Assembly: GCA_902728285.1 (NCBI GenBank) | Contig: CACVBU010000956.1 | Coordinates: 663,457-727,456, forward strand | Origin: Clytia hemisphaerica | Lineage: Eukaryota > Cnidaria > Hydrozoa > Leptothecata > Clytiidae | DNA length: 64,000 bases | Direction of reading: 5' to 3' | Shown here: piece by piece, positions 1-64,000 of the stretch | Position numbering within the stretch: the first letter of the stretch is position 1 | Layout of the letters: the number at the start of each line of letters is the position of its first letter | Notes under the pieces: generated by a model | Told to the model about the DNA's origin: nothing | What the model saw: only the letters and a program-made list of their open reading frames with translations | Databases searched by the model: none | Position numbers and translations under genes: made by a program

Positions 1-1475
1 TATAAATAAAAAGATGGTAAATTTTCCCATCGCATGAACAAAAGGTCCAATATTTCAAATGTGTAATGAATTTGGTCAGTAAAGGAATAAACAGGAACAA
101 CAGATCTTCATCCCCGTCATCCTGAAAAAAATCACTGTACTTCTGACGCACTACTCCTACTAGCATTGTAGAATAGCCTCGTATTGAACCAGTTTCAATG
201 ATGTAATGCTAAATCAATTTGCCGGCATCCGATGAATTCGGTAGATACGAGAATTTACCTTGAACTGACTGCTGTGGTCCACAGGGGTCCCAGGGCGGGA
301 GGGCGGATCTAAATCAAAACCACGATGTATCAGGTATCAGGATAAAATATCTGAAATATCCACAATTCCCAGAGGGAGAGAGAGTTTAAGAGTCTCTGGT
401 GGTGTGAACCAGACCTCAAAAACCCAAAACGCTTCAATCCTGAAAATACTCTTGAGACAAATTTTAGTGGTTTTTGTAGTTTTTGTTTTTGTAGAAGAGA
501 TTCATACAGGGTGTCCCTAATAAANTTATTTTTTCTGGGACACCCGGTATAAATCACCAATGAACTAGGTTTATGATTGTCGCAAAATTTACTGTATTTG
601 TTCATTCAGTCGGGGGGGGGGGGGGCTACCGTGGACCGACGGGTGTGTCGCTGAATAATCCCCCCCCCCGGGGTGTACTTTAGACACAGATTTTAAATAA
701 TGTAATAATTTATTGAATAATTGCTCAAAAGTGACCCGTTGACACGAGTCCCTTTTTTTCTCTGATCTGAGAGAGTCGCAAGAAGTTTCAAAAAATGTAT
801 CGGACAGAGAAACGATTGAGGACCAGATTTTGTTCATCATGGATCAGGGTCACAATTTGACGGTTTGGACGTACATTATTTGCTGGCTCTGCTCCTGAGT
901 AAAGACCTAATAGACCGTCCACATTAAGCGTGTACTTTCTTTCGCTACAATGTAAAAACCACTCACGAAAGAATAAGTTTATTTCGCTGAAAGGTTACCC
1001 ACATGGTAAACAGTTTGGTGTGAAGTAGTCAATGGAAGTTCGCGTAACACAGAGGGTTCACACGAGTAGCGTGATCGACCAAAATTTGGGCAAATCGGGG
1101 AGATTTTAAAGTAAATATCTTTGTAAAAATTACGCGAGTACGAAAATGTTTGACATTTTCTCTCGTTTTGACCCAAAACTTCCAATTCTAACGTGTAAAA
1201 AGCAAAGGAGCGTCTAAATTAGTAATCAGAAGCGTCTTTGTTTTGCACCCATTTTATTTTAGAGGGCTCCTAAAATAAATCGGCCGCTGTTGGAGGGTAC
1301 TGCCCCCTGCCACCACGCTACTGGTGATAGATATGGTACAAAGAAACAATTGTTATTGAAATACAATACTAAACAGTAAATTGAGTGAGTTATTAATGAG
1401 TATCTAATTATCGTCTACATTTTCAATTCATCATTGTTCTGTAATATTTTGGTCCGCAAGACGCACCACACATTC
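1..1475. other. Intergenic sequence downstream of the C2-domain gene
   Basis: I see no convincing gene here. It contains poly-G and poly-C runs (about 611-626 and 660-670) and a short inverted repeat around 516-546, in which GGGTGTCCC faces GGGACACCC across an A/T spacer. One ambiguous base (N) lies in that spacer at 525. Short open frames lack recognisable domains and look like chance. Confidence 0.5.
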
Positions 1476-4400
1476 TCACTGTAAGGGTGATGGTGCTAAC
1501 GATTTACGACGCTGAGCGAAAATTCGATCTCGTATTCTTTCAAAGTCTTTGGAATTTCCTGGCTGAACACTTTGAGAACCTAAAAGAAGAGAAAGCTGAA
1601 ATATGATGTAAATGTAAATATTCACGCACTCTCAGATTCTTCTTTTAGATTTCAGCTTCGCGTTTTTAAGATAATGCGCTTAGTTTCTTTACCTAATTAA
1701 ATGACAAATTTGGCTCAAAACCAGTATATTCTGAAAGGCACTAACATTATTCTTAAATCGCTAAATATCAATAAGTCTTCGAATTTCTTTCATTAAAACA
1801 GTGTACAAAATTAAAGAGAGACTTACGGCTTCGGGATTCTTCGTCGCTCTAAGATTAAAAAAAACTTATCATTAGACTCCGGAGTAAAATTCGACGCTGT
1901 CTAAAAGATATTTTTCATTTTATCCAAATTTCATTCCAATCTCGACTCAAAAATCGATCCCCACACACATAACCGTAATACTCACTTTTTCATAATCCAC
2001 ACAATTAGATTGCAATATCGATGAAGAACTTATGGAAAGCATAAGTGGTCCCTGCTCATACTCAACAATTTTTTAAGCTTTTATCTTTATAAAACCTTTT
2101 TGATGTGTCACGGGCATTTAAACGTTGTTTTAAAATTTTGTGTCAGCTGTGCTAGATTCCCGTTGGCAAAGAATTAATTGATTGGGCACTTAAGGTGTGT
2201 TAAATAAGGAGAGAGCAGACATAATAATAAAATACCTGGCTTTCCTTGGACGGTTTACGACGCTTGTTGATTCCTGAAAAATGTAAAGAAAGTGTTTTTC
2301 TTATAAATAAAGCAATATATAATTCATGTTACCCTTCGGAAAGAAATTCACAAATGTCATATTACTCTTGAATTCCAAAAAAAACATTCCTCTTTGAAGT
2401 TTGTTGCTTTGAGGCCAATTTTTCGAAAGCGGAGATGCTGAATTAGGGTGGTATGATCTTAACTCGATTTTCGACAAATAAAAGGGGCTTAAGTATATCT
2501 TGAAATGATACGGATAACTTATCATGAATAAAACATTCTGCTTCAGTTGCACTAGTAACCGAATAGTCGAACTATTAATTGAACTAGTCGAACTAGTAGT
2601 CGAATCTTACTGTGGATCAGTACCCAACGCCACAAAAAGGGATTAGGATCTTGTTTGCCAGGGAGGAACTATGACAAAACTCTATAAAGAACCAACGCAA
2701 CAAATTTACACATTTGAAATCTTTTTCTCAATCTTTAAGGGTTGATAGGTTATTTAGAGGTTGATAGAGGTTATTTTGAAAAGGAAATTTTCTCTCTGAG
2801 CACGTTTTGACGACCCATCTTATACTTTAATGGGATAAATTTTCGCGGGGATCAAATTTCGCGGATCTCGCGGATTGGGGTATCATCCGCGAAATTAAGT
2901 CCTTATGGAAATTTGGAAAGGTGTTATCCGTAAAATTTTTCAAAACTCAAAAAATGTCAGATAATTACTTTAAAATGTTAACTGACATCCAAAAAGCGCT
3001 AGTAATGCGTATCTTGACAACCAGTACATAATTTGGCAGTAAAAACACACAAAATCATAAAAATATTGTCTCCTGATAATTATCTCCTGATAATGCCATT
3101 TTCGAAATTAAGTCCCCGTGAAATCTTAAAATTTCGCGGATGAGCTCAACTACGAAACTTAATCCCCGCGAAAATTTATCCATTTTATAAAGTAATAGTC
3201 AGTAGTCAAAGCAAGGTTTTTCGTCTGAGACAGAAAATGGGTTTCAAATTTTAAAATTAGGACACATTCTTGAAATTTTGGAGAATTATGCAGAAATAGA
3301 CGATATCGGCTTTCCGAATTCTCCCCGAATGATTACCCATGATGCATTGCGCAAAAAAATTTACGGACGATATTGACTTTCCGCGCAATGCATCATTGGT
3401 AATCATTCGGGGAGAATTCGGAAAGCCGACATCGTCTATTTGAAACGGAAAAGCCTCTTAATATACTTCATTGAGACAGAAATCCGTTGAAACAGAAAAA
3501 TATTTTAACAACTAATAGCTTACCAGGAGCATCTGAAAAGAATTTGGTGGCATTCATGAGTAGTGCTAATGCTGGAGGGATGACCGATCGTCCGTCATGC
3601 TTATTTGTTTCATCATCACTGTTATCATCTTCTTCCGTAGCAACACCCTGGCAACCAAAAAAAATTATTCAAGATGTCACCAAATCACTTGTGGCACAAA
3701 ACTTCCAAACAACTGTCCATCTGAAGTCTTATATTCGATGAACGTTGAAGGAACGTTATGTGTCAGCTGATTTAAAAAATTAGTCAGACAGAATGACAAA
3801 ATAGAGCAAAGCCAAAGTTTGGAGTTCAGTGGCTCTATTGATAACAGCCCCATTTTCAATGGTTTACTGATTTTGCTCAAGCGGAAATTTTATTGATAAA
3901 AAAATATTGAGGACAATAACATTACAATTTCTAATGCAAGTGAGTAGGTTAAATGAATTCGTTCATTTGAAGGTGTTAAAACATTAGTATTTCGCAGCCC
4001 GGAAACCTGGCGAATCGTTCGATGAATCAGATCTTACCGATTTTTATGACAGCGATACTAGCACAGTTTTCCGTGCTTGTATTTTTATTGGTTTAAAATT
4101 CTAGAGAAAGTTATGACTTTTGGGAATTCTCTATATCACGTCAAAAGAGTGTCAAAAAGTGTCAGAGATGAAAAGACAAATACTTATACAACAAAAAACA
4201 AAAGTTTATAATTGTGTCACTTCATAACGGTACGGGGGAAAGGGTGTGTAGGTGTTATCTTGCTCTCTCCCCGACCCGACAGTATAGCAGAAAAGACCCA
4301 GAGTCAGATTCTTTGACTAGATACCAAACAAGGGCAATAGGTTGTGCGTTAAAAGTAATAAAGCGTTGTGTTTCAAAGCAACTGGAATACCTTATAAGGA

Positions 4401-7400
4401 TAATTAGAAGAAGCAAACAAGAAGCAGTATACAATTGCTTTCAATAAATGTAGAAGTTTGAAAATGTAAAATTCATTAAAGGTGTTTGTAACATACCGAG
4501 TTGTCTTGTAAAAGTTTGTCAAGGAAATAGATTCTTTTGGTTCGCGTACTTTGTTTATGCATCACTTCTCGTAACTGCCCTAGCCTAAGAAAAATAATTT
4601 GAGCGTAAAAAATCATATTTCTTAAAATAGAGTTTTTCAAAATGATGGATCAATGTTTAATGAGCCCTTCCTCCCTGGAGCTTTATTGTATTATTAAAGG
4701 AAAGATGGAAACCTTTGCATGTTTTGTTTCAGCAATGGAAAATCTGGACAATGAAGTGAAGGTTCTCCTGAAAAGAATAAGAAATATGAAAACAATTAAA
4801 GCATCTTTATTATAATATACCATAACTAGTTCAATGATGAAGAAACAAGAAAATAAGGTTAGAGAAATATCTATTTAATCAGAAAAAAAGTTGTCATTGG
4901 CCCTTTTTTGTACTGCTTGGTAAAACATTCTAACCGGGGGAGTGAGTCAGTGATGTAAAGAATGACTAACGGTTCGAAAAACTTCTCGAGAAATACCTTT
5001 TGTAGAGCTTATATCAGGCTCTAAATCTACTGCTTCGTCTTCGAGTTTAATGAAAGATGGATTTTTCAGTTTCCGTGGAAAGATTGCTGTTCTGAAATTA
5101 AATAAAAAGGGTCAAAGTGACTGATAAGAATACACTTTCTTGGACAAAAAATTTTTAATGTAACCTTTATAATACGGGAACCCGACTCAAAAGAACTTGT
5201 CTGACAAGATAGCAAAAAAAGGAGTACACACTTAAAGCAAATGAAATTTGCAATCAAGTTTAGAGTTTTAAGATCGCATGTTAAAGTGACTGTCCAAAAC
5301 TTTTGAAATCCAAATGCAAAGCAAGAACTGTTCTCCCTTGGTATCATCGAGTAATGTTAATCAAAGACTACGAAAAAAAGCGCTAAACAAGTACGAGGAA
5401 ACTGGTTTTAGCAGAAAGGTACTTTAAACTCGAGATGATTAAACTATTCACCCTCGAAATTCAGTCTGATCAACTGGTGGCAATCTAGGGAACAAACACA
5501 TCTTTGTAATCTCTTTGGCTGAATGAGTTGTCGACTTTAACTGAAACAAACAGTATCTAATTAGAAAACTTTTACCATTGCTGACTCCTTTTCTATACTG
5601 TATAAAAGATTCACGAGAAGAAACTAAAGGACAAAAAACGACATGACTGACCTGTGATGACTGACTTGACTACTTCTTTTTCACACCCCTGTCTAGTAGC
5701 CCATGGAGAATTCTAACGAAATCTCGATGGGGATAGTAATTCTATTGTTCATAAGTCGAAAAATCCCTTCTAATCCCTAAACTTCGAATGGGAATGAAAT
5801 CAAAATCAATTTCCGGCTGAAATTTTAGGGCAATTTTCCCAACATGAAAGAAATTTTGGCCAAATTCCCAGGTGGGGTGGGGGTCCCAGCAGGTCTGTGG
5901 TACGGGGGTTTTTATTCCTAGCTTCCACATAACGTTGTCTTGACGTCCAGAGAACGCCATCACATTAGATGAACATTAAAACAACATTGTGTGGATGTTG
6001 TACATTGAAACAGTAAAAATTTCTTTTGCTTTTTATTTTACTGAGATGAATTACATTCAGAAATGGATGAAGGTTAACGATTCTGCATCGTTCTTAAACG
6101 CTTTTTCATTGGTTAGAAATTACGTTGATTTCAAGACTTTAACAGAATAACTTCATTTTTGGTTCACAAGGAATAAATTCTAGTTTAACAATTCGATACC
6201 TGATGTGATTGACCATAACCAAATGAACCATACATAATGCCATATTCCAATTCGATCTTGCCGGCAATCTAACAGATTAAAAATGGTTGTCAGAAACTTT
6301 CAACTGATTTAATGCATGTCTTATAATTTTCTTGACCTAATCAATAGAGGGGTTTGTGTTATAACTTTAAACGTAATTTATCACGGCCTGCGTAGTCTTT
6401 TTTAAGCAAACTAGAGCTCATGATTTTTAGAGCTGCTCGTCTTTGGAAGACAATATTTCAATATTAATTGAAATATTAACTCACGTTTCCCTTCTTATTA
6501 AGTAATGAACTTTCTTCTTTGCATACCATCACCTGAAGACAAAATAAAAAATGGGTAGTAAAAAAATTGGATATGATTATATAGTCAGGCTGCACTTGAA
6601 AAAATGTTGCCTTTATTGGACCCTAGATTTTTAGAGGTGGTCGAACGGTCGGTAAAAGTTTTTATTTTGAAGAATTATCAAATTTAAAAAAACAATAGTC
6701 TATTATGTATTAACATTCAGATAATTTTACAAAAGGCAAACGAGCTAGATGAGAATTTACGAAAGTGGAAAATTGATAAATGGAAGAGATATCAATTGGG
6801 TATCAATATTTAACGACAAGCAAGATATATCAACAAAGTAATATTCTAAATTCAAAGAAACCTTTAACAGTTTTTGAATATTGGTTTCATATTTTCCAAT
6901 CATCTTATGTTTAGAAACCGTCACTGCACTTTCTTCGCCCACTTTGCATGCAAACACCAATATAGTGATTTTATTCATGTCTGCTTTTGGGCTTGGATTG
7001 ACCTTAAAATTCGAATTTTTTAAAAATACATTAAATAAAAAGAAAAGTGTAGTGGGTAATGATTAATACACAAAACCCAAGCTTAAGTTCCTTTTATGAT
7101 CATAAAAAAATACTAAAAATTATGAAAACAGACCATTGACATTTCTATCATCTTTTCTGGAAAAGCTTGAATTCATATATTGTGGAATTGTCATTAAAAT
7201 ATTCTTACCACTACAGGAAAATATTTGACTTCATTAAATATGACAGTTGAATTATTTTTAGTATGGTATGTTTTTTGAGCAGTTGCTTTTCTTACAGAAC
7301 CCACATCTAAGGAAACATAAACAATAACTTCACTGCTGGAATCAAATGAATTGACCACCAAGTCATGGAGTGCATGGATATGTATAACCAGCATTGCATG

Positions 7401-9977
7401 CTAAAAGAAACGAGAGATATCTTTTTTTTTTAAGAAAATTAATTTTCACGCTTTTTCGGACGATTGAGATATTGTGGGATCTATAATTATAACCTTCATA
7501 AAACGATTCTAGTTTTTAATAAAGGTGACAGGCTACCAAGTTTTAGATGTAAATACATAGTTTCATCCCCCTCCATCAAGAATTTTGCCAAATTATGATG
7601 GACAGGTATTTTTTTATTTTTCAAATGTGACCAAGGCTGATGGGGGAGAGATTTAAGATGGGGGTTAATTTTTGTGTACAAGCATTTTCTATTTTCAACC
7701 ATTGTTCGATATTTTAACATATTGATCGTATAGTTTTACTTTTGATTCACATATGTAAAAAGCAATACGTAGCTACGAGTAAAATTATTATATGCTGCTT
7801 CTTGCATTTTTATTCAGAAAATAAGGGCTGAAAATGACAAAGACAAATGATGATGGGTCCCCAAGTTTTATGTTTTGGTCATGGAGGGGCTAAGACTGAT
7901 GGGGGAATTTAACCTTTCGATGGGGGGGTTAAAAAGCTGGATGAAACCATGAAATACATTTTTGTTCGTACTTTGTTCAGAAAAAATCATTTTGAGACTT
8001 TTTAAGAGCTTATAATACTTATACTTACTGGGACATTTGAGTTTTGGATGAAGCACTCGTCAACTTCTGTTTGGACTTCTAATTCTGGTATCACCACTTC
8101 TTCTTGTGGATCTAGCTGAATGGATAGCCCACGTCCTTGAATTTGAAAAGTAGATATAATGAGCAATTTGCATTCTTTACATTTTTAATTATATGATCAA
8201 ATTCACGTCAGAATCAGGGGGGGGGGTCAAGCCTCAGGGTACTAAAGCATAGCCGGTGGGGTGGGTGTTTTTCCAAAAAAAATTTGATAAGTACCCGGGT
8301 ACTTTTTGGGTGGGTGGGGAGCCAAGTTTGTTTAATCAAACAAGTACCCGGGTACTAATTGGGTGGGTCTTATGTGAATTTTCTTTGTAAAATAAGTACC
8401 TTGACTCAATTTTGGTGAGTACTGGTGAGTAGTTTTATTTTGTTTTCAAGATAATTTAAGGGCTTTGAGACTTAAGTATTGTTAAAAACCTGTGACATTT
8501 TTATTCCATCATTGGATGGTTAAAAATAATTTACTTCTAGCATAAAATTTGACACGAAGAACAGATAAAAACATGATTCTGCCATATAAAAATATTATCG
8601 ATGAAAAGAAAGTTTTAAATTGTTTTATATTGTTGATGTAATATCGAAACATAAAAAGACCTGCCAAGAAAAAGAAATTTAGGGAAAAGTTTTGAAGTTA
8701 AAGTGAAAGCCAAGGTCCTGTTTTGTTTGTTTTGATCGCGCTCCATCTGAGTGTTTCCCTTTCCTTCTATTCTATTATGTTTTCACGTGAAATAGTGATG
8801 TTCTTGTTTTTTTAGCCATTTTCGTATTATATTATTTTGTTTCTATTTACCACAATAGGTTGCTTGATTGCATTCTTTGACCTGATAATAACTTCTCTAA
8901 GCAGGGGCCCTGCTCTAAGACATTCTGGGTGGGCACTCACAACAAAGCTCAATGAAGTATAACAAATGGAGTTTAGATTAAAAGTGTTACAGATTCTCGT
9001 TTTTAAAGTGAATTTTACTTGCGTCTATTGCAACTGGTTATATTTAGTTTACATTAGTTTCTTATTTTATGTTTAGTTTTGCTAGTTTACTCTGGTTTAT
9101 ACTTTTTATATTTCCAGATATTTCAGAAACTAGATCTTTTGTTAAAACTGTTCTAAGATTTTGTAAGATTGTGAAAAAGTGCTTTTACATTGTTTTCATC
9201 TGTTTTCATGTTTAAAAAATAAGGCAATCAATATACCCGAATGTATTACTGTAAATTACGCCTGGCTTATTAGTTGGGCTAATAGTAAAGGAAAATTAAA
9301 ATTAACAGTTATAAGGGTGGGTTTAATTTTGATGAGTGTAGAATTGAGAAAGATTAATAAGTAATAAATTTATTTTTTGTAGGTATAGGGTCTAAGAAGG
9401 AAAAGTCCTTAAGTACCCGAGTACTTTTTGGGTGGGTATAGGGTCTAGAAGGGAAAAGTCATTAAGTACCCGGGTACTTATTTGGGTGGGTGGTATGAGT
9501 CAAATTTTTTTTTAGATAAGTACCCTCTCTAGGCTATGCTTTAGTACCCTGAGGCTTGACCCCCCTGTCAGAATGGCTATTGATTTCATTGATCAGTTGT
9601 GTTGAAACTTATTATCGATATCAAAATCACTTGATTGGCATATGTGAGAGAAAAAGTAAAAGACCTTTTTTAGTTTGTTTAGTAAATTTCAAGGGGCCAT
9701 ATAGGTTGCACTATGGCTCCTGATGGTTCAAAGCATTAAACTTGTTTGTATTCATGTATGACAATTCTATTATTTATATATTTACTAAAAACCAAGAAGT
9801 TTGAAAATAGACAAAGGTTTAATTTTAGAATTGGATAAAGATCTCACACCATCTAATTATCTATTTGTTTAAATCTAGCAATCAAGGAATGGAATAAAAA
9901 TATAAAGACTTACCTAGGGACATTCCAAAAGTCAGCCCTGGAAGACCAGCTGCTAGAAATGGTGTTTGAGATGTCAT
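1476..9977 (-). CDS. C2CD6: C2-domain protein resembling C2CD6 (ALS2CR11), 14 coding exons
   Basis: Exons, minus strand in transcript order: 9977-9914, 8135-8029, 7400-7209, 7002-6862, 6532-6485, 6268-6200, 5540-5452, 5091-4997, 4767-4713, 4584-4497, 3647-3524, 2273-2236, 1848-1827, 1579-1476. All junctions are GT-AG, every phase matches, and the total is 1,236 nt (411 residues plus stop). The start is the ATG at 9977 (MTSQTPFLAAGLPGL). Residues of about 58-160 form a C2-like beta sandwich (LVIHIHALHDL, VIFNEVKYFPVV, KMIGKYETNIQKLL). The motif IELEYGIMYGSFGYGQSHQ follows. After it come a proline-rich stretch, a coiled-coil-like RLGQLREVMHKQ segment, an acidic EEDDNSDDE exon and a basic tail. 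EVKYF plus YG-FGYG-SHQ is the signature I associate with C2CD6, a sperm-flagellum protein in vertebrates; function here is inferred. The protein is much shorter than the mammalian one. An acceptor-like ATTAG just upstream of the ATG suggests a spliced 5' UTR. Confidence 0.72.
2825..3192. mobile_element. 368-bp mariner-type MITE (TA target duplication)
   Basis: Terminal inverted repeats start CTTTAATGGGATAAATTTTC on the left and mirror imperfectly at 3160-3192. TA dinucleotides flank both ends (2823-2824 and 3193-3194). No ORF. It lies in an intron of the C2-domain gene between the exons ending at 2273 and starting at 3524. A second copy of the same length is split at 60694-62766. Confidence 0.75.
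3294..3441. repeat. Foldback repeat with ~59-bp arms in an intron
   Basis: The left arm (3294-3352) is an almost exact reverse complement of the right arm (3383-3441), with about 30 bp of loop. The arms read AAATAGACGATATCGGCTTT... outward. The transcript of the C2-domain gene would carry this as a strong hairpin in intron RNA. It could be a small foldback element. Confidence 0.75.
8215..9567. mobile_element. Non-autonomous hAT-like element, 1.35 kb
   Basis: Inverted termini start with CA and a G run, followed by TCAAGCCTCAGGGTACTAAA on the left and its exact complement on the right, ending in ...CCCTG. The G run is 10 on the left and 6 on the right. TCAGAAT is duplicated directly outside both ends (8208-8214 and 9568-9574), 7 bp clearly matching where hAT elements normally give 8. 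Inside, the motif AAGTACCCGGGTACTTTTTG with GGGTGGGT recurs at both subterminal ends (about 8290-8400 and 9410-9500). No transposase ORF is present. It lies in intron 1 of the C2-domain gene. Confidence 0.75.
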
Positions 9978-10029
9978 TTTCACTTCAAACTATCTTGCTC
10001 TAATATAAATAAATGAAAGAGATAATGCA

Positions 10030-10430
10030 TAAGGTTTTTTTAAGCTAGTGGATGAAGGTTGACTTGACGACGAACTGTGGCAATACATTCCATGTAGGGA
10101 TTGTTTTATAGTAAAAAGACTTTGTCGCACTCCTTGAAAACCATGGTCCATCCTGAAATCTGGTCAGACAAGTTTTTTTTGTTTTAACTAGCTTGTCCCA
10201 AGTTGTTTTTGGATTGTAAAAATGGGTATGCTAATATATTTGGACCATAACGCAGAAAAATTTCTAAGGAGATTACGATACTGCAGAATCAGTCTTGTTG
10301 CCCATCTTTGGACACCTTCAATCAGATTAATGCTGCATGGCTGCCATAATGATTGTGCATGTTCTAAATGCTGTCTGACAAAGGTTGTATACAATGTGCT
10401 GTGCAAAATGACAAAGGACCTAGGTTGCTA
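10030..10430 (-). mobile_element. 3' fragment of a LINE reverse transcriptase
   Basis: The minus strand at 10188-10406 encodes YTTFVRQHLEHAQSLWQPCS followed by IEGVQRWATRLIL, the typical thumb/C-terminal region of non-LTR reverse transcriptases (consensus FVRPHLEYAQSVW...I..VQRRATRLI). Further downstream, near 10060-10110, a shifted frame gives IPTWNVLPQFVVKSTF, the usual end of such ORFs. It is frame-broken and truncated at both ends. It sits only about 50 bp upstream of the first coding exon of the C2-domain gene, so it may lie in that gene's 5' UTR or promoter. Confidence 0.65.
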
Positions 10431-11521
10431 AAGCTTCTTTGGGTGTTTCCTAGGATTGAATTCACTTTATTGACTTGCCTAGATATTTCACGCAATCACG
10501 CCTGAAAAATTTGATTTTCACGATCACGCGATTTCACGCTATTACGCCTAGAAAATTTAGTTTTCACGCTCATATTCTCTGGATAAATTCAGTTTTAGAC
10601 CACGTTTAGACCCATTGGTATGGATAAAAATAGGGGGAATCTTTTAAAATACGATTAGCTTTTTTTGGTAAAAACATGAGGGGCCATGCCCCCTAGTCCC
10701 CTTGTTGACGGGACCCATGAGCATTAATTGTGAATTAGCGTGAATAGTTTTCAAACTTCATTTTCATGCCATCAGGCCGTTTTTTTTCAAAATTTCACGC
10801 CATCACGCCACAAAAAACCCTCTATCAAGCGAACTGCTGCGGGGGGGGCCTCGATAATCAAAAACTCTGGCAAGAAAACAATGACACACTTCAAATCCAT
10901 AACTGTTATATAAGTGTGCACTAATTTTTTAGTACTGGAGTTTTTAATTATCCAACATGATGACATTGCGTCTAGCAAAAGGTCTATCAAGATTGAAAAA
11001 TCTATTTTCTTCAAGACAAGTCCAAGTTCGTTACCTTCGGTTGGTATCTGTGTGTATGCTTGACGACAACTATAACACAGGAAATACCATAGGAAAAGTA
11101 AGCATGATGGACTAAATTTCAAGTGAGAAAATTTGTCCTCAGTTTTCAAATCATGATCATGTCATTTAAGCCGTCCTCAAGGAAAATATTACCTAACCTT
11201 GAAATTCTGACCATAAAAACTTATCACAGAAATCACAGAAGCCATGAACTGATGAAAAAGGTTAGAAAAATAAGTGGTTGAAATTTTTTATGATTCTCCC
11301 CCTAGCATATTGGACTTACTGACTTATAGATTTGTTGTTCAGAAACCTACCACTATCCTTGACCGTTTCCAAACTCTGCCCTGGATGATTTCGCATCATG
11401 TTAGTTCTGGCAAACTGGATTTATCTAGCTATATTGTCTATAGGAACTAAAATCATCCATCATGGAACTCAAAAGAAAAAACATGTCACATGAAGGATTG
11501 AATCATGTAAGCTGATGTTAG
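10431..11521. other. Intergenic, no gene seen
   Basis: Short repeats of TTTCACGC-ATCACGCC type recur between 10490 and 10810, partly in tandem. A 120-residue open frame at 10787-11149 (minus) has no ATG-supported start and no recognisable domain; I do not call it a gene. Confidence 0.4.
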
Positions 11522-11704
11522 TTATCCTTCCAAAGCACAAAGCAACAGCACTGACACAACGACAACAAGCATAAGTAGAATGGCAGAGTGCAGCCAAACA
11601 CTAATCGACTGATTTTGAAGAAGAAGACTTTCAGTCCGACACCTTTTTGAAACTTTCATTTTGGCGCCAATTATCACTTTGTTGAAAAGCAATTGCTCCA
11701 CCAT
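11522..11704 (-). CDS. Possible small single-pass membrane protein, 60 residues
   Basis: The ORF starts at an ATG in a favourable context (AAATGG) and ends in TAA. It has a basic N-terminal half (KMKVSKRCR) and a C-terminal hydrophobic segment of about 20 residues (HSAILLMLVVVVSVLLLCAL), as expected for a tail-anchored membrane protein. I do not recognise a family. It lies upstream of the C2-domain gene on the same strand and could instead be part of that gene's 5' leader or chance. A hydrophobic run in AT-rich DNA is weak evidence on its own. Confidence 0.25.
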   Translation of the reverse strand: MVEQLLFNKVIIGAKMKVSKRCRTESLLLQNQSISVWLHSAILLMLVVVVSVLLLCALEG

Positions 11705-11748
11705 TTAGTTCTATTTTCTCAGAATGCTCTGCGCTGGTTGGGTCAATC

Positions 11749-11888
11749 TGGAGTTTTTACAAGTTCTTTGATGACTCTGTTGGTCGTTAAATGTTGAGAC
11801 AAACGATTTTATTACTTTTTCTAAAGAACGCGTCATCCCTATTATTAAAAAAATAACCAATCAGTTAAGCATCTTGTAAAAACTCCAG
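11749..11888. repeat. Short MITE with 16-bp perfect inverted ends
   Basis: CTGGAGTTTTTACAAG at the left end is matched by CTTGTAAAAACTCCAG at the right end. A related copy, inverted, lies near 17891-18022 and shares the core with GATGACGCGTTCTTTAGAAA. No ORF. Confidence 0.65.
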
Positions 11889-12280
11889 CCAGTCCACGCT
11901 GCTTATCTCACCAGGGCAGGGGCTGCTGCTCTACTTGAAAGCGATCTGACTAAGGAGGCGCCACCACGATTAGGGCCGACGGGCGAAAATTTATGAATTT
12001 TAGCCCTTCTAGATCGCCTAAAATAGGTCTGTTTTAAGTTGGCTTGATTAGTAAATTTTCATTTTGCTTTGACAAAATGTGGTCAGGCCAAGGCTCGTCA
12101 ACCCCCCCCCCCGCTGCCGCAGAGCCTGCTCAAACGCCCGCCTTTCCTTGAAACAGGAACGCCCTTCGGGCTTTATAAGTCTATGGTTTTGGTCTGTTAT
12201 TAAATACAACGAATACAATGTCTTTCCAAACCACTCCCACAACAATTTCTATTTTTATAGCCTATAGGAACTCTTTATAA
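11889..12280. other. No gene seen; poly-C tract
   Basis: Short stretch with a poly-C run near 12103-12112. Overlapping open frames on both strands have no domain or codon signal. Confidence 0.4.
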
Positions 12281-14522
12281 TAGTCCAGGCAATATGGGGC
12301 ATGAGGTACCACCTTGACGGCGAAAAAGGTTTGAAACTGTTTTTGGGTTCAAACACATCTAAATTTTGAGAATCGCGATGGTTTTCAGGCTAACCAGGGG
12401 GCAATAACTTTTCAGAGGGGGTGTTTCGAGGGTACGTGGCAATCATTTTTGGCGCCGATTTGCCTGGGGTAGGGTACTGCATTTCAAGATATCTCATGAA
12501 CTACATATCAAAACCTATTAAAACTTTGCAGGGTTTTAGATAAAGCATCAAAGATTGTTCGAGAAAAATTTCAAGATGGCAGCACGAATAATGTGTATTT
12601 TACAGACCCGAATATCAAAATTTTGTGAAAAAAATCTAATTTAAAAAAAAAATAAAACTTTTCAATTTCACACAGGGCCAAATTCTTCCATGAAATAGAT
12701 GTTAATGCCTTCATTGCTCGTAGTCGGTATAGTTGTAGCATTGTGGAAAGTTTTATGGATTTTAGATGACTATTTTTTGATTTACAGTCCATTTATTTTG
12801 AAAAATTCGGTCAAAACTGCCCCAAAATACAAGAAAAAATGTTGACGTTTTTCTTTATAGCTCAGCAAAGGGCCAAGTAAACCTCATTAAAATTTCACAG
12901 ATGTTAGTTTTTAAGGCCAGGAATATTCAAGTAAAGTTTCGAGATGGTGGGATGAAAAATGTGTATTTTACAGACCAGAATATTGCGAATTTTTCATAAA
13001 AATTAAGATCTCTCTTTAGTTTTGACACCTTAAACGTTGTCTGAGACTCATATATTTTCAATCAGTTGAAGCATTTTTGTTGATAATATTTATAACTTTA
13101 TATACATTCTTAGTTTAGAAGTCTGACTTAACAGTTGTTAAGTGCCTTTGGTATTTTACAGACCACTTTTCTGGCTGCTTTTGATTTAAATAAAATTGAC
13201 CTAATTTGAAATATCTCACTTGTCATCAAGTCATGCAAATCAAAGTTGAAATGCTTTTAAAATTTTCATAATGTGTCGAAAATGCGTTCCTGCTCAATTT
13301 AAATCAGATGATGAGACGATTAGATGGAAAATGTAATTTACAGACCAGATATATAAAGCGTTGCACGAAACCCCGCTACGTTGACTTGTGGAAGCAGACA
13401 AACAAATATATCCCTGAAACATTTTATTTATCTGATTGGTATTTTACAGACTAAGCCTTCCCTTTTTGAGTTTATCTATATAAAAGTAGCTGAAAATGAA
13501 TACATTTAAAGTTATATGCTGCACTATCAAACAAGACTGACACAGTTGACCTGTGTTTACATTGTAGTGGAAAAGTCTTAATAACGACTCAAACGTTAAA
13601 GGTTTTATTTTTACACAAGTGTTCCCATTTCATATCAGACACATATTTCATAACGGGACAGGGTCTGCCTATTGTTCTATTATGCTGATATAAGCAAACA
13701 ATGTTTTTCTATTCCTCTTACTGACCAATCTTACTCCACATACGTGTCAATCCAATGGGAGAAAGCTTGTGAATTAAAATTGATGAGTAAGTAAACGATA
13801 TCACTCTTATTTAAAAAGAAAACCTTTAAGTTTAATAATCTTGATAACAATTAAGCTTGCATTAGTACTAGTAGGACAGCTTAGATTAGTAGGATACATG
13901 CAACATTCAAGGTGGCGTACAGTACCTAATCTAAATTACAGATCAAAGCCATCGGTATCGGCACGTTAAGTCAAGCTTGACATTACTTTCTAGGCTTTCA
14001 AACCTTTTCCTAGTTCTAAAGTAATACAGTTTTTCATCGATATCTTTAAGACACTGCTAATGAAGATTTTGCTGTATCAACTTAAAGAGAGTATGGTGGT
14101 ATCCGTAACCCAGAAAGATCAGTAAAATTTTTACTTGGGGCCTTATACTACATCAGATATAATTTTTTTTTTGCATTTATCGGTTATCTCCGAACAGACC
14201 CTGGTTGATCCACTAAGTTGTACGCGAGATCACATTCGCAACATCACTTTAGATTAGAGGGTTGAAATGGCGATCTGATATGAGAGATTTATCTGGGAAC
14301 TTGTCTAAAAAACCTTTTTTTGGTGCTGGTTTTTAAAAGGTTTTCAATTTTTAGCATAAAAATCTAAAGAAGAAAGTAGCTCCAGTCTACGCTAGGTTAT
14401 GCGGTTGATTCTCACTCAGGTCTTTTTATTCGAATCAATTTAACCAGGACGGGATGGGATGTTGCTTACGCTAAACTGTCTAATGGCTACTTCCAACTTT
14501 TATACGACCACCTTAGACCTAC
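12281..14522 (+). repeat. Repeat family R, copy A (2.24 kb)
   Basis: It begins TAGTCCAGGCAATATGGGGC and ends with GACCACCTTAGACCTAC. The first 1.05 kb recurs inverted at 23870-24920, and two internal parts recur directly at 18084-18375 and 21776-22795. The motif TATTTTACAGACC (or a near match) recurs at about 12590, 12958, 13153, 13335 and 13440, as expected for subterminal protein-binding repeats of a DNA transposon. No coding ORF lies within it. The shared 3' boundary of copies A and B shows this is a discrete repeat, not simple local inversion. Confidence 0.7.
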
Positions 14523-14559
14523 ACACTGGGTGAAAACCGAAATTTCCAGTTCATTGGAA

Positions 14560-14905
14560 ATACCAAAAAAGACCTAAAAATGTCTGGAAATCTCACTTTT
14601 TTTGGTATTTCCGAAGGTATGGAAATGTCAAATTCTCAAAATTTGGAAACGCCACTATGTGACATTCGCTAAATTCCCAGACTTTGAAATGTCAAATTTC
14701 TTGATCTTTTTTATGTTTTAAAATTCATCTTTTTGGATTTTTGAGGAATGGAAATGTCAAATTTCCCAAATTTGGAAACGCATTCCCAGACTTTGAAATG
14801 TCAATTTCCTATATTTTTTTGTTTTAATCATTTTTTTGGGATTTCTTGAGGATGGAAATGTCAAATTTCCCAAATTGGAACTATGTGACATTTGCTAATT
14901 CCCAT
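14560..14905. repeat. Degenerate tandem repeat with GGAAATGTCAAATTTCCCAAA units
   Basis: Phrases such as TGGAAATGTCAAATT, CCCAGACTTTGAAATGTCAA and TTTGGAAACG recur three times or so, with a spacing of roughly 110-130 bp. No ORF. Confidence 0.55.
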
Positions 14906-15584
14906 AACTGGAAGTTCATATTTCCTGGTATTCCTTATAATTAAAAGTCATCTTTAATAGGTTGTAAAAAGCTTCAAATTACATGTGAGGAAAGATGACC
15001 ATAAAATCTTCGTAATCTAATCATTTTACCAACTTGACGCTACAAGGATACACAAAATGGCAAACCAACAAATATACATAACATAAATATTTATTTAACA
15101 TGTTTCATTTCAAAGCACAAAGATAAAAAAGCTATGATATTGTATAAAAAATCCATCAAATCCACCATCTCACCATCAATCAAATTCCTGTTGAGTCTAG
15201 TTATAGAACCTGCATACAGTATATGAAATTTTGTGTACAATAATCTGTTGAGTGTATCATTAAAACTGTGATTTCTGAGATTTCCGATGAATGTTTAGTT
15301 TACCCATTCTACAAGTTTATGTCTGGAGCAGAGATATGAGTTTTNTTTTTCAATGCAACATTTGAATTTTCAGATTCAGGAATAGTTTGTCTAACAGAAA
15401 ATGTATAACATGCCATAGTTTTGTTGGCTACATCAGTCAGAAAACACATTTTAAACACGGCAATTATGAAAAATTCACTATGGTCAGAGCCCTTAAGAAA
15501 TCCTTGACTTTATTTTGTCAGAATCAAACCACAGTGTGACTGTTATAATTGCAGGAAAAAAATACATTGAGAATTGAGATATTT
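14906..15584. other. AT-rich non-coding stretch
   Basis: No gene, strong repeat or RNA seen. One ambiguous base at 15345. Confidence 0.4.
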
Positions 15585-15825
15585 ATTATACGTTTTTTTA
15601 TAAGAGCAAAGAATATAAGAACATAAGGCCAAAATACTAAGAACATGTTAAGGCTTCGCAGACTCTAAAACAGCCGATTTCTTAGTAAAATGGACAAAAA
15701 TACTCAAAAAATGGTAAAGATAAGAACATGTTAAGAACATTTTTAGGCTTAAAACTCAGAAAGTTAAGATCATCCGAAGGCTTCTAGAATTTTGGATGTT
15801 CTTATAAAAAAACAACGTGTATACT
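15585..15825. repeat. Small MITE-like element
   Basis: TTTTTTTATAAGAGCA at the left end faces TGTTCTTATAAAAAAAC at the right end. The interior is rich in repeated AAGAACATGTTAAG phrases. No coding capacity. Confidence 0.45.
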
Positions 15826-15977
15826 TATCCGAACAACATAAACAGAGGGGTTGTTTTTCAAAAATAAACAATACTAGTATATTACAAAGTTCCAGATTCC
15901 AAATATGTCTCAAACTTGCTTTAGGCGGCTTTTAGTCAATTCAAAGAATAGTCCATTCGCCCATTCACTTAAAAAAA

Positions 15978-16673
15978 AAAAGTCTATTCACGATAAGTGT
16001 GCACTCTTTTTTCTTTTACCTATAACTTTTGAAGGAATTCTTTAATCTTCATAAATTTGGTATCGTTGGAGAGATATTTGTGAGTGGAACAATTTAAAAT
16101 CAAAAAGTCTTTTAAAACATTCTAAAAATGAAGATGAAAATGAAGAAGAAAAAAATGAAGATCTTGTAGAAAAGTGCTATAACCATCATTTTCACTTAAG
16201 TGAATCCTTGATCATCGAACGTCATCACTGTGAAAAAAATTCTCAAAAATAATCATTCAGTCAAAAGATATCAAACAAAGTTATAAGCTGATTGACGTCT
16301 AAAAACGCTGTTTTCTCCTGTTTTCTGCTAATTTCTAGGCTACTGTTTTTGGGGGTTAATCACTTATAAACTTTGTATCATAACTTTATCTTGAATAATT
16401 ATTTTAGCTAAATTTTTTCACAATGATGACCTCCTAAGATCAAAGAATCTCTCCAATGAAAATGAAAGTTATAGCACTTCTCTACAAGATCTTCATTTTT
16501 TTCTTCTTCATTTTCATCTTCGTTTTTAGAATTTTTTTAAAGACTTTTTGATTTCAAATTGTTCCACTCACAAATATCTCTCCAACGATACCAAATTTAT
16601 AAAGATTTAAGAATTCCTTCAAAAGTTGTAGGTAAAAGAAAAAAGAGTGCACACTTATCGTGAATAGACTTTT
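15978..16673. mobile_element. Foldback element with ~210-bp arms
   Basis: The left arm (about 15978-16192) starts AAAGTCTATTCACGATAAGT and is mirrored, with few changes, by the right arm (about 16462-16673), which ends ACTTATCGTGAATAGACTTT. The arms include a GAAGATGAAAATGAAGAAG purine tract. The roughly 270-bp centre has no ORF. No target duplication could be fixed because A runs border it. Confidence 0.7.
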
Positions 16674-17512
16674 AGTATTAAAAAGGCGTGATATCTAGAG
16701 AGAGGGTCGCGTTTTTAAAAACATATCACATTAAAATTTAAAATATTTTCGAATGGTAGTCCAGAACCGGGGTTTCAATACACAGGTTGCAAATTAAAGT
16801 CTGAAGACTTAATGGTTCTAGAAAAGCAAAGAGTGATTACCCCTGCCGGCACACCTAACTCTAGGGGAAGTCCTAAATACTTCTTCTCGCCTTGACAACT
16901 GTCTACAACTCTATTCCATTACGGTCATTCAAAAAGCCTAGACAGCCACATGACTTTGTCTCCACTCCAACACAAAAATAGGATCTTCATCTTTTCAAAG
17001 TTTGTTCTAATGGCCCAAGCCCCATGTTATGATTTATCTAGCATACACGTCTGACATTTCCATGACACCTTGGTTCAATCCCCATCTTCTTTTCTTCAAA
17101 ACATTGTTCTGATTACACCTTCTATGCTCCAGCAATCCCTCTCTACTCATTGTCAAGCAGCCCAATCTGCTCCCAGAACACTTTCTCAGCTCTTCCTTAA
17201 GCAGCACTGACTTTTTTTTTTGACAAACCTACTACTGGTAATTAGATTGATATAGATTACCCGTCTGCTTTCAGGATTTCTGTGTTGTGGGATAGATAGC
17301 TTTTACTCGAAATTTTTATGTTACATGACATTTATTTCTGATTGGTTCGAATTTATTGAGACTGACAAAGTTATCAACTGTAAGTTGTAAAGCACGTAAC
17401 ATGGGAATAAGATCACGTGAACCTTTCCGAGTAATCACATGCTTTGACTGCATTGTTATAATTTTGCAACCCGTGTATTGAGAAGTGAGTGATATCTAGC
17501 GAATATTAATAT
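16674..17512. other. No gene seen
   Basis: AT-rich sequence with a C/T-rich stretch near 16890-17200. No domain-bearing frame or RNA gene recognised. Confidence 0.4.
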
Positions 17513-17651
17513 TATAGGTGATTTCTGTACCTAACTCGAGATATTATTGAGCTTCAAAAAGCGCAAAAAACTGGACAAAACAGCTGTTTCTGGCTGAAAA
17601 ACACGGTTTTCAAGGGTTAATATCTCGAGTTAGGTACAGAAATCACCTATA
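17513..17651. repeat. Perfect 34-bp inverted repeat around a 71-bp loop
   Basis: 17513-17546 (TATAGGTGATTTCTGTACCT...) is the exact reverse complement of 17618-17651. The 71-bp loop contains CAAAAAGCGC and further minor self-complementarity. It may be a small MITE or foldback end; no gene is associated. Confidence 0.8.
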
Positions 17652-17890
17652 CTTGCAATATACCTCTAATCTTAATTTTTTGAGAGCTTTCCAAAAATAT
17701 ACAACAGGTCCCCGTTTTCTCAAGCTAAAATTTTCATAAATTTTTGACCCTATGATTTTTGCCTGAGACCTTCATATTTGTATATGTAATCACATGATAA
17801 CGAGTGCAATTCGAATATAATTGCTCGAGTGATTTTTTTTGTTATTAATTTTCCGAGTCCGAAAGGACGAGGAAAATTCGCAGTTGTATT

Positions 17891-18022
17891 GAAGTTTTTA
17901 CAAGATGGTCACATAATTGGTTATTCAAAACAATAGAGATGACGCGTTCTTTAGAAAAATATAATAAAAGTTTTTGTTTGAATAGTTAACGACCAATCCA
18001 ATGACAAAAATTCTTGTAAATG
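17891..18022. repeat. Second, inverted copy of the 11749-11888 MITE
   Basis: It shares GATGACGCGTTCTTTAGAAA and AAGTTTTTACAAG with the 11.8-kb copy in reverse orientation. It ends just before copy B of repeat family R. Confidence 0.5.
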
Positions 18023-18083
18023 TTCAACTTGACCCAAAATTCGAAACAAAAAAATCACGAGTGCAATTTTCGAATTGTAAGAG

Positions 18084-18375
18084 TTAACAGATGTTAGTTT
18101 TTAAGTTAAGGCCAGGAACACATTCAAGTGAAGTTTCGAGATGGTGGGATGAAAAATGTGTATTTTACAGACCAGAATATTTCAAATTGTTCATAAAAAT
18201 TAAGATCTCTCTTTAGTTTTGACACCTCAAACGTTGTCTGAGACTTATATTTTCAATCAATTGAAGCATTTTTGTTGATTAATATCTATAACTATATATA
18301 CATTCTTAGTTTAGAAGTCTGACTTAACAGAAGTTAAGTGCCTTTGGTATTTTACAGACCACTTTTCTGGCTGCT
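18084..18375 (+). repeat. Repeat family R, copy B, left part
   Basis: It closely matches 12896-13188 in direct orientation, including two TATTTTACAGACCA motifs. Similarity stops abruptly after CTGGCTGCTTT, where the Kolobok element begins. Confidence 0.75.
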
Positions 18376-21300
18376 TTGATAATAATGACCAAGAAATTTC
18401 ATTTCTCTTTTTTGATAAAGAAAATCAATGGGTCGCTAGGTGAAGATTGATAAAAATATATGCGATGATGGAAGAGAAAACATAAAAGGAACGGCGCCCG
18501 ATTTTCAAAACTGATATCTTGGCTTCTAATGGCTATATAAGATTTATTTTCATCAATCTAGACAGTTAAAATCCTTTTCTGAGAAAAAAAAAATCAGTAC
18601 TCAAATATCCTTGTTTAAAGCTCTTTTTTCTATAGCGCGTTCAAAAAGAGAGAAATGAAACTGGAACTACTACGTCATAAACGGCAAAAGAGGAACTTCT
18701 TTGATAAACAATTAAGAAAGAGTGGTTTACGTTATTGAGTAATATTATACACCATACATATATATTAAAAATACTGAAGATACAACTATGAAAAAAATGT
18801 ACAAATTTTAACAAAATCTAGACCTGCTTTTTCTGACAACTTCCTCCTTATCTGGTTTAGGTTCTGTAGCGATATTTTTTGGTGGCTTAGGCAGGTTTGG
18901 GAGAGGGTATTTCTCACGAGTTTCCCGTAGATAAAAAACCTCTTCGAGAATGTTGCTTATGTAGCTTTTGTCCTTCGCTTCTTTGATTGGTTTAGATACC
19001 CAACTTTGAGTGATACGAGTGAATGTGATCTTGTTACGTTTTTTGCCAGATTTGGTTTCAGCTTGCTGTAGACCAACAGATGAATTATGATCTAAAACTG
19101 CAAGTTGTGATCGAGCAACCATAACCTCGTATGAAAAGTGCAGACGTTTCGGACAATATTTATTATACAAGGAATGAAATACTTCTAAATTTCCTGTGTG
19201 GTTAAATTCGGTAAGATATGGAAAATCTTTTAAAAGTTTAGGATCAGCAACAATTTTCTTGAGTGCAACAAATGCTGACGAATCTTTTTTCAGCCATTTA
19301 CGTCCAAGGCGTTTCCCATGCTCACATGATTTATAATGCTTGTTTCCTTTGAACGTATGTTTATTGGTGATGTGCTCCAGAATACTGAGCCACTTTTCCT
19401 TTAAGATTTCAACATTTCCACCGCACGTTTTACAACACCACCAAAAATGGTTGATAATCGATTTTACCCACAACAACAACTCGGCATTTTTCTTAGCTTT
19501 AGCTGCTTTCATCAGCCGTTTTTTTATGCTCTTACAAAAATGCCAAATGTCGAATTGGTGAGGAATGTCTTTACATTCTGTTCTCATGAACTTTCTTACT
19601 TGTGTATGGCGGTCAGTAGTGAGGCTTAGAATTTTGATTCCGTACTCTTTGAGGCGTCTCAGTAAATCTTTAAGTCCAAAAAGCTCCATTCGATTGGAAT
19701 TTCCTGCTATACGGCAATGTGAAACGTTAAAGTCTACAATTTGACCATCAGCAGAGTTCATTATCGTGTAAGTACCGTACTTAGCGCTGTAGCCGGGAGA
19801 ATCGCATCTTCCATCTCCGTTAACGTGAATCGGACCGTTCTCAATAATCTCAGCGATGATTATTTCTCTGAATGTAGTGTAGACGTGATGAATAGCAGGT
19901 AGGAGATAAGCTTTCTGCATTTTGTAAAACGATCTCTCACTAATAAAGGCTACCTTGGCGATTCCCATCATCTCACTTATTCGACGATAAGTAGCACCTG
20001 AACAGAGAACTGATGCTGCCATAAGAATGTTCCCTTCAGCCATTCCTCTCACATCTGGTTGTGACTCCCATTTGGTTTCGTGATTATTCACACAAAGCTT
20101 TGTAACGATTATCTTAGTTCCTCGGGTGACACATTTCGTTATCGAGGCAATTTGGTGGCATAGAGAAACAAAATGAAAGAAGTTGTGCTAGACAAGACCA
20201 GTAAACGATGAACTTTGTGTCTTTGTTGGGCAAGCCGATCGACTCCTCACTCTCTACATCACTATCTGAATCACTGTCTGTGGGATCGGGTTCGAATGTC
20301 AGATCTGATGGGTCGTCCTCTTCTTCATCAGAGCTACTATCGATTACGTCCATCGGTTCCTTGTCATCACTACTTTCAATTTTAAACGTGACCATCACAT
20401 CAGGTGGAAATGTTATTTCTGTATTTGTCTCTTTTACCTTTGTGTCTGTCTTTTTCTTCTCAAATTTCACTTTCAATGGTCCTGGGAAATCAATGTTATG
20501 AGTTCTCTCTTTATCCTGTGAGTGATTGGGTTGGTCATGGTATTGTGTTCCCCGAGATGTCACTTTTTTGAAGGGTGTGTCCCAGCTGATATGGACTTGT
20601 CTACCATGACAGGTGCCTTTGAAACAGGTTCGATATTTTCGGTGCTGGTTGGCTCGACATTTCTCTCTTCGTAAACTTTTAAACTTTTTCAATAAATTGT
20701 CGTTTATTTGCGCGCTCAGACCTTGCTTTTGACATTGGCCTTGACTTAGGTTCTTTCGAGAAGCAAAAAATGGTTGGCACTGCATCTTCCTTCAATTTTC
20801 GTTTCGATGGTATTCCCATAAGTTCAGCCTGTAAAAGTAAAAAAGCAAATTAAGCCAAAGTTGTTGTTAACACCCCTGTTTCATATGTGCTCAAAATCTT
20901 ATAAGTCTAATCCAAACCATCCAAGTGACCTTATTGAGCCAGAATTTAGTGGATACTATCCCAAGTGAGTGAAAACACTACACCAAGGCACTGAGACAGG
21001 GGTGCTAAAGATATTTCAGCTGTGGGGGATTTCTCACAAATGCGGGCTAGCTACGGCTATTAAGAGAGAAGGATCCCATTGGGATAAGGAAAGAGAAAAA
21101 ACAAGCATTTACCTGGAGGTCTCGTTCGAAACAGGAGCTCTCAAAATGTTCTGAACAAAGCACAAGACTCTTTGGTAATTTTCCTTCCCTTCGTATATTT
21201 CGTTCCCATTGCTCTCGAAGGCTTGCATTCTTAGGAAGAGAGTGAAAACTGAGGGTTTTCTTTATTTGTTTGGTTGCGTCGTTTTTTGGTTCACTTTGAG

Positions 21301-21775
21301 TCTTGTCGTCATTCTTTTCGTGTTGCTTCTTCTTTTCCTTTGCTTTCTCCTCACCACGGTTGGTACAACCATAAGCACCGCAACTTGAAACCATTTTACT
21401 TTTACTGCTTCTACAATTAAATTCTTCACAAAATGATTTTTCTTCTCTCTTAAAATCGTAAAATCCTTCTACTGTAAAACGAGAGATGAGAGAGCCGTTT
21501 TGCTTATCATCTCATTATAACATTTGTTTAATCTGCCTTTTGCCTTTTATGACGTAAAATTCTGCGCTCGACCTAGTTTCCTGAATGTACAAAAGTGGGT
21601 CTTTTCAAAGCTTAATAAACGCAGAGATTGTTATGACTTTTAGAAAAAAAGAGAAAGTTTTGTGAAGAGATTTTTTTGGGATGTGATTTTTTAATGTGAA
21701 GCTTCATGAATTTTAATTCTTTAAAATTAGTGCCGTTCCCCTTTAAAAAGCTCTATTTAAGCGATTTAAGGCTTT
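18376..21775 (-). mobile_element. Kolobok-type DNA transposon inserted in repeat R copy B
   Basis: It contains the THAP-Kolobok transposase gene on the minus strand and interrupts family R: similarity to copy A resumes near 21776. Relative to copy A, about 290 bp (13189-13481) is missing at the junction. AACGGC-containing sequences near both ends (about 18491 and 21730) could be terminal repeats, but I could not fix the TTAA target duplication typical of Kolobok. Confidence 0.65.
18808..21394 (-). pseudogene. THAP-domain Kolobok transposase, frameshifted
   Basis: Exon 1 (21394-21113) encodes a THAP zinc finger: CGAYGCTNR, FHSLP, W, then LCSEHF and CFERDL. It splices in phase at 20828 into AELMGIPSKRKLKEDAVPT, the usual continuation of THAP proteins, then stops near 20690. 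The linker continues in shifted frames with an acidic SSSDEEEDD region. At 20114-20180 the protein shifts frame again. The ORF 18808-20091 (427 residues) is the catalytic core, with DGRCDSPGYSAKYG, LTTDRH, FDIWHFCKS, a CKTCGGN zinc motif and HTGNLEVFHSLYNKY, all typical of Kolobok. Such enzymes cut and paste DNA at TTAA. At least three frame breaks make it a probable pseudogene unless the assembly is at fault. Confidence 0.82.
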
Positions 21776-22795
21776 TTGAAAATAAAAGTAGCTGAAGATA
21801 TTAAATGGCGACTCAAATCCAGACTGACCAGTCATGTGTTTACATTTTAGCCGAAAGTCTTAATAACGACTCAAACTTTAAAGGTTTTATTTTAACACAA
21901 GTGTTCCCATTTCATATCAGACACATATTTCATAACGGGACAGTGTCTGCCTATTGTTCTATTATGCTGATATAAACAAAGAATGTTTTTCTATTCCTCT
22001 TTCTGACCAATCTTGCTCCGCATACGTGTCAATCCAATGGGAGAAAGCTTGTGAATTAAAATTGATGAGTAAGCAAACGATATCACTCTTATTTTAAAAA
22101 GAAAACCTTTAAGTTTAATAATCTTGATAACTATTAAGCTTGTATTAGTACTAGTAGGACAACCTAGATTAGTAGGATACATGCAACATTCAAGGTGGCG
22201 TACAGTACCTAATCTAAATTCCAGATCAAAGCCATCGGTATCGGCGCGTTTGACATTTCTTTCTAGGCTTTAAAACCTTTTCCTAGTTCTAAAGTAATAC
22301 AGTTTTTCGTCGATATCTTTAAGACACTACTAATGAAGATTTTGCTGTATCAACTTAAAGAGAGTATGGTGGTATCCGTAACCCAGAAAGATCAGTAAAA
22401 TTTGTACTTGGGGCCTTATACTGCATCCGATGAGAAATTTTTTTGCATTTATTGGTTATCTCCAAACAGACCCTGGTTGATCCACTAAGTTGTACGAAAG
22501 ATCACATTCCCAACATCACTTTAGATTAGAGGGTTGAAATGGCGATCTGATACGAGAAATTTATCTGGAAACTTGTCGAAAAAAGCTTTTTATGCTGGTT
22601 TTTAAAAGGTTTTCAATTTTTAGCATAAATATATAAAGAAGAAAGTAGCTCCAGTCTACGCTAGATTATGCGGTTGATTCTCACTCAGGTCTTTTTATTC
22701 GAATCAATTTAACCAGGACGGGATGGGATGTTGCTTACGCTAAACTGTGTAAAGGCTACCTCCAACTTTTATACGACCACCTTAGACCTACATTG
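21776..22795 (+). repeat. Repeat family R, copy B, right part
   Basis: It closely matches 13482-14522 in direct orientation and ends at the same GACCACCTTAGACCTAC boundary as copy A. It is more than 90% alike by eye, with scattered small indels. No ORF of interest. Confidence 0.78.
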
Positions 22796-23869
22796 CTGAA
22801 TCACATTAACTGATGACTACTATGTATCTGATCGCCGAACTCCTTGAGACAACGTTGAGATGTGCTTTTTTCTAAATCATTATCTTCCCAGGCGAGCGAT
22901 GAGGAGAATTCGGTAGTAGCGGTCAAGGCGTTAACCTGTACTATGACTCACCCATACACACCAAACCAACTGAGCTAACAACCACTAAGCTAACCATAGC
23001 CACCAAGTCTTAAAATACCCCTTAAAAGGAAGAGATTGTCAATCCCATTGGATACTTTTCTTAACCTTATTCCCACAGATTCAATGGGTCGTTGAGACAG
23101 GGATCTTCTATTGATCAAATCTAAAATGATATTCAATTTTGGTTCTTTAAAACCATTCAACTTGCATTGAAGACGATTGTCTCTTGTTTCCCTGTAAAAA
23201 TAATAGCGAGTACCAATATTGATAGCGCAACATTATTCTTGGTAAGTTTAAACTTAAGATTGTATTTCTCAAGCCTAAAAGAGATGTTTTAGATGATTCA
23301 CGTGCACGGTATAAATATTGACATAACGAGACAAGCACAAAGGATCGCCGTAGGTCTTTTGAATCGAAAAAAGGTTACTGAAAATTTACAAAATTGAGTG
23401 AATAATGATATTATTGGTCATATCTATCCTACAGTGTATCCGGAGGATAGTAGATTAACAAATCCTCAGAATTCATAACACTAACGTTTATTGTCGATTT
23501 TTCTATTAGAAAAATCCGTCGAAGCAACAGATCCTGAGGATTTTTTTGTACCAATCTGTTCCCCTTTTTTCCAGATACACTCTACTGTTTGTTTTTTACA
23601 TTATTTTTGGCATATTTTTTGTAACAGTGAAAAACACCTCAAGGAATCAAGATTAAGATCCAGATAGCAAAGTTTCGAGAGGACGAGTTTTAGAGATAGC
23701 GAGCGCTTTTAGCCTAAATTTGCTTGCCAAAAATATATAGTGCTTTAGGGTACGAGCATACTAGTACTGCTCGGGATATGTATTTTTGGTAAGCTTGATG
23801 ATGTCATGCTTACGATTATCATTTCACTATTTAAAGTTTTATTGATGGAAAATGCCGTATATTTTCTGG
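22796..23869. other. No gene seen
   Basis: AT-rich sequence. A pair of related phrases around AATCCTCAG and ATCCTGAGGA lies near 23460-23545. No coding frame with a known domain. Confidence 0.4.
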
Positions 23870-24920
23870 TCTATAAATTATTACATTTTTCCAATTTCAT
23901 CTAATTCAAAATAAACAGAAACGCATTTTCGACACATGACAACTTTAAAAGCGTTTCAACTTTGATTTACATGACTTGATGACAAGTGAGATATTTCAAA
24001 TTCATTTAATTTTATTTAAATCAAAAGTAGCCAGAAAAGTGGTCTGTAAAATACCAAAAGCACTTAACAACTGTTAAGTCAGACTTCTAAACTAAGAATG
24101 TATATATAGTTATAGATATTATCAACAAAAATGCTTCAATTGATTGAAAATATGAGTCTCAGACAACGTTTGAGGTGTCAAAAGTAAAGAGAGATCTTAA
24201 TTCTTATGAAAAATTCGAAATATTCTGGTCTGTAAAATACACATTTTTCATCCCACCATCTCAAAACTTACTTGAATATTCCTGGCCTTAAAAACTAACA
24301 TCTGTGAAATTTTAATGAGGTTTACTTGGCTTTTTGCTGAGCTATAAAGAAAAACGTCAAGATTTGTTCTTGTATTTTGGGGCAGTTTTGACCGAACTTT
24401 TCAAAATAAATGGACTGTAAATAAAAAAATAGTCGTCTAAAATCCATAAAACTTTCCACAATGCTGCAACTATACCGACTACGAGCAATGAAGGCATTAA
24501 CATCTATTTCATGGAAGAATTTGGCCCTGTGTAAAATTTAAAAGTTTTATTTCTTCTGTAAATTAGATTTTTTCACAAAATTTTGATATTCGGGTCTGTA
24601 AAATACACATTATTCGTGCTACCATCTTGAAATTTTTCACACGCAATCTTTAATGCTTTATCTAAAACCATGCAAAGTTTTAATAGGTTTTGATATGTAG
24701 TTCATGAGATATCTTGAAATGCAGTACCCTACCCCAGGCAAATCGGCTCCAAAAACGATTGCCACGTACCCTCGAAACACCCCCTCTGAAAAGTTATTGC
24801 CCCCTGGTTAGCCTGAAAACCATCGCGATTCTCAAAATATAGATATGTTTGAACCCAAAAACAGTTTCAAACCTTTTTCACCGTCAAGGTGGTACCTCAT
24901 GCCCCATATTGCCTGGACTA
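23870..24920 (-). repeat. Repeat family R, copy C (inverted, 1.05 kb)
   Basis: Reverse complement of 12281-13350, ending exactly at ...GCCTGGACTA opposite the start of copy A. The motif GGTCTGTAAAATA recurs at about 23870, 24040, 24225 and 24590. Together with copy A it forms inverted ends about 12.6 kb apart. No shared target duplication is visible outside them. Confidence 0.75.
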
Positions 24921-25266
24921 GAGGGCGTGCCAAATAAGAAAAAATAACCCATCGGGCGATTAGTCCGAAAATCACACCATGAAGTGTCCGAAAAAAAATT
25001 GGAAACATCGTAATTTCGATTTCTCTAAGGTTGAAGTTTCCAAAAATGTATAACAAGTGCTTCTAACAAAACAATCGAGCGATTTTACAAAATGCCCTCT
25101 ACTAGTAATATTAGAGTAAGAATACTACTTACTAACAAAAATTACCCAGTAGAGAGAAGTTGTCCCATGGATATGTAAACCTTTTGGAATTTGTAGGATC
25201 CCCTGGATGTCCGTTGCTTTATAACATCAAATCATTCAAACTTCTTATTCCACTGCACTGGTTACA
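24921..25266. other. No gene seen
   Basis: Short AT-rich spacer between repeat R and a G-rich MITE. Confidence 0.4.
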
Positions 25267-25567
25267 TACTCTCGGGTACGTAATAGCCGGGGGGTTTGGA
25301 ATAAGCGGGGGGGGGGGGGGGGGGGGGTTGGAAAAAATCTCAAATATTAATAAGCGGGGGGGGGTTGGAATAAAAAAAAATGTCCTGGGTGGAAAACTTT
25401 TGAAAAGGAGGTTAATACAGCAGAATTAGGACAAAAGAGGGAACTTTCAAAAACATTTTCCCAAAGATCAATAAGCGGGGGGGTTGGAATAAGAACGTCC
25501 TGGGTGGAAAATTTTCGAAAAATTAATTAGCGGGGGGGGGGGGGCGGCTATTAGGTACCCGAGAGTA
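25267..25567. mobile_element. G-run MITE, about 300 bp
   Basis: TACTCTCGGGTACGTAATAG at the left end mirrors CTATTAGGTACCCGAGAGTA at the right end. Between them, the phrase AATAAGCGGGGGGG(n)TTGGAA recurs three or four times with G runs of 7 to about 18. No ORF. Long G runs suggest G-quadruplex potential. Confidence 0.65.
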
Positions 25568-25584
25568 AGAGTTTCTCTTACATT

Positions 25585-25897
25585 GAATTTAAAGTGATTA
25601 TCAGATAATTTTTTATATTTGGCTTAGGGATGTCTTTTATGGTCCTAAGAAACACCTCCAAAGTTTTTGACCCAATTATTTTCCAAAGCTGAGATATTCC
25701 ACTTTGAATTTTTAAATTTTTACTTGAAAACAATAGAAATTCGACGTAAAGACTTTGTAAAGGCTCATTTTTAGAGATTTCAAAGTCAAATATCTCAGTT
25801 TTCGTAAAAAATTGGGTCAAAAGTTTAGAAGTGTCTCTCTGGACCATAAAAGTATCTCTAAGCCAAATATAAAAAATCAACTGATAATCCTTTAAAG
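25585..25897. repeat. Foldback repeat, ~110-bp arms
   Basis: The left arm (about 25585-25695) with GATTATCAGATAATTTTTTA and TTTGGCTTAG is mirrored by the right arm (about 25790-25897) with about 85% identity by eye. No coding capacity. Confidence 0.65.
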
Positions 25898-25905
25898 GGA
25901 GAAAA

Positions 25906-26323
25906 GGGGCCATTCAAAAAGTACGTTCGTCCAAATTTCCCTATTTTCAGACCCCCTCCCCCCTTGTTCGTCAGCGTTCGTTTTGAAAGTACCCCCCCCC
26001 CCCTTTGTTACGTTCGTTTTTCTCAAAATTGTTACCCCCCCCCCCCCCCCGATTTCCGATTTCACCCTAATTCTTACAACAATCACAAATACATAAAAAA
26101 TTATCTTTGGTTATCGATTCAAAGAAAAAATGTAATTAGGAGATAGATAGAAAAAGATTTTTCATAGACTAAGTTAAAAGTCACGCTTGTGACAAGCACC
26201 CCCCCCCCCAAAGCGAACGTACACAGATCGACTTGACCCCCCCTCCCCCCTCGTTCGTTTTCGTTCGCTTTTTTGCTGACCCCCTACCCCCCTCGGCGAC
26301 GAACGTACTTTTTGAATGGCCCC
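25906..26323. mobile_element. C-run MITE with 26-bp perfect TIRs
   Basis: GGGGCCATTCAAAAAGTACG (25906 onwards, 26 bp in all) is perfectly complementary to 26298-26323. The interior alternates CGTTCGTTTT-like phrases with long C runs (up to about 18 near 26034-26051). No ORF. It is probably one of a family of poly-C MITEs; short AAA flanks are too simple to call a target duplication. Confidence 0.7.
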
Positions 26324-26517
26324 AAATGCTATATAAAAGGGGATATAAACAGTTACAGGAAAGTCTTTCGAGAATTGTGTTCACCGGTATTTAAATAACG
26401 CTGTACTTCAAATAAAAAAGCACCGAATTTTAATAACTAATTCATTTAAAGCTTTGTTGAGGAGCGAGCAGGTTCTGCCATTCGGTACATCCACAAGCCA
26501 AACAAAGCTTAACACTT

Positions 26518-26731
26518 ACCGTAAGGGAACTAATTTTCGCGGATTGGTACATTATGCGGAACTAATTTTCGCAGTTGACACTAATTCTTTCATATTCCCC
26601 AAGTTTTTGAGGATTTTTAGCTAAAATTACATTTCGCAGAACTAATTTGCGCGGTAGACACCAAAAAACGCAACAGTTAGTTCCGGCGAAAATTAGTCCC
26701 CATAAAAAAAATAAGTTCCCTTAAGATAGTG
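26518..26731. mobile_element. Small MITE with AATTTTCGCGG motif
   Basis: GTAAGGGAACTAATTTTCGC near the left end is mirrored by GCGAAAATTAGTCCCC and AGTTCCCTTAAG at the right. Interior repeats of GGAACTAATTTTCGC resemble the phrasing of the 368-bp TA-MITE family at 2825 and may be a relative. Confidence 0.55.
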
Positions 26732-26799
26732 TTTTGACCATTTTAGTACAACATGCTTGAACCAAAACAACTTATATCAATAGGTTGGATCAAAGACNT

Positions 26800-26862
26800 C
26801 CCCGCTATAAGGGGAAATATTATTGAATATTTCCCCGCTATAAGGGGAAATATTAGTTAAAA
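26800..26862. repeat. Tandem pair of CCCCGCTATAAGGGG palindromes
   Basis: TTCCCCGCTATAAGGGGAAA occurs twice about 32 bp apart. Each copy is itself a near palindrome. One ambiguous base at 26799 precedes the first copy. Confidence 0.6.
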
Positions 26863-27200
26863 AGGCATTTCTCCGATCCTTGGCTACTTACGCCCTTTTT
26901 GCGCCCTTAAAGGGGGCGGCAATCCGCCACCACATTGTTTGTTTTTGTTTTCATTTGCTTTAGTTATTCAGACAAAATCATACGGATTTACCTTGATGTT
27001 ACGCACATGTTTTTGAGTAATCAAGACACGAATAATACAGATCAAAATACAAGATGGACGAAAATTCACTCTTGGCTTTTTAAAAGTTATAACTCTTCTC
27101 TGACGAACAAAAAACATACAATTTTCATCTAATTGGCGACCAATAATTACATGAAATGTGAGGCTAACACTTCAACTGTAATCATCAGTAATTTCAAGAG
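26863..27200. other. No gene seen
   Basis: AT-rich spacer upstream of the LINE tail. The open frame at 26935-27132 has no recognisable domain. Confidence 0.35.
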
Positions 27201-27622
27201 TTTTTCATTATTGATTTCAATTTCAATTTCAATTTCAATATCTTTTTATAACAGTTAAAAATGATCTAAAAGATACAATTCCATGAATAAAAATATCCTA
27301 TAAGAGGATTTCAAAGCTATTCACAGTAAAAATAACCTATTATGGAATATAGGTTACAAGGAAAAACATACTATATACGTTATTTTACAGTTTACTATTA
27401 AAAACAAAATATAAACAGGGAAGAAGGACTATATAGATTGTCCCATGAAACAACTAAGAGAAAAAAAAAAGCATTTCACCAATAAAATGTGAATTTAGAA
27501 ATACTATATGTTATGTGGATAAGCTCCACAAGGTTCAACAACCACAAGGTGTCAATTAAAATTATATATAAATCAAAAATGTCTATATAAATCAAAAAAT
27601 GTCTAGAAATATAAGAGATTAT

Positions 27623-28569
27623 TTACTCATTTTTCAAATCTTTCTTCAAATGAGTAGAGAAAGCTGTAGAAGAGTACTCAGCTAATTTATAACAATTCCT
27701 ATGCTTCCAGAACTGAGGCCCATGGAACATTAGCGGACAGAGAGCTTGGTCAAAATGAATAGTACCAACATTGTTTTTAGAATTTTTCCTAGCGATCATA
27801 TTGCCAGTTTGAGATCTTTGGAAGAGACAAATCAATGAAGATGGAAGATGATTGTTTAGGAATTTATGTATGAGAAAAAGAGATATCATATTCTTTCTAG
27901 GAAGAAACCAGCCAACTTTGTGTAGAATACCTATATTCTGCTTAATTCTTGTGTGCAGTCTCTTGAGATGTTCTCTCCAGCTCAGTTTATGATCAATGAC
28001 TACTCCAAGGTATTTAGCTTCATTGACATGGTTCAGAGTCTGACCTGAAATAGAAATGTTGAAATTAGTTTGTTTGTGCTCACTGAAGATCATATAGTTG
28101 GATTTAGAGATATTTAGAGTAAGTTGATTAGCTCCTAGCCAGTCTGAAATCTTGCCAACCTCAACATTAATAAGATTTTGAAGAGCTTCAGGGTTTTTAT
28201 GACTCATAAAAAGACACGTATCGTCAGCAAACAACGTCTGGGAGAATGATGAATTCAATGACAGGTCATTAATATAAATCAAGAAAAGAAGGGGACCAAG
28301 CACTGAACCTTGGGGGACCCCGTGAGACATGGGTAAGGGTGTTGAATTAGCGTCGTTGCAGTAAACGCTTTGTTTTCTGTTTGCAAGATAACTCGAAACC
28401 ATGATAGAACAGGACCCCTTATTCCAATTTTTTCGATTTTTTTTAGCAGTATTGCATGATTAACTGTATCAAAGGCTTTTGCCAGATCGAGGAAGATTGC
28501 ACAACCAGTCTCTTTGTTTTTTTTTTTCTGCATTTGTAGATAAAATTTGTGAGATGTAGGATTGCACAA
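27623..28569 (-). pseudogene. CR1 LINE reverse transcriptase, 3' half
   Basis: Two overlapping frames hold RT motifs: GCAIFLDLAKAFDTVNHAIL (motif A region, 28279-28569 frame), then GVPQGSVLGPLLFLIYINDL, FADDT (the catalytic pair), and the thumb motif YLGVVIDHKLSW in 27623-28402. The C-terminus carries a FHGPQFWKHR-type ending common in CR1. A frameshift lies near 28400. The enzyme would copy LINE RNA at a nicked target. It is inactive because of the frameshift and the missing endonuclease. Confidence 0.8.
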
Positions 28570-29331
28570 GAGGTAAACTTACCTTTCTGGAACCCATATT
28601 GACCATCAAATAAAATTTTGTTCTTGTCTAGAAATTCAGTAATTCTCTCATGGACATTTTCTCAAAGATCTTATCGAATAATGGAAGGACTGATATCGTC
28701 TGTAGTTTTTTATATCCGTCTATTCCCACTTTTGAAAAGAGGTGTAACTTTTGCATGTTTCAGAAGTTCCGGGAAGACACCTGTGGACAGAGATTTGTTG
28801 ATTAGTATTGCAAGTGGATTGGAAATTAAATCAGCAGTACCTTTGATGATGTTTATGGGGAAATTGTAAATGTCCTTGGCCTCTTTGAGTTAAGATTATT
28901 CAAATGTGTGTAAGCCCTCATAATCATTTGTTGGTCGAAAAAAGAAGCTGGAGTTGTTATAATTAATTTTTTTTAGATAAGAATTTAGATTATGATGTTT
29001 GGAAATTTTTTTAAGAAGGTTGGGTGCCACTTCAGAGAAGTATTTATTGAACCCTTCTGATATTTGATGAGTCCTGTGTAGACTTTATTTTGAAGATTCA
29101 TGGAATTTGGAAAATGGTTTTTTTTATCTTTACCAAGAAAAGACTTGATGTTCTTCCAGAATTTCTTGATATTGTTTTTCGACAGGATAAATTTGTTCTT
29201 AAGATAGATAAATTTTTGTTTGCGAATATCTTTGTTGATTTCATGCAATAGAAGATACAAAGATTACAAAGATATCCATGGATTACCTCTTCCGAATACC
29301 AAACCAACCAACTTAAAGATTTCAGAGACAT
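28570..29331 (-). pseudogene. CR1 ORF2 linker between endonuclease and RT, degraded
   Basis: INKDIRKQKFIYLKNKFI, KKFWKNIKSFLGKDKKN and HPTFLKKFPN (28985-29260) align by eye with the equivalent linker of the plus-strand CR1 (INKEIRRSKFHYQKQRFEKF onward). Between 28570 and 28980 the RT fingers are frame-broken. The element ends abruptly near 29340, where the BEL/Pao fragment begins. Confidence 0.6.
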
Positions 29332-29462
29332 TTGCTTGACATGAAGAAAACGCTACATCCCCATAACTTTGGACATTAAATGATTGGCAAAATGGTATTA
29401 ACATTCTATTGAGATGTGAAACTGGTTCAAGTTGAAGAATTGATGAGAAAAATGTGTGGGGT

Positions 29463-30591
29463 CAGAGATGAGCAAACTCCAAACAGGAGTCAATGAAGGC
29501 AATCGTCTGGGATGATTGCACGTTTGAATCTGACTTTCTTGATTTCATCCATCATCTCGAAATGATTGATCCAGAGACTTCTGAGGTTATCTGGAAGGAC
29601 GTCATCCCAATCCATCTTTCTTTTGACCAGATCGTGGAGGTCCAACTTCATGGTTGCTACAATTGGAGTGATAAGTCCGGTGATGTCATATAACTCTGCA
29701 ACTTTGGCAACACATTGACGTCGAGTTAGATCCTTTGGGATTGTAGATTGCAGTGTTGGTTTTCGCCCTCGTGACTTCTTGGCAAAGTTGAGCTGTTGTA
29801 CATCGAGTGAGACTTCGTCTTCATGAGGGAACCATCTAAGTCCAGCCACTGATACTGTTGATAGTGATTCTTGTGGTCTTTGTCCAGAGAAAGTGAACCC
29901 TTTTAGACTGAAACCACCATGACTGATGACAACTTCAAGATCGTCTGCCAGTTTGTGGGCCAAGTTGACTGTTGGTGCTCCTGATAGGCAATCCTCGACA
30001 TACACATCGATGGAAACTATTTGATGGATTTGTGGATGCTCCTCTTTGAACAGTCGTGCAGTTTCCCTCAATCCTCTTTCTGCTTGATTGCCACTTGATT
30101 TGATACCATATATGAGGGTTTTGATCACTTTTTCTTCTGGTGGCTTTGTAGAGTCGAGCTGATCTTGCCAAAGGTAACGCTGAAGACCCCAGTGGCTTGG
30201 ATGTAGTTTGATTGAATTGTACATTTTTTGAACATCTGTGTGGAAAACCACGGAGTGACACCTCCACCGCACGAAGATGTCAACAAGACGGTTCATGTTA
30301 TCCCTTCCCTTGGCGAGAAGGTCATTGAGCGAAAATCCAGAGTTGGTGGTCATGGATGCATCGAATACCACCCGACATGGCATATTTTTGTTCGTAGTTT
30401 TCCAGAGAGTCTTGATGGTCTTGGAGTAAGAAACGTAGCTCTCTATCTTTATCTCTGTACTTCTTGCGGAGCGCCTGGATGTCAGTGATGCAACGTTTCA
30501 TGACATCAGTCGATTGTTTGATTAGAGGTGGAGCAAAGTCTTGAATGATGTCAAGGATTTCATCTTGATAGCCAATGAGCGAGAACAACAA
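29463..30591 (-). pseudogene. BEL/Pao retrotransposon reverse transcriptase fragment
   Basis: The ORF 29490-30383 encodes RVVFDASMTTNSGFSLNDLL, VFHTDVQKMYNSIKLHPSHW, IYGIKSSGNQAERGLRETA and SIDVYVEDCLSGA, followed by a connection region with VAELYDITGLITP: the RT of BEL/Pao LTR elements. The catalytic box normally reads YVDD; here it is YVED. The preceding frame (30322-30591) supplies an upstream piece, joined by a frameshift near 30383. Protease, RNase H, integrase and LTRs are not seen. It sits where the CR1 endonuclease should be. Confidence 0.8.
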
Positions 30592-30612
30592 TGCTTTAAC
30601 TTAATCTGGTTT

Positions 30613-31207
30613 ACCGTCCATTTGGATGACTTGGTCGGACGACGGTTGAAGTTGGTCAGAAGACGGTTGAAGTTGGTCGGACGACAGTTAAAGTTGGTCG
30701 GACGACAGTTGAAGTTGGTCGGACGACAGTTGAGTTGGTCGGGACTTTGAAGTTGGTCGGACGACGGTTGAAGTTGGTCGATGACGGTTGAGTTGGTCGG
30801 ACGACGGTTTTGAAGTTGGTCGACGACAATTGATTCGAATCGATCGACGACGACAAGTGAGTTGAGTCGAGTTGAACGACAGTGACAAGTGAGTGAGTCG
30901 GACGACAAGTGAGTTGAGTCGGACGACAAGTGAGTTGAGTCGAACGACAAGTGAGTTGAGTCGGACGACAAGTGAGTTGAGTCGGACGACGAAGTAGTTG
31001 AGTCAAGTGAGTAGGACGACAAGTGAGTTGAGTCGGACGACAAGTGAGTTTGAGTGAGACGACGATTGAGTCGACGAGTTGAGTCGGACGACAAGTGAGT
31101 TGAGTCGGACGACAAGTGAGTTGAGTCGGACGGCAAGTGAGTTGAGTGAGTTGACGGACAAGTGAGTTTGAGTCGGACGACAAGTGAGTTGAGTCGGACG
31201 ACATGAT
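30613..31207. repeat. 21-bp minisatellite, about 25 units
   Basis: Two related 21-bp units: GTTGGTCGGACGACAGTTGA with one more base (about 30632-30830) and GTCGGACGACAAGTGAGTTG with one more base (about 30895-31207). Both contain GTCGGACGACA. Because 21 is divisible by three, every frame on the minus strand stays open and gives 7-residue repeats such as SSDSTHL. Units of 19-25 bp break the phase in several places. The long frames across it should not be read as a gene. Confidence 0.85.
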
Positions 31208-31217
31208 AAAAAGTTCT

Positions 31218-31826
31218 TCATGTCATAGTAATTAAATTTATTAGGCTATCCTCACAGTCTTCATTTAGATTTATGTTAAGTACAGGAAGATGATTAAAGT
31301 CTTCAAAATTATTATCAAATTTAATTGATTTGGTTAGTTTGTTAGCAGTTTTAAATTCTTCAAAGGGAAAGTCAAGGGATTGAAATGGAAAATTAAGACA
31401 GTCGTTACAAGACCAGATTTTATGGTTTAATTCAAGATTTTTAGAATTAGTGCCAAGACACTTGAGGTGAATGGAGTGATTACCCAGTTTACAATGAATG
31501 TGTTTATCAAGACCAATGGTATTATTGCATTCCTTACACACGTTGGAATTAAGTTTAGTAATGTTAGAGTTAAACGTCTCGTGAGTATTTAGGTTATGAT
31601 TGGTGATGTTTGAGAAAGGAAGTGTATTTGAAATGCATTTTTGACAAAAGTATGGTAGTGGTGAATTAGCTAATTGGTTATAATGCCTTGTGGTAACCTT
31701 GATGCATTTGATATGAAGCCAGGTGTTACAGATCTCACAGAAAACCCCACTGTTATTGACGTTCAGCGAGCAAACATAGCATACAGAGGATTCAAAAAGA
31801 GCTTTGTAATCGTTAGCGGCCATCAT
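31218..31826 (-). CDS. N-terminal PHD-finger part of CR1 ORF2
   Basis: Starts MMAANDYKALFESSVCYVC and carries two zinc fingers: CYVC...CEICNTWLHIKC...CQKC and CKEC...CKLGNHSIHLKC...WSCNDC. The same pair occurs at the start of ORF2 in the intact CR1 at 48252. In LINEs such PHD-like fingers are thought to help target or bind chromatin. The ORF stops at 31218, just before the minisatellite, so the endonuclease is lost. Confidence 0.7.
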   Translation of the reverse strand: MMAANDYKALFESSVCYVCSLNVNNSGVFCEICNTWLHIKCIKVTTRHYNQLANSPLPYFCQKCISNTLPFSNITNHNLNTHETFNSNITKLNSNVCKECNNTIGLDKHIHCKLGNHSIHLKCLGTNSKNLELNHKIWSCNDCLNFPFQSLDFPFEEFKTANKLTKSIKFDNNFEDFNHLPVLNINLNEDCEDSLINLITMT

Positions 31827-31903
31827 AAAGCATGCGAAAAAGTATTAATAACAGAATAACAAAGAAAATAATAGCAATAGAAAAAAAGTCTGAAAAGAAC
31901 GTC

Positions 31904-32634
31904 TTAGTTAGCAGCAAGTCTAATGATATCACTTTTTGAGAGTACAATTTGCTTTTCAGATTTAGAGTTTCTGGAATATTTCTTCCATGCATAGGTGACC
32001 CCATTTACAGTGATGACCTTTTCATATAGTCCTGATTTTTTGAGTGCCCTCCAGGCTTCTTTAAAAATGTCACGATTGGTCTCAGTGAGACTCTCATTAA
32101 AAAATATCTGTTCACTAACATCAAATCCAACATCCTTTGTTGAGAAGTGTTTCAAATCCCACCTGGCATCATATAAAAGATCTCTAACTCTCCTACTGTT
32201 GAATTTAACAATAATTGGTGCATTCTGTCTGGACGAGGTTCTATGACTCACTTCAATATCTTCACGATACAAGTCAAAACCTAATTGGCTGGCAATGTTC
32301 AGGACTATTTCATCTGTGTCTTCATCGTTTCTCCTTGGCACTCCAAATATATTGAGCATTGTCTGCGGCCGTACTGTTCTAATTCATTCATTTTGTTCTC
32401 ATTTTGTTTCATTTTTTCTTCATGTTTACGGAGTCTCTCTTTCAACTGGTCTAGCTGCTGTTCTTTGGTTTTGTTTTCAATTGATATATTTTTCAATTTA
32501 GTTTGAATGTTTTTAATCTCTTTGGTTTGATTATCAAACTTGTCGTTCAGGAAGCCCTGAGATTTTTGAATACCGTGGACTTCGTCTTTGAGTATTTTCA
32601 TGGCTTCAAATGCAAGTTTAAGTTTACTGCCCAT
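31904..32634 (-). pseudogene. CR1 ORF1 (coiled coil plus RRM-like), frameshifted
   Basis: The first frame (32634-32305) gives a coiled coil (KLKNISIENKTKEQQLDQLK) ending NELEQYGRRQ. The second (32359-31904) gives NIFGVPRRNDEDTDEIVLNI, EVSHRTSSRQNAPIIVKF and FFNESLTETNRDIF, the RNA-binding domain of LINE ORF1 proteins. They join by a frameshift near 32350, at the same LEQYGRR site found intact in the plus-strand CR1. ORF1 proteins coat LINE RNA. Confidence 0.75.
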
Positions 32635-32640
32635 GGCATC

Positions 32641-33941
32641 AAGTTTACGTTTATTTATTTGTTTATTTGTGGGTTGTTACTTTTTGGTTCTTTGTTTTTA
32701 TTTTGTTATTGTTGTTAGTTTTAAGGTTTGTCGCTGTTTTGCTTTGTTTGTTTTCAACTTTTGTCCACCACTTAACGCGTTAAGTTGGTGAAAATGATTT
32801 CTCGCTCAGTTTGAATGTTTTTGATTTTTAGTTTGACACGCGTTTTCTGAATTTTAATTAGCTTTTTCAGATAAAAACAATTTTCATTTTCATTCAGTAT
32901 GTCGATTGGCAAGAACTCTACAAACTCCACTCTAAAGCTATTAAATATAATTATTCATAAAATTCACCATTCTTATCGCTTTTGAAGTTTTGAATTGAGC
33001 TTTCAGAAAAATTTTCAATGGAGCACCGCTAGACGTAATACTATAAGGAAGCTATATATGAGATTTGAATCTGTTATTTAAATGGTCAAACAAAAGATAT
33101 AAAATACACAGCTACATAAGCTACGGTACGTGGTTAGATCTGGTTTCGATACTTTTAAAGGTAAAAAAATTAACAAAACTATGAGTTACCTTTTTTGCCT
33201 TTTGTGTGCTTACTCTTTCCTGACTTGAAAATTATTTCAACGCTCAACTCAAAACTTTTTAAGAAGGTAGATATTGCTTAAGTAAAAGTGCGCAAAAAAA
33301 TTGCATTGTATTTCCCGGTCTAACAAAAGTTATAAAAGACACAACACTTTTTGCTGAAAGCATAAAAATGATAAGTTTAGCGGTCCGCTGTGCAAAAAAA
33401 ATTTTCAACGCTCAACTGAATACTATAAAAGTAGTTAGATAATACTAAAATGAACCTTTATATGAAATTTCAGCCTGTAATTAACGCTCAATCAAAAGTT
33501 ATAAAGACACGGTACGTTTTGTGGAAAGCATAAAAAGGACAAGTTTAGCAATCCGCTGTGCAAAAAATAACATAGTGTCAAGTAATTAAAGGATAAATCA
33601 AAGATAATCAATAAGTAGAACTTTCCTTTCATCACAACAACTCACATCTACTTTCACTTTTTCTGATAAAAAAATATATAAAAACTACAAAACTACATAA
33701 ATAAAAAAAAAACAAGAAGCCCGTTGGGCGTGAAGGCCCAGCAAAAGTGAAATTTTTGCGCGCGATTTTCGCGAATTTCGGAATTTCTAAATATTCCAAA
33801 AAATGTTTAACAAGATTTCAAATTTCCCCCAGGAAAGGGATGGCCAAAGGATTTAAAATTTTACTGCGATCGAACAAAACACAATGAAAAATTAGTCAAC
33901 AAGGATAATTCTCCCTTTCTTCATTTCTTAGAACAGGGAAA
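32641..33941. other. AT-rich spacer, no gene seen
   Basis: Contains reiterated phrases such as TTTCAACGCTCAACT and GCATAAAAATGATAAGTTTAGC at about 33230-33550, suggesting decayed duplications of roughly 180 bp. No coding frame of note. Confidence 0.45.
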
Positions 33942-34480
33942 CGTAGCATCATGGAAAAAGTTCCAATCTTGTTCAAATTTACACATGAGCTGCATTTTAG
34001 TCTCCATTGCCATAATCCATTAATAATCGGTATTTGAAATAATTCTGTGTTGCGAGTTTGAAAAATCAAACCACCAATTCGTTAAACGAGACAGATCTAG
34101 AAACAACCATTTTCACACGTAGCATCATGGAAAAAGTTCCAATCTTGTTCAAATTTACACATGAGCTGCATTTTAGTCTCCATTGCCATAATCCATTAAT
34201 AATTGGTATTTGAAATAATTCTGTGTAGTGTTTGAAAAATCAAGCCACCAATCGTTAAACGAGACAGATCCAGAAATAACCATTTTCACACGTAGCATCA
34301 GGGAAAAAGTTCCAATCTTGTTCCAATTTACACATTAACTCCATTTTAGTGTCCATTAACAAATTCCAGAATCAGTTTACTTGAAATATTTCTGTGTCGA
34401 GTACGTTGTCGAGTTTGAAAATCATGCCACGTCCCACTGTCACTGTACTGACCGTTGTTTAACAGCGACAGATCCAGAAG
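33942..34480. repeat. Tandem repeat, three copies of ~175 bp
   Basis: CGTAGCATCATGGAAAAAGT starts copies at 33942, 34118 and 34291 (periods 176 and 173). Each carries a cAATCTTGTTCAAATTTACAC block and ends in GAAACAACCATTTTCACA. The third copy is diverged and partial. No ORF. Confidence 0.8.
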
Positions 34481-36585
34481 CAACATTGTGTCTTATTTAA
34501 ATTTACACATTTCAGTTTATTTATTTCTATATTAAAAGCAATTATTTCCTAAAAATAAAGTCTTTTTGAAAACAAGAAACTTAAAATGACAGTGGTTTAA
34601 CGTAGAATTTTCAGTCCTAAAGCTTTATGAAAACTTGAGCAAAAACTATAAGATTTGAGAGAATGTTGAAAAAGGTTTACAAAGAAAAATCACTAAAAGG
34701 TTTCTTTGGTTTGAAAGTCTCTAAAGCAAAGAAAATGTTCAAGAAAGTATGAATCAACACGAATCAATTTCCTCGCTTCAACCGTCATCTTGTTTTGTTT
34801 TGAAAAACATTTGTTGTTTAAGGAGCGCGAAATCAGAAAATATATCTTTTTTAGCCAGTACCCAACTTTAGCAAGCTTTTCCCTGTCCAGACGGCAAAAA
34901 GTGTGGTACTGGTATTAAGCGCTGTTTCTACCAAAATGGACAGACAGAAGGAAACACGGACAAAAAATAGCGAGACTTTCATTAAAGGCCCACTCGCTAG
35001 CGCTGGGCCAATAAAAAAAGTCATCCATCTAAACTTCTAAACTTCCGTATGATTTCCAATCTGAATAATGAAATAAAAAGCAAATGATTACTTATTCTAC
35101 TAAAATAACATAAATAATGTAAAAGAATTTTCGCCTGCGGCGCTATCGTGCTCGGTTTGCTTGAATCTTTTTAGCGAAGCTCCTAAAATTTATAATTCGA
35201 ACCCTATGTATTTGGCTTTACTCAAGTAAATTTAATGAACTTTAAGGAAAATGATAACTTGCTTTGGCACCTCTTTCCCCAAAGGCTTCAAAAATGTAAA
35301 GTAATAGCAACAAAAAGTTTTCCTCGGAATCGACTTACTGTGGGGTTGATCCTGTTCATCACGATCATCTGAATCTGTTAGACTGAAAACGTAATAAATA
35401 AGTTATGACAATATTTTAGGTAGGATTATGGCATCAAAACATAATGATAAAAACACCTTTTCGGCTTTAAATGATACAAATTCAAAAGTCCACTCAATGA
35501 TATACAGAATGAATTTTAAATACATGTACATTTTTTTTTATTAAAAGACTTTTTAACGTTTTTGAGATTTTATGAGACAATCCTGGACAAACTATGAAAG
35601 ACTAATTTTAAGACTAAATTTCGTGAGTTTTTAGAAAAACCTTGCAAATTTCCGCAAAAATTGATTGCCTTAAGGTATATCATTAGACTTACCATTTGTG
35701 GCAAATAAACCAACAAACAATAAATGCAGTGGTATTATCCATTATTATTATTTATTGACTAAAAAAAATTGACACTTATCTGAGGTTACATTGTATTTAC
35801 CAGTCAAACAAAAGTTATCCAATCGACATACTAAACGGTTATTTTCGTTTACGCATGGACCGTGTAGAAAAGTCGAAGTTGTAAACATTTTGTTCTGAAG
35901 AAAGAGAGTCGACGAGTGAAGAGACAGCACGAAAACATGATATGTATTTTACGAGACCTTTAATCTTGGCGTATTTAAAATGTAACAGAAAATTACCCTG
36001 AAATTATTTTAACTCTAATAATCTTAACTAGATCACTGAGTTACTTCTCCTCTTCCTCTATAGAGTGTCCGGAAAAAAGTGAAATAGAATTCAAATACTG
36101 GGATTAAATTCATTTCTCCCTGATACACGATGAGTCATTTATTGTCGTCTCTCTGCATTAAAGGACTTAATCGGACTTAATCGAAAATTCCTTTGTATTT
36201 ATCTTATCAATCGACATACTAAACCAAAAAAGAATATGTTTATAGGCTTATCGTTTTCTGAAAGTACTGGTTAAAGCATCAAGCAAAAAAACAAATAGTG
36301 GATCATTTACTTTTTTTGCTTCGAAATATAAGATTAAAAGGGATTAAAACTTTAAAGTAAAAGTAACAGGAAAGAAAAGAAAGACCCTGCAGCTCTCAAA
36401 GCTTGCTCAAAATCAACAAAAATAACTTGAGCTGATGGTTAAGTATGTTCTTCAAGGTTGTTCTACGGGGCAGACCAACCCTGTTTTTACCGAAATTGAA
36501 ACAAATAAAAAAGCTGAGAAAACGGATTTTCCAAAATAATTAGTAATCTGAAAATAAGTTCAAAATAACATGTATATTTTTTATA
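34481..36585. other. Mostly non-coding; possible small exon inside
   Basis: AT-rich. Paired phrases AAGGCCCAGC (33738) and GCTGGGCC (about 35004) may mark ends of a larger decayed repeat. Apart from the candidate exon at 35339-35382 no gene is seen. Confidence 0.35.
35339..35382 (-). CDS. Candidate 44-nt internal exon
   Basis: On the minus strand a good acceptor (TTACGTTTTCAG) precedes 44 nt encoding LTDSDDRDEQDQPH, followed by a consensus donor (GTAAGT). Acidic, polar composition fits the other short exons in this genome. I cannot assign it to a gene; the nearest minus-strand gene upstream (the pseudokinase) already has a stop codon, so this may be from another transcript or chance. Confidence 0.3.
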
Positions 36586-37427
36586 CGACGGGTACAAAAT
36601 GCATAAAACATAATGCATATTGCATAATGCATAATATTTGAAAAATTTGAATTTTAGAGGCTATAATAAGGATAATTGGAGAGATAATACTTTCAACAAA
36701 ACAAATATACCATTTTCTACCAGAAAATAAAAGGTAGAAAGCTGTAAATTTGAATTTTGGATGATGAAGAAAATCCACGATCCACTGAAAATGCTTGTTG
36801 CCATTTTGATTTTCATAGGGGCATAGTTGTATTTTACAGAGCGTAGTATAGTGTAGAAAAAACACAAAAATATCTCCTCCGTATATTACTTTTCTTACTC
36901 GAAAACGTAAATTTTATTGCAAGATCTTTATTCTGGGTTTTATCAGAGATCTTTTCGAACAATTCCTAATATAATCAACTGGTTTTCCCTATCTTACAAA
37001 TCATTAGGGTCATTAACCATGTGAATGCTTTTTGTTAGATAAGTCAATATAAATTAAAGAGCTTCATGCAAAAGCTAGATCAAAGAAAATAAACTTAGAA
37101 TCTTTTTACATTCGAATGTTTATGTGTTTACCTTTGTTTGAGAAAGAAAAAGGGGGAAACCTTTCTGATCAATCTGATCTTTTGCATCTTCTTATTATTT
37201 ATGCTGACGGAAAACCCTTTGTTATTGATTCGAATTTTCTTATTCGTTCGGATTCGAAAAGTAAATATCATGTCTGGGGAAATCCTTCTGATTGGAATGT
37301 TTACTTAAGAAACTCTTCTAAAGAGGTTTTCGAGGTTTTAGCCTCTACAAAGGAGAGTTTTAGAAAATATAAAATCGTTCTGTAAATTACACAATACTAT
37401 TATGTTTTATGCATTATGTACCCGTCG
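36586..37427 (+). mobile_element. 842-bp Mutator-like transposon with 10-bp target duplication
   Basis: The 29-bp inverted ends start CGACGGGTACAAAATGCATA and match with one mismatch (36586-36614 and 37399-37427). ATTTTTTATA is duplicated exactly on both sides (36576-36585 and 37428-37437). A 9-11 bp duplication is typical of the Mutator superfamily. There is no transposase, so it would be non-autonomous. It carries the ORF at 37116-37385 and sits 4 bp past the stop codon of the pseudokinase gene, in its 3' UTR. Confidence 0.8.
37116..37385 (+). CDS. Unrecognised 89-residue ORF inside the Mutator-like element
   Basis: It begins at ATG (MFMCLPLFEKEKGGNLSDQS), continues with LLHLLIIYADGKPFVIDSNF and a YHVWGNPSDWNVYLRN stretch, and ends KYKIVL with the stop 11 bp before the right inverted repeat. 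Composition is balanced and protein-like, unlike the shadow frames around it, but I know no matching family. It could be captured host sequence (a Pack-MULE-like arrangement), or the tail of a lost longer ORF. Nothing in the sequence shows a function. Confidence 0.4.
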   Translation: MFMCLPLFEKEKGGNLSDQSDLLHLLIIYADGKPFVIDSNFLIRSDSKSKYHVWGNPSDWNVYLRNSSKEVFEVLASTKESFRKYKIVL

Positions 37428-37441
37428 ATTTTTTATATGTT

Positions 37442-39028
37442 TTAAAAAAAGTCTTGGACATGGATCCAAAGATTAAATTGTTCTCTCATAGCCATACAAA
37501 TGCTAATAGTCTCAGCAATGTCTCTCGACAAACAAGAGTCTTTTGAAACGTAGCGATTGAATGTCCTTAAAAGCAAACCAAAACTAAATTTATCTGACAC
37601 TGTAGAAGGTGGTTGTAAGCCTTTTCGCACCACCTCCGGTAAATGGTTCCATTCATTCATGTTCTTCTGTTTGAAAGTCAATTCTTTGACTGATACGATT
37701 CGACAAGCCCAGGAAAAATTTGTTATTATTGGAATCGCGTTATAGTTTACATGGACAGTTGACGTGTTTATGAGGTTGTGAATGACACCTTCTTGATGTA
37801 TGTGGGTCAAACCATCTGCGAGTCCAACAATAAAACTACGAACGAAGTTTGAAGTTAGGGACGACTTTTTTTCAAAAACGACGACAAGGGTACATTTGAG
37901 CTGAACCGAAACACAGAATGAAAAAATGCATCATCCGTGCATGTTATCCCCAAAGGGCTTATAATATTTTTATGTTTGTCAATTGTTCGCAGCAATTTCA
38001 GTTCATGGCTCAAAATAACGAGCGACTGTTCTTTGGAAACCTTTTTTTTCAAGTTCTTTAAATTGATCATCTCCCCATCTTTTATTGACAATTTAAAGTA
38101 TTCAAACTCACCATCGCTATAAACAAACAACTTATCTTTCAAATTTTCAACTTCAACGAAGTCAATATCAGTATCAAGCAAGACTTCATCACAATAGCCT
38201 ATATGGTCTGAGAACAATGCCGAATCACTAATACGGATGGTTCGTTGTTTCAGAGATTTTTCCAGCTTTAATCTACCTAAGTCAAAGCTTCGAGTTGTAA
38301 GGTAGTGGTTTTTGACAAGTAGTTTCGCATTATCTATTCTGAGTTCTTCCTTTTCCTTATCCACTTTAACAGCATGACGAGAATCATAAGCGACCCCTTT
38401 TTGCCTTAATGAACCCCATCTTGCTGCAACTGAATTATCCTGTTTGTCAAGGTTTTCCTGAAAACAAAACAAAAAAATAAATAAAGTTACATAAAAGTAC
38501 ACAAAAATTCACCGTATACACACAACGTAAGAGTATTACAAACCAATTTATTAGTCTACAGTCCTTAAAAAGTGGAAAATGGTAAACAAAAAGCCCCCAT
38601 AAATTATTTCATATGGGATGTATTTAATGTGTGTTCATAAACTTGAGAGCCATTCACAAAGCCGTTAAATTTGATGTTTTGGTGTTTCTCTTTTTATGTT
38701 CTTTATTCTTTTTATTCTCTTTATATGTTCACATAAATTATATAATATAATTTATGAGGATTTTTTAGGGGGTCAGTACAAAAATCCAAGACATAAATGA
38801 GTACTAAAAGGTAATACCCCAACCTGTTTTGAAATTGTATCTCTAATTTATGTCATACAAGATAATTAATCTTATTTAAATTAAAAATCCAGTAAAGAAG
38901 TTAATTCTTTGCTAAAAAACACAAACCTTTCTATTATTTTTGAAGGAATACTTTTCAATGATTTCCAAGGATTTGATTTCAACAACTTCAGCTTCGCTTT
39001 TTTCTTTCAGCAATTCAACTATCTGTTT
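37442..39028 (-). CDS. Pseudokinase-like gene, last two exons, one apparent frameshift
   Basis: Exons 39028-38927 (KQIVELLKEKSEAEVVEIKS...) and 38457-37442 join in phase 0 by GT-AG. The second exon carries an N-lobe (HELKLLRTIDKHKNIISPLG), then the catalytic-loop position HQEGVIHNLINTSTVHVN in place of HRDLxxxN, TNFS in place of DFG, NHLPEVV for APE and SDKFSFGLLL, a well-kept SDVYSFGxLL. The key catalytic Asp residues are missing, so it should be a pseudokinase. The two halves are in different frames; adding one A to the 7-A run (37866-37872, shown as T on plus) restores one frame. Upstream exons are not found; a CACTA fragment lies immediately upstream. Confidence 0.65.
38458..38926 (-). 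other. Intron of the pseudokinase gene
   Basis: AT-rich intron of 469 bp with donor GTTTGT at the upstream side and acceptor TTTTGTTTTCAG. Nothing else noted. Confidence 0.5.
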
Positions 39029-39076
39029 CTATAAATTGATAGATAAAAATCATATTTATAATTTTTAAAGTCCGTT

Positions 39077-40337
39077 TCAAAATATTTGGCGGTCCGCACA
39101 TTTTCTTAGTACACAAATTTTGTTTTTATCGCAAAATTCACAAAAATATTTATAGAAAATATTCAAACAATCCTTTGCCCATTTCAAATCTTTTTTGGTA
39201 ATTTCTTCACTGAGCATAACATGTGTTGATTCTACAAGCAAGGCAAGATGATTCCAATAAAGTGGAGGGAGAGTACTTTCCAAACAAGGTAGAGAATAAA
39301 AGAGAAGCCATGCTCTCAATTCATTAGCTAAAAGCAACAAAATCAAAATTGTATCAGTATATGATGAGGAAAATTCAAAACTTACTGCTAAGAAAAGCCT
39401 GAAAGAGCATCAAATAGGTGGTCAATTATATTCTGATTCTCTCTTTGATTATTTCATCTCAACAAAAACACTTAAGGTACATTAGGGGTGTTATTTAGTA
39501 AATTTGATTTAAATTCGATATAGTCACAGTGTTTACTATTACTCTTACCTTTTAAATGTCCAAGATTTCCAGAAAGTGGTCGAAGTCTACGAGATATGTA
39601 ATCTACTGGTTTCATCTCTTCTAGTCGAATGTCTACATCTTTAATCTAGAGAAATATCATACACTAAAGGAGTAAGAAAGGATTGCTGAAGATTGACCTT
39701 GATGAAGAATTAAAAAACCAATAGTACAATCATAAGTTAATTATATTTCTATCAGCGGAGACATCATTAAGTAAGGAAATAAGTAGCATAACTTGCAAAA
39801 CATTTTCTTCTTACCATGTGTCCAATATAATAATCAGGATAAGTTTTATTCTCTTTATAAAATGCTTTATGCTCAGAAGGGTCGAACCAGCAAGTAATCA
39901 ACATCTTAGTTATACCCAATAAGATACCATGCACATAACCAGGAACCACACCAAATGTTATACTGAATTCTGGTACGAGCAGTAGACTAGATGGACCTTT
40001 AATACCGTTGACCTTCAAAATTATACAAAAACTGTTAAAACAACACTGCAAAACAGGGTCTACAAATAAAAGAAATCGAAATGTAAAAAAAAAAACAGTT
40101 TAGAAAATTAGCCATTATCAAGAGTCAAATTTTTAATTATTACCTTTTTCCTTGCTTGATGGTGGCTTTTACTGCATCATTGAATGTTCCATCGTCAGTT
40201 CTTTCTTTCTGTTTGATTGCCTCATCATAAGGTTATGTTTGAACGTTGTCTGTTGAATCCGGTTCTATTAGCATATTTTCTTTCAACTTATTGAATAAAT
40301 CCTTTGAACTTATCAAAGAGCAGTCAGTTTCATAAAT
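39077..40337 (-). pseudogene. CACTA/EnSpm-type transposase fragment with introns
   Basis: Four exons on the minus strand: 40337-40144, 40032-39815, 39645-39549 and 39327 to about 39077, all in compatible phases. They give VNGIKGPSSLLLVPEFSI, GVVPGYVHGILLGITKML (the VPDYMHxxLLG motif), DVDIRLEEMKPVDYISRRLR and NELRAWLLFYSLPCLESTLP, as in animal CACTA transposases of the TNP-like family. An in-frame TAA interrupts the first exon after NVQT, and the C-terminal exons are missing. It is therefore a broken copy, retained next to or inside an intron of the pseudokinase gene. Confidence 0.7.
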
Positions 40338-40446
40338 CTATCAAACAGATAATGGAATAATCTTAAGTAGCCGCCGCAACTCCGTAATTGACTATAATAA
40401 TAAGGGATTGTTGTGTTTGATTATTATTGTGGCGTGGTCTTATTGA

Positions 40447-42751
40447 TTGAAAATTATGTTGAACTTTAGAAAATCCCGACAATGTAATCCTCTGAGAAAG
40501 CTCGATAGTAATGTTTTACTGAATGATATTGATGCTAGTAAAGATTTCAATCGAATAGTTCATGATGGAATACAACACTCGAATCCGCTTGTTGATAAAT
40601 ACGAAGCTCTCACTACTGCTATGACTTCTGCTGCTTCAACTGTATTGCCACAAAAAGCTCGTGTTAGTCCAGACTGGTTCACCGAAAATGAAACTGAATT
40701 GTCAAATTTGATTGAAAAGAGAAACCTTGCTATACTATGTAAAATGAATCGTGTTACAAGAAGGACCACTGAAAACCTTCGTGTCGCTCGGAAGCAGTTG
40801 AAATCTGCCATCTCAAGGGCAAAGAACAATTGGGTTAAAAGTGTCTGTGATAAAGTAAATCAAAGAGACACTACTCGTACCGGTACTCAGGCATATTGGG
40901 ACAGCATTAAACTTTTAAAAAGGGGAATGGAAAAACCTCCCCCAAGCAAGCAAACGATGATGATGAAACCGAACGGTGACAGATGTACCAGCCCTGAAGA
41001 ACATGCTAATGTGTTCCGTGACCATTTTGAGAATCTCTACGACAGAACAGCTACTTTCGATCCATCTGTGTTAGACCTATTAGAACAACGACCGATTTTT
41101 CCGAATATTGATTATATCCCAGATGACAATGAGATACGTAAAGCCATCGGTCGCCTCAAGAACAAAGCACCGGGAGATTCGTCTCTTACACCTCAAATGT
41201 TCAAAACTCTACTTGAGGACAACGTATGTTTTAATCTACTTAAAGATATTATCGTTGATATATGGGTGAACGAAATTTGCCCTACCGATTGGAACACTGG
41301 TCTCCTCAGGATATTACCTAAAAAGGGGGATTTAAGAAAGCCCGGGAACTATCGAGGCATTATGCTCTTAGAATCCTCTTATAAAGTAATTGCCATCCTG
41401 ATTCACAGTCGACTTCAACCACTTATCGAGAGCCTAGATCATGAAACTCAATGCGGTTTTCGAAAAGATAGGGGTTGCGTAGATGCGGTGTTTTCTGTCA
41501 AGCTGGCAATAAAGAAACGCAGAGAGCATAATCAAGAGACTTGGATACTGTTTCTAGACCTTGTCAAAGCCTTTGATAGGGTCCCTCGCCAACTTCTTTG
41601 GATGGTCCTTGAGAAATTCGGTACGCCAAAGAAGCTCGTTTCGCTGCTCAAATCACTTCATTCATCCTTCCAAGTGAAATTCGTAGTCGACGAAGTGTCC
41701 CACACGCTGAAATGCACAATAGGCGTCAAACAAGGAGACATATTAGGACCGGCCCTGTTCACCATCTTCATCGCTGCAATCATGATCACCTGGAGAAAGA
41801 AAACGAACCGACCACTCTGTCTTTTCCACACAAAAAATGATTTCCAGATGACGGGTCGTCGTTACAATGCCAAAGGTTCCGAATTCCCAGTCGAAGACTC
41901 CGAATATGCAGACGACACTGCAGTACTTTTCGAATCTCGCGAGATTTTGGCTGAGTACTCACCGCTACTTATTGAACATTTCGATCTTTTCGGTATGGAA
42001 ATCCATAAAGGTGACCTAGAACATCCAGACAAACCTGCGAAAACGGAAGTTCTATTCGTATCCGCTCCTGAGAAATCTTACCGAAACGCTGCCACTTTTG
42101 ATGATACTGATCTTTCAAATATCAATTTTGGTGGAAGTTATTTCTTCCCTGTAGTTGAAAAGTTCTGTTACCTCGGCACCATGATTACCCGCGACTGTAA
42201 AGATAGCGAAGATGTATGTTGTCGAATCAAAAAAGCAGGTAATGCCTTTGGTGCATTACGTAGTTCTTTATTCTCAAACCCATCGATAACGTATGAAGCC
42301 AAAGGTGCTGCCTATTGTATCCTCATCCTTCCCATTCTTCTGTATGGTGCAGAATCTTGGTGTTTAACGGAAAATCTTTATAATCAATTACGAACATTTC
42401 ATCATAGATGTGCTCGTTCAATGCACCGAATAAATCGTCGACACGTTTATTTACACCGGATAAGTAGTAATGAGTTGCTTGAAAATTTAAATATCCATTC
42501 GATTGATGTTTATATTACAAAAAGGCAATTGTCGTGGCTCGGCCACGTGTCTAGAATGTCTTTTGAAAGAATGCCGAGGAAATTGTTATCTTCGTGGGTC
42601 AAAAATCGTAGACCAAGGGGCGCACCTGAATTTACTTTTGGGCGTGGAATGTATAAAGCACTTCGTCGTGCTAATATCAGTAAAGATAATTGGTTTGTTT
42701 TTGGCGCAAGATCGTTGTGAATGGCGTAGAATGATTAATAGTTTTAAATAA
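40447..42751 (+). CDS. Non-LTR retrotransposon RT, 5'-truncated
   Basis: 757 residues open from 40447; the first ATG is at 40456. It lacks the endonuclease and begins in the linker. RT motifs follow in order: LPKKGDLRKPGNYRGIMLLE, CGFRKDRGCVDAVF, WILFLDLVKAFDRV (motif A), GVKQGDILGPALF, and SEYADDTAVLF (motif C, YADD intact). Later come CYLGTMITRD, LYGAESWCLT, and LSWLGHVSRM near the end. The layout recalls RTE-like or related LINEs, but I cannot fix the clade. The frame stops at 42720 (TGA); shifting by one base continues as DRCEWRRMINSFK to 42751, the likely original end. One long ORF with intact YADD implies a young insertion. Confidence 0.8.
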
Positions 42752-42859
42752 TGTCTATTTTTTAGTGCTATATTGTTTTGCTTTATTACGCGTAGTAATT
42801 TCCTAGAGATATTTTATTTAATATTTAATTTTTCTAGGCCAATTCCTAATGATCTAGGA
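42752..42859 (+). other. 3' UTR of the truncated LINE
   Basis: AT-rich tail after the RT ORF with no clear poly-A or microsatellite end. The element boundary is uncertain. Confidence 0.35.
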
Positions 42860-43361
42860 TGGTTCACTCTCACTCTCTCTCTCTCTCGTGGTCTTATCAC
42901 AAATTTCTTCATTTCGCGTCCTCGTTGGGTCTAAAAAGTGAGTCGGTCGGTCGGTCGGTTGGTCGTAAAAATTTTCCGGTTTCCATTTTTCCATCCATTT
43001 TTGGAGTGCATTTTTGGCGGAAACTGCGCCAGCCAGCCAGCCAAAACAACCGTGTGTAGTGGGTGGTTTAAAATTATGACCTTTGAACACTGTGACCTCC
43101 GACCCCAAAATGGCGCATGTAATGATAAACAAAGTCAAAATGCTGCGAATTAGCCTCCGTCTCGGAAGAGGACTGGGCCTGAATTTGCGGACGTTTTCAC
43201 AGTTTCACTTTCGTTTTCGGCTATACGACAGCGTTTTCAAGCAGAAAGCAGAGGAAATCGGTGAAATTATGGCAGGGAATGGTAACCTATTTTTCCAGTG
43301 TTTCTCAAGATTGGAGCAAGATTATCGAGATTATTGTTCTAGAAAGTTCATAAAGGCCTAA
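42860..43361 (+). promoter_or_regulatory. GC-richer island with possible 5' exon
   Basis: It is visibly richer in G and C than its surroundings, with a CT dinucleotide run (about 42867-42890) and GGTCGGTCGGTCGGTTGGTC near 42948. Such islands often mark promoters in AT-rich invertebrate genomes. An ATG at 43270 opens MAGNGNLFFQCFSRLEQDYR and a donor-like GTAACC follows the fifth codon. TTAGCCTCCGTCTCGGAA at 43150 is mirrored at about 44967-44984, so the island may be the end of a 1.8-kb repeat. Function is inference. Confidence 0.35.
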
Positions 43362-44939
43362 TAGTTTCAGATTAGTATGATTTCATCAGAAAAAACATTT
43401 ACACCAAAGCTCCTTATTGATATGTGAAGGCTACCATAAATAGCAATGTCCTCCATCAGAACAACTATAACATAAGGGACAAGGACAGTCAAGAAGTCTA
43501 CTTCTTTGTTGAAAATTTGCACAAAATACTTAGAGAAAATGGTACAATGGAAGCCCATTCTTTACTCCTAAATGATAGTTGAAAGATCAGCAGTTGAGAG
43601 GGTTGATTAAAATAGAACTCAAAGCACACAATAAAGTATACATATATATTTGTCCAGAAAGAACTGACATGTTGTTTGCTTTGTTTTGGTGTTCAAAGAT
43701 ATGTACTTATCAGTCCTAAAAAATACAAATTCGAATATAATGAAGGCAATGAGTCTGGTTAAATGTTACTATATTTACAAGAAAGGATTACGGAAAAAAT
43801 ACTACTGGTATGTACTACTGATTATAAACTAAACTCAAAAACTAAAACTTTACCATAAATTTACATTACGACAATTTAAAAATCTATCTTTTATAGCAAC
43901 AAAGAAAAAAACCTGGCTCAAAGTTTTAAAAACAGAGCTAGTCAGAGCTTCAATTCAGTAGGTATACAGAGCTTTCAAAATTTGAAAACAGACACTGCAT
44001 TGGTTACTACAAGACATACTATCCACATGGTTTTTTCGATTCATGAAAAAAATAAAGTATTTATCAAAAAAAGGTTCTCTTTTTTTTTGGTAATCAATTT
44101 CAACAAACAACAATCAATATAACAGTTTTTTGAAAACCATCCCACAGTGTAAACATTATCAACCAACTAAACCCACACCGCCATAATTGTAAAAATAAGT
44201 CAATATAATTTATATCAACAATTTCTCGTAAAATGTTTTTTTCCAACATTGTGATACCAATCATGGCTGGAGGCATCATGTGTAGAGGAGAGTGACTGTG
44301 TGGCATTTCATTGCTTTTAATGATCACGATACCAAACATCAACCAAACAAAACTGACGCCAAGCCAAATCTTTCGATTAAAAATTTCCATGAAAATTATA
44401 ATTGAAAGTTATCTCGTAAAATGCTTTTTTCAACATTCTGGAGGTGTTCAAAGTTAGAGGTATCATATGTAGAGCCAAGCAATACATGAAAAGTCATTTG
44501 CTATCCCATTTGCCATGAGATATATGAGTCAACAAATCAAACAAAAACCAACAAATCATGTCTCTTCACTTTCATGTCACATCTTGTTTATATGGGGTAT
44601 CAGAAAGCCAATCCACAAGAAGAGCCATCTTCCTTTATTATGGAGTGTTCCAAAACTATTGGTAGGTTGTTTGGAAGTAAAGAAACCCACACAGTTTGTT
44701 TTATTTTGAAGATATAACTTGAAAACAAACTGCATCTTTCCAGTAGAAACTCATGTTTCAACCTGCTACATAACATTGGTCAGTCGGGTCTGCTACTAAC
44801 ATGTAATAGTTTTATTATAGCCGAGCTTGAGAATCCGTAGGCAGAACTTGTAACATGTATTATGTGTATAATTATGTCAGTCGACTTGAATCATGATACA
44901 TTACTCACATTTCACTGGATGCATTTTCGCTGTGAAATT
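43362..44939. other. AT-rich, no gene seen
   Basis: Open frames on both strands are short and without domains. Related phrases CTCGTAAAATG-TTTTT-CAACATT occur at about 44225 and 44413, suggesting an internal duplication of roughly 190 bp. Confidence 0.4.
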
Positions 44940-45805
44940 ATCAGCAAAATTTTCTGACCGCGTTCTGAGACGGAGGCTAATGCGCTAGAAATCGCTTGCA
45001 AAAAATCGACAATAATAAAATTTTAGAACGAAGGAAAGGTCATTGACAGAAAAAGTCCGACAAATTTACCGACTCACCGACTCAATTCTACTCAATTTTC
45101 GAGAGTCGGTCGACGGGAAACGAAGATATTTGTAATTGCCGCCTTATTGCTAACATCATGTCGCCTTGCTGGATGGATTGAGAGTTTCATGTAAAAAGTG
45201 TACCGTCAACATAGCCCTATCTTTTCACTTCCCTGCCTGCCTAACTTTTCCCTCGGCTTTTGTTGCGCGCTTGTTTCACTTTCGTTTTTTAAAAGTATTT
45301 ACATTAAAGATTGGGTAAAGTACAACGGAAATGTCTGGCAGCAAAGTTAAATGATAGGGCTGATGACGGTAAATTAAAAAAGTTATAACCATAATACCTT
45401 ATTTTGGGAATTCGTTATCATCAAAAGCACTGTTGTTCTCAGTTGCACAATATGGTGATTGATTTTCTGCCGCTGGCGGGTCTAGTTGATGATTCCAGCA
45501 GCTTACCTTCTCCTGAGCAGCAGCAACAACATTGTCATCATGACAACCTCACTACACGCGCCATTATTGTTTTTGTTCTGAAGGACCTTATCACTTAGCT
45601 TTGTTACGTTCATAAGGCCGCGCGCGAAAACGCAGATTCAGAAACAGAGGAAAAACGTGCGCGCTGTGTGAAGTAGAAAGATAAGTGAATATTCACGGCA
45701 GCCAAAAAGTCTACCTCACGCTTCATGTTTGAGTTCAGAGCAAGAGGTGACTTCATCTAAATATTTTTTTAAAAACAAAACTTTACAAACAGATTTAACC
45801 ACAAA
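44940..45805 (+). promoter_or_regulatory. GC-richer island upstream of a 61-residue ORF
   Basis: It includes CCGACTCACCGACTC, GCGCGCGAAAACGCAG (45619) and a CGTGCGCGCTGTGTG stretch. It contains the MITE at 45201-45371. The ATG of the downstream ORF follows by about 30 bp. It may be the promoter and 5' UTR of that ORF; no TATA box is evident. Confidence 0.35.
45201..45371. repeat. MITE with TACCGTCA ends
   Basis: TACCGTCAACATAGCCCTAT at the left end mirrors ATAGGGCTGATGACGGTA at the right end. Related fragments with TAGGGCTGTTGACG and TACCGTCAACGTG occur near 46238-46258 and 46492-46530. No ORF. Confidence 0.55.
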
Positions 45806-45991
45806 ATGAATACATGGGCAGTCGTTAGTTGGGAGGATGGTGGCGAAGCAAGTGCCAAACTAGAAGAATTGTTTTCCAACCAGGAAAAGGAGATTGGGAC
45901 AAAAGTTCAGGGGAGGTTTCTAAATCCCAAAAAGACGAGTACTGGAGGAAATAACAATAAAGACATCTATCATGTCTTCAGGCTTGATTAA
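45806..45991 (+). CDS. Possible first coding exon or small protein, 61 residues
   Basis: It starts at an ATG preceded by ACAAA, encodes MNTWAVVSWEDGGEASAKLE followed by ELFSNQEKEIGTKVQGRFLN and a GGNNNKDIYHV tail, and stops at 45989-45991. Composition is protein-like and it follows a GC-richer island, so an expressed small ORF or a first exon is plausible. I recognise no family. No splice donor lies inside the frame in good context; a GTATGT donor-like site follows the stop. Confidence 0.35.
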   Translation: MNTWAVVSWEDGGEASAKLEELFSNQEKEIGTKVQGRFLNPKKTSTGGNNNKDIYHVFRLD

Positions 45992-47034
45992 AAGCCTTCA
46001 TGGTATGTATATGGTTTAATAACACCAAGAAAGTTTTAATTCTATGATTGTGCATAGTTTTTCAACAAAAAGGTTAGTCTTATATGTTTTTGGATGGATT
46101 ATTTCTATAACTGAAATAATGTATAATCCTGCAATAATATATGGGTGCAAAATGTACTAAGACTGAAAGTTACAAAGTCTAATAACAGAATTTTAGAGGA
46201 AAAAAGCCAAGGGAAAATTTAGACAGCAAAGTGAAATAATAGGGCTGTTGACGCACGGTGTAGTGTATCATCAACAGACATATTATAAATACCAGTCTGG
46301 AAATATTGCGCTGTGTGTGTGCCGGATCTCTCCGGCGTAGACTTGAGATTTGAAATCTACTGCCTCTTCGGCTTTTCCCAGTTAAAGTTGGTGCAGCCTC
46401 AGCATAACATTTCACTCCCTTCTAGACTGGCATATGACCATATATTTGCCTAAAAATTCTATCTAAAGCAAAGCCAAATCTGTGAAACAAATACCGTCAA
46501 CGTGTACCTAACATTTCACTTAGCTGCCTGGAAGGTGGAGGCTGTTTTCTCCACTATTTATTGTACTAACTAATAAGATCGTTCAATTATATATTTAATT
46601 ATCAAATGTGATTTTTCTTAACAGGGACAGGGTGTGAATACCATGTTACCATAGGATGGTGTAAGGCAAAACAAGGACTGCAAATTTAAAGAGCAGACTT
46701 TGGTGGTGGAATTAAAGAGGAGGTATAAATTCTGGCCAAGTTGGCCAATGTAAAAAGTACCGTAAGGTTGCCTAATGCCGTCAACCCTGGTTTAATTCCG
46801 TCAGCCATTTTCACAGAGTGAAAGATGCAAGGACTACTATGCTACTTAAATTTTCAATTTTTCCGCCTGGGTGCTTCCTTATAAAATCAAGTTTCAAACG
46901 ACATTCTGCCATTATATCTTTTTATCTCTTTCCAATCCCTCCATTCTCAAACATATAACCACTGTTTTTGTTTTGTTTTTGTATCAAGGACGACTCAAAA
47001 GCTGGACTAATAATTTTCCAGTGTATTTCTGTTT
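45992..47034. other. No gene seen
   Basis: Fragments of the TACCGTCA MITE family (46222-46258 and 46492-46530) and AT-rich spacer. Confidence 0.4.
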
Positions 47035-47157
47035 TTAACTGAACAATTTTTTTACTCTTTCTATACTGTTGCCAGACAGATAAAAAAATTCACTCCATTT
47101 AAGAATTAGTGAATAAGATTTAGTGAATAAGACATTAACAAAAAAAAGAAGATAAAA

Positions 47158-47212
47158 ACAACAACAACAACAACAACAACAGAAGATACAAAAAACAACA
47201 ACAACAACAACC
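47158..47212 (+). repeat. (CAA)n microsatellite in the LINE leader
   Basis: Runs of ACAACAACAACAACAAC separated by an AGAAGATACAAAAA interruption, just upstream of the ORF1 ATG at 47233. Confidence 0.85.
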
Positions 47213-47232
47213 ATATACAACATAATACAATA

Positions 47233-48249
47233 ATGGCTTGTGCAATGATCAACAAAAATGAAAATAATGAATTGGAAAACCTAGAGAAAGACGAGGAGGT
47301 GACATTTAAACAAAACGAAACACAAGAACCAAAAAAAGATGACACCGACAACGACGAAAAATTCTTTGACACAGCAGAGGAACCAAAAAAAGATGATGAT
47401 TACATTACACCGACTGCCCCGACACTCAGAGACATCTTCAACCAAAACAATACCATCCTGAAATCAAACCAAAAAATTCTGCAAAAACTTAGTGACCTTG
47501 AATCGAAAACAGATAAGTTAGAACAAAACTATCTAAAAACGAACCAACAGATCACTAGCATAATATCAAACATGGACACAATGAAGAAAAATGTAGATGG
47601 GGTAATAGAATCCCAAAAGCTGATCAACACTGAATTTGAAGACAACAAAAAAACTATAAAGAAACTTGAAAAAGACATTGCTACCTTAATCAAATCTGTT
47701 AATAACAACAAAGCTGATATCAAAAACAATGTAAAATCCCTGGGTGATGTAAAAACTATTGCAAACAAATCAAACGCTGGTAACAATGATCTAGAGCAGT
47801 ACGGAAGGAGAGTCATGGTAGACGTATGTGGTATCCCAAAGATGAAAAATGAAAATACGGATAAGATAGTGATCGATGTGGCAAAATTAATGAACATTGA
47901 ACTGACCCTCAATGATATTGAGATTAGTCACAGAACAAACCAAGAACCTAATGCTCCCATAATTGTGAAATTCCTGTCAAGAAGAACACGTAACCAATTT
48001 TTCTCAAATAGAAATAAATTGAAGGGTAAAACTGTAAAGGACATTAATTTCAAAGGTTGCGACAACAAAATCTATGTAAATGAAAGTCTAACAAGACAAA
48101 ATGGCAATGTATTCAAGGCTGCGCGAAACCAACTCCGGCCTAAAGGTTATAAATACATTTGGACAGTAAATGGTGTAACCTTGGTGAGAAAAAATGAACA
48201 GTCTGAAATAATATCTATCAAGTCAATCACAGATCTTAACAATCTATAA
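47233..48249 (+). CDS. CR1 LINE ORF1 protein
   Basis: 338 residues: an acidic N-terminus with repeated EEPKKDD, a long coiled coil (about residues 60-195, e.g. QKILQKLSDLESKTDKLEQN), then an RRM-like and C-terminal domain with LEQYGRRVMVDVCGIPKMKN, IEISHRTNQEPNAPIIVKFL and YVNESLTRQNGNVFKAARNQ. This is the usual plan of L1-like ORF1 proteins, which trimerise and bind LINE RNA. The start is the ATG after the (CAA)n leader. The same domains occur, frameshifted, in the minus-strand CR1 at 31.9-32.6 kb. Confidence 0.85.
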   Translation: MACAMINKNENNELENLEKDEEVTFKQNETQEPKKDDTDNDEKFFDTAEEPKKDDDYITPTAPTLRDIFNQNNTILKSNQKILQKLSDLESKTDKLEQNYLKTNQQITSIISNMDTMKKNVDGVIESQKLINTEFEDNKKTIKKLEKDIATLIKSVNNNKADIKNNVKSLGDVKTIANKSNAGNNDLEQYGRRVMVDVCGIPKMKNENTDKIVIDVAKLMNIELTLNDIEISHRTNQEPNAPIIVKFLSRRTRNQFFSNRNKLKGKTVKDINFKGCDNKIYVNESLTRQNGNVFKAARNQLRPKGYKYIWTVNGVTLVRKNEQSEIISIKSITDLNNL

Positions 48250-48251
48250 CT

Positions 48252-50189
48252 ATGAACATCCCTACCATTGAATCAATTATTTGCCATAAGTGCAAAAAAC
48301 TCTGTCTTGATGACTGTATACTGTGCGAACTCTGTAATACCTGGGTTCACGCCAAATGTTTTAAAATCACAAAACGTCAACTATCTCAACTATCTAACAA
48401 TAATCATCCCTACTTTTGCCCTGTTTGCACCTCTGACTTGATCCCCTTTAGCCACGTTACTAATGTACATATCGATCAATTCAACTCATCACTCAATCTA
48501 AACACCCTAATCTATAATTGTAGCTGTTGTAATAAAGCCATTGCACACAATGATAAAATTGAGTGTAAAATGGGTAAACACTTTCTCCATAAAAAATGTA
48601 TTAAATCTACCCCTTTAAATGACATTAACCGTTCCATCTGGTCATGTAACGACTGCTTAAGATTTCCATTCAACTGTATAAATGACAACCATCTCTTACC
48701 AGAAATTCTAAGCAATGAAACTGAACTTAACCTTAAACGTATAGATAAAATAAAACTTAATAAAAAGATCTCTGAACTAAAAATGTCCTTACCTAAAATC
48801 ACTGTGTCTGATCCTTCAAGTCATGAGAATGAAATTGAAATTAACTTTAACTACTATGAAATTAATCAATTCATTAAAATGTCTTCATTGCTAAATCCAA
48901 ATGATAACTTATCTTTTTTCCACACCAACATCCGTTCCTATAACAAAAATTTTGATGAGCTTAACACACTCCTATCTAAAATTCCTCACAAGTTTGATTT
49001 CATAGGTCTGACTGAAACCTGGGATTCACCTACAAGTCCTGTAAATGCACAAGACTTACCTGGCTACCATCCAATTGAAGTAACTGTAGGTTCATCACAA
49101 AACGGAGGAGTCATTGCATACATCAAAGATGACATCACCTTCCACAGAAGAAAAGACCTTGAAAAGGAGCTTAAATCAGGTGAGAATTTTGAATGTGAAT
49201 CAATCTTTATTGAAATAAGAACTGAGTCAACGCTGAACAACTATGTTATTGGGGTCATTTACAGACACCCAAGTAATAAAATCAAATTTTTCAATGAAAG
49301 AATGGAAAATCTTCTCAAAAAACTTAACAAAGAAAATAAACAGATGATTTTAATGGGTGACTTTAACATTGATCTGCTCAAAACAAACAAACACAGGGAA
49401 ACTAGCAACTTTGTCGATCTCATGTTTCAAAATTATTTGTTTCCTTACATCACCCATCCAACAAGATTCAACAAAGAACTTAATTCCTCTCTTATTGATA
49501 ACATATACCACAATAATGTATCAGGTGAATTTGTTAGTGGTAATTTCATCTCTCATGTGTCTGACCACTTACCAAATTTTCTTATACTACCTTCGGTAAG
49601 ATCAAAACCAAAAATCAAAAAAATATTTAAACGAAACTTTGACAACTTTAACATTGCTGAATTTCGTCAAGATCTCATTGGAACCAACATTGAAAACAAA
49701 CTTAAAAAGATGAATAATCCATCCAAAATGTATGATCTCTTCCACAACACCCTATCGATTCTTTTTGACATGCATTGCCCACTCAAACCTCTGTCACAAA
49801 AGCAAAAAAAACGCTTAAACAAACCATGGATGACAGATTCTATCCTCAAAAAAAGCTCCAAAAAAGAAGAACTTTATGGCATATACTTGCAGACTGGAGA
49901 CCGTGAAATCTTTAAAGATTACCAATTAATCAGAAACACTATCAATAAAGAAATCCGGAGGAGTAAATTTCACTATCAAAAACAAAGATTCGAAAAATTC
50001 AAAAACAATACCAAAAAAATATGGAAAGAGGTCAATCATCTCCTCTCAAGAAACACTTCTAGTCCTATCCCACAATTTATGACTCGTGGTAAAAAACATA
50101 TTTCATCAGAGCATGAAATAGCACAAAATTTCAATCAGCATTTTTCACAAGTAGCACCAAATCTTCTCAAAAAAAATGCTACCTGGTGA
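48252..50189 (+). CDS. CR1 ORF2 part 1: PHD fingers and AP endonuclease
   Basis: 645 residues. Two zinc fingers come first (CHKCKKLCLDDCILCELCNT, WVHAKC, FCPVC; then CSCCNKA, CKMGKHFLHKKC, WSCNDC). An APE-type endonuclease follows: FFHTNIRSYNKNFDELN, LTETWDSPTS, GGVIAYIKDD, VIGVIYRHPS, MGDFNIDLL and SHVSDHLPNFLIL, with catalytic Asn, Glu, Asp and His positions in place. It nicks target DNA to prime reverse transcription. It ends NLLKKNATW after an 8-A run. Removing one A would join it to the RT frame, so part 1 and part 2 are one polyprotein broken by a single base. Confidence 0.87.
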   Translation: MNIPTIESIICHKCKKLCLDDCILCELCNTWVHAKCFKITKRQLSQLSNNNHPYFCPVCTSDLIPFSHVTNVHIDQFNSSLNLNTLIYNCSCCNKAIAHNDKIECKMGKHFLHKKCIKSTPLNDINRSIWSCNDCLRFPFNCINDNHLLPEILSNETELNLKRIDKIKLNKKISELKMSLPKITVSDPSSHENEIEINFNYYEINQFIKMSSLLNPNDNLSFFHTNIRSYNKNFDELNTLLSKIPHKFDFIGLTETWDSPTSPVNAQDLPGYHPIEVTVGSSQNGGVIAYIKDDITFHRRKDLEKELKSGENFECESIFIEIRTESTLNNYVIGVIYRHPSNKIKFFNERMENLLKKLNKENKQMILMGDFNIDLLKTNKHRETSNFVDLMFQNYLFPYITHPTRFNKELNSSLIDNIYHNNVSGEFVSGNFISHVSDHLPNFLILPSVRSKPKIKKIFKRNFDNFNIAEFRQDLIGTNIENKLKKMNNPSKMYDLFHNTLSILFDMHCPLKPLSQKQKKRLNKPWMTDSILKKSSKKEELYGIYLQTGDREIFKDYQLIRNTINKEIRRSKFHYQKQRFEKFKNNTKKIWKEVNHLLSRNTSSPIPQFMTRGKKHISSEHEIAQNFNQHFSQVAPNLLKKNATW

Positions 50190-51747
50190 CGACCCCTTAA
50201 CAGCTCTAAAAAATCAAAATCAAAGCATGTTCTTTGAACCAGTTAAAACATACGAAATCAGTGAACACATTAACGATTTAGATTTTAAAAAAGCCATAGA
50301 TCTCTATAGGTTTCCAATCAATGTAATCAAAAATATTGGTGATCTCATTTGTTCACCTCTCACAATCATTATCAATAAATCTATATCACAGGGCATCTTT
50401 CCTGAAAAACTCAAAATTGCTAGGGTAACCCCTGTTTTTAAAAATAACGGAGACAAGCATGACATCATCAACTACAGACCCATCTCTGTATTACCCATTT
50501 TTGACAAAATATTTGAAAAAACCGTAAATCACAGACTCAAAAACTACCTGATTGATAAAAAAATATTATCTGAGAACCAATTTGGTTTTCAGATAGGTAA
50601 ATCTACTTCAGATGCTGTTCTGAAGTTGACAGATGAAATTCATTTAGAACTTAAGAAAAATAAAACATGCTGTACAATATTATTAGACCTAGCTAAAGCA
50701 TTTGACACAGTCGACCACAGGATCCTGGTAAGAAAACTCAATGCAATTGGAATTAGAGGGCCATTAAACAAATGGTTTGAAAGCTATCTCACTAACAGAA
50801 GGCAGGTTGTTAGTATTGGTAATGAAGCTTCTGATGAATTAGAAATGAAATTCGGGGTACCCCAGGGATCAGTGCTTGGACCCACCCTTTTCCTAATCTA
50901 CATTAACGATTTACCACTATCCTCTTCAAAATTTTCCTTTACACTTTTTGCAGACGACACCTCCCTTCTTCTTAGCCACGAAGACCCTGTTATCCTTGAG
51001 CAACTAGTAAACCAAGAGTTAAAGCTTGTCCAAACCTGGCTGACCAACAACAAGCTATCCCTAAATATTAAAAAATCTTGTTTTATTATTTTTTCAGGTA
51101 AAAAACAGGTTGGAAAATTCACTATCTCAATATCAAACAATCAGGTAATGAGAACTAGCTTTGCAAAGTATTTAGGTGTATTTATCGATGAAAAATTGGA
51201 CTGGAAAGCTCACATCGATCATGTCAAAACTAAGATCAAACAAGGCTCAGGCCTCATACGTAAGTTGAGTCATTTAGTTTCACCGTCTTATATTACTTCA
51301 TTATATTATTCATTTATTAATTCACATTTACAATATTGCATAACCTCCTGGGGCTCACCGAGCACCAAGGGAATAGGTAAGTTAAATTGTGAAATAAGTA
51401 ATATAACAAATAAAATCAATAAAATTTTTAATAAATCAAATCTTGGGACATTCAATACATTAAAAGTTAACTCCCTATACAAATTAGAGTGTGGTAAGCT
51501 CATATTTAAACATATAAACAAATCAGCAGCTGACTATTTAAACACAATTTTTAGTAAGCCATCTCATGGGTTTGGTACCCGTCAGCCTACTAATGACTCT
51601 TTAACGACTTTGGTATTTGGTGACTCGCCATCTCCCATACGATTTTACGGTCCACATCTCTGGAACCAACAATGTCTTAATCTCAAATCCACCAGCTTTT
51701 CTGTGTTTGCTCGAAAACTCAAATCAAAATTACTCAATGATAACTAA
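50176..51747 (+). CDS. CR1 ORF2 part 2: reverse transcriptase
   Basis: 523 residues carrying RT motifs: RVTPVFKNNGDKHDIINYRP, FGFQIGKSTSDAVLKL, CCTILLDLAKAFDTVDH (motif A), GVPQGSVLGPTLFLIYINDL, TLFADDTSLLL (motif C with FADD) and KYLGVFIDEKLDWKAHI. The end has the SPIRFYGPHLWNQ motif usual for CR1. The start given is where the frame opens after the A-run frameshift; in the living element it would be continuous with 48252-50189. All catalytic residues appear intact. Confidence 0.87.
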   Translation: MLPGDDPLTALKNQNQSMFFEPVKTYEISEHINDLDFKKAIDLYRFPINVIKNIGDLICSPLTIIINKSISQGIFPEKLKIARVTPVFKNNGDKHDIINYRPISVLPIFDKIFEKTVNHRLKNYLIDKKILSENQFGFQIGKSTSDAVLKLTDEIHLELKKNKTCCTILLDLAKAFDTVDHRILVRKLNAIGIRGPLNKWFESYLTNRRQVVSIGNEASDELEMKFGVPQGSVLGPTLFLIYINDLPLSSSKFSFTLFADDTSLLLSHEDPVILEQLVNQELKLVQTWLTNNKLSLNIKKSCFIIFSGKKQVGKFTISISNNQVMRTSFAKYLGVFIDEKLDWKAHIDHVKTKIKQGSGLIRKLSHLVSPSYITSLYYSFINSHLQYCITSWGSPSTKGIGKLNCEISNITNKINKIFNKSNLGTFNTLKVNSLYKLECGKLIFKHINKSAADYLNTIFSKPSHGFGTRQPTNDSLTTLVFGDSPSPIRFYGPHLWNQQCLNLKSTSFSVFARKLKSKLLNDN

Positions 51748-52010
51748 GTTCCCATCTAGTGTCTTATTCAACCACATTTATTATCATCCACAAACCAAGT
51801 GTAAATATTTTCGTATTGTATCTCCTGTTGTTGTTTATCTTTTGTTGTTTTTTTCTTTTCTCTAGTTAGTATCTCTTGTACATTATCACTCCATATATCC
51901 TTTCGAACTCGAAAGCCTCTTAGGGTTGTTTTTCGCTTAGGATTTTTTAAATGTAAATAGATCTGAAAAAAGAAATATATATCATATCATCATATCATAT
52001 CATCATTGCA

Positions 52011-53568
52011 TCAAGTTGGATGGTGAAGTTCTGCAAAAAAAGCAGCTGGAATTTGTGGATTGCGTGTTGATGTGTCAAATTAAACTCAATGAGCAAAAAG
52101 CATTCAATGCTTGAATTCATTCTCCTGTAAATTTTTATATTTTTTGTCAGTGTTTGATATTGTATTTTCTATTTGGAAATTTTCTATTTGGTTGAGTTGC
52201 AGGAGGCTTTAGAGGCCTATTCTCGCAACTATAGGCGCTTACTAATGAGCGTCCCGTCAGCACCGTAGATTAAACCGTAGATAACCACTTATCTCTGTCA
52301 CCAGTTTCCTGATTCTCTCACCCCTTTTTATTTAGCAGCCAATTTTAATTGACTTTGACACCTTGAAGGCTGAATAACTTTCATCTTTTTAATATTTTTT
52401 CACCTGCAATAAAAAGTTTATCAACGAAAGAAATTGCCTTTAAATAAAAAGGGGTATAGAGGGCTATACACATGCTGTGTTTGTTCATTTTTGTGTCATA
52501 TATCTTTTTCGTTCCTTCCCGTAGAGACGGCTGCACGGACTTTAGGTGTCGGGTTCTGGGCCTACTTTTTAAAAATTTGTGGTTTTTGATACTTGTATTT
52601 TGTCGTTTGTCTTGTTCTTGTCTGTTGTTTACCCTTTTTTGTTTCTTTGTATTTGTGTTGGAGTTTTTGTTTATTCTTCTATGTTTGTTAGTTTGTTTGG
52701 ACTGCGGGTCGGTTCAGGGTTATGGAATCTGGGGGAGGCTGAGTGTTGGACGTCCTTAACACATGTTTAAAGCCGCTGCGGCTGTCGCAAGTCAGGGACT
52801 CCAGATTGCATTGGTTGGGTTTTTGAGTTGGTTTTGGTGTTTGTGTTTTTCTGCTTGGCTTTTTAAACTTTATGTCTATTGGTTTGTTGGTTCTTTTTCG
52901 CATAAAATTCTCATTTCTTGACAGGATGTTTGATTGGTTTGATTTATATATTTAGAAAAATTCAAAAAAAAGGAAAAAAAACGTGTAATTATAAAAATAT
53001 TAGTGCCTTTTTATGTTTCATCTTTATTTTACTTAGTATTTTCAACACTTTCTCTCCTTGAGGTCAGATCTCTGATCTTCACCATATATATATTTCTCAA
53101 GATTCAGTCGTTCGCCAGCTTTTGCGGTGAGCGGTCACGGGTGTACGGGGCTTCGAACCGGGTTCTAGTCCGACTTTTTTTAAATTCTCATCCCTTTCCC
53201 ACTGTTTCCATCTTCTTCTTTGAACTGTAAAATGTGTGTGAGAGCCACAGGGTTGGATAGTGGCGATCCAATCCCAGTTCCTTCCCATCTAGTATGCTTT
53301 CTACAACGTTGTGGCAGAAACGTGTCAAAGGTGTGGTAACTTTGTCTAGTAGAAAGTACACTTCTTTTTTCATTGTTATTTTAGTTAGATTTTTGTTGTA
53401 TTTATATTGTCTTTTTGTTTTGTGAGTTTTGTCTTTATTGTTTCCATTTTAAGTAGTTGAAGGTTTTATACTTCTTGACTAAATATATGCCAAAAATGCT
53501 TAAAAATCCTATTGGTTTCAGATTTTTTGTAGCCTCTAAAACTTGTAGCACCAAACCGTTGACCGCAG
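52011..53568. other. T/G-rich spacer upstream of the Penelope-like element
   Basis: T- and G-rich sequence with open plus-strand frames that are composition artefacts (long runs of Leu, Phe, Cys). GGGTTCTAGTCC at 53158-53169 resembles an RNA polymerase III B box with one mismatch, but no convincing A box or tRNA fold is present. It may hold the 5' region of the Penelope-like element that follows. Confidence 0.35.
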
Positions 53569-54495
53569 TTGTTTCAAATGTTTTTATTAAAAGTTCTTTA
53601 CAAACATGTTGAAAGTTTTCACAGAAAATCAAGATTCTTTTCTGGGTTTAGCAAATTTTGGGTGGTTCAAAATTCTTCACCGGTTATTGAACATCTAAAT
53701 CGGATAAATGCTCAGAAAAAAGCACAAAGAATTTCTACCTTCGATTTTGCTACACTTTATCTATACCACTCTTCCTCATGAATTACTTGTAAAAACTTTG
53801 ACAGATATCATTAATTTCGTTTTTGTTGGGGCCTGTCGCAATAAACTTGGATTTTCTGCAAATTCAGTCCATTGGACAGCAAAAGGAAAAGATAACAGAT
53901 TTTTTACCAACATTTCCTTATCAGAGTGTGTTGAATCTTTAATCAAGAATTGCTATTTCAAAGTTGGTAATCATATACTCAGACAAACCATCAGTATCCC
54001 GATGGGAATAGATCCAGCTCCATTTTGGGCTAACCTTTTTCTTTATTATTACGAATCTAAATATGTACAAAATTTGATGTCTACTAGTTCTCCTAGAGAA
54101 TACATTCAGTTGGTAGATTTATTGATGACCTTTGCGCTATTAATGATAGAGATGATTTTTTCTCATGTTATAATGATATATATCCGGAAGAGCTACAATT
54201 GAAAGTTGAACATCATGGAACAGATGCAACATTTTTTCGATCTAGATATAAGCAATTGAAAATAACGTCTTTTCGCTACAAATTCTTTGACAAGAAAGAC
54301 GCCTTTCCCTTCTTCATCGTGAGAATGCCACATAAAGATAGTAATTTACCATCAATCATATTTTACAGTTCTATATATTCTACGCATATTCTACGTCCTA
54401 CGCATTGCTAGATGCACTCTTCTTTTTGAAGATGTTCTTGTTCCGCATGATGTTGACCGGTCGTCCCAAGTTGACCGCGCATGAAGTTGACAGAA
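53569..54495 (+). pseudogene. Penelope-like element reverse transcriptase, frameshifted
   Basis: Pieces in three frames give KKAQRISTFDFATLY (53569-53781), then TLPHELLVKTLTDIINFVFV and ILRQTISIPMGIDPAPFWAN with LFLYYYESKY (53708-54202). Near 54111-54140 another frame holds FIDDLCA, the catalytic Asp pair. Finally LKVEHHGTDATFF, DKKDAFPFFIVRMP and ARCTLLFEDVLVP follow to about 54460. The order and the IPMGIDPAPFWANLFLYxYE signature are what I know from cnidarian Penelope-like elements. Several frameshifts show the copy is dead. No GIY-YIG endonuclease is visible downstream, because a minisatellite follows. Confidence 0.75.
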
Positions 54496-54619
54496 ACCGT
54501 ACCAAGTTTGACCTCCCGATTTTTAAGAGACTGAAATATAAACAAAAAATAAATAAAAACAAACTTGCAAAATGCTCAGTACTCAGTATCATGGGATAGA
54601 ATGAGAGAATAGAAGGTAA

Positions 54620-54960
54620 CGTATGGGCTATTCCGGGTTAAGCCAAGTTGACCAAAAGCCCCCTATAAAGGTTGGAGGTGACACAATCAACTTCGTATGG
54701 GCTATTCCAGGTTAATCCAAGTTGACCAAAAGCCCCTTATAAAGGATGGAGGTTACACAGTCAACTTCGTATGTGCTATTCCGGGTTGAACCAAGTTGAC
54801 CTACCCCTTATAAATGATTGAGGTGACACAGTCAACTTCGTATGGGCTATTCCAGGTTGAACCAAGTTTACGTACCCCTTATAAAGGATGAAGGTTACAC
54901 AGTCAACTTCGTATGGGCTATTCCAGGTTGAACCAAGTTGACCAAAAGCAACTAAAACTA
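54620..54960. repeat. Minisatellite, five copies of 71-74 bp
   Basis: Copies start with CGTATGGGCTATTCC at 54620, 54694, 54768, 54839 and 54910 (periods 74, 74, 71, 71; the third reads GTATGTGC). Each contains AACCAAGTTGACC and CCCCTTATAAAGG-TG. CCAAGTTGACC also occurs at 54468, inside the end of the Penelope-like element, so the array may have grown from its 3' end. Confidence 0.85.
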
Positions 54961-56068
54961 AAAGTTAGGTCTTTGTTCTACCTATTTTTTAATGTTTTTC
55001 CCTAGGAAAAGTAAATTTTTCGAAAGCTAATCCCTGTGGCAGATAGAACTCTAGAGACAAACTCTTTGAAACAAAAGTAGGATAAGATTCAAGGCGTTCT
55101 AATTCTAGATTATGACAACCTCAATAACTTTTCTTTTTCACTTACAGAAGTTAAAGAAACTTACAGAAGTTTATATTAATTTTTCAATAATAAAATAATA
55201 AAAATGCTTTAATCAAATACCAATAAAACAGATAGACGCTCATGTACATGGAAAAAAAGCGAATAGATTGAAATAGGTAAAATAGCTTAAAATGAAAATC
55301 TTGAAAAACTTTTCACGTATATAATCAAAAAGGATAGTTTTCCTCGGAGAGATTCCTCCTTACAGCTGCTTGTTTCGAATAAACGCCCCTCCTAGAAGGG
55401 AAAAGAGGGTGTTTTTTTGAGGGGATGTTTATTGGAAATTTTTCCTTTTCCTTTAAGGAGAATCGTTTACTCAAGGGGTGTTTATTCAAATTAATGCCGT
55501 ATTCAAAATCTTAAGATTATTCTGTCCGTATCCATTGATGAATTAGGCACTTTCCACAATCACAACGAGTACGACAACGAGAATGTGAAAAGATCAAATT
55601 CACACCTTTGAGCTGTCAAAACTTGTCAAAACTCTGAGTAAACCCCAATTTCTCGTTGTCTCTTCTCGTGCCCGACGGCAAATCACTCATTTTGGCGTTG
55701 TCCGACAACGTGAGATTTCTAACATAAAAATCAACATCAAGCAAAAAGTAAGACAATTTTGAAAATTATATTTCAGAATCTTTAAACTTTTTATCTTTTT
55801 TTAGCTTTTTTTCTTGTGCTAGATGTGTAAGTTTCAAGTATTGAATTTTTGAAATCCTGATTTTAAATTTGTTCAGTTTTTTAAACTCGCTTCTAATAAC
55901 ATTACAAAATAATTCTGATTATTACAGTATTTTTAGTTTGCAGTGAAAAAGAAAAGCTTCGAGATTTTCTCAAAGATTTACCATTTTTCGATACTTTTAA
56001 AAAATGATAGACGTTGTCGTTGTGAAAAATAATTGCGGAATCAGAAATGAGCCACAACGGTAACTTCT
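54961..56068. other. No gene seen
   Basis: AT-rich spacer. Paired GTTTATT-phrases around 55370-55500 and GACAACG-phrases around 55560-56100 suggest decayed repeats; the stretch at 56026-56110 mirrors 55545-55600 imperfectly. Confidence 0.4.
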
Positions 56069-56721
56069 TTATTTTTTCACAAGTTTTGCCGTTGTCGTTG
56101 TGACTGCGGAAAGTCTCAATTGAAATGCTATGGGGGATTTTCCAGCAAAATCCTTTCCATCTCCATCAATTGTGAATTCTTCTGGATAGGTTAAGCTAAG
56201 CAGGGAGTTCATGTGAGATTCCAGAAGTGGGTTGTGGTACGAGATTAGCGCCCTGAAATTGCTGTTTTCTCTTTTCAATTTGGCGAGGCGTAAATATTTA
56301 CCTAAATTTTCATCTTTTTTATAATCGTTACCATCGAGAAAAGGATTTTCTGCTTGATCGCGACTTTCTTTCATGTAAGTTGTAAATACTGACTCTTTAA
56401 GACTATTCTTTATCTTCCCCACCAGGGTGAATGCTTCGCCACTCTTTTCGCGCGATCTAAGAAGGACAAAGAAAAATTCAATTAATCTTATTTAATTACT
56501 CTTCATCTTCCACTGGAAACAAATACGAAAACCCAATTCACTGTTGCAAAGCTTCACCAAAAACTATTGCATTGAAAACCTATTGAGAAAACCACCAATA
56601 CCTTTAGAATCAATTCTTTATTTTTAGATGAATATATGTAAGGTTCGTCTATCATTTAGAGTTGTAATTGGCTTGAAAGATAAATAAATACCTCGGATGT
56701 TTCTCATCTGTTGCTGTTTGT
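56069..56721 (-). CDS. Two-exon 3' end of an unrecognised gene
   Basis: A 30-nt exon (56721-56692, QTATDEKHPR) splices in phase to a terminal exon (56456-56069) that reads SREKSGEAFTLVGKIKNSLK, ESRDQAENPFLDGNDYKKDE, LAKLKRENSNFRALISYHNP and PEEFTIDGDGKDFAGK before a TAA stop. Both junctions have good GT-AG sites. The protein is charged and without a domain I know. It follows the PHD-finger gene on the same strand, but no phase-compatible donor of that gene leads here, so upstream exons are either missing or transcribed separately. Confidence 0.5.
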
Positions 56722-57030
56722 CTAAATAAAAAAAAGCAATAAGTTTTGTCAGTACTATAGAAAATATACTGTAAAATTTCCGCTAGAGTTTTTAATTTGC
56801 TGCTAAGGATTCACAAAATGCAAATCCAAATCTGACTGTACGATTGTACTTTCAAAAAATGAGAAATTAAAATAAGACAGTTAAGAATACATAACGAATA
56901 CTTTAAACGTACAAACTTGTTGAGAATATTCAAAATGCATCCAAGGTCTCGTAAAAAAGGCTAAAATTCGCCAAAACGCTAAAATTCGCAGAAGTCACTG
57001 GAAAGTTTATGCTTGCAGAAGTTTATACGC

Positions 57031-59225
57031 TTAAAGTACAATGCAATACGAATCAATACCGATCTCGTGATTTTGTTTACAATCATTGCAAATCCAAATC
57101 TCGTCACTTCCAATGTTGTTGGCAGTTTTCAATTTGGAGCATTTGAAATGATACCATTGGTGGCATCTATCACAACTGATCCCGTGAGCGACTTTTCTAC
57201 GGCAATCTCCACAGGTCCAGTTCTTTTGTTTTTGCACATCGATTGATAATTTTCTATTATTTTATACACTGCGTCTGAAACAAGGTCTTTTACGATTTCT
57301 AAGTCCACAGAAGGATCACGGAAAGAATCTTTGTGTTTCATTTTCGTGAAAGGAATAATGGCACTTGTTTCAATATCACAACACTGGTTCATTCTGTCTA
57401 GCGCAAGTTCGGTTCCTATTAGCCATGAAAAAGTTTGTTTTCCTCTTGTTGACAAGTTTTTAAACGGTACTAATAAAAAAAGAAGGAACACGAAAGTCTG
57501 AAATAACGTAGTCGTTTTAATTATTTTTTGTTGCAAAATATTGACATTAGAGGCTATGACTTGTTGAGATTTACATTGAATTGTAGATTCCCATATGCCT
57601 GACTCTACTGATATGCAATTGATTGGAGATGAATCTTCATTTTGCCATCTAGCTTCGTGATTTCATCAGTCGCACGACTTAAATTGTATAAATTTTTTAA
57701 AAGTGTTCGAGTTAGGATAATCGTGCAAATGATAACCAAGTTACAATTCAAACGAAAAAACTTTATTTACCCAGAGGAATATCATACGCTGATTCTTGTA
57801 CTTCTATTTCTTCTTCGTCTTTCTCCGAATCTTCGTATCCTGAAGTTGGTATGAAAAATTAAGAATGTCTAAATTTATGAAATTTGAATTTAATAATAGC
57901 ATTACATAGTAACATCAAACTGAAAAAAATTGGTAATCAAAAGATAATAATTATTATAAAAACAGAGCTTCCTTTTACCTAATATTGATGCTGTCTCTGT
58001 AGTGTCACTTGTCTCTGAAGCTGAATCTGAAGAAACTGAATTTGTATCTAGAAATTTAAAACATTAGTCATATCATATGTAATGTCAAACTAGAATTTTC
58101 ATAATTCAGGCCTGCTGACACATAATGGTTCTGTTTTGTTGGTTATAATTGTCGTAACCGCTACAATTAGCCAATAAAACGGCTTCTTTTGTTTTGGAAC
58201 GGAACGGAACATGGCCTTACGATGACTTACCTGGCTTGAAACTATTTGTCCAGTATCGAAATTAAAACCTTATACACTAAAACTTACAATGTCCTTCTCG
58301 AATCCATTGCAGGCTTCGCTCCCATTCAACATCGTCCAATACATGCGGTTCACTAGACTTTCTCTCAGGTGGGAAATTACTCGAACTTTCATCTAAATAG
58401 TCATGGAAAATATTAAATTAGTTACATCATTTAGAAAATAATCCCGAAATGAAGGATAAGATTTAGAAGGTTTCGTTCAGAAAAGTACATACCTTGTGAT
58501 TTTAAAGCTTGGGAAGGCTGTGTTACTTGGGGATGTTTTTTATTTGAACTCGAACTTTGATCTAAATAGTCATGAAAAATATTCAATTAGTTACATTTAG
58601 AAAATAATCACGAAATGAAGGATAGGATTTAGAAGTTTTCGTTCAGAAATGTACATACCTTGTGATTTTAAAGCTTGGGAAGGCTGTGTTGCTTGGGGAT
58701 GTTTTTTATTTGAAATCCAACTTTGATCTAAATAGTCATGAAAAATATTCAATTAGTTACATTTAAAAAATAATCACGAAATGAAGGATAAGATTTAGAA
58801 GTTTTCGTTCAGAAATGTACATACCTTGTGATTTTAAAGCTTGGGAAGGCTGTGTTGCTTTAGGGATGTTTTTTATTTGAACTCGAACTTGATCTAAATA
58901 GTCATGAAAAACATTCAATTAGTTACATTTAAAAAATAATCACGAAATGAAGGATAAGATTTAGAAGTTTTCGTTCAGAAATGTACATACCTTGTGATTT
59001 TAAAGCTTGGGAAGGCTGTGTTGCTTTAGGGATGTTTTTTATTTGAACTCGAACTTGATCTAAATAGTCATGAAAAACATTCAATTAGTTACATTTAGAA
59101 AATAATCACGAAATGAAGGATAAGATTTAGAAGTTTTCGTTCAGAAATGTACGTACCTTGTGATTTTAAAGCTTGAGAAGGCTGTGTTGCTAGGGGATGT
59201 TTTTTATTTTAACTCGAACTTTGAT
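57031..59225 (-). CDS. PHD-finger gene with duplicated 69-nt exons
   Basis: Minus strand, 3' part: five tandem exons (59225-59157, 59059-58991, 58893-58825, 58727-58659, 58561-58493), then 58392-58288, 58047-57979, 57839-57771 and terminal exon 57469-57031. Every exon starts with 2 nt and ends with 1 nt of a split codon, so any combination keeps frame. The array exons encode Ser/Gln/Lys-rich peptides (e.g. QSSSSNKKHPQVTQPSQALK). The next ones are ESSSNFPPERKSSEP..., TNSVSSDSASETSDTTE and YEDSEKDEEEIEVQE. The last exon carries a C4HC3 PHD finger: WTCGDC, SCDRCHQWYHFKC, WICNDCKQ, which usually reads histone tails. Within it a 5-A run (57229-57233, T on plus) must gain one A to keep frame. The 5' end is not found. 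Confidence 0.62.
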
Positions 59226-59237
59226 CTAAATAGTCAT
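58393..59237 (-). repeat. Tandem array of five exon-bearing 166-bp units
   Basis: Exact 166-bp period: exons at 58493, 58659, 58825, 58991 and 59157 (low ends), each 69 nt with intron sequence conserved too. Units 3 and 4 are identical in the exon; unit 5 has an in-frame TAA. The flanking exon 58288-58392 shares the same start (ESSSN-like), indicating it seeded the array. Confidence 0.88.
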
Positions 59238-59605
59238 CTATATATTAATAGCGATGCTTTGTGTGTCTGTGTGTCACCACTTTCGTTTTCGCTTTGTTTG
59301 TGTTTTAAAACAAGCCGTATATATATAAAAGTTGCGAAGCGATCCAGAGCCTCCTCGATTCGCAAGTTGCAAGCAAAAAATTTAAGACATACAAACACTG
59401 TATATTCAATGGCATATGTGAAGTTTTACTTAATACATTCGCTGCAGTCTTGCCGAATATCCTATCAGTCGGAAAAATTTTATAGTCCCTCTCTATAAAA
59501 ATGACATCTGTAGATTCTCTCATTGATGAACAAGCCGTATATGTATAAAAGTTGCGAAGCGATCCGGAGCCACCTCGATTCGCAAGTTGCAAGCAAAACA
59601 TTTAG
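59238..59605 (+). mobile_element. Helitron-like 5' terminus and duplicated 78-bp block
   Basis: In array unit 5 the intron departs from the other units exactly after GTCA, continuing TCTATATATTAATAGCGATG. A TC start inserted between A and T, followed by TATTAATA and a TTTGTGTGTCTGTGTG tract, is the pattern of Helitron 5' ends. A 78-bp block (about 59309-59388) with CAAGCCGTATATATATAAAA and GTTGCGAAGCGATCC recurs at 59527-59602. No Rep/helicase ORF and no 3' CTRR hairpin could be fixed, so the right boundary is a guess. Confidence 0.45.
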
Positions 59606-60693
59606 TTTCAAATAATAGGAAAATTTCATATTTTCAAAAAAACGGAATAACTAAAAATGTTTAAAAGGAAAAAAAACTTTCAAAACAAGAAGCAATTTCA
59701 TATTATACTTAAGTTCAACAGATTGCAAGGATGGAAAAATGTCTTGTATATTTGGAAAAGTTTTTTAAGTTTTTTAAGTTTTAATCTAAGGGAAAAAACT
59801 CCACTTTCAGAAGCCATTTTTCATTTCAAAAGCCATAGTGTCCTTCAGGGTCTCTTCCCCCCATGTCTAGAATGAAAATTTTCCATTCCCCTCCCCTCAT
59901 TTTCCCCCACCCTGCCTCCAAAACTTTTTCTGTCCCCCCCCCCCTCAAGCATAAAATTAAAAAGCTGTAATTTGATGAACTTAACGCTTATTGTTTTCCC
60001 TAAGGTAGTTCTAATTCAAGAATATATGGAAAGGATGGTTGTTTTTAAACCATAATATTAATAAAACTAAGCATTATGCTATATCATCTCATAAAACCAG
60101 ATATTTTTCAATTTTGAATTGATTTTAGTGAGTTCCCCCCATGCCTAGAATGAAAATTTTCCATTCCCCCCTCGCCCCCCCCTGGCTTCAAAAAAAATTC
60201 TTTCCCCCCCCTATACGTCCTTTTGACCTCAAAACCCATTCCCCCCCCCTATGAAAGCATTCTGAAAAGTTATAAAAACATTTTATAAGGCCAGAATTAC
60301 AAATAACTAGTGTTCGCGCTGTCCAACTGACTGATAATATTTTTCTTAATTTTCCGAACACTGCAATACAGTAGCTACTTATTCAAAATTTTCGTGATGG
60401 TGGCCTATTTTCAGAAAAGATATCAAAAAGGAAAAAAAAATTCATACTGTACCAGGAATTATTTCCTTATTTTCAATTAGTACATAAAAAATCGCAATTG
60501 TAATCAACAAAAGTTTTTCATATTTTAAACGTGGAAGACAATATTATATATAGTTGATGACAAAGGTTTTCCATGTTTTAGATGCATGTCAAAAGAAAAA
60601 TTTTAAGCTCAGGCGGAAATAAAAAAGTGTAGTGTTACCGGAATCCGGTCCAATGACAAAACTTTTTTTCTGACCCGGTCGCAAAAATATATA
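59606..60693. repeat. C-rich and A/T-rich repeats, no gene
   Basis: Two blocks of CCATGTCTAGAATGAAAATT or CCATGCCTAGAATGAAAATT followed by CCATTCCCC and long C runs (59858-59950 and 60137-60250) are clearly the same repeat duplicated about 275 bp apart. No coding frame. Confidence 0.55.
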
Positions 60694-61243
60694 CTTTAAA
60701 TGCGATAAACTTTTGTGGAGATTAAATTTTGCGGATTTCACGGATTTGGGTGTCATCCCCAAAATCCGTAAAATTAAATCCCATTGAAAATTTGAGTAGG
60801 CCTTATCAGCAAAATATTTCTAAACAAAACTCAAAAAAATGTTAAATAAATACTTTTTGAATGCTTACTGGCATCAAAGAAGTGCTAATAATACGCATTT
60901 CAACGACCAATGTGATTTGACAGTACAGGCAAAAAAGTTGTAAGAATATATTGTCACACAATAGTGCCATCCACGAAATTAAGTCCAGTTAGGAACATTT
61001 GGCGAGTTCCTGTACGCGGCCGCAATCAAAAAAATCATAATGTCACTCAATAAAAAATGGCGTTCGTGTCTTTTCGCACTTTTTTTAGCCTAGACGATAT
61101 AGCAAACATAGTAAGTATAAGCACACTGTGCTTTTAATTGGCTGACAATTTCTTTTGCGTCGGAAAAACTTTTTCAAACTTTCAGCGATGATTGATCAAA
61201 CTGTTACAATGAAAATTATCCAGCGCATTTTTTATCTTCTTAC

Positions 61244-61276
61244 CTTCTTCATCTTTAATGAAGCACTCGAAGTTCA
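61244..61276 (-). CDS. Candidate 33-nt exon inside the nested element
   Basis: A good acceptor (GCTTACTTTCAG) and donor (GTAAGAAG) bound 33 nt that, in the same 2+1 split phase as the PHD gene's exons, encode NFECFIKDEE. That phase match suggests it could be an upstream exon of the PHD gene. Against this, it lies in a transposon and is very short. Confidence 0.3.
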
Positions 61277-61329
61277 CTGAAAGTAAGCACATAAGATATT
61301 CTTATAATTAATGATATTCATTTAAACAC

Positions 61330-61520
61330 GCTTCGTTATGCGCTGTGGTGGAGTGCGTGACGTAACTCGCGCGGCAACTAACTGGCCTTCTGTTGGAAGA
61401 TCATATTGGGCGTTTTGGCGTTACCACCCTCGACGCAGCGAGCGCCTTTGTCTTTCCGCAACTCTTTCCACCATTTTAAATGGCCTTAACAATAGATCCA
61501 AAAGGGCGCCATAATCTTGG
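61330..61520 (-). promoter_or_regulatory. GC-richer stretch, possible promoter
   Basis: Contains TGACGTAA (CRE-like) at 61359, several CG dinucleotides (CTCGCGCGGC) and AAAATGGTGG-type sequence on the minus strand near 61480. It would be suitably placed to start transcription towards the PHD gene. No TATA box. The role is inference. Confidence 0.25.
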
Positions 61521-62766
61521 AAGATAATTTGTTTTGGTCTCCAGCTTTGGGAAGTAGCATTGTTTTTGGTTCTTTTCGATGGAAAATGGTAAGAAACTTA
61601 AGTTTACAAGTGTCATTTACAGTGTGGCTCGAATCCTTCAGATCCTTGGTTAGAAAAAGCTATACCTGTTTCCTTTTTTCTTCCCAGATTCAACAAGCCA
61701 TCAACCAACAAAATTACCACTGACATCTGAAAATTCACACAGCCTTTCCACTAGACATTTCTAAATTATCTGCCATTATGAAGATGTTCCGAAATTAACC
61801 AATCCGGTTTACAATCGGAATTCCTCTGGGAGTTAGCGAGTCGGGAAATGTAAAGTTATGTAATAGGTAATACATAATTTTTCCGGGGGTTAAACTTATA
61901 AATAAAATTGAAATGGTTTGTTTTTTTCTTCATTATATATTTAAGTTTTCATTATCAAAATTCTAGAAATGCTAGTTTGTAGACCATATTAGAAAATGGT
62001 TATATATTTCGCAAAATAAACACTTACAAAAGCTATTACTTACTATCTTTACCCCCGCTTTTTAAACAACGTCTTCTGTGGGCGTGATATCAGGCGGAGA
62101 CAAAACGCCCTCATCGTAAGATTCTCGGGTCGTCTTATTGTTTGTTCCTTTTGTCGAGTCTGTCGGTCCTATTGTTCATGCTAAATCCATACACGATGAC
62201 GTCAATGTTTGGCGGCATACCTGAAAATAAAAAACAAAAAGATTATCATATTATTTTTGCATGAATTACGCTACCTTATACGTCATTATAAAATTATACA
62301 AAACGAAAGCCAGTCTAGGCCGCCCGCCTAGAGCGCGGGCCCTAATATTTTTTCTCTCGCGGTCTTCAGGGGAAAACGAAAGTGATCGATATTCTTCGAA
62401 GGAAGAATTTGCCAAACAAACCCCTAGACAAAAAGATGTATTTTGAAGTTGGGAATGGATCCTGCGAAGATGAAAAAATTTTGACTAGGCGTTTTTTTGG
62501 CAAAGCCAAAAACTCTAATTTTTTTCTTCCCTCAAGCTAAAAAGGTTACAGGTTTTGGGCAATCGAGGCAAAAATCAGCAAAAAGCTGGTATTTTCCGTA
62601 AATCTGAGAATCGCGATAAGATCCTCACTGATTTAGTTTTTGCTGGCTTATAGAATGGCAGGATCCTGGATGGCTTTCCTAACTGAAGTCCCCGCGAAAT
62701 GTTTCAATTTTGGGGATTGGCCCAACCGCGAAATTTAATTCCCACAAAAGTTTATCGCATTAAAGT

Positions 62767-64000
62767 ACTATAAATATGAACCATCATAAAGAAAAGCAAG
62801 TTGACCGTTCAAGCTACCAAACGTCGTTTTCTTACAGTAGATATTCTCACTCAGTTGTTATTAAAAGTTTGTGCATTAGTACTTGATACTACATATAGAT
62901 TACTTCATACTGTCACATGAACAGCATTAGTCTGCTCAATGTTCTTATCAAAATTAGAAAAATATTCTTATAAAAAATATAAAAATTCAGTTAAAAATCG
63001 TTTAGTTTCTTATATAAAAAATAGCTTCAAAATTTCATTTCTTTTGTATATTTAATTACTTTATCATTAGCAAATCATCACTTCACATCATCATTTATTA
63101 CCTCACATCACACTTAGTATATTTTCTTTTGTATTATATAATTACTCTAGGTTTTTCTCACTTAATGATTTTATAATTGGGGAGCAATTATCTCCTCAGA
63201 TTTCTCTTTTTTTTTTACTCTCTCATTTTTTTTTTTTCATTCTGTGTTGAAACATTGTAGAGCAAGGAGCTCAATTCTTTGTTGACATGTTGTCAGTCAG
63301 AGTCAAACTTAAAACTTATTAAATTGGTAAATGGAATTTCCTGAATTGAATTTTTAATAATAATTTGCATTTTACTGTGGATTTACCCAGCTGGTAATCC
63401 ACTCATTTCACTGGTCATTTTCACAGCAATCACATTGGGCCAGCCGGTAAGCTTTTTGTTTGCATTTCTCACTTTTTGTTTTCTCTTCTCCTAGTCTTAG
63501 GTTGGCTCAACTTTAGGCTCTGCATTTGCCCTTTTGGCACAGGCTTCTACCCATTGCTGTCCTAGGTTAGGTTAGGTTAAGACTTAGTAATTTTTTTTAA
63601 GATTCTATCATACTTTTATTCTTTCATATGATTTTCTGTTCACTCAAATTGTTTCAAATTAGTCTAAGTTTCATAAATCAATTATCAATTTAAGCTCCTA
63701 ATTTTGTCATTTAGTCACTATTTTCATTTATTTTATCAATTCAAATACTTATTATTCCTTAATTTATTTTCATTCAGTTTGAACGCAAAGATATCAATCC
63801 TTCAATCAATATCTTGTTACAAACCCTCTCAAGTGTGTTGCACTATTCCACACATACTGTTTGTGTACATAAAAGTTATCTTTAAAGTTCTATTTTAATA
63901 ATCTTAAGTTATCAAAAATAGCAAAACAAATTTTTTTCCAGCAAGCTGCATGTTCTCATGACAAAAGTTTTCCAAATTTTGAACGCATGCAAATGGTTCG
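62767..64000. other. AT-rich, no gene seen
   Basis: Low-complexity stretches such as CATCACTTCACATCATCATT at 63066-63112 and repeated TTAGGTTAGG at 63560. No coding frame or RNA gene recognised. Confidence 0.45.

Follow-up and report, generated by a model that had tools for sequence, protein, structure and literature searches.

As listed in Table 1, a tandem array and the exons next to it lie on the minus strand of the 64-kb stretch of DNA that was analyzed here (the window). Tandem Repeats Finder reported the array at 58379-59237 with a period of 166, 5.2 copies, 95% matches and a score of 1519. The five units run head-to-tail on the minus strand from 59237 to 58379, and every unit holds a possible 69-nt exon in phase 1-1 together with an intron with GT..AG ends, the introns being 97 nt long in four units and 100 nt in one. 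The borders of these exons are marked by two short motifs (slashes indicate the exon border). The exon-start motif GACTATTTAG/AT occurs at six sites of the minus strand, at 59225, 59059, 58893, 58727, 58561 and 58392, the last of which is the start of E6, and the exon-end motif CACAAG/GTA occurs at five sites, which gives the five 69-nt exons.

Table 1. Positions in the window of the array, its copies, the downstream exons and the PHD frame
Feature	Position	Strand	Remarks	Pfam
Whole array	58379..59237	-	Units of 166, 166, 166, 166 and 169 bp, plus 26 bp	
Copy 1, exon-like segment	59157..59225	-	69 nt; closed in all frames, in phase 1 by TAA	
Copy 2, exon	58991..59059	-	69 nt; phase 1 open; cancelling -1/+1 indels	
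Copy 3, exon	58825..58893	-	69 nt; same sequence as the copy 2 exon	
Copy 4, exon	58659..58727	-	69 nt; phase 1 open	
Copy 5, exon	58493..58561	-	69 nt; phase 1 open; its intron (100 nt) is the most diverged	
Partial sixth unit	58379..58404	-	26 bp; acceptor end and first 14 nt of E6	
E6	58288..58392	-	105 nt; phase 1-1	
E7	57979..58047	-	69 nt; phase 1-1; Ser/Thr-rich	
E8	57771..57839	-	69 nt; phase 1-1; acidic	
E9	57213..57469	-	As taken in the chain test; 3' border provisional	
Open frame with PHD finger	57034..57261	-	Followed by stop TAA at 57033-57031	PF00628

The array exons start 166 nt apart in four of four steps, and the step from copy 5 to E6 measures 169 nt because of a 3-nt insertion in intron 5. 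The five symmetric-phase exons of 69 nt described in an initial annotation of this DNA were therefore recovered at 58379-59237, but the exact 166-bp period claimed there holds for these four steps and not for the next one. Unit 4 is 93-96% identical to the other four units, a likeness that is not due to chance, and the partial sixth unit (58404-58379) matches copy 5 at 25 of 26 nt. When the window was searched with the DNA of unit 4, six rows were obtained at E values up to 0.05, all of them within the array. Exon and intron are thus repeated jointly, head-to-tail and nearly identically, as in a tandem exon-plus-intron repeat.

Downstream of the array, the borders of E6 to E9, where tested, are GT/AG and the joins are in phase 1. 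Joined together, with E9 taken to 57213, the four exons form a chain of 500 nt that is open in the linked frame, whereas the two remaining frames contain 11 and 13 stops. None of 3000 exon-wise dinucleotide shuffles of this chain was open, a figure that overstates the case because the frame was taken into account in the choice of exon borders. Nevertheless, E6-E9 are most plainly read as a coding chain, and its openness places the array within or next to a gene that is real or was so until recently. In line with the first annotation, exon-plus-intron units of symmetric phase are repeated, and they are located upstream of Ser-rich and acidic exons that belong to an open coding chain. E7 and E8 had been presented as the two exons following the array; their length of 69 nt, GT/AG borders and phase 1-1 were confirmed, but the 105-nt E6 intervenes after the array. 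An older kinship of E7 and E8 with the array was considered and rejected, as the search with unit 4 matched the array alone, and we infer that the common length of 69 nt is a coincidence. The joined translation of copy 5 and E6-E9 gave no Pfam match at E values up to 1.

A PHD finger is present beyond E9. The frame at 57261-57034 matches PF00628 with an E value of 2.2e-08 and 34.4 bits (cut-off 24), covering profile positions 14-47 of 47, and PHD finger protein 13 is the best of 33 solved relatives (E 5.7e-05). The PHD finger that had been proposed before is therefore real, but it is not in frame with the array-side exons: the E9 frame and the PHD frame are one nucleotide apart and no good intron connects them. 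Six GT..AG introns of at least 38 nt could splice E9 to the PHD frame, and these were rejected, all six having negative donor scores. An acceptor that would link E8 directly to the PHD frame was not found either. Such a frame gap without a good intron implies an assembly error, a broken gene or an unrecognised exon border. In searches of viral contigs, the PHD peptide gave eight pattern stretches, none of which was confirmed, and the array DNA gave no matches.

The one-base frame difference ahead of the PHD finger lies in an A-rich stretch and is of a kind that assemblies tend to produce, and the array has been read in one sequence only, so its copy number could also be a product of assembly. 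That the copy number, or even the entire repetition, is an artefact of this kind would fit the near identity of copies 2 and 3, which are the same at all but 1 of 170 alignment columns. However, units 1, 4 and 5 each have private differences, which requires no fewer than four distinct units, and we consider an artefact very unlikely.

All five array exons are 69 nt long with phase 1-1, and four of them are open. Copy 1 has an in-frame TAA as codon 6 of the phase-1 frame and is closed in all three frames; consequently, the idea that any number of these exons can be included without breaking the frame had to be dropped. Its acceptor tract is the poorest as well, 10 of 20 nucleotides being pyrimidines, compared to 13 of 20 for copies 2-5. 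In copies 2 and 3, a 1-nt deletion is balanced by a 1-nt insertion, so the 23 residues that these copies encode are partly different from those of copies 1, 4 and 5. Copy 5 was subjected to 5000 dinucleotide shuffles, of which 43% were open in phase 1, and the openness of any single unit in this phase could be due to chance. The donor sites read AAG/GTATGT in four of the five copies and AAG/GTACGT in the remaining one, and they score 4.9-5.5 versus 0.4-1.3 for those of E6-E8 in a rough matrix.

In the joined translations, no in-frame Met was found in the array exons or in E6-E8, i.e. none before E9, so a coding transcript that reads the array exons needs an upstream exon; it would also have to skip copy 1. 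Scanning the minus strand from 64000 to 59241 for such an exon gave nothing convincing, the sole ATG exon with a phase-1 donor score of at least 4 being a weak 49-nt candidate at 61292-61244, and under stricter limits there were no internal exon candidates in the same interval. This failed scan is weak evidence of absence because of the rough donor matrix, but without a convincing upstream exon, the array may fall outside the transcript.

In that case, the units would be a minisatellite in an intron or in the 5' flank, rather than exons, with the gene starting downstream or being a pseudogene. This alternative agrees with the three closed frames of copy 1, the lack of a convincing upstream exon in 64000-59241 and of a Met in the array exons and E6-E8, the PHD frame that is broken off from E9, the proportion of open shuffles expected for a single unit, and exon columns without constraint (see below). 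It does not account for the splice-site sequences, which are kept in five of five units, or for a phase that fits E6 in all five, nor for four open units and indels that cancel. Because the copies are not independent, the kept splice sites, phase, openness and cancelling indels count for little beyond once, and we regard this alternative as rather unlikely, though less so than an artefact.

Next to copy-by-copy frames, the distribution of differences over exon and intron bears on function. Among the five copies, 9 of 70 exon columns and 12 of 100 intron columns are variable (Fisher P = 1.0). With copies 1-4 only, these numbers are 8 of 70 versus 4 of 100 (P = 0.07), the direction being against constraint. 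In copies 1 and 4, seven codons are changed compared to copy 5, six of which alter the residue or create a stop; copies 2 and 3, with their indels, were excluded from the comparison. Relative to the introns, the exon parts show no sign of constraint, and as a result the term "ready-made device" for variable protein segments was too strong. A functional linker of variable length, in which copies are spliced in varying number and the frame is under selection, would explain why five of five copies are 69 nt long in phase 1-1 with four of them open, and why the indels in copies 2 and 3 cancel. It is difficult to reconcile with a dead copy 1, with exon columns that are at least as variable as intron columns, with six of seven examined codon changes that are not silent, and with a PHD finger that is out of frame, and it seems improbable to us. 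The one hint that selection may once have kept the frame comes from the mutually cancelling indels of copies 2 and 3. Judged by their differences, the array copies look tolerated and neutral, rather than retained for function.

The single column at which copies 2 and 3 differ is located in the intron, with none in the exon, and such near identity appears as after a recent exchange. Intron differences among copies 1-4 amount to 1-3 columns, but to 9-10 columns when any of them is compared with copy 5; three of these 9-10 columns represent one insertion. Compared to copies 2 and 3, copy 1 differs at 6 exon and 2-3 intron columns, and copy 4 at 5 exon and 2-3 intron columns. Near-identical inner copies and a diverged edge would be the pattern expected of unequal crossing-over, which appears to be present only partly: the distance to copies 2 and 3 is much the same for the edge copy 1 as for the inner copy 4, within 1-2 columns. 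A cluster of mutually exclusive exons, as in Dscam, where the duplicates code for divergent versions of a single segment, was also considered; this was rejected since copies 2 and 3 have identical exons and the others differ at 3-6 exon columns.

The reading that we find somewhat probable is a young exon-plus-intron minisatellite with a unit of 166 bp that was recently amplified on the 5' side of a coding gene, and of which copies 2-5 could be spliced. Amplification of a short exon with its intron most likely would have occurred by unequal crossing-over or slippage. The original unit may have been flanked by 26-bp direct repeats that were able to mispair, leading to the first duplication. With their plausible splice sites and phase 1-1, copies 2-5 would each add 23 mostly polar residues, and these residues would precede the Ser-rich and acidic linker. 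Copy 1 would be a decayed edge copy that is either skipped or outside the coding transcript. If copies are indeed spliced, the number of units in the genome would determine how long one segment of a likely nuclear protein is. A bolder version is that of a PHD chromatin-reader gene whose disordered linker would grow in 23-residue steps with copy number, individuals differing in length, and in which the inclusion of copy 1, as an exon with a stop, would lower output; to this we attach very little probability. At present, the array mainly matters as a clean and young example of how exon arrays begin and decay, and its 166-bp unit is small enough to be tracked by ordinary PCR.

A literature search gave no description of this locus among the titles and abstracts listed, a result that carries little weight. 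Chains of short exons are known from other genes, and in the schistosome micro-exon genes the exons are of symmetric phase. Like the locus described here, these genes are chains of short exons, with long introns of up to 5 kbp, but the abstract on them does not mention near-identical tandem exons such as those of the array (PMC10526429). A closer example is exon 2 of SmPoMuc in Schistosoma mansoni, where a small exon is tandemly repeated in the genome along with its flanking introns, in the 5' portion of a gene whose exons average 60 bp, and where the repeat number varies between individuals (PMC2576457). The array likewise repeats a small exon with an intron on the 5' side of a gene. The SmPoMuc units are ~1 kb, with up to 20 per gene, and belong to a mucin multigene family with demonstrated transcripts (PMC2576457), whereas here there are five copies of 166 bp at one locus. 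In that study, gene conversion was the favored explanation, and a centre-to-edge gradient was not observed (PMC2576457).

The same source describes SOWgp of Coccidioides, a fungal outer-wall glycoprotein gene with nearly identical repeated exons and introns that evolve together, for which unequal crossing-over has been invoked and polymorphism in repeat number has been shown (PMC2576457). The array resembles SOWgp in its near-identical repeated exons and introns, but it is represented by one sequence and shows the centre-to-edge pattern only partly. In human segmental duplications, 80 tandem-repeat modifications have been reported, 53 of exons and 27 of introns, and 32 of the 40 modifications in coding sequence were in frame (PMC2812944). 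These internal tandem repeats, which include morpheus/NPIP, are minisatellites within exons or at exon-intron borders with an average unit of 30 bp, based on a comparison of paralogues and supported by RNA, and in most coding cases the frame is preserved and a low-complexity or repeat part becomes longer (PMC2812944). In contrast, the unit here comprises a complete exon and a complete intron, seen at the DNA level. The array is thus an arrangement that is already known from SmPoMuc exon 2 and SOWgp, and represents a small case with one dead copy. Of the examples found, the two most similar ones concern a mucin family and a cell-wall glycoprotein (PMC2576457), whereas the array, if its copies are spliced, would affect a likely nuclear protein.

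Several other repeats and open frames were detected in the window. Just upstream of the array, two 76-bp direct repeats (59309-59384 and 59529-59604) are 95% identical and 220 bp apart from start to start, and are perhaps part of a mobile element. Further upstream, an inverted repeat at 60696-60734 and 62726-62764, with arms of 39 nt that are 90% complementary and 1991 nt between them, possibly represents the ends of a DNA transposon. A second minisatellite at 54620-54949 has 4.5 copies with a period of 71, which is not a multiple of three, and 87% matches. PHD fingers also occur elsewhere. The middle one of the three open reading frames in a LINE-like element on the plus strand (47131-51747) combines a PHD finger with an endonuclease domain, and the last one has, by eye, the look of a reverse transcriptase. 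A further open reading frame with a PHD finger in two stretches (PF00628, E 2e-10) is located on the minus strand at 31218-31844, adjoined by minisatellites of ~21 bp (30631-30833 and 30884-31203) that are open in two minus-strand frames. The minus strand also contains an open frame at 29490-30497 that matches the Pao retrotransposon peptidase (PF05380, E 9.1e-14), and at 18808-20187 a match to a Mutator-like transposase (PF20700, E 6.7e-06) that is just under the curated cut-off (25.7 versus 26.5 bits). On the plus strand, an open frame of 757 residues at 40447-42720 matches a reverse transcriptase (PF00078, E 2.1e-31). Finally, a partial protein kinase match on the minus strand at 37442-38508 (PF07714, 25.7 versus a cut-off of 23.1 bits, with PF00069 below its own cut-off) is possibly a host gene.
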